Shown: positions 1 through 26,416 of the stretch, one piece after another
Position numbering within the stretch: the first letter of the stretch is position 1
Layout of the letters: the number at the start of each line of letters is the position of its first letter
IMG/VR virus record: IMGVR_UViG_3300010297_000069
Location: 1-26,416 of that record
Source of the DNA: a virus
Strand: one strand, 5' to 3'
DNA length: 26,416 nt
Notes under the pieces: model-generated
The model's input: the letters and a program-made list of their open reading frames with translations, nothing else
What the model was told of the DNA's origin: nothing
The model's database searches: none
Position numbers and translations under genes: made by a program

Positions 1-2
1 AG

Positions 3-89
3 GCACAATACCGCGCCGATCGCATCGCTGCCGCCCGTGATCGCCTGGCACAGCGCCAGGAGCACTCCCACCTCGCCTGCCGCTATTGA
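3..89 (+). CDS. Possible 3' end of an upstream gene (partial)
   Basis: A frame open from the left edge ends at TGA 87-89 and encodes 28 residues, starting AQYRADRIAAARDRLAQRQE and ending with a Cys-Arg-Tyr tail. The Arg/Ala-rich pattern looks like the helical end of a real protein. However, GC-rich DNA commonly leaves frames open by chance: a second forward frame stays open to 104 and a reverse frame is open as well. The start is outside the window. No function can be assigned, and it may not be a gene. Confidence 0.22.
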   Translation, partial: AQYRADRIAAARDRLAQRQEHSHLACRY

Positions 90-113
90 CGGCATTCGTT
101 CGTGACAGCACCA

Positions 114-136
114 GCGCCCCCGTCCTTCGGGGGTGC
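114..136 (+). terminator. GC-rich hairpin, possible terminator
   Basis: Positions 114-122 pair with 128-136 around a five-base loop (123-127), giving a nine-pair stem that is all G-C apart from one G-T pair. It lies 25 bases after the TGA at 87-89. No T run follows, so a classical intrinsic terminator is not complete; a C run follows instead. GCGCCC at 114-119 could alternatively pair with GGGCGC at 144-149, so two mutually exclusive folds exist. Confidence 0.4.
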
Positions 137-162
137 CCCCCCTGGGCGCGTGATGCCCCCCC
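134..162. repeat. Direct repeat of TGCCCCCCC
   Basis: TGCCCCCCC occurs at 134-142 and again at 154-162, exactly 20 bases apart, just inside the right edge of the GC-rich patch. The seven-C runs are striking in a phage that is otherwise AT-rich. No function is known to me. Confidence 0.6.
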
Positions 163-163
163 G

Positions 164-174
164 TATATAAAAAC
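164..174 (+). promoter_or_regulatory. AT-rich late-promoter-like site, first copy of repeat
   Basis: TATATAAAAAC at 164-174 is repeated exactly at 249-259. It contains TATAAAAA, one base away from the T4 late promoter TATAAATA. The first copy lies directly after the GC-rich patch and upstream of the AbrB-like gene, so it could drive that gene. The second copy ends one base before the ATG at 261, too close to be a promoter for that start. Confidence 0.25.
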
Positions 175-260
175 GCATAACTACCCTAACCTACAAAGTG
201 TTACGGAAGGCAGCTAAATTTACAAGGCATACCAAAAAAATTTTTCGCTATATAAAAACA

Positions 261-455
261 ATGGCAGAGTTTAATAAAATGCAAAAAAATCCGGAGGAAA
301 ATTTTACGACTGTAGAGGTTGATCCCGTGACTGGTGAATACTATGTGACAATTCCTGAGTGGATTTTAAACGAATATGGTTGGTACGAGGGCACCGAAGT
401 CAATATGGAGGTTGAGGGTGATTGTATTGTGATTACCGAAATTAAGGAAGATTGA
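261..455 (+). CDS. AbrB/SpoVT-like small protein
   Basis: This encodes a 64-residue protein from ATG 261. The same frame extends upstream to a GTG at 198 (85 residues), but the extra 21 residues are a Lys/Arg-rich stretch, so I prefer 261; neither start has a clear Shine-Dalgarno sequence. The region from about residue 17 to 60 fits the AbrB/SpoVT swapped-hairpin pattern: a strand with VDPVTGEYYVTIPE (the 'G-x-x-x-IP' core), a short helix ILNEYGW, then EGTEV and strands ending IVITE. Family members are small dimeric DNA-binding transition regulators or antitoxins. No toxin-like partner gene lies beside it. In a cyanophage it may influence host or phage transcription, which is inference. A virion role cannot be excluded. 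The next gene starts 47 bases downstream, after a hairpin. Confidence 0.7.
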   Translation: MAEFNKMQKNPEENFTTVEVDPVTGEYYVTIPEWILNEYGWYEGTEVNMEVEGDCIVITEIKED

Positions 456-475
456 CACCATATAGATAATGGTGT
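455..475 (+). promoter_or_regulatory. Hairpin with late-promoter-like loop
   Basis: ACACCAT (455-461) pairs with ATGGTGT (469-475) around a seven-base loop, starting at the last base of the preceding stop codon. The bases TATAGATA (461-468), spanning the loop and one stem base, differ from the T4 late promoter TATAAATA at one position and lie 34 bases before the glycosyltransferase-like ATG. It could be a weak transcription stop, an RNA processing or stability element, or a degenerate late promoter. No T run follows. Confidence 0.3.
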
Positions 476-502
476 ATGATATGAAAGTAACTAACTTATC
501 TC

Positions 503-1261
503 ATGGCTAAAGGATTTACAGTAAAAGCAAAAGCGCCGACTGTTAGTAGTTCGGCACCCGAATGGGATTATGATAAAGCAAGAGAGATCATTAAAGGCAA
601 GAGTGTAGTATTCTGTCTACCTGGTCGTGGAGTTTCTTACACGTACCTGAAGAATTTTGTACAACTTTGTTTTGATCTAGTACAAGCAGGTGCCAGTATT
701 CAGATCTCACAAGACTACAGTTCCATGGTGAACTTTGCCCGTTGCAAGTGTCTCGGTGCTAATGTTCTTCGTGGTCCAGATCAAATTCCCTGGGACGGTA
801 AACTAAAGTACGATTATCAATTGTGGATTGATAGTGATATTGTTTTTAATACAGAGAAGTTCTGGCAACTTATTCTAATGGATAAGGACATTGCATCTGG
901 TTGGTATTGTACCGAAGATGGTCAGACGACTTCTGTTGCACACTGGATGGACGAAGAAGACTTCCGTGGTAATGGTGGAGTGATGAATCATGAAACACTC
1001 GATAGTATTGCCAAGCGTAAGAAACCCTTCACTGTGGACTATGCAGGTTTTGGGTGGTTGCTCATCAAGTACGGAGTATTCGAACACGATGAGATGAAGT
1101 ATCCCTGGTTTGCACCGAAGATGCAGGTATTTGAATCTGGCGAAGTGCAAGATATGTGTGGCGAAGACGTTTCATTCTGTCTTGATGCCAAGGAAGCAGG
1201 ATTTGAGATTTGGTGTGATCCTCGCATTCGCGTTGGTCACGAGAAAACTCGCGTGATCTGA
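503..1261 (+). CDS. Glycosyltransferase-like protein (GT-A type)
   Basis: The 252-residue product resembles GT-A-fold glycosyltransferases, which use a nucleotide sugar and a metal ion. The first strand is KSVVFCLPGRG (33-43), followed by a helix and the segment NFARCKCLGANVLRG (77-91). A hydrophobic strand then leads into the Asp-x-Asp motif in QLWIDSDIVF (106-115, D110 and D112), the usual metal/nucleotide-sugar site. Near the C-terminus GEDVSFCLDAKEAGFEIW (220-237) and VGHE (244-247) match the acidic catalytic-region and final His patterns of GT-A enzymes. No membrane segment or signal peptide is visible, so it should act in the host cytoplasm, on phage DNA, virion protein or host surface precursors; the acceptor cannot be read from sequence. 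ATG 503 lacks a strong Shine-Dalgarno. The next gene begins four bases after its stop, suggesting co-transcription. Confidence 0.72.
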   Translation: MAKGFTVKAKAPTVSSSAPEWDYDKAREIIKGKSVVFCLPGRGVSYTYLKNFVQLCFDLVQAGASIQISQDYSSMVNFARCKCLGANVLRGPDQIPWDGKLKYDYQLWIDSDIVFNTEKFWQLILMDKDIASGWYCTEDGQTTSVAHWMDEEDFRGNGGVMNHETLDSIAKRKKPFTVDYAGFGWLLIKYGVFEHDEMKYPWFAPKMQVFESGEVQDMCGEDVSFCLDAKEAGFEIWCDPRIRVGHEKTRVI

Positions 1262-1265
1262 TATC

Positions 1266-1454
1266 ATGGCAGATAGGTACACAATTCTTAGGAACGGTAA
1301 GAAAATCTTCACTGCTCTTTCAGAAACTGAGTACTTTGACATCATGGACGATTTCGCCGTAGAGTACTATAAAACTGGCAGACCGACTCCTGCCGAACTC
1401 GAAACTATTATTATTGGAGAATCTAAATGGCAAAAGCAAAAACCGGACTCGTAA
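1266..1454 (+). CDS. Conserved small cyanophage protein of unknown function
   Basis: The 62-residue protein starts four bases after the glycosyltransferase-like gene. It opens with MADRYTILRNGKKIFTALSE and continues with an acidic helix (EYFDIMDDFAVEYY), then a Gly-Arg-Pro-Thr-Pro turn and a short hydrophobic segment (ELETIIIGE). The beginning looks like a two-stranded beta hairpin. I recall similar proteins paired with the following basic mini-protein in T4-like cyanophages, but cannot verify this here. Its last 28 bases overlap the start of that gene in another frame, and its tail (KWQKQKPDS) is dictated by the overlap. No Shine-Dalgarno is visible before ATG 1266, so translation may be coupled to the gene upstream. 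Function unknown. Confidence 0.75.
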   Translation: MADRYTILRNGKKIFTALSETEYFDIMDDFAVEYYKTGRPTPAELETIIIGESKWQKQKPDS

Positions 1455-1573
1455 AGGGTGGATACGTCCCCGGAAAACCCAAAAAGTCTCGTCAAGGAAT
1501 GGGAAATGGAACGAAGTATGCCGCGTCGTCTCGTAACAAAGCACGTAAACCTTATCGAGGACAAGGACGCTGA
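1427..1573 (+). CDS. 48-residue highly basic mini-protein
   Basis: ATG 1427 is preceded by GGAGA (1416-1420) at six-base spacing, a good ribosome binding site. The 48 residues begin MAKAKTGLVKGGYVPGKPKK and end KARKPYRGQGR. There are nine Lys and five Arg and not one Asp or Glu, with many Gly, Ser and Asn, so it is probably disordered when free and well suited to bind nucleic acid or an acidic protein. It overlaps the preceding gene by 28 bases. Its TGA (1571-1573) abuts the ATG of the SET-domain gene, and its last codons supply that gene's AAGGA ribosome binding site. This packing indicates one translationally coupled unit. Related mini-proteins are, as I recall, common in cyanomyoviruses. 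Function unknown: ribosome, DNA or RNA binding are all possible. Confidence 0.82.
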   Translation: MAKAKTGLVKGGYVPGKPKKSRQGMGNGTKYAASSRNKARKPYRGQGR

Positions 1574-1945
1574 ATGTATTCCTTAAATCTCTACACCTAC
1601 CTTGCTCCCAGTAAAGTCTGTGGCGGGGTGGGTGTTTTTTCTTTGATTGATATACCAGCAGATACTCTTATCTTCAAACCAAATCAAAGGCAATATATTT
1701 TATGGAAAGAGGTTTCTTCCGAAATAAAAGAATGTCTTGAGAAATTAACCTATTGTGATGAGAAAGGTTTTTGGATTGATTGTGATTTGGATCGTATCGG
1801 ACCACAATATTATATAAATCATTCAGATTCACCCAATGTTTCTTACAATAAAGATACTGGTGAATTGTATTCGATACGTCTTATCAAAAAAGATGAAGAA
1901 CTTACGGACTACTATTTTCCAGGAGAAAGGGATTGGCATACCTAA
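1574..1945 (+). CDS. SET-domain protein (putative protein-lysine methyltransferase)
   Basis: The 123-residue product matches a minimal SET domain. The first motif is GGVGVFSLIDIPADTLIF (17-34), equivalent to the family's G-x-G-V/L-F...I-x-x-G-x-x-I strand that helps bind S-adenosylmethionine. The hallmark N-H-S-x-x-P-N block is intact as NHSDSPN (82-88). The final block is IKKDEELTDYY (104-114), where E108/E109 and Y113 or Y114 occupy the places of the conserved Glu-Glu-Leu and catalytic Tyr. The insert between blocks (40-78) is short, and the protein ends soon after the catalytic Tyr, so there is no Cys-rich post-SET motif. Such enzymes transfer methyl groups to protein lysines; the target here is unknown and could be a host or virion protein. 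ATG 1574 directly follows the previous stop, with AAGGA at 1563-1567. Its 3' end overlaps the next gene by 13 bases. Confidence 0.78.
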   Translation: MYSLNLYTYLAPSKVCGGVGVFSLIDIPADTLIFKPNQRQYILWKEVSSEIKECLEKLTYCDEKGFWIDCDLDRIGPQYYINHSDSPNVSYNKDTGELYSIRLIKKDEELTDYYFPGERDWHT

Positions 1946-2568
1946 ATCATAGTTTACCCGATTGGTCCTGTTATATTCGTAATGAGTTCCTTTATAACCA
2001 TAAAAAGGGACATGGAGAAGTAACCAAGTGTGATGTACACTCTGTTGCCAGTATAGAGAAGCGTGTGCCACTGTTTGAGGCATTCCTGGAGAATGGCGTG
2101 AACTGGACTCGTCGCCCTTTACATGCCTTCTGTTGGCGTCCTGATGCGGAAATAGAACCTCTAGAGGACATTATGTACTGGGACTGCTTCTCCCCGTACA
2201 TTGATGTCCAAAGAAGGCATCGATTGGCAAATTTAGATGCTCAATTGATTCGTCCAGATGGAAAGAAGGTACTTGGAACTTATATGTTCACTCTGGATTG
2301 GTCTTGGGAGAACAAAGGAATGCCCGATTTAAACTTTTCGGAGACTCCCGAACACAAATGTGCTCATTTATTCAAGGTTGAGACTGGAAATTACTATGCA
2401 TATCCAAATAATCGGATCATTTGGTATGATAATGCATGGGTTTTTAATAGAATTGAGAAAAATCCTGGGTATGAGATTGATCTGACCGTTTATTCTGTGG
2501 AAAATAAGAGAAAGATAGAGACAACCGATCATTACATGTACGAAATTAAAGATATAGGGCAAAAATAA
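1933..2568 (+). CDS. Conserved cyanophage protein of unknown function, TTG start
   Basis: The 211-residue protein starts at TTG 1933, chosen because AGGAG (1921-1925) sits seven bases upstream and no ATG occurs in the first 20 codons of this frame. It overlaps the SET gene by 13 bases. The sequence is rich in Trp, Tyr and His: a beginning LNHSLPDWSCYIRNEFLYN, then the segment RPLHAFCWRPDAEIEPLEDI, IMYWDCFSPYIDVQ, and a C-terminal half with alternating strands (NYYAYPNNRIIWYDNAW). It has no membrane segment or signal peptide. The spread of aromatic residues and predicted strands resembles a compact beta-rich enzyme or sugar-binding fold, but I see no catalytic motif I can name. I recall relatives in cyanomyoviruses near tail genes. 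Function unknown. Confidence 0.72.
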   Translation: MAYLNHSLPDWSCYIRNEFLYNHKKGHGEVTKCDVHSVASIEKRVPLFEAFLENGVNWTRRPLHAFCWRPDAEIEPLEDIMYWDCFSPYIDVQRRHRLANLDAQLIRPDGKKVLGTYMFTLDWSWENKGMPDLNFSETPEHKCAHLFKVETGNYYAYPNNRIIWYDNAWVFNRIEKNPGYEIDLTVYSVENKRKIETTDHYMYEIKDIGQK

Positions 2569-2600
2569 ATAGACATAAGGGATAGCAACCCCTCTAAAAG

Positions 2601-2623
2601 TTCTGATTTCATGTAAATCAGGA
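2601..2623 (+). promoter_or_regulatory. Hairpin covering the ribosome binding site
   Basis: CTGATTT (2603-2609) pairs perfectly with AAATCAG (2615-2621) around the loop CATGT. A T-G pair and a T-A pair extend the stem to 2601 and 2623. The Shine-Dalgarno AGGAG (2620-2624) of the following gene (ATG 2630) lies mostly in the 3' arm, so folding would hide it from the ribosome. This is the arrangement of a translational switch or a timing device. Whether it acts is inference. Confidence 0.5.
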
Positions 2624-2629
2624 GCTAAA

Positions 2630-2917
2630 ATGGGTAATTCACCTGTCGATAGGAACAAAGACTACATGCAAAGCATGTGGGGAACGACTAAACTGGTCAC
2701 GGACTATTACAAGGACGAAAAAATGCACGATTTCTTAGACAATTTGGGCAATCACCAACATCAGAAGATGCTTCGTGAGATTGCAAATGACGATATCACT
2801 CCTAAAAAACACGATTTCGTCCAACAAAATGAACTTCATGAGAAAATTCGTAATGATGAGGATTATGATGATTGGGAATATGGTACAGAACCATATTATG
2901 GCAAGATTTCTGGATAG
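2630..2917 (+). CDS. Acidic conserved protein of unknown function upstream of gp25
   Basis: The 95-residue protein has a clear Shine-Dalgarno (AGGAG, 2620-2624) five bases before ATG 2630, although that site is folded into a hairpin. The sequence starts MGNSPVDRNKDYMQSMWG, continues through helical segments rich in Asp, Lys and His (NLGNHQHQKMLREIANDD), and ends in a strongly acidic aromatic tail (NDEDYDDWEYGTEPYYG). No membrane segment, signal or known motif is visible. It lies 34 bases before gp25, but the late promoter of gp25 falls in between, so it belongs to the preceding unit or is read through. A small acidic protein next to baseplate genes could be an assembly factor or chaperone, but this is only a guess. 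Function unknown. Confidence 0.78.
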   Translation: MGNSPVDRNKDYMQSMWGTTKLVTDYYKDEKMHDFLDNLGNHQHQKMLREIANDDITPKKHDFVQQNELHEKIRNDEDYDDWEYGTEPYYGKISG

Positions 2918-2920
2918 GGG

Positions 2921-2928
2921 TATAAATA
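2921..2928 (+). promoter_or_regulatory. T4-type late promoter for gp25-gp6
   Basis: An exact TATAAATA lies 24 bases before the gp25 ATG (2952), starting three bases after the preceding stop codon. In T4 this octamer is the sigma-gp55 recognition element of late promoters, and transcription begins a few bases downstream. The resulting leader would be short and has no obvious Shine-Dalgarno. Confidence 0.75.
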
Positions 2929-2951
2929 AAAACAAACAAAATCATTCATAA

Positions 2952-3353
2952 ATGGCAGTACAAAGGATATCCAGAGCTTTCAAGGATATTAGTTTATCTT
3001 TTAGTATGCATCCTGTAACTAAGGATATCCTTGTACTTAAAAATGCTGATGCGATCAAGCGATCAATTCGCAATATTGTTCAAACCATTCCAAGTGAAAG
3101 GTTTTTTAGACCTGTTTTGGGAACAAATATTAGATCTCAACTTTTTGATTTTGTTGACTTCGGTACTGCTTCTATAATTGAGCAGCAAGTTCTAGTCGCA
3201 ATCGAAAACAACGAACCAAGAGTCGAAAATGTTGGTGTTACTGTTTTACCAAAAGCAGATACCAATGAATTTGAGATAAATGTTCGTTTTAAAGTTGTTG
3301 GACTAGAGATACCAACACAACAGTTTACATATCTCCTAGAGGCAACAAGATAA
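2952..3353 (+). CDS. gp25: Baseplate wedge subunit gp25
   Basis: The 133 residues match the T4 gp25/GPW-gp25 family in length (T4 gp25 is 132 aa) and pattern. Evidence includes an early DISLSFSMHPVTKDIL segment, the central strand-helix NADAIKRSIRNIVQTIPSERFFRPVLGTNI (31-60), typical of the family's core, a middle FDFVDFGTASIIEQQV (65-80), and a C-terminal beta segment EFEINVRFKVVGLEIPTQQF. In T4, gp25 sits at the inner baseplate, joining the wedge (gp6, gp7, gp53) to the sheath start, and contains a sheath-like handshake core. The gp6 ATG follows after a single base, so the two are made from one message starting at the late promoter at 2921. Length and order (gp25 then gp6) are the canonical T4-like arrangement. 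Confidence 0.95.
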   Translation: MAVQRISRAFKDISLSFSMHPVTKDILVLKNADAIKRSIRNIVQTIPSERFFRPVLGTNIRSQLFDFVDFGTASIIEQQVLVAIENNEPRVENVGVTVLPKADTNEFEINVRFKVVGLEIPTQQFTYLLEATR

Positions 3354-3354
3354 A

Positions 3355-5217
3355 ATGCCTTTTACAAAGTTTACCAATCTAGATTTTGATCAGATAAAGA
3401 CATCCATCAAGGATTATCTCCGTGCAAATAGTGATTTCACGGACTTTGATTTTGATGGTTCGAACTTCTCTGTTCTAATCGATACGCTTGCATATAACAC
3501 ATATATCACTGCGTTTAACTCTAATATGGTTGTAAACGAATCTTTTATAGATTCAGCAACTCTTAGAGAAAACGTGGTTTCTCTTGCCAGAAACGTAGGA
3601 TACGTTCCAAGATCAAAAACAGCAGCAAAAGCAACAGTTTCTTTTAATATATCAACAGTACAAACAGAAGGACAGGCAATTCTAAAGGCAGGTCTCGTTT
3701 GTGTTGGTCCAGTAGATAATTCGGATTATACATTTTCAATTCCAGAAGACGTTACGGTTAATATTTCCAACAATATTGCTTCATTTGCCAATCTTGAAGT
3801 ACTGCAAGGTATATACCTAACAAAGGAATTTACCGTAGATTCTTCTCTCAATCAAAGATTTATTCTAAACAACCCAAACATTGATACGAGCACTATTAAA
3901 GTTAAAGTAGGAACTCGTGAATATAGAATGGTTGATAATATTATCACCGTTAATAGTGACTCTGAGATTTATCTTTTACAGGAAATATCCGATGAAAGAT
4001 ATGAACTACTTTTTGGTGATGGCATCATAGGCAAAAAATTAAGCAATGGTGACGTCATAAAAATCAGTTATATTGCAACTGATGGAGAAACTGGCAACGG
4101 ACCATCCGTATTTTCTTATGCGGGAACAACCACTGATAGTAATGGTGTATTAATCACACCTCAGGCAGGGGTTACGATCACAACCGTGTCAAATGCCTCT
4201 GGAGGAGGCGACATCGAACCAATTGAATCTATTAAGTACTATGCACCTAGAGTGTATTCCTCGCAGTATCGTGCCGTTACAACGAGGGATTACGAGGCAT
4301 TAGTACAACAAGTGTATCCTGCCACAGAATCTGTCTCCGTTGTTGGTGGTGAAGAGTTAAATCCTCCACAGTATGGAAAAGTATTAATCAGCATTAAACC
4401 AAAAAATGGTGTTTCTATTTCAGATTTCCATAAAAATCAAATTATAAATGATCTCAAACAATACACTGTATCTGGTATATCACAAGAAATTGTTGACCTA
4501 AAACTTCTATATGTTGAGATTGATAGTGATGTTTTCTATGATTCATCTAGAACTAATTCAGCAAGTGATCTGAAGACTAGAATTTCTAGTTCTTTGGAAA
4601 CTTATTCAAAATCTGTAGATCTGAATAAGTTTGGTGGTAGATTTAAATACAGCAAGGTATTGCAAGTAATTGATGGTGTTGACAATGCAATTACTTCAAA
4701 TATTACTAGAGTTAAAATGAGGAGAAATCTAAATTGCATTCTAAACACTTTTGCACAATATGAACTTTGTTTTGGTAATAAGTTCTATAAGAGAATTGAT
4801 GGATATAATATTAAGAGCACAGGATTTAAAATTGCTGATGATCCAGATACTGTTTACTTAGTAGATGTTCCAGATGCAAATAGTGATATTGGAATTCTTT
4901 CTATTGTTAAAGAAACTTTAGATCCAGATACTTTTGAGATTGTTAAGAAATCCATAGGTACGGTTGATTACACTAACGGTGAAGTAATTATTAATACTAT
5001 TAACATAGTATCCACAGAACTAGACAATGGTGTAATTGAGATTCAGGCATACCCAGATTCGAACGATGTTATTGGTCTCAAAGATTTATATTTGGTTTTT
5101 GACACCAGCAAAAGCACTATAAATATGGTTAAAGACACCATAGCTTCTGGAGAGCAAATCTCTGGAGTTAATTACCCAGTCAGGTCAAGCTATTCTAACG
5201 GAAGACTAACAAGATAA
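3355..5217 (+). CDS. gp6: Baseplate wedge subunit gp6
   Basis: The 620-residue protein is close in length to T4 gp6 (660 aa). Its N-terminal part has the typical block FDFDGSNFSVLIDTLAYNTY (29-48), followed by NESFIDSATLRENVVSLARN and VGYVPRSKTAAKATVSF. A baseplate-J-like middle contains LFGDGIIGKKLSNGDVIKI (around 219-237) and the signature IEPIESIKYYAPRVYSSQYR (287-306) with AVTTRDYEALV right after. The C-terminal half (about 350-620) is beta rich. In T4, gp6 forms the ring of dimers that holds all wedges together and opens during contraction. It starts one base after the gp25 stop with only a weak AGAGG far upstream, so translation is probably coupled. A late-promoter octamer for the following gene is embedded near its 3' end (5118-5125). 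Confidence 0.95.
   Translation: MPFTKFTNLDFDQIKTSIKDYLRANSDFTDFDFDGSNFSVLIDTLAYNTYITAFNSNMVVNESFIDSATLRENVVSLARNVGYVPRSKTAAKATVSFNISTVQTEGQAILKAGLVCVGPVDNSDYTFSIPEDVTVNISNNIASFANLEVLQGIYLTKEFTVDSSLNQRFILNNPNIDTSTIKVKVGTREYRMVDNIITVNSDSEIYLLQEISDERYELLFGDGIIGKKLSNGDVIKISYIATDGETGNGPSVFSYAGTTTDSNGVLITPQAGVTITTVSNASGGGDIEPIESIKYYAPRVYSSQYRAVTTRDYEALVQQVYPATESVSVVGGEELNPPQYGKVLISIKPKNGVSISDFHKNQIINDLKQYTVSGISQEIVDLKLLYVEIDSDVFYDSSRTNSASDLKTRISSSLETYSKSVDLNKFGGRFKYSKVLQVIDGVDNAITSNITRVKMRRNLNCILNTFAQYELCFGNKFYKRIDGYNIKSTGFKIADDPDTVYLVDVPDANSDIGILSIVKETLDPDTFEIVKKSIGTVDYTNGEVIINTINIVSTELDNGVIEIQAYPDSNDVIGLKDLYLVFDTSKSTINMVKDTIASGEQISGVNYPVRSSYSNGRLTR
5118..5125 (+). promoter_or_regulatory. T4-type late promoter inside gp6, ahead of giant gp7
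   Basis: An exact TATAAATA lies within the last 100 bases of gp6, 104 bases before the ATG of the giant gene. Its place just ahead of the longest gene suggests an extra start for that message. A chance match in AT-rich coding sequence is possible, since the octamer here also encodes part of gp6. Confidence 0.45.
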
Positions 5218-5229
5218 AAGAGAGGAGAT

Positions 5230-8200
5230 ATGATTACAACCGGGTTTGAGTCAAGGGTAAAGATCCAACAGATCGTTGATAACCAATTACCTGAATTTAT
5301 TTTATCAGAAAGCCCTAAGGCTGTCGATTTTCTAAAACAATATTACATTTCTCAGGAATTTCAGGGTGCCCCTGTTGATATTGCTGAGAATCTAGATCAA
5401 TATTTAAATCTTAATAATCTAACACCTGAAGTAATATCTGGATTTACATCTACTACTAGTGCAGTATCATCTACAGATACCACGGTAAATGTAGAATCAA
5501 CAAAAGGATTCCCACAAGAATACGGTCTTTTTAAGATTGATGATGAAATTTTTACATACACTGGCATAACAACAAATAGTTTTACTGGATGTGTACGTGG
5601 ATTTAGTGGAATCACAACATATAGAAGTAATATTAATGCTGAAGAATTAATATTCTCCACATCTTCGGCAGCAACTCACAGTGGTGTTTCCAGGGTCACA
5701 AATCTCAGTGTTCAATTTTTAAAAGAATTTTATCGTAAGATAAAAGTTTTACTTGCACCTGGTTTTGAAGATGTTGATTTTGTAAGTGAACTTGATGTAA
5801 ATAAGTTTATAAAGCAGGTAAAAAACTTTTATCAAAGTAAAGGTACTGATGAGTCTTTTAGAATTTTATTTAATGTCTTATACGGATCAACTCCAAAAAT
5901 TTTAAATCTAGAAGAGTTCTTATTAAAACCATCATCTGCAGAATATAGAAGAAGACAGACATTAATAACTGAAGTATTAGAGGGTGATCCTAATAATATG
6001 GCAGGTCAGATGCTTAAGAGCTCTGATGAAACTGCTGCTGGTCCGATCTCAGAAGTTGAGATCATTACAAGAAATCGAAAAACTTTTTATAAAATTCAGT
6101 TATTTAGTGGTTATAATGAGCAGAGTTTAATTGAAGGTGAATTTAAAATCACACCTAGCACAAATGCTACAGATGAAGTTTCTATTGGATCATCAATTAT
6201 TACAGTAGATTCCACTATTGGATTTAGTACTGCTGGGCAATTATATATTGGTAAAAACGTTGTTTCTTATTCTGATAAGAATATCAATCAATTCTTTGGT
6301 GTAAGCACCCCAGCTGGTATTGGAGTAAGTGTTGGTATTAGCACTGCAGATAAAATTTATGCAGAAAGCACCGTTTTTGGATACGAAAATGGAGATCTCA
6401 ATAAAAAAGTAAATCTAAGAGTTACTGGTATTCTTTCCGATTTAGAAAAAACAGATGATTATACTCTTCTTTTAGAAGGTGATAAAATTCCAGTCAGAAA
6501 TCTTGGGGAAGAAATTAAAAATGAAAATCTAGACAAAAAACAATTTACATTCAACACTTGGATTTACAATGTAAGGACACGATATGAAATTGATAGTTTT
6601 ACTAATAATGAATTGACTTTATTTGAGAATCCAGATAAGTCAAGTTTGCGTGTTGATGATAGAGTTGATATTTTAAATAGAGGTAGTGAACAAGCAGTTC
6701 TACTTAATGTAAGAGTAAATGCAATTGCGGGAAAATTAGTAACACTTGACACTAACATTCCAGCAAACATCGCTTCTGATACTAGACTTAGCATCAGAAG
6801 AAGATATGAGTATGCATCTTCATCACCATTATCTCTGAGTGGTGATAAAATTCTCGCTAATGTGCAAAATACATATAATGATAATGATGAATTTTTATAT
6901 GTCGCATCAAATTCTCTCCCATCATATCAGTTAACAAAAAATATATCTACGATTGATATTAATATCACATCATCTTCCAATTTAAATTCTATTTTTGGTG
7001 GACTTAGTTCAGTAACTGCAAAATATACCACATTATCTTTTGCAAACAATGTTCCATTTATAACTGGTGATGCAGTAATTTATCATACAACTGGAACTGC
7101 AATTAGTGGTCTTGAATCTGGTAGAAAATATTATGTCCAATTAGTTGGAACATCAAAAAACACAATTAGATTATTTAATGCAAGATCATTTATTAATACA
7201 GATAAGTATGTTGAGTTTTCTCAGTATTCAACACCATCAACACATTCATTTACTTTAGAACAGCATTATCAAAAATCTCTTTCGTTTAAAAAATCACTTT
7301 CTAAATTTCCACTGAATCCAAATATTCAGTCGGGAACCTCTAAAAAAACAATAGCAGGACAAGTTGGAACACTTATTAATGGTGTTGAGATTTTAAGTTA
7401 TAAATCAAATGATTATATTTACTATGGACCACTAGAAGGAATAAAAGTATTCAATAGTGGAACTGGATATGATGTAATTAATCCACCAACAGTTAAGGTT
7501 AATCCACCAACAGTCGGAATAGGAACTACTGCATTAGTTCAGGCAGTGGTTAGAGGATCTTTCTCCGAAGTTAAGGTTGATCCCCAAAACTTTAATATTA
7601 CTAGAGTTCTTTCTGTAACCGCTAAAGGTGGTAATGGATCCGGTGCAGAATTAGAAGCAGTTGTAACCAAGCAGTTTAGAGAATTAGATTTTAATGCATC
7701 TCAGGTTGGAGTTGCTGCAACTGGTGGTGTTGACATTGCCGATGATACAATTACTTTTACCCTGGAACATAATTTAACAAGTGGACAGGCAATTGTTTAT
7801 AATCCAAGTGGGAATTCGCCACTTGGTATTGGATCATTTAATGGATCTAACGCCGATAGTGGAAGAACATTAATTAATGGTTCTGTTTATTATCCTCAAG
7901 TAGTAAATACAAAAACTATCTACTTGTATGAATCTTTAACTGATTACAATGCCGGTATTAATACAGTAGGATTTACTACAATTGGAACTGGTGGTCTTCA
8001 TAAGTTTAGACTATTTGAAGAAAAAAATGTCATATCAGAAATTAAAGTTGTTAAACCAGGTTCTGGATATGAAAATAGAAAACTAAAAGTTAAACCAATT
8101 GGAATTTCTACAATCCATAGTACAGTTACATTTAATAAGCATGGTTTTAATGATGGAGATTTAGTCAAGTACAGTTTTGATGGTACTGCAATTAGTGGGT

Positions 8201-11200
8201 TATCTACATCAAATCAATACCATATTCTTAAAATTGATGATAATAAGTTCCGTTTAGCAAATGCTGGGCCTGTAAATGTTTCTGCTGCAAGAACAGAATT
8301 TGATAGAAGGAATTATGTAAAACTAGAATCTACAGGTAGTGGATTCCAGAATTTTGCTTTCCCGGAAGTTAGCATAGAAATTAATGCAGAATATGTTGGT
8401 TCTGGTAATACAATTATTGCAACTCCTATAGTTACTGGAGAAATTGTTGATTTATACCTTTATGAAGAAGGTACGAACTATGGATCGGATGTCTTTAATT
8501 TCCACAAAAGACCAATTGTTAAAATTGATGCTGGTGGTGGTTCACAATTTAAAGCAATTCATAGAGATGGTAGAATTATTGCAGTCGATATTCAAAATGG
8601 TGGTAAGGGATACACTGCTGCTCCAGAATTATCAGTACGTGGTACTGGAAATGGTGCTAAATTAAGAGCTGTTGTTACCGATGGAAAGGTAACAGACGTT
8701 GTCATCTTAAATGAAGGGAGTGGATATGAAGAAAAATCTACTGTTATAGTACCAACTTCTTTGGGAAGAAATTGCGTTATTGAGGCAGATGTAAGAAGAT
8801 TAACTGTTAATAATTTTAGTAGATTTGGTGATCAATGTTTTAGCGAATATCAAGATAATCTTTCATATGGTGTAGTTGGATATTCTACTGTTAGAGAAGG
8901 ATCTGCATTTGATGATCCAATCGAGAGCACTGGTCACTCTCGTGTTATTGGATGGGCAAAAGACGGTAATCCAATTTATGGTCCTTATGGATATGAAGAT
9001 CCTCGTGACAATAATTCCCAAATAAGAATTCTTAAATCTGGATATTCCGCTTCTTTGGCAAATATTGCGAATAGACCTTCAGATACACTATTCCCATTAG
9101 GATTCTTTGTAGAAGATCATAAATTTAATGATTCTGGAGATCTTGATACTCACAATGGTAGATTTGCAAAAACACCAGAATTCCCAAATGGGGTTTATGC
9201 ATACCATGTCGGAATCAGTAGTCAGGTTGGATCTAGTGGTAAATTAGATCCACTGTTCCCATATTTCATAGGAGATACTTTTAGGTCGGAACCAGTAAGT
9301 GAAATCTTAGATCAATCTTTTGATTTTAATAATTCTTCTTTGGTGAGAAATACGTTCCCACATAGAGTAAGTAGACCTTATTCTGGAAGTGATTTCTTAC
9401 TGGAATCAAATGAATTTTTAAATCAAACATCAATTGTTGAAAGCGCATCAACAGGCACTGTTGATTCTTTGGCAATTGTTAATTCTGGATCAGATTACAT
9501 GATTGGTAATTCTGTGACATTTGACAATTCAGGGACAGCTGGCGGTGGTGCATCTGCAGAAGTTGTTGAGGTTGAGGGTAAACAAATTTCAGAGATTGAA
9601 ACTTCGTTTATCAAATATCCAAATTCTACAATTATCAGAGAAAGTAGTGATGTAATTAGAGTATACACCAAACAAAAGCATGATTTTATTGATGGTGATA
9701 GAATCCAGATTGGTGCAGCATCAACTTTCGTTTCTGGATTAGTTGATAATCATATAATCGGAGTCGGATCTGCAACAGGAAGAATATCAATAGCAGTTAA
9801 TGCAAATACAGGGGTTTCTACCGATATCTACCCAACTTCAGTAAGTCCTCGTGTATCTGCAGGATCAATTATTGGAATTGGAACAGAAACTCTTACAGTT
9901 TTAAACGTATTTGATAATGTACTGAGGGTAAAGAGAGGATTAGAGGGAACCACCCATGCAATCGGATCAACAATTACTTACTATGAAGATTCATTCACCA
10001 TCCCATTAGAAACTGAAGGTTTTGATTCATTTAAAAACTTTAAAACTTATTTCAATCCCGTAGAATCGGTTGGAATTGGAACTACCAGTGGATTTGAATA
10101 TCAACAAGATTTTAATATTGGAGTATCACCAAAATCTATTTCACTTCCACACCAAGCAATTTATTTACCAAATCATAAATTTAGAACAGGTCAAAAACTT
10201 ACACTTAACAAACCATCTTCTGGTAATTCACTAACAGTTGGTGTAACTTCTACTAGCACTACATTTAATCTACCAGCAAGTGGTTTAACTGAAGATGTGT
10301 ATGTTGTTAATAAAGGAAAAGATTTCATTGGTATTGTAACTCAAGTTGGTCTTACTACCAATAGTACTGGATTATTCTTCCCAACTGCCACTGCATCAGA
10401 TAGTTATGAATATTTCTTCGAAACACAAGAATCTGAGTTAACAGCAACAGCAAAACAAATTACTACTAAAGTATCAATATCAACAGTCCATGGACTTGAA
10501 TTTGGCGATCGTATTTCTTTGGAAGTAGTACCAAACCTAACTCTTGGTCAATATGGTGAGTTTGATTCTTACTCTGGAAGAAGACAATTATCCGAAATTA
10601 GTATTAAGTATAATTCAGATTTTGATAAGATACTCGTTAATCCTATTGGATTTAGTTCCTCATCGGTTAAGTCATTTAATAATACTTTAGGATTGGGTAG
10701 TCATGGATTATTTACTGGTGATAAAGTATTTTATAATGCAGAGAATGGTTCTATTGCTTCCGGTTTATCTACTGGTTTATATTATGTTTTAAGGAAAGAT
10801 GATGATAATATTCAGTTAGGTGAAACTAAAAATGATGTATTTGCAAAACCACCAAGAGTTGTAAGTATTGCATCTACAGGTGGAGCAGATCAAGAACTTA
10901 GTATGATCAATCCAAGAATTGATGTTACTAATAATAATACTGTTTATATTAATGTATCTGATGCATCACTCACTGATTATAATTTAAAACTATATTATGA
11001 TAATCAACTGAGTAATGAGTTTGTTTCTACTGGATCCACATCAGAATTTTCATTAGAAACATTAAAAACAACTGCAGGCATTACTACAGCACATAAAATC
11101 TTATTTGGAAATAATCTACCAACAAAACTATTCTATACCTTAGAAAAAGATGGTGTAGACATTGCTCCAGATACTGATGTAAAAGATTACTCACAAATTC

Positions 11201-14200
11201 TTTATAGAGATAGTCTTTATAATAGAGATTATAAAGTATTTGGTATTGGATCAACTACCTTCTCAATTTCATTACCAGTTGTTCCAGAAAAATTAAAGTA
11301 TACTAAAGAGCAGTGTAAGACTTTAAAATACAAAACTAATTCTAAGAATGCTTCTGGTCCTATTAGTAAGTTGAGTATTCTTTATGGTGGATCAGAATAT
11401 AAGAAACTACCTAGAGTAACTGGTATTACAACTGGAACTGCTCTTAGTGTTGGTTCAAATGCTATCATCCGTCCAGATACAACTACAATTGGTAAACTGA
11501 ATAAATTTAGAATTCTCAATGAAGGATTTGAGTACTCTATCGATAGAACTCTTCGTCCACAAGCAGAAGTTCCTAGATTAATTAGATTGGCAGGATCTTA
11601 TAAAATAACTAATGTTGAAGTTATTAGTGGTGGTAAGAACTACATTTCTGCACCAGATATAACCATCGTTAACATGTATACCAAAAAAGCAGAATCTGCT
11701 GGGGCATTACAGTTAACATCATCATTTGATGGAAATACAATTGTTAGTATCGATATTTTAGATGAACCAAAAGGTTTGGACAATGTTGAGCATCGTATCT
11801 TTACTGAAAGAAACAGTAATGGCGTTTCTGTAGAGAAAATTGTTAGTTATAATAAAACTACTGGAATAGTTGAGTTAGAATTATCAACACCTCCAATTGG
11901 TGGATTCACTACTCCACCATTTAAAGCAGGTGATAAAATATTCGTTGAGGGTCTTGTAAAGAAAGTTATAACATCTAATTTAGGTGTTGTATCATCTCCA
12001 GGAAATGGATTTAATTCCAGGGACAATAATTATGAGTTCTTCGAGGTCACAGAATTTATCAATTCAAACCCAGCAGTTTTAAAATATAATATTGGTGAAT
12101 TTACTAATGATGCTGGAGATATTGCTGGAACTGGATCTACGTTTGGAATTCAAACTCAGTTTACGCAAATTATAAACAAGGCAAATTATCCAGTGTTTGC
12201 AGTAACGCTGGAACCAAGTTTATTCTTTATATCAGAACCATTACAAGTTAATGGTATTGATAGTAATTTAGTTGTACAGTCAACCTATAAAGATTTTATT
12301 AAAGTATTAGGTGATTATCCAGTAAAAGAAGGTGACATAATCCTTGGAAAAACATCTGGCATTTCTGCTACTGTAAATGTTTTAGATACAAATAAAGGAA
12401 GATATAAAATATCTGGAATTAATAAAATTCGGTATGGTTGGGGTGATAATGTAGGAATGCTTAATAATGACCTGCAGGTCATGCCCAATAATGATTATTA
12501 TCAAAATCTTTCTTACACTATTAAGAGTCCACAAACTTGGAATCAAATTAGAGATTTTGTCAATAAAATGGTTCACCCAACTGGGATGAAGAATTTTGCA
12601 GATACTGAGATTTTATCAAAATCAAATGCTGGATTTGGCACTATTACTGATTCCTTTGTTTCTCCAGTACTGGACTTTATTTCTGAAAGAAGAGTAGATA
12701 CAATTAATAATTTTGATTTAGTTCTTGATTATGATCCAACAGTAGATTCTTCCAGATATATTTTATTCCAGAATAAGAGACTGACAGATTATGTTGAGTG
12801 TAGAACAAATAGGGTTCTACAAATTGATGATATCAGTGGTCAATTCTCAAGTTCCGAATTTAATAAGGAAACTTTTGTTGCTGCAGTAGAATATCCAATT
12901 ACAAATTTCTATGGTAAATTCTTAGTTCAAATTATTGATGAGGACAAAACCAGTAGTCAATTATCTGAAGTTGTTGTAATGAATGATTACACCAACACAT
13001 ATACCTTGGATAGAGCAACTCTATTCACTGATGTAAAGTTAGGTGATCTTGTTGGTTCATTTGCGGATAGTGGTGATCCTGCACTCAGATTTGATCCTGT
13101 TGATGCAAATAATTTTAATTACAATTTAAAGGTCTATACTGAGAATTTTGATGTTGGAAATGTAAATGTTGGTACAGGTTTTACTGATTTTGGATTTGGG
13201 CGTATTAATTCTAAAGTAGAAACAGTTGGTCCAGCATCAGGAAATGGAATTTTAGGACCAAGCACAACAGTATTTGAGGCACTTGCTAATGAATTTGATA
13301 CATTCTATTCATATGCACATGTTGTAGATTTAGGTACAAATAAACAGAATTACTTTGAAATTGCAGCACATAAAGATGCATCTGATAATACCTATACATC
13401 AGAATTATTCTATGATACATCAAACACTAGTGTTTCTACTGTTGGAATTGGTACATTTACAACAGTTGTTGAAAACGGTATTATTAAGTTAAATTATACT
13501 AATGAAAATAGCACGAATAATGTTGCTGTTAGAGTAAAAACAGTTGGTATTGGATCGACTGCTGCTGGTGTAGGAACTTATAGGTATCTTGTTGATGGTC
13601 AACTTCCTGGGACTGAAAGTACAGCAAAGTTTGGAACTTCATATGCGAATGTGACTGGTATCTCAACAGTTTACACGTATAGTATTGAGAATGAATCATC
13701 ACAAAAAGCTCTTGTTAAGGTATCTGTAGGAAATACAGTTTCATTACACAATCTTTATATGATTTCGGATCAATTGAGAGTTGATCTTGAGGAATCACCA
13801 TTCTTATCAGTTGGTACTAATATTGGCATAGGAACATTCTCTAGTGAAGTTGATGGCACAAATGTCAATCTAATATTCCATCCAGATAGTGCATTTGCAT
13901 CAGATACTGTCACAGTACAGTTGTTTAATACAACAATATATACAGATCAAGATGAGTTTAACTTCCCAAGCGATTTGGAATATGGTAATGCAAATGAGTC
14001 TTTATCCAATGCTTTCTATGGTTCTATTAATAATTTTGGTAAAGATAGAACCGCATTTGATTTAAACTATAAGGGAATACCAATTTACCAAAAAACCTTT
14101 AACCCATCTCAGACTACAAATTGGGATAAAGCAACTGGTATATTCAGTATTGATGATCACTTCTTCGAAACAGGAGAGGAGTTGATATATGAACCATTCT

Positions 14201-17200
14201 CAACACTTTCTGGAATTGCAGCAACCGCAGTTGGTATTGGTACAACAACAGTAAGTGGAACAATATTCACTGGTGATGTAATTACTGGATTTTCAACAAT
14301 TACTGGAGTTGCAGCGGCAAGTACTGAAAAGATCTTAGTTTCTTCTATTATTCTCGGACCATCAATTGCTGCTAATACTACAGTAACTGGCATTGGAACA
14401 ACTAATACATTCTTTGTAGGTAACGTAGTTGCTGTTGGTTCATCCGTTATTACTGGTATTGCAAATACTGGACTAATCAAAGTTGGATCTGGTATTTTCT
14501 CTGGAAATAATGTTGGAGTTGGAACTGTCGTATCTGTTGGTCTCAATTCTATCACTTCTACAGAAGTAATTACTGGAGGAGATAATAGAATCTACTTCAG
14601 TAGTGATATTAACTATGGTGTTACATTATCAAACCCAGGAACTGCAACTACATTCAGGCAAGTATACACAACTGGTATAACAACAGATATTATGCCAGAA
14701 ACCGTTTATGCTATTCGTGTATCAAAAGATCAATTTAAACTAACTGGAACAGCTGGTGGTAGTGGCATTGGATTTACGTTCACCAGTGAAGGATCTGGTA
14801 ATCGTCACAAATTGACGATGAAGAAAAAGTTAGAAAAAGCATTGATTACAATTGATGGAGTTTCTCAATATCCAATTGCATACACACCACTTTCGTTTGA
14901 ATTATCTGAAAATACTCCAAGTGGAACTGGAACTATTGGTGCAGGTGTAACCTTCTTAAGACTATCCGGTATTTCTTCGGTAAGACCAAGAGATATCTTA
15001 AAGATTGACGATGAGTTCTTGAATATTACAAACGTTGGACTAGCAACAACTGCAACTGGACCTATCACGGGTGTTGGTACTATTCCTGTTGTAAATGTAA
15101 CAAGAGGATTTGTTGGAACATCTTCTACTACTCACGTAGACGGCAGTACGGTTAGAATTTACAAAGGTTCCTTTAATATTGTTGAGAACAAAATTCACTT
15201 TACTGAAGCACCAGACGGTAAAGGAAATAATAACAGATTAAATGCAAGTCAACTTGCTCTTCCAAAATCATCATTTAATGGTAGAGTTTATTTACGCCAA
15301 GATTATACTGGAAATAAAATCTATGATGATATTTCTTTAGGATTTAATGGAATTGGAAGAACGTTTACCGTTTACAGAGAGGGTGAAAATGCAACTGGTC
15401 TAGAGGCAGGTAGCAGCATTGTATTCATTAATGATGTTTTCCAAACACCAAATACACCAAATAATGCTGGAAATAACTATGATTTTAATGAAGGTGTCGG
15501 AGTTTCCAGTATAACTTTTACTGGTGTTAAACGCCCAGGAACTGATGAAATTTTAACTGTTGATTCTGATGTTAACCAGAATCAAATTCCAAGAGGGGGA
15601 GTTATTATTTCTGTTGCATCTACAGGAGGAATTGGTTATGCACCATTAGTTGGAGCACAAGTTGATGCCGAAATTGGTGCTGGAAAATCAATTTCGAACA
15701 TTGTTGGAATTCCGACTTATGGAAGAAAAGTTTATTCAATAAGCACCGCATCATATGATAATACAACTGGTGTTCTTGAGATTACAACTAATGGCAATCA
15801 TGGATTTATTGGACTTGGACAACGAGTTTATCTAGAAAATCTGGAATTTGCTTGTGATGTTGCACATGCTGGCGTAACTACGACGATATTCCCAGATAAT
15901 ACACAGGGATTTGACTATCCAATAACAGGTATCACCTCAGGTACAACATTTACAACCAAAGTTGGTGTTTCCACAATTGCACATAGTTATGTTGGATTTG
16001 GTTCTGTTCGCGAATACTTTAATAATAACAGGCATAACTTTGGATCTGGATACAGAGGGCAAGTTGGAGTTGCTATTACTGATGAAATTTATGAACACAG
16101 ATTTGTAAGAGCAACAACTGGTGCTGTTACGGGCACTGGGGGACCATTCACTCCAACAAACGCAGTTTATGATTCTCTTACAGGAACTTTGACACTGACT
16201 ATTCCATCTCACGGAAGAAGTAGTGGAAATGTACAACTCGTTCAGGATTCACTCGTATTTACTTGCTCAAGAGACAATCATGCGACTGAGCACACGTATC
16301 CAAGAGCAACAGATCCTGCTGGTGGTGCAGTAAATCTAGCAATTACAGTAATTGACTCAGATACACTTTCTGTTAATGTTGGTGTTGGTGGTGGTGCTGG
16401 TACAGGTGCAGTAATTACTGCAGAAGTTGTCCCAAATACTTATAGATTTGAATCAGCGGTGGCAAATGCGGTTAATGTTCAGAGTGGTGCAGAAAGTGGA
16501 AATGAAAAAACACCAACCGATGCAACTTATGACCCAGAAACAGGTCTTCTTACCTTAACAGTATCTGGTCATGGATTATCGACAAACGATACAATTACGT
16601 TAGATGCAAATTCCCTAATTTTTAGATGTGCTGGGGATAATTTCCAAACAGATAATCCATATCCACGCCCAGGCAAAGATCCTGTTGCTGGCGTAACAAC
16701 CGCAGTTACGGTTACTGATGTAAACACATTCACACTTAATGTTGGATATTCTCCAGCACACACTGGTGGATCTTTGTTCTTCACAATTGCGGATGGTGGT
16801 AGTAATTATGTAAATCCTGTTATTAGTGTTGATGATCCAGCATATGAGAATCTCAACTTTACCGGAATCTCAAGATTGGGAATTGGTAACACCTCTCAGA
16901 CTGGAGTTGGATTATCAATGACTTTTGATATTGCACCAAGAAGTAATTCTGTTGGCATTGGAACAAGTTTGTTTGAGGTTAAGGAATATATTATCACGAA
17001 ACCAGGTTATTCTTACAGATTAAATGATGTGTTTGAACCTGTTGGATTGGTTACAGATTATAGACTTATCAACGTTGTTGATCCAATCACATTTACTGTC
17101 ACAGAAGTATTCTCAGATTCATTCTCATCTATCCAATTAGGTGAATTTGATTATATTGATAGTATCAGCATCTTACAAGATGGTGTTAGAAAGAGATTCC

Positions 17201-18894
17201 CATTATTCTATAATAATCAACTTTTAAGTTTCCAAAAGAACGCCTCTGATGTAACATCATCACTTATTGATTTTGATGCGATTCTTCTAATATATGTCAA
17301 TGGTGTAATGCAAGAACCTAAAGTTTCTTACACATTTGATGGTGGTACAACCTTTAGTTTCACTGAACCACCCAAAAAAGATGATAGGATTGATATTTTC
17401 TTCTATAGAGGAACTAGGAACATTGATAGTTTACAAGTTGATGTTTCCGAAACTGTTAAACCAGGTGATACCTTACAGATTCTAAAAAATGATGGAAATT
17501 CTCAAACTGTTGGTCAATCATCAAGAATTGTAAGTAGTATTTTGTCATCAGATATTGTTGAAACTGGTATCTATCTTGGTGATGGTATTGATGATACTAA
17601 TTATAAACCTGTTGATTGGACAAAACAAAAGAGAGATCTATTCATTAATGATCTAGTTGAATCTAAAGCAAGAGATTCACTTGAGGGAATGGTTTTCCCA
17701 ACTGCTAAAATCATTAAGAATTTCAGCAATACTGATCAAGAAATTTTTGTGGATGACGCACAATTCTTTAACTATGAAGAAAATGAATCAACGGTTGAAA
17801 TTCAGCAGGTTAATGGATTATTAATTGCAAATAATCAGGACCCAGTTTCTGCTGGTTTATCTGCTGTTGTTTCTGGTCTTGGAACAATTTCGTCCATTGA
17901 TGTGATTGATGGTGGTAGTGGTTACACACCATCTTCAACAGTAACACTAAAAATTGGAAAACCAATTGGTGGAATTGGAACTGTATTTAAAGCAGACATC
18001 ATTGACAGAGTTGGAACACTTGGTATTGGATCTGATGTAATCATTGGAATCAATACAGAATCTATAAAGATTGGTCAAACTTTAAAAGCAATTCCAAATA
18101 TCCTGGATACATCCACAACAGTTATTGGCATTGCCGCCACAGATGGTGGCAACATCACACTTAGCAAATCTGCATCTAATACTGTAGAATTTGTAAATGG
18201 TTTTGAGTTTGGTAGATATCAGGAGCAGTCACTTGCTGCCGCAACAGCATCTGTAAATTCATCTGGAATCGTAACTCTTACTTCTATTACAACTGCTGGT
18301 GCAGGATATACTTCATCCACACTACCAACTGTTATTGCACCTCTACCAAATGTTCAAAAGGAGTTAATTAGTGGCATTAGATTCGTTGAGGGATTTGCTG
18401 GAATTATAACTGGTATTGGAACAACATCTGGCACTGGTGGAAATCCACTAGCACTTAAATTTAACGTTTCATTTGATGCAAATGCTGATTTTGATAAATT
18501 AGTCATTGGATATCCAATCAAAGTTACCCAAACTAGTGTTGGACTGGGAGTTACTTCTATTGATAGTCAAGATAGTTCTATAGTGGGTATTGGATCAACA
18601 TTCGTTGATAACATATATTATGTACATGCGGTGTCTAAGAATGCATTTACAGGAATTATAACTAGTAACATTCTTTCATCAACAGATACAACTGGTATTG
18701 TTGCAATATCAAGTGATTTTGCTGGTAGATTCTCTTGGGGAAGATTGGCAGGATTTACAAGATCCTCAGAATCAATTTCTGTTGCTGTTACTGGGTTAAA
18801 TGTTGATTCTGGATTATCGACCTTCCCATCAATTCAGAGACGTGGATTTGGATTAAGAGACCTTGGTGCTCTAAGAAAAGAGTTACCCAATTAA
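5230..18894 (+). CDS. gp7: Giant gp7-like baseplate wedge protein
   Basis: This is one uninterrupted 4,554-codon gene between gp6 and gp8, the place of T4 gene 7 (1,032 aa). Two blocks resemble the C-terminal part of T4 gp7 as I recall it: FYQSKGTDESFRILFNVLY (200-218) and NNDYYQNLSYTIKSPQTW (2420-2437) running into VHPTGM (2448-2453). The 2,200 residues between them and the 2,100 after them are Thr/Ser/Gly/Asn-rich beta modules: G-x-G-Y repeats (about 744-747, 1125-1128, 1163-1166, 4229-4232 and others), 'IDDE...RG' modules (85-137 and 3240-3310), a YHYH domain (about 1205-1350), His-Gly-Leu/Phe modules, a Gly-Ile-Gly-Thr tract (2995-3118), a three-copy Cys repeat (3508-3845) and a VNGVMQEP segment near 4020. 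It ends RRGFGLRDLGALRKELPN. No membrane segment or signal is visible. GAGG (5222-5225) lies four bases before the ATG. It is probably a wedge scaffold with outward host-facing arms; the gp7 label rests on position and the two blocks. Confidence 0.85.
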   Translation: MITTGFESRVKIQQIVDNQLPEFILSESPKAVDFLKQYYISQEFQGAPVDIAENLDQYLNLNNLTPEVISGFTSTTSAVSSTDTTVNVESTKGFPQEYGLFKIDDEIFTYTGITTNSFTGCVRGFSGITTYRSNINAEELIFSTSSAATHSGVSRVTNLSVQFLKEFYRKIKVLLAPGFEDVDFVSELDVNKFIKQVKNFYQSKGTDESFRILFNVLYGSTPKILNLEEFLLKPSSAEYRRRQTLITEVLEGDPNNMAGQMLKSSDETAAGPISEVEIITRNRKTFYKIQLFSGYNEQSLIEGEFKITPSTNATDEVSIGSSIITVDSTIGFSTAGQLYIGKNVVSYSDKNINQFFGVSTPAGIGVSVGISTADKIYAESTVFGYENGDLNKKVNLRVTGILSDLEKTDDYTLLLEGDKIPVRNLGEEIKNENLDKKQFTFNTWIYNVRTRYEIDSFTNNELTLFENPDKSSLRVDDRVDILNRGSEQAVLLNVRVNAIAGKLVTLDTNIPANIASDTRLSIRRRYEYASSSPLSLSGDKILANVQNTYNDNDEFLYVASNSLPSYQLTKNISTIDINITSSSNLNSIFGGLSSVTAKYTTLSFANNVPFITGDAVIYHTTGTAISGLESGRKYYVQLVGTSKNTIRLFNARSFINTDKYVEFSQYSTPSTHSFTLEQHYQKSLSFKKSLSKFPLNPNIQSGTSKKTIAGQVGTLINGVEILSYKSNDYIYYGPLEGIKVFNSGTGYDVINPPTVKVNPPTVGIGTTALVQAVVRGSFSEVKVDPQNFNITRVLSVTAKGGNGSGAELEAVVTKQFRELDFNASQVGVAATGGVDIADDTITFTLEHNLTSGQAIVYNPSGNSPLGIGSFNGSNADSGRTLINGSVYYPQVVNTKTIYLYESLTDYNAGINTVGFTTIGTGGLHKFRLFEEKNVISEIKVVKPGSGYENRKLKVKPIGISTIHSTVTFNKHGFNDGDLVKYSFDGTAISGLSTSNQYHILKIDDNKFRLANAGPVNVSAARTEFDRRNYVKLESTGSGFQNFAFPEVSIEINAEYVGSGNTIIATPIVTGEIVDLYLYEEGTNYGSDVFNFHKRPIVKIDAGGGSQFKAIHRDGRIIAVDIQNGGKGYTAAPELSVRGTGNGAKLRAVVTDGKVTDVVILNEGSGYEEKSTVIVPTSLGRNCVIEADVRRLTVNNFSRFGDQCFSEYQDNLSYGVVGYSTVREGSAFDDPIESTGHSRVIGWAKDGNPIYGPYGYEDPRDNNSQIRILKSGYSASLANIANRPSDTLFPLGFFVEDHKFNDSGDLDTHNGRFAKTPEFPNGVYAYHVGISSQVGSSGKLDPLFPYFIGDTFRSEPVSEILDQSFDFNNSSLVRNTFPHRVSRPYSGSDFLLESNEFLNQTSIVESASTGTVDSLAIVNSGSDYMIGNSVTFDNSGTAGGGASAEVVEVEGKQISEIETSFIKYPNSTIIRESSDVIRVYTKQKHDFIDGDRIQIGAASTFVSGLVDNHIIGVGSATGRISIAVNANTGVSTDIYPTSVSPRVSAGSIIGIGTETLTVLNVFDNVLRVKRGLEGTTHAIGSTITYYEDSFTIPLETEGFDSFKNFKTYFNPVESVGIGTTSGFEYQQDFNIGVSPKSISLPHQAIYLPNHKFRTGQKLTLNKPSSGNSLTVGVTSTSTTFNLPASGLTEDVYVVNKGKDFIGIVTQVGLTTNSTGLFFPTATASDSYEYFFETQESELTATAKQITTKVSISTVHGLEFGDRISLEVVPNLTLGQYGEFDSYSGRRQLSEISIKYNSDFDKILVNPIGFSSSSVKSFNNTLGLGSHGLFTGDKVFYNAENGSIASGLSTGLYYVLRKDDDNIQLGETKNDVFAKPPRVVSIASTGGADQELSMINPRIDVTNNNTVYINVSDASLTDYNLKLYYDNQLSNEFVSTGSTSEFSLETLKTTAGITTAHKILFGNNLPTKLFYTLEKDGVDIAPDTDVKDYSQILYRDSLYNRDYKVFGIGSTTFSISLPVVPEKLKYTKEQCKTLKYKTNSKNASGPISKLSILYGGSEYKKLPRVTGITTGTALSVGSNAIIRPDTTTIGKLNKFRILNEGFEYSIDRTLRPQAEVPRLIRLAGSYKITNVEVISGGKNYISAPDITIVNMYTKKAESAGALQLTSSFDGNTIVSIDILDEPKGLDNVEHRIFTERNSNGVSVEKIVSYNKTTGIVELELSTPPIGGFTTPPFKAGDKIFVEGLVKKVITSNLGVVSSPGNGFNSRDNNYEFFEVTEFINSNPAVLKYNIGEFTNDAGDIAGTGSTFGIQTQFTQIINKANYPVFAVTLEPSLFFISEPLQVNGIDSNLVVQSTYKDFIKVLGDYPVKEGDIILGKTSGISATVNVLDTNKGRYKISGINKIRYGWGDNVGMLNNDLQVMPNNDYYQNLSYTIKSPQTWNQIRDFVNKMVHPTGMKNFADTEILSKSNAGFGTITDSFVSPVLDFISERRVDTINNFDLVLDYDPTVDSSRYILFQNKRLTDYVECRTNRVLQIDDISGQFSSSEFNKETFVAAVEYPITNFYGKFLVQIIDEDKTSSQLSEVVVMNDYTNTYTLDRATLFTDVKLGDLVGSFADSGDPALRFDPVDANNFNYNLKVYTENFDVGNVNVGTGFTDFGFGRINSKVETVGPASGNGILGPSTTVFEALANEFDTFYSYAHVVDLGTNKQNYFEIAAHKDASDNTYTSELFYDTSNTSVSTVGIGTFTTVVENGIIKLNYTNENSTNNVAVRVKTVGIGSTAAGVGTYRYLVDGQLPGTESTAKFGTSYANVTGISTVYTYSIENESSQKALVKVSVGNTVSLHNLYMISDQLRVDLEESPFLSVGTNIGIGTFSSEVDGTNVNLIFHPDSAFASDTVTVQLFNTTIYTDQDEFNFPSDLEYGNANESLSNAFYGSINNFGKDRTAFDLNYKGIPIYQKTFNPSQTTNWDKATGIFSIDDHFFETGEELIYEPFSTLSGIAATAVGIGTTTVSGTIFTGDVITGFSTITGVAAASTEKILVSSIILGPSIAANTTVTGIGTTNTFFVGNVVAVGSSVITGIANTGLIKVGSGIFSGNNVGVGTVVSVGLNSITSTEVITGGDNRIYFSSDINYGVTLSNPGTATTFRQVYTTGITTDIMPETVYAIRVSKDQFKLTGTAGGSGIGFTFTSEGSGNRHKLTMKKKLEKALITIDGVSQYPIAYTPLSFELSENTPSGTGTIGAGVTFLRLSGISSVRPRDILKIDDEFLNITNVGLATTATGPITGVGTIPVVNVTRGFVGTSSTTHVDGSTVRIYKGSFNIVENKIHFTEAPDGKGNNNRLNASQLALPKSSFNGRVYLRQDYTGNKIYDDISLGFNGIGRTFTVYREGENATGLEAGSSIVFINDVFQTPNTPNNAGNNYDFNEGVGVSSITFTGVKRPGTDEILTVDSDVNQNQIPRGGVIISVASTGGIGYAPLVGAQVDAEIGAGKSISNIVGIPTYGRKVYSISTASYDNTTGVLEITTNGNHGFIGLGQRVYLENLEFACDVAHAGVTTTIFPDNTQGFDYPITGITSGTTFTTKVGVSTIAHSYVGFGSVREYFNNNRHNFGSGYRGQVGVAITDEIYEHRFVRATTGAVTGTGGPFTPTNAVYDSLTGTLTLTIPSHGRSSGNVQLVQDSLVFTCSRDNHATEHTYPRATDPAGGAVNLAITVIDSDTLSVNVGVGGGAGTGAVITAEVVPNTYRFESAVANAVNVQSGAESGNEKTPTDATYDPETGLLTLTVSGHGLSTNDTITLDANSLIFRCAGDNFQTDNPYPRPGKDPVAGVTTAVTVTDVNTFTLNVGYSPAHTGGSLFFTIADGGSNYVNPVISVDDPAYENLNFTGISRLGIGNTSQTGVGLSMTFDIAPRSNSVGIGTSLFEVKEYIITKPGYSYRLNDVFEPVGLVTDYRLINVVDPITFTVTEVFSDSFSSIQLGEFDYIDSISILQDGVRKRFPLFYNNQLLSFQKNASDVTSSLIDFDAILLIYVNGVMQEPKVSYTFDGGTTFSFTEPPKKDDRIDIFFYRGTRNIDSLQVDVSETVKPGDTLQILKNDGNSQTVGQSSRIVSSILSSDIVETGIYLGDGIDDTNYKPVDWTKQKRDLFINDLVESKARDSLEGMVFPTAKIIKNFSNTDQEIFVDDAQFFNYEENESTVEIQQVNGLLIANNQDPVSAGLSAVVSGLGTISSIDVIDGGSGYTPSSTVTLKIGKPIGGIGTVFKADIIDRVGTLGIGSDVIIGINTESIKIGQTLKAIPNILDTSTTVIGIAATDGGNITLSKSASNTVEFVNGFEFGRYQEQSLAAATASVNSSGIVTLTSITTAGAGYTSSTLPTVIAPLPNVQKELISGIRFVEGFAGIITGIGTTSGTGGNPLALKFNVSFDANADFDKLVIGYPIKVTQTSVGLGVTSIDSQDSSIVGIGSTFVDNIYYVHAVSKNAFTGIITSNILSSTDTTGIVAISSDFAGRFSWGRLAGFTRSSESISVAVTGLNVDSGLSTFPSIQRRGFGLRDLGALRKELPN
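8842..9279 (+). other. YHYH-type domain within giant gp7
   Basis: Residues about 1205-1350 of the giant protein match the YHYH family: GHSRVIGWAKDGNPIYGPYGY (1235-1255), with the G-W-A-x-D-G-x-P-I-Y-G-P core intact, then LDTHNGRF, YAYHVG (1323-1328) and the closing LFPYFIGD (1342-1349). The name-giving Tyr-His-Tyr-His reads Tyr-Ala-Tyr-His here, so the first His is missing. The family is found in secreted and surface proteins of bacteria; its biochemical role is not established to my knowledge. Confidence 0.7.
15751..16764 (+). repeat. Three-copy protein repeat with one Cys each, inside giant gp7
   Basis: Three successive segments begin at Y3509, Y3647 and Y3767 of the giant protein. Each has the pattern Tyr-Asp-x-x-T-G-x-L-x-(I/L)-T...H-G...L-x-F-x-C-x-x-D (first copy: F-A-C-D). 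Examples are YDNTTGVLEITTNGNHGF, YDSLTGTLTLTIPSHG and YDPETGLLTLTVSGHG. Copies 2 and 3 share a Tyr-Pro-Arg...Asp-Pro stretch and a closing T-x-x-V-N-V-G or T-L-N-V-G strand; copy 1 is diverged there. The copies differ at base level, so the duplication is old. Each holds a single Cys (3542, 3679, 3800). Confidence 0.75.
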
Positions 18895-18896
18895 CT

Positions 18897-18904
18897 TATA
18901 AATA
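18897..18904 (+). promoter_or_regulatory. T4-type late promoter for gp8
   Basis: An exact TATAAATA begins two bases after the stop codon of the giant gene and lies 18 bases before the gp8 ATG (18923). The transcript leader would be only about ten bases, with no evident Shine-Dalgarno, as at gp25. Confidence 0.72.
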
Positions 18905-18922
18905 TAGAAAAAAGCTAGCAAT

Positions 18923-20482
18923 ATGGCTGCCATTGTCACAGATCAGTTTAGAATATTAAACGCAAGTAATTTTGTAGAATCCGTTAGTGATCCTAACAAT
19001 TCTTATTATGTATTTTTAAGTCTGCCAAACCCAGGCATTGTTGGTTTTGGACGTTCGGATACTTGGGATACAAATACACCTGCTCCGATTGATAATTTAA
19101 ATTATCTGTCTCATGTAAAAGACACGATGATTTTTGGTAAAAAAATCACAAAAAATGATATTCGCAGACTGGTTAGACGTGTAGATTGGAAAGAAGGTAC
19201 TGTATATGAAATGTACCGCCATGATTATAGTGTCACAAATCCATCACCACAGACAAATTCTGCCCGACTGTATGATGCAAATTACTATGTAATGAATAGT
19301 GATTTTAGAGTTTATATTTGCATTGAGAATGGTTCTTCGGCAGCAAACAGATCTGGTAATTTTTCTCAGGATGAACCAACATTTGTCGATCTAGAACCAT
19401 CTAGAGCAGGTGAAAGTGGTGATGGTTATATTTGGAAATATCTATTTACTGTTTCCCCAAGTGATATCATTAAGTTTGATTCTATCGAATATATTCCAGT
19501 ACCAAACGATTGGGAAACCAGCACTGATTCTCAAATAATTGCAATGAGAGAGAATGGAGATTCTCTAGTTAATGAGAATCAAATTAAAACAGTATATATC
19601 GAGAACCAAGGTTCTGGATACAATACAACTGAAGCAGAATTGGACATTCTTGGTGATGGTGAAGGTGGAAGAGTTGTTGTTGATGTAACAGGTGGAAAAA
19701 TTACCGATGTTACTGTTTCTTCTGGTGGAAAAAATTATTCTTATGGAAGAATAGATCTTTCTACAATTAACTCTGGTTCCACGGGATTTGCAAATTTAAT
19801 TCCAATTATTCCACCATCCAGAGGACATGGTTATGATATCTATAATGAGTTAGGTGCGGATCGCGTTCTTGTTTATGCTCGTTTTGATGATTCCACAAAA
19901 GATTTTCCATTAGATACCAGATTTGCACAGATTGGTATTATTAAAAATCCAACACAAATTGGATCTGCAAGCACTATCTTCACAGAAAATAAATTTTCAA
20001 ATCTTAAGGGATTAAAACTAACTTCAGTTGCAACACCATCTGATGCAGTTCCTGGAAATCAAATTTTCCAAACGATAACTGGTATTGGAACTGCTACTGG
20101 GTATATTGCATCATATGACGATGAAACACAGGTTCTAAAGTATTTCCAAGATAGATCTCTTTATTTTAATAGTGGGTCATATGATCAGAAGGACTCTAAA
20201 ACAGTAAATACTGAATCTTTAAAAATTGATTTTAGAGCATCTGGTGGAGGAACTATTACATCTCAAAATAGTTTTAGTGGAACTATTGATGGATCTTTTA
20301 CTGGAATTACCACCCAAATTACATCAACAAAAAATGTAAATCTGGATGTTCAGTTTACTAACGGGGTTTCTTCTCCCGAGATAAATAAAGGATCGGGGCA
20401 AATAATTTATTTGGATAATAGACCTCGTGTTTCTAGAAACCCACGACAAAAAGAAGATATTAAAATAGTACTGGAATTCTAA
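18923..20482 (+). CDS. gp8: Baseplate wedge subunit gp8
   Basis: The 519-residue protein is longer than T4 gp8 (334 aa) but shares its landmarks in order: IVTDQFRILNASNF near the start, GFGRSDTWD (46-54), the Arg-Arg-x-Asp-Trp of RLVRRVDWKEGT, GDGYIWKYLFTVSPSD (about 172-187), EYIPVPNDW, FAQIGIIKNPTQIG, and at the C-terminus IIYLDNRPRVSRNPRQKEDI followed by KIVLEF. The extra length includes a module near 223-300 with two G-S-G-Y-like turns (G230-S-G-Y233 and GGKNY), of the same type as in the giant gp7, and a beta-rich insert near 370-490 before the conserved end. In T4, gp8 is a dimer on the outer wedge that contacts gp7, gp6 and gp10. It has its own late promoter at 18897. The next gene starts four bases after its stop. 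Confidence 0.93.
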   Translation: MAAIVTDQFRILNASNFVESVSDPNNSYYVFLSLPNPGIVGFGRSDTWDTNTPAPIDNLNYLSHVKDTMIFGKKITKNDIRRLVRRVDWKEGTVYEMYRHDYSVTNPSPQTNSARLYDANYYVMNSDFRVYICIENGSSAANRSGNFSQDEPTFVDLEPSRAGESGDGYIWKYLFTVSPSDIIKFDSIEYIPVPNDWETSTDSQIIAMRENGDSLVNENQIKTVYIENQGSGYNTTEAELDILGDGEGGRVVVDVTGGKITDVTVSSGGKNYSYGRIDLSTINSGSTGFANLIPIIPPSRGHGYDIYNELGADRVLVYARFDDSTKDFPLDTRFAQIGIIKNPTQIGSASTIFTENKFSNLKGLKLTSVATPSDAVPGNQIFQTITGIGTATGYIASYDDETQVLKYFQDRSLYFNSGSYDQKDSKTVNTESLKIDFRASGGGTITSQNSFSGTIDGSFTGITTQITSTKNVNLDVQFTNGVSSPEINKGSGQIIYLDNRPRVSRNPRQKEDIKIVLEF

Positions 20483-20486
20483 AAAG

Positions 20487-23400
20487 ATGTCACAAAAAAC
20501 AAATCTTAATGTAACCCCATATTATGATGATTTTGATGCACAAGACAATTACTATAGAGTTCTATTCAAACCAGGGTTCCCTGTTCAGTCTAGAGAACTA
20601 ACAACTCTACAGTCAATTTTACAAAATCAGATCAAATCCTTTGGAAGCAGCATCTTTAAGGATGGATCTGTTGTAATTCCAGGAAACGTAAGTTACAACT
20701 CATCATATCATTCTGTTAAAATTAATCCAACTCATGTTGGATTGAGTGTAGGTTTATATTTAAAAGAGTTAGTTGGAAAGAAAATAAAGGGTCAAACCTC
20801 ACAATTGAGTGCTGTTGTACAGCATGTCATTACAAGTACTGAGTCGGAAACAGACGATTACACATTATACGTAAAATATACAACTGCAGACTCTGATTTT
20901 GCCATCACTGAATTTAGAGATGGTGAGACTTTGATTCTAGAAGAAAATTTGGTATATGGAAACACAACTATTAGTACTGGAGATACTTTTGCAACCTTAA
21001 TTGCAGCAGATGCAACTGCGGTTGCCTCTTCAGTTTCTATTGAGCAAGGTATTTACTTTATAAGAGGACATTTTGTTCTCGTTGATTCTGGAACGATAGT
21101 ATTAGATCAATATACAAATACACCTTCATATAGAGTTGGTCTGTCAATTACAGAATCACTTATTGATGCACAGGAAGATAATAATCTTTATGATAATGCC
21201 AGAGGATTTTCAAACTATGCTGCACCTGGTGCTGATAGACTAAAAATTTCTGCAACTTTGTCCAAGAAAAGACTCACTGATGTTGATGATAAAAATTTTG
21301 TAGAGATTTTACGTGTATCTGATGGAATAGTTAAAAAAATACAAGATACTAGCAACTATTCACAAATAAAAGAATATATTGCAAAAAGAACATATGAAGA
21401 ATCTGGTGATTATGCAGTAGATCCGTTTAGGATTGAGATTGATGATTCTCTAAATGATAGATTAAATAGTGATGGTGTATTTTTCTCAAATCAAAGAACT
21501 GAGCAAGGAAATACTCCATCAGAAGATTTACTTGCACTGAAAGTTTCTCCAGGTAAGGCATATGTAAGAGGTTTTGATATTGAGAAAACTTCTACAACTA
21601 TTATCGATGTAGACAAACCAAGAGATATTCTAGAAGTTAAGAATACAACAGTCCCATTTGAGATGGGTAATAAATTAGTTGTCAACAACGTCGAAGGAAC
21701 TCCATACATTGGTCTTGACAATAACTTTAAAGTAGACTTACACTACAGAAGAAGACCTGTTGGTTCTGGTGCAACAATTGGTCAAGCAAGAATATACTCT
21801 TTTGGTGTAAGTGATGCATCCTATCAAAATGCATCTACAGAATTTGATCTGTATCTTTTCGATATACAGACTTATACCATTTTAACTCTTAATAATGGAG
21901 CAACTCTTGCACAAGTTCCCGTAGGATCATATGTAAAAGGTTTGAGCAGTGGCGCAACTGGATATGTTGTAGAACATGCAGGAACGGAATTTAAACTTAA
22001 TCAAACTTCTGGAACTTTTATTCAAGATGAAGAAGTTTCACTTAACGGTGATCCAACACTAACAAGATCAATCCAGTCACTTACAGTTTACGGTGCAAGT
22101 GATGTTAGAGCAGTCTTCCAATCATATGAGTCTGTTGCAGGATTAACTACATCCTTTATTGCAGATGCAAAATTAAATTTACAAACTCTCCCCGGATTTA
22201 AAGTAACAGATACACTTGCTATTGATTCTGCATCTGGTGTTGCAACTTGTGCAGGTAGAACTTTTGCGGGTATCAAAACCGAGACAATTATTTCATATCA
22301 AGTTGCTGGAGAATCAATACCTCGTTATAACAGAGTTGAGAGTGTATCTTCAGATGGTCTTTCATTAACTCTACAGAATATAACTGGTGTCTCTAATGTT
22401 AACCTTGGTGGTATCGGAAATGGTTCGTTTACATTTAATGTCGGTGTACCAAAAATCACAAATAGTGATAAAGCACAATTATATGCACCATTAAATTCTA
22501 AAAACATTTCTGATGTTTCTCTCGCGGGTTCTGATCTTACTATAGTTCGCCAAGTTTCCGGCAAAACAACTTCTGCAACAGGAACTTTAAGTATTACATT
22601 AGCAGATACTGGAATTTCTGATGCTGTATTCGAACCATTTGATGCAGAGAGATATTCTGTTGTCTATGAAGCAGATGGTGATATTGATCCATTAACTTCA
22701 GAAAAGTTTGTTCTTGATGGTACCGGAACTTCAATCAATCTTGCTGGTTTAGAAGCAGGTGTAAATGTTACTGTTAATGTAACTCTTAAGAAGAGCAATA
22801 TTAAAACAAAACAAAAGGTATACACTAGAAGTCAAAAAACCGAGGTTATTAGAACAGTTGGTTCTGCAACAACAATTACCTCTGGATTAACTCAATCATC
22901 CAGGTTTGGATTGAGAGTTGAGGATGAAATAATTTCTCTCAACACTGCAGATGTTAATGATATCGTTGCCATTTACGAATCTGTTGATAGTGGATCTGTA
23001 TCTCTAGACAGATTAACATTCTCTTCTGGGTTAAATCTCAATACAGAATCAATTCTTGGTGAAAAAATTACGGGTCAAACTAGTGGTGCAGTTGCACAAA
23101 TAGTTACTAGGGTTTCTTCAACTGTAATAGAATTTGTATATTTAAATTCCAATAAGTTTGTTATCGGGGAAACTGTTAAATTTGAGGAATCTGGATTATC
23201 TGGATCCCCAACTATAGTTACCAAAGGATCTTACATCAATAGAACAAATCAATATATCCTGGATAATGGACAAAGAGAACAGTTCTATGATTATTCTAGA
23301 ATTATTAGAAAATCTACAAATGTACCGACTAACAAATTGCTTGTGATTTTTAACAAGTATACTGTTCCAACTAATGACTCTGGACATGTGTACACTGTTA

Positions 23401-26400
23401 ATAGTTATGCCCAAGAAAGATACAAAAATGGTATCGCTACTCTTGGATCTGGTGTAAGAGCATCTGATATTATTGATGTTAGACCTAGGGTTACTGATTT
23501 TGATGCATCTCTTGGAGTTCCAACAAATTCTCCTTTTGCTTTTGATTCTAGAAACTTTGGTGCTGCAGGAAATAATCCTTCTCTAGTTCTTTCACCTAAC
23601 GAATCATCAACTGTAGACTATTCATTCTATCTACCAAGAATTGATAGATTGTCCCTCAATAAAAATGGCAATATTATTTTAACAAGAGGTGTATCATCTA
23701 CTTTCCCCAAAGCACCATCAAGTGTGGATGATACTATGGATCTCGCAACAATTGAGTATCCAGCATACTTGTTTAATCTTGATAATATTAAGGTATCTCT
23801 ATTTGATAACAAGCGTTATACGATGAGAGATATTCGTAAGTTAGAGGATAGAATTGAGGCAGTAGAAGAACTAACTGCACTTAATCTACTCGAATTGAAT
23901 ACAAAAGCACTGCAAATTAAAGACAGTGATGGATTTGATAGATTTAAGAGTGGTTTCTTTGTAGATACATTCAGAAACACTGATATTATTGATATCAAAA
24001 ACTTAGATTCTAATGTATCTGTAAACACAAATACAACAGAACTAGGGTCTGATGTTTCTATCAATACCCTTAAGGGTCAAGCATCTCCAGAATTAAACAC
24101 TGATATTACAACAGCAGATTTCTCTACTGATTTACAATTACTTGATAACAATATCAAGAAAACTGGTGATTTAGTTACTCTAAATTATTCTCAGGTTGAG
24201 TGGGGAAATATCACTCAAAAATTTGCAACAAAATCTCAGAGTGTCAATCCATTTGGAGTCCAAAACTATAATGGTTTTGTAAAATTAACTCCATCTTCGG
24301 ATACCTGGGCAAAAACAATTAATACCACAGGTGAGGTAATTGTCCGAACTCAGGGTGAATGGCAAGAATCACTATTAGGAAACTTAATCAATAGTTCTAC
24401 CCCAGACAACCACTTAAGATCTAGAAATGTTCAGTTTGAAGCAAGTGGTTTAAAACCAGCAACAACATATTATTCATTCTTTGGTGGAAGTGGAAATGTA
24501 GATGTAGTACCAAAACTTATAAAAGTTTCCATGACCAGTGGGGTATTCCAAACAGGTGAAACTGTAATTGGTTTGGTAAATGGTGAGCAAGTGTCTTCGT
24601 TTAGAGTTGCTGCAGCAAATCATAAAACAGGTCCATACAACACACCAACGACCACTTATGCAGAAGATCCATATTCACCAACTCTTACATTAACAACATA
24701 TTCTTCATCATCAACAGTACTAAACATTGATACATTCTCTCTAGCAGATGCATCTGATGGAAGATTCTATGGATATGCTCCAGCAGGCATGATTTTAGTT
24801 GGAAAAACTAGTTCTGCTCAAGCAACTGTTGGGACTCAAACACTTAACACAGATTCAGTTGGAGACCTTATTGGATGCTTCTTTATTAGAGATCCACTAT
24901 CAACACCAACTCCCCCATCTTCATTTAAAGTTGGTTCTAAATCATTTAAACTTACATCAAGTTCAACAAACTCTAACGTCCAAAATCTCTCATTTACTGA
25001 AAATACATTCTTCTCATCTGGTGTATTTGATCAAACAGTTTATTCTGAAAGTGTTTCCGTAAGAAGACCTCCAGCATCATTACCATTATCAGCAATTAAG
25101 AGTGATCCACTATCACAAACATTCAGGAGTGATGCTACCGGTGGATTCTTAACTGGTATTGGATTGTATTTTGCAGGAAAAGATACTAAAGAGAAAATGT
25201 TTGTTGAAATTAGAGAAACTGATATAGGTGGAGTTCCAACAAACAAACTCATTCAAGATTATGCAAGAATAGAAGTATCACCATCAATGGTTACAACTTC
25301 TACCGATGGTGATACTGAAACCAAGTTAATGTTTAAATCGCCAGTATATTTGCAACCAAATAAACAGTACTCGCTGTGCTTAATTTCACCATCATCAGCA
25401 AATTATAAAGTCTATACAGCAGAATCTACAAAAGCAACTGTTAAGACTCAAAATTATCCAAATGCTGATCAAATTATATACTCAAATCAGTATACAGGAG
25501 GTAATCTGTATAAACCACAAAATGGTGCAACTTCTGTTCCAAGTCTATTTGAGGATCTAAAATTTGTATGCTATAAAGCACAGTTTACATCATCATCCGG
25601 TACTTTATACATTAACAACCCAATCATTTCTATTGGATCCACAGATTTTAATGAACCAGATGCAAATATTTACAAATTACAATCTAATGCTATTAGATCG
25701 TTCCCAAGAAAACTAAACGTTGGTATCAATACAACTTATAACACTCTCTTCACTCCAGGATCTAAAGTTTTTGAGGGTGGTGCTAATGGTGCCAATGCTT
25801 TAATTGAAAAAACTGGTGGAAATATTGGTGGTGGAAATCTTGGAACTGACTACAATATTACAAATGCTGGAATTGGATATTCTAATGGAAACTTCAGTAA
25901 CGTAAGTCTCTATACAATTACTGGAAATGGATCTGGGGCAACAGCATCTTCTCTTGGATTTGGATCTGGAATTTTAAATGCAGTTTCTATTGGAAATACT
26001 GGTAATGGTTATGCGGTTGGTGATGTTCTTGGAATTACAACAAGTGAAGTTGGTGGAAAGGGAACTGGTGCAAGAATTACAGTTGCTGTTGTACCAAACA
26101 CAGATACATTGTATTTGACAAGTGTCAAGGGTCAAGAATTTACTGAAGGTGGAACACTATCTATCGAACAAGGTGATGGAACTTTAGTATCTTTGGCAGG
26201 AACAATTGTTAGAGGATCAAATGTAGTTCCTAGTGCAATTTATGAAGGAAACGTATTTGAGGTTTCTCATTATAATCATGGTATGCACGCTGACAATAAC
26301 AAAGTTACAATTGGTGGAATAGAACCAAATACTCAAGTAACAACGTTAACGGCAGCAATTGTTTCCACAGATACTACAGTTTCTGTTGCAAATACATCAC

Positions 26401-26416
26401 TGTTTGCAAACTTTGA
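20487..26416 (+). CDS. Giant DUF4815-type virion structural protein (partial, runs off right edge)
   Basis: The frame from ATG 20487 is open to the window end (1,976 codons plus two bases), so the C-terminus is missing. Residues 12-66 (YYDDFDAQDNYYRVLFKPGF, then SRELTTLQSILQNQIKSFG) and YTMRDIRKLEDRI (1111-1123) with DGFDRFKSGFFVDTF (1148-1162) are the marks of the DUF4815 family of phage structural proteins. Further on are a DPLSQTF motif (1540-1546) followed by GGFLTGIGLYFAGKD, two G-x-G-Y turns (near 1795 and 1840), HYNHGMH (1928-1934), and, at the very edge, the start of a TTVSVANTSLFANF module like that at the front of gp7. It follows gp8 after four bases, the position of gp9/gp10 in T4, and is probably an outer baseplate or fibre-connector protein. 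Only a weak GGA precedes the ATG. Exact virion position is inference. Confidence 0.88.
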   Translation, partial: MSQKTNLNVTPYYDDFDAQDNYYRVLFKPGFPVQSRELTTLQSILQNQIKSFGSSIFKDGSVVIPGNVSYNSSYHSVKINPTHVGLSVGLYLKELVGKKIKGQTSQLSAVVQHVITSTESETDDYTLYVKYTTADSDFAITEFRDGETLILEENLVYGNTTISTGDTFATLIAADATAVASSVSIEQGIYFIRGHFVLVDSGTIVLDQYTNTPSYRVGLSITESLIDAQEDNNLYDNARGFSNYAAPGADRLKISATLSKKRLTDVDDKNFVEILRVSDGIVKKIQDTSNYSQIKEYIAKRTYEESGDYAVDPFRIEIDDSLNDRLNSDGVFFSNQRTEQGNTPSEDLLALKVSPGKAYVRGFDIEKTSTTIIDVDKPRDILEVKNTTVPFEMGNKLVVNNVEGTPYIGLDNNFKVDLHYRRRPVGSGATIGQARIYSFGVSDASYQNASTEFDLYLFDIQTYTILTLNNGATLAQVPVGSYVKGLSSGATGYVVEHAGTEFKLNQTSGTFIQDEEVSLNGDPTLTRSIQSLTVYGASDVRAVFQSYESVAGLTTSFIADAKLNLQTLPGFKVTDTLAIDSASGVATCAGRTFAGIKTETIISYQVAGESIPRYNRVESVSSDGLSLTLQNITGVSNVNLGGIGNGSFTFNVGVPKITNSDKAQLYAPLNSKNISDVSLAGSDLTIVRQVSGKTTSATGTLSITLADTGISDAVFEPFDAERYSVVYEADGDIDPLTSEKFVLDGTGTSINLAGLEAGVNVTVNVTLKKSNIKTKQKVYTRSQKTEVIRTVGSATTITSGLTQSSRFGLRVEDEIISLNTADVNDIVAIYESVDSGSVSLDRLTFSSGLNLNTESILGEKITGQTSGAVAQIVTRVSSTVIEFVYLNSNKFVIGETVKFEESGLSGSPTIVTKGSYINRTNQYILDNGQREQFYDYSRIIRKSTNVPTNKLLVIFNKYTVPTNDSGHVYTVNSYAQERYKNGIATLGSGVRASDIIDVRPRVTDFDASLGVPTNSPFAFDSRNFGAAGNNPSLVLSPNESSTVDYSFYLPRIDRLSLNKNGNIILTRGVSSTFPKAPSSVDDTMDLATIEYPAYLFNLDNIKVSLFDNKRYTMRDIRKLEDRIEAVEELTALNLLELNTKALQIKDSDGFDRFKSGFFVDTFRNTDIIDIKNLDSNVSVNTNTTELGSDVSINTLKGQASPELNTDITTADFSTDLQLLDNNIKKTGDLVTLNYSQVEWGNITQKFATKSQSVNPFGVQNYNGFVKLTPSSDTWAKTINTTGEVIVRTQGEWQESLLGNLINSSTPDNHLRSRNVQFEASGLKPATTYYSFFGGSGNVDVVPKLIKVSMTSGVFQTGETVIGLVNGEQVSSFRVAAANHKTGPYNTPTTTYAEDPYSPTLTLTTYSSSSTVLNIDTFSLADASDGRFYGYAPAGMILVGKTSSAQATVGTQTLNTDSVGDLIGCFFIRDPLSTPTPPSSFKVGSKSFKLTSSSTNSNVQNLSFTENTFFSSGVFDQTVYSESVSVRRPPASLPLSAIKSDPLSQTFRSDATGGFLTGIGLYFAGKDTKEKMFVEIRETDIGGVPTNKLIQDYARIEVSPSMVTTSTDGDTETKLMFKSPVYLQPNKQYSLCLISPSSANYKVYTAESTKATVKTQNYPNADQIIYSNQYTGGNLYKPQNGATSVPSLFEDLKFVCYKAQFTSSSGTLYINNPIISIGSTDFNEPDANIYKLQSNAIRSFPRKLNVGINTTYNTLFTPGSKVFEGGANGANALIEKTGGNIGGGNLGTDYNITNAGIGYSNGNFSNVSLYTITGNGSGATASSLGFGSGILNAVSIGNTGNGYAVGDVLGITTSEVGGKGTGARITVAVVPNTDTLYLTSVKGQEFTEGGTLSIEQGDGTLVSLAGTIVRGSNVVPSAIYEGNVFEVSHYNHGMHADNNKVTIGGIEPNTQVTTLTAAIVSTDTTVSVANTSLFANF

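Follow-up and report, generated by a model that had tools for sequence, protein, structure and literature searches.

Phage protein-lysine methylation has been little studied, and a search among open-licence papers returned none on this modification in cyanophages. A SET protein in another bacteriophage, ORF62 of Stenotrophomonas phage vB_SmaM_Ps15, is already in print (PMC9025141). The chlorovirus PBCV-1 protein vSET tri-methylates histone H3 Lys27 in its algal host (PMC7019647), and PMC12542666 describes BurB as a stand-alone bacterial SET enzyme that uses SAM and acts on free methionine. The stretch of DNA analysed here, hereafter the window, is a virus fragment of 26,416 bases and makes up the whole of its IMG/VR record; in it, a minimal SET domain is encoded between positions 1574 and 1945.

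The gene is not unique, and one or more public phage records already carry an annotation for it. Its relatives, as found by tblastn, occur in 7 of the 50,697 GenBank phage records, all of them from Synechococcus phages (53-71% identity), including Sf-CH1b (PV340850), S-B05, S-B43, RN05-S, RB11-B and SynMITS9220M01, with Synechococcus WH8102, MW02 and MIT S9220 as the hosts in culture. The public names given to these relatives range from hypothetical protein to methyltransferase (RN05-S and RB11-B), and the Sf-CH1b record designates the gene as a SET domain-containing protein-lysine N-methyltransferase. For SynMITS9220M01 (L005), only the last part of the gene is annotated (6172-6366 of the locus), as a hypothetical protein, and the reading frame reaches back to about position 6001. 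At the level of IMG/VR, a single-sequence scan yielded 25 SET loci and a profile scan at least 155 stretches with relatives, the best 80 of which were kept for analysis. The 120 phage loci possessing the gene, some of which repeat the same contig, provided 67 distinct phage proteins. As for bacteria, one relative was found in genome_contigs (32% identity, Candidatus Yonathbacteria), and the plasmid matches reached only about 30% identity, with E-values of 0.05-0.1.

Its gp25 and gp6 genes, together with these relatives, indicate that the source virus is probably a T4-like cyanomyovirus infecting marine cyanobacteria. On the plus strand, the locus starts with a gene for a 252-aa protein (503..1261; phrog_1574, 1.5e-122), with weak similarity to glycosyltransferases (PHROG 6.6e-5), as the upstream flank, followed by a gene for a 48-aa lysine-rich protein, with nine lysines (1427..1573; phrog_516, E 7.8e-19), and, directly after it, by the SET gene, which runs from ATG to TAA and codes for 123 aa (1574..1945). 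Next comes a 211-aa gene, whose TTG start lies 13 nt within the SET gene (1933..2568; phrog_3704), and the baseplate wedge genes gp25 (2952..3353; PF04965, 2.7e-12) and gp6 (3355..5217; PF21379, 1.7e-18, and phrog_219) are located just 3' of the SET slot.

Some features were also observed at the beginning of the window. An 85-aa protein (198-455) has weak AbrB/MazE-like similarity (PF04014, under the cut-off; phrog_661). A mostly non-coding stretch located 5' of the first gene (152-210) is kept in 11 cyanophage records, in which no annotated feature lies beneath the listed matches, and an Rfam search of the window, this stretch included, gave no match. Positions 1-190 form a GC-rich contig start with a terminator-like hairpin and are probably not an assembly artefact, since the sister contigs L007 and L009 share them.

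Residues 18-114 of the SET protein match PF00856, at profile positions 1-104 of 105, with a score of 44.1 bits (E 3.1e-11; the cut-off is 22.4), which is too strong for a chance resemblance, and this is the single hit for the reading frame in the search of the window's own record. Three motif blocks, namely G18-V-G20-V-F22, N82-H83-S84-D-S-P87-N88 and E108-E109-L110-T-D-Y113-Y114, are all present within the 123 residues, so that the complete minimal SET domain proposed for this phage gene in the sequence-only reading is borne out. Each of the 51 sequences in the family alignment A3 gives the same Pfam match, and no match was found for the protein in NCBIfam, nor in PHROGs at 0.01, so that no strong PHROGs family corresponds to it.

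Conservation of the catalytic tyrosine, which the same reading had named as a test, turned out to be complete: Y114 is kept in 68 out of 68 distinct proteins (the 67 phage proteins and the bacterial relative, L112), together with G18, G20, F22, N82, H83 and E109, and S84 is kept in all but one. In the HMMER alignment, Y114 falls on the second tyrosine of the 'YDY' of MLL3/MLL4, with no gap after the EEL block. The residue preceding it is a tyrosine or an arginine in most members, and not the usual aspartate; in the main clade, an aspartate is found two residues before the catalytic tyrosine. The dN/dS values of the gene against 31 relatives were mostly comprised between 0.1 and 0.3, with a median of 0.20 over the 41 unsaturated pairs, and the gene is under purifying selection. 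The gene is conserved, and its product is very probably an active methyltransferase.

The AlphaFold2 (AF2) monomer model, built from the 51-member alignment A3, has a mean pLDDT of 84.5 and a pTM of 0.66, with two weak spots: residues 71-80, whose mean pLDDT is 65, and the C-terminus, the region in which a SET knot and its lysine channel would be closed. The two motifs that such a C-terminal knot would thread, NHS and ELxxxY, are both present. The matches listed by Foldseek belong to SET methyltransferases, with Plasmodium PFL0690c as the best (3.5e-6) and vSET (3kma) at an E-value of 7.2e-6. These matches superpose with a large rmsd (about 9-10 A), which points to misplaced segments. With VIA-align, vSET is the top match (Z 11.4; 69 aligned residues, with an rmsd of 1.5 and 26% identity), the last aligned pair being model residue 114 with vSET residue 105; SMYD3, MLL1 and SET7/9 are tied with it within 1, and all the matches listed are SET proteins. 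The model thus displays the SET beta fold, and the protein resembles vSET in both size and fold.

Positions 91 and 112 showed a complementary pattern, with exactly one aromatic residue between them in all 67 phage proteins. This residue is at position 91 in 57 proteins (tyrosine or tryptophan, with aspartate, asparagine or threonine at 112) and at position 112 in the other ten (tyrosine or phenylalanine, with isoleucine, valine or leucine at 91). These positions probably correspond to the F/Y switch of SET7/9 (Y305) and DIM-5 (F281), the two sites from one or the other of which characterised SET enzymes provide the aromatic side chain that limits the number of methyl groups added. The complementarity fits a channel aromatic supplied from one side; it is suggestive rather than strong, because the tree requires only about one change and not several. 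If this mapping of the sites holds, a tyrosine at 91 or 112 would favour mono-methylation.

In 120 out of 120 SET loci, the end of the SET gene, stop codon included, runs into the beginning of the 211-aa gene, a downstream neighbour that the earlier reading had not mentioned, by 13 nt in 109 of them, 4 nt in ten and 10 nt in one. This overlap is constant although the 211-aa proteins form types that are only about 30% alike. The converse association is rare: among loci found via the 211-aa gene, SET is present in 9 of 390; where the flank was sufficient, it was seen in 6 of the 167 situated at the gp25 locus and in none of the 143 situated elsewhere. Between the 48-aa gene and gp25, SET was seen in 1 of 31 loci with the 211-aa gene and in 0 of 46 without it, numbers that are too few to tell an association with the 211-aa gene from one with the gp25 locus. 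In 58 of 80 loci, SET is absent and the 48-aa, 211-aa and gp25 genes are present, as a rule less than 60 nt apart, DSL-LC02 being a GenBank example of adjoining 48-aa and 211-aa genes. Since these two genes adjoin in relatives devoid of SET, the latter is an optional gene inserted at one spot.

The 211-aa protein itself was found in 112 phage records and in several genome contexts, pelagiphages included. These records label it PurM, phosphoribosylaminoimidazole synthetase or ferredoxin, and since no Pfam or NCBIfam model supports either the PurM or the ferredoxin name, both are doubtful and probably misapplied. Its AF2 model has a pLDDT of 37. The median dN/dS of its gene is 0.04 over 15 pairs, with synonymous sites near saturation; both the SET and the 211-aa genes are old in these phages and both are kept. 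When forms with and without SET were compared, absence of SET being read from fetched stretches, some of which are incomplete, one column of the 211-aa protein (E75) passed the filter, and K111 and K192 were commoner in the SET-associated forms (kinship uncorrected); for gp25, the same comparison gave no SET-specific residue. At loci L111 and L122, the SET proteins share only 50-52% identity with that of the window and their 211-aa neighbours 90-97%, a sign that SET may have been replaced by exchange there or may be evolving much faster.

A general slot for modification enzymes beside the 211-aa gene was looked for in a survey of 410 loci, from which near-identical ones had been removed, and was not retained, the evidence being weak. 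Genes for 2OG-Fe(II) oxygenases adjoin the 211-aa gene 21 times, 15 on its upstream side and 6 on its downstream side, vs. 31 elsewhere in the same loci, and this adjacency says little because such oxygenases are common in these phages. The other neighbours (DNA polymerase A, ribonucleotide reductase, MazG) are unrelated, and a match to ATE_C, the C-terminal part of arginyl-tRNA-protein transferase, was seen once in the survey, in locus L128. As a separate observation, three genes of Sf-CH1b, Syn19 and P-HM1 that carry the name DNA endonuclease V (denV) resemble 2OG-Fe(II) oxygenases instead (PF13640), those at L002:6986-7531 and L193:1871-2416 being over the cut-off and the one at L197:1899-2513 just under it.

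Taken together, the SET gene most probably codes for a stand-alone minimal SET (class V) SAM-dependent methyltransferase of T4-like cyanomyoviruses, most likely a protein-lysine methyltransferase, co-produced with the 211-aa protein. The GxG strand and N82-H83 would form the site for SAM, and the amine to be methylated would come in through a narrow channel beside Y114 and there receive the methyl group. The methylated residue would most likely be a lysine of some protein that the phage produces or encounters in the course of infection, a protein substrate being favoured because the nearest relatives, both in sequence and in fold, are protein-lysine methyltransferases. Since the SET and 211-aa proteins are translated in overlap, their production is probably coupled, and they may also work jointly. 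For the same reason, the 211-aa protein can be put forward as the first candidate partner or substrate of the enzyme, bearing in mind that gene overlap alone can reflect the compactness of phage genomes. The existence of relatives in cultured Synechococcus phages makes a hunt for the substrate directly feasible.

A more specific reading, which we hold to be possible but doubtful, is that the SET and 211-aa genes form a two-part protein-modification module, in which SET would methylate the 211-aa protein, or the latter would present a host or baseplate target to it; the 211-aa protein would then be the fixed part of a modification system whose enzyme can be exchanged. It draws on the far stronger constraint on the 211-aa gene and on the ability of the slot to hold another protein-modifying enzyme: at L128:1160-1645, between the 48-aa and 211-aa genes, the ATE_C match (5.4e-7, over the cut-off) is found in place of SET. 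Should the 211-aa protein be the substrate, this would give a first function to a protein doubtfully named in its 112 phage records.

It is rather unlikely that the substrate of the enzyme is a small molecule, for instance methionine converted to S-methylmethionine, which would feed the sulfonium osmolyte chemistry of marine hosts. In favour of this, such an activity would parallel that on free methionine described for BurB (PMC12542666), the phage protein lacks any accessory domain for substrate binding, and the A3 profile touches BurB at an E-value of 0.88; this value is not significant, the best sequence and fold matches, which are protein-lysine methyltransferases, are far ahead of it, and the neighbouring genes examined included none recognised as belonging to a sulfonium pathway. 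A catalytically dead SET fold, kept as a binding or structural protein beside the baseplate genes, seems very unlikely: dead SET proteins such as MLL5 and SET-24 are reported to exist, and the residue before the phage tyrosine departs from the usual aspartate, but the tyrosine, the SAM-site Asn-His and the GxG are kept in every one of the 68 proteins whereas many other positions vary.

The least probable proposal is the one put forward in the sequence-only reading, namely that the 48-aa protein encoded directly 5' would be a dedicated substrate; its richness in lysine and its position (in most SET loci showing both genes, it ends within a few nt of SET) are outweighed by its being widespread without SET and by lysine columns that are alike with or without it. 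The 48-aa protein is present in 340 of the 50,697 phage records vs. 7 for SET, and of the 80 loci obtained by a scan from this protein, 77 were informative: 76 had no SET, of which 46 also lacked the 211-aa gene and 30 possessed it, and one had both SET and the 211-aa gene. The frequencies of its lysine columns are similar in 48 versions associated with SET and 198 versions without it; in this comparison, no SET-specific residue and no sharply different lysine column was found. Moreover, 526-565 nt separate the two genes in five loci, and no 48-aa match was found before SET in L077 and L091. The 48-aa protein could still be methylated.

The methyltransferase proposed here can finally be set against the known systems. 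The best sequence matches among solved structures are the SET domains of MLL3/MLL4 (KMT2C/D; profile E 6.6e-5), with which the catalytic tyrosine aligns; in contrast to these, the phage protein has neither the post-SET cysteine cluster (its last cysteine is C70) nor partner subunits, and their 'YDY' becomes 'DYY' or 'YRY' in the phage family. vSET is likewise viral, stand-alone and about the same size; to our knowledge, the cyanobacterial host has no histone H3. BurB is likewise a stand-alone SET enzyme, from bacteria, and its substrate is free methionine (PMC12542666). ORF62 of vB_SmaM_Ps15 (PMC9025141) is also a phage SET-domain protein, from a different phage and host. The closest counterparts are the genes of Sf-CH1b, S-B05, S-B43, RN05-S, RB11-B and SynMITS9220M01, which belong to the same family, occupy the same slot and, where read, show the same overlap with the 211-aa gene; they differ from the gene of the window, itself part of a metagenomic fragment, by sequence divergence only.
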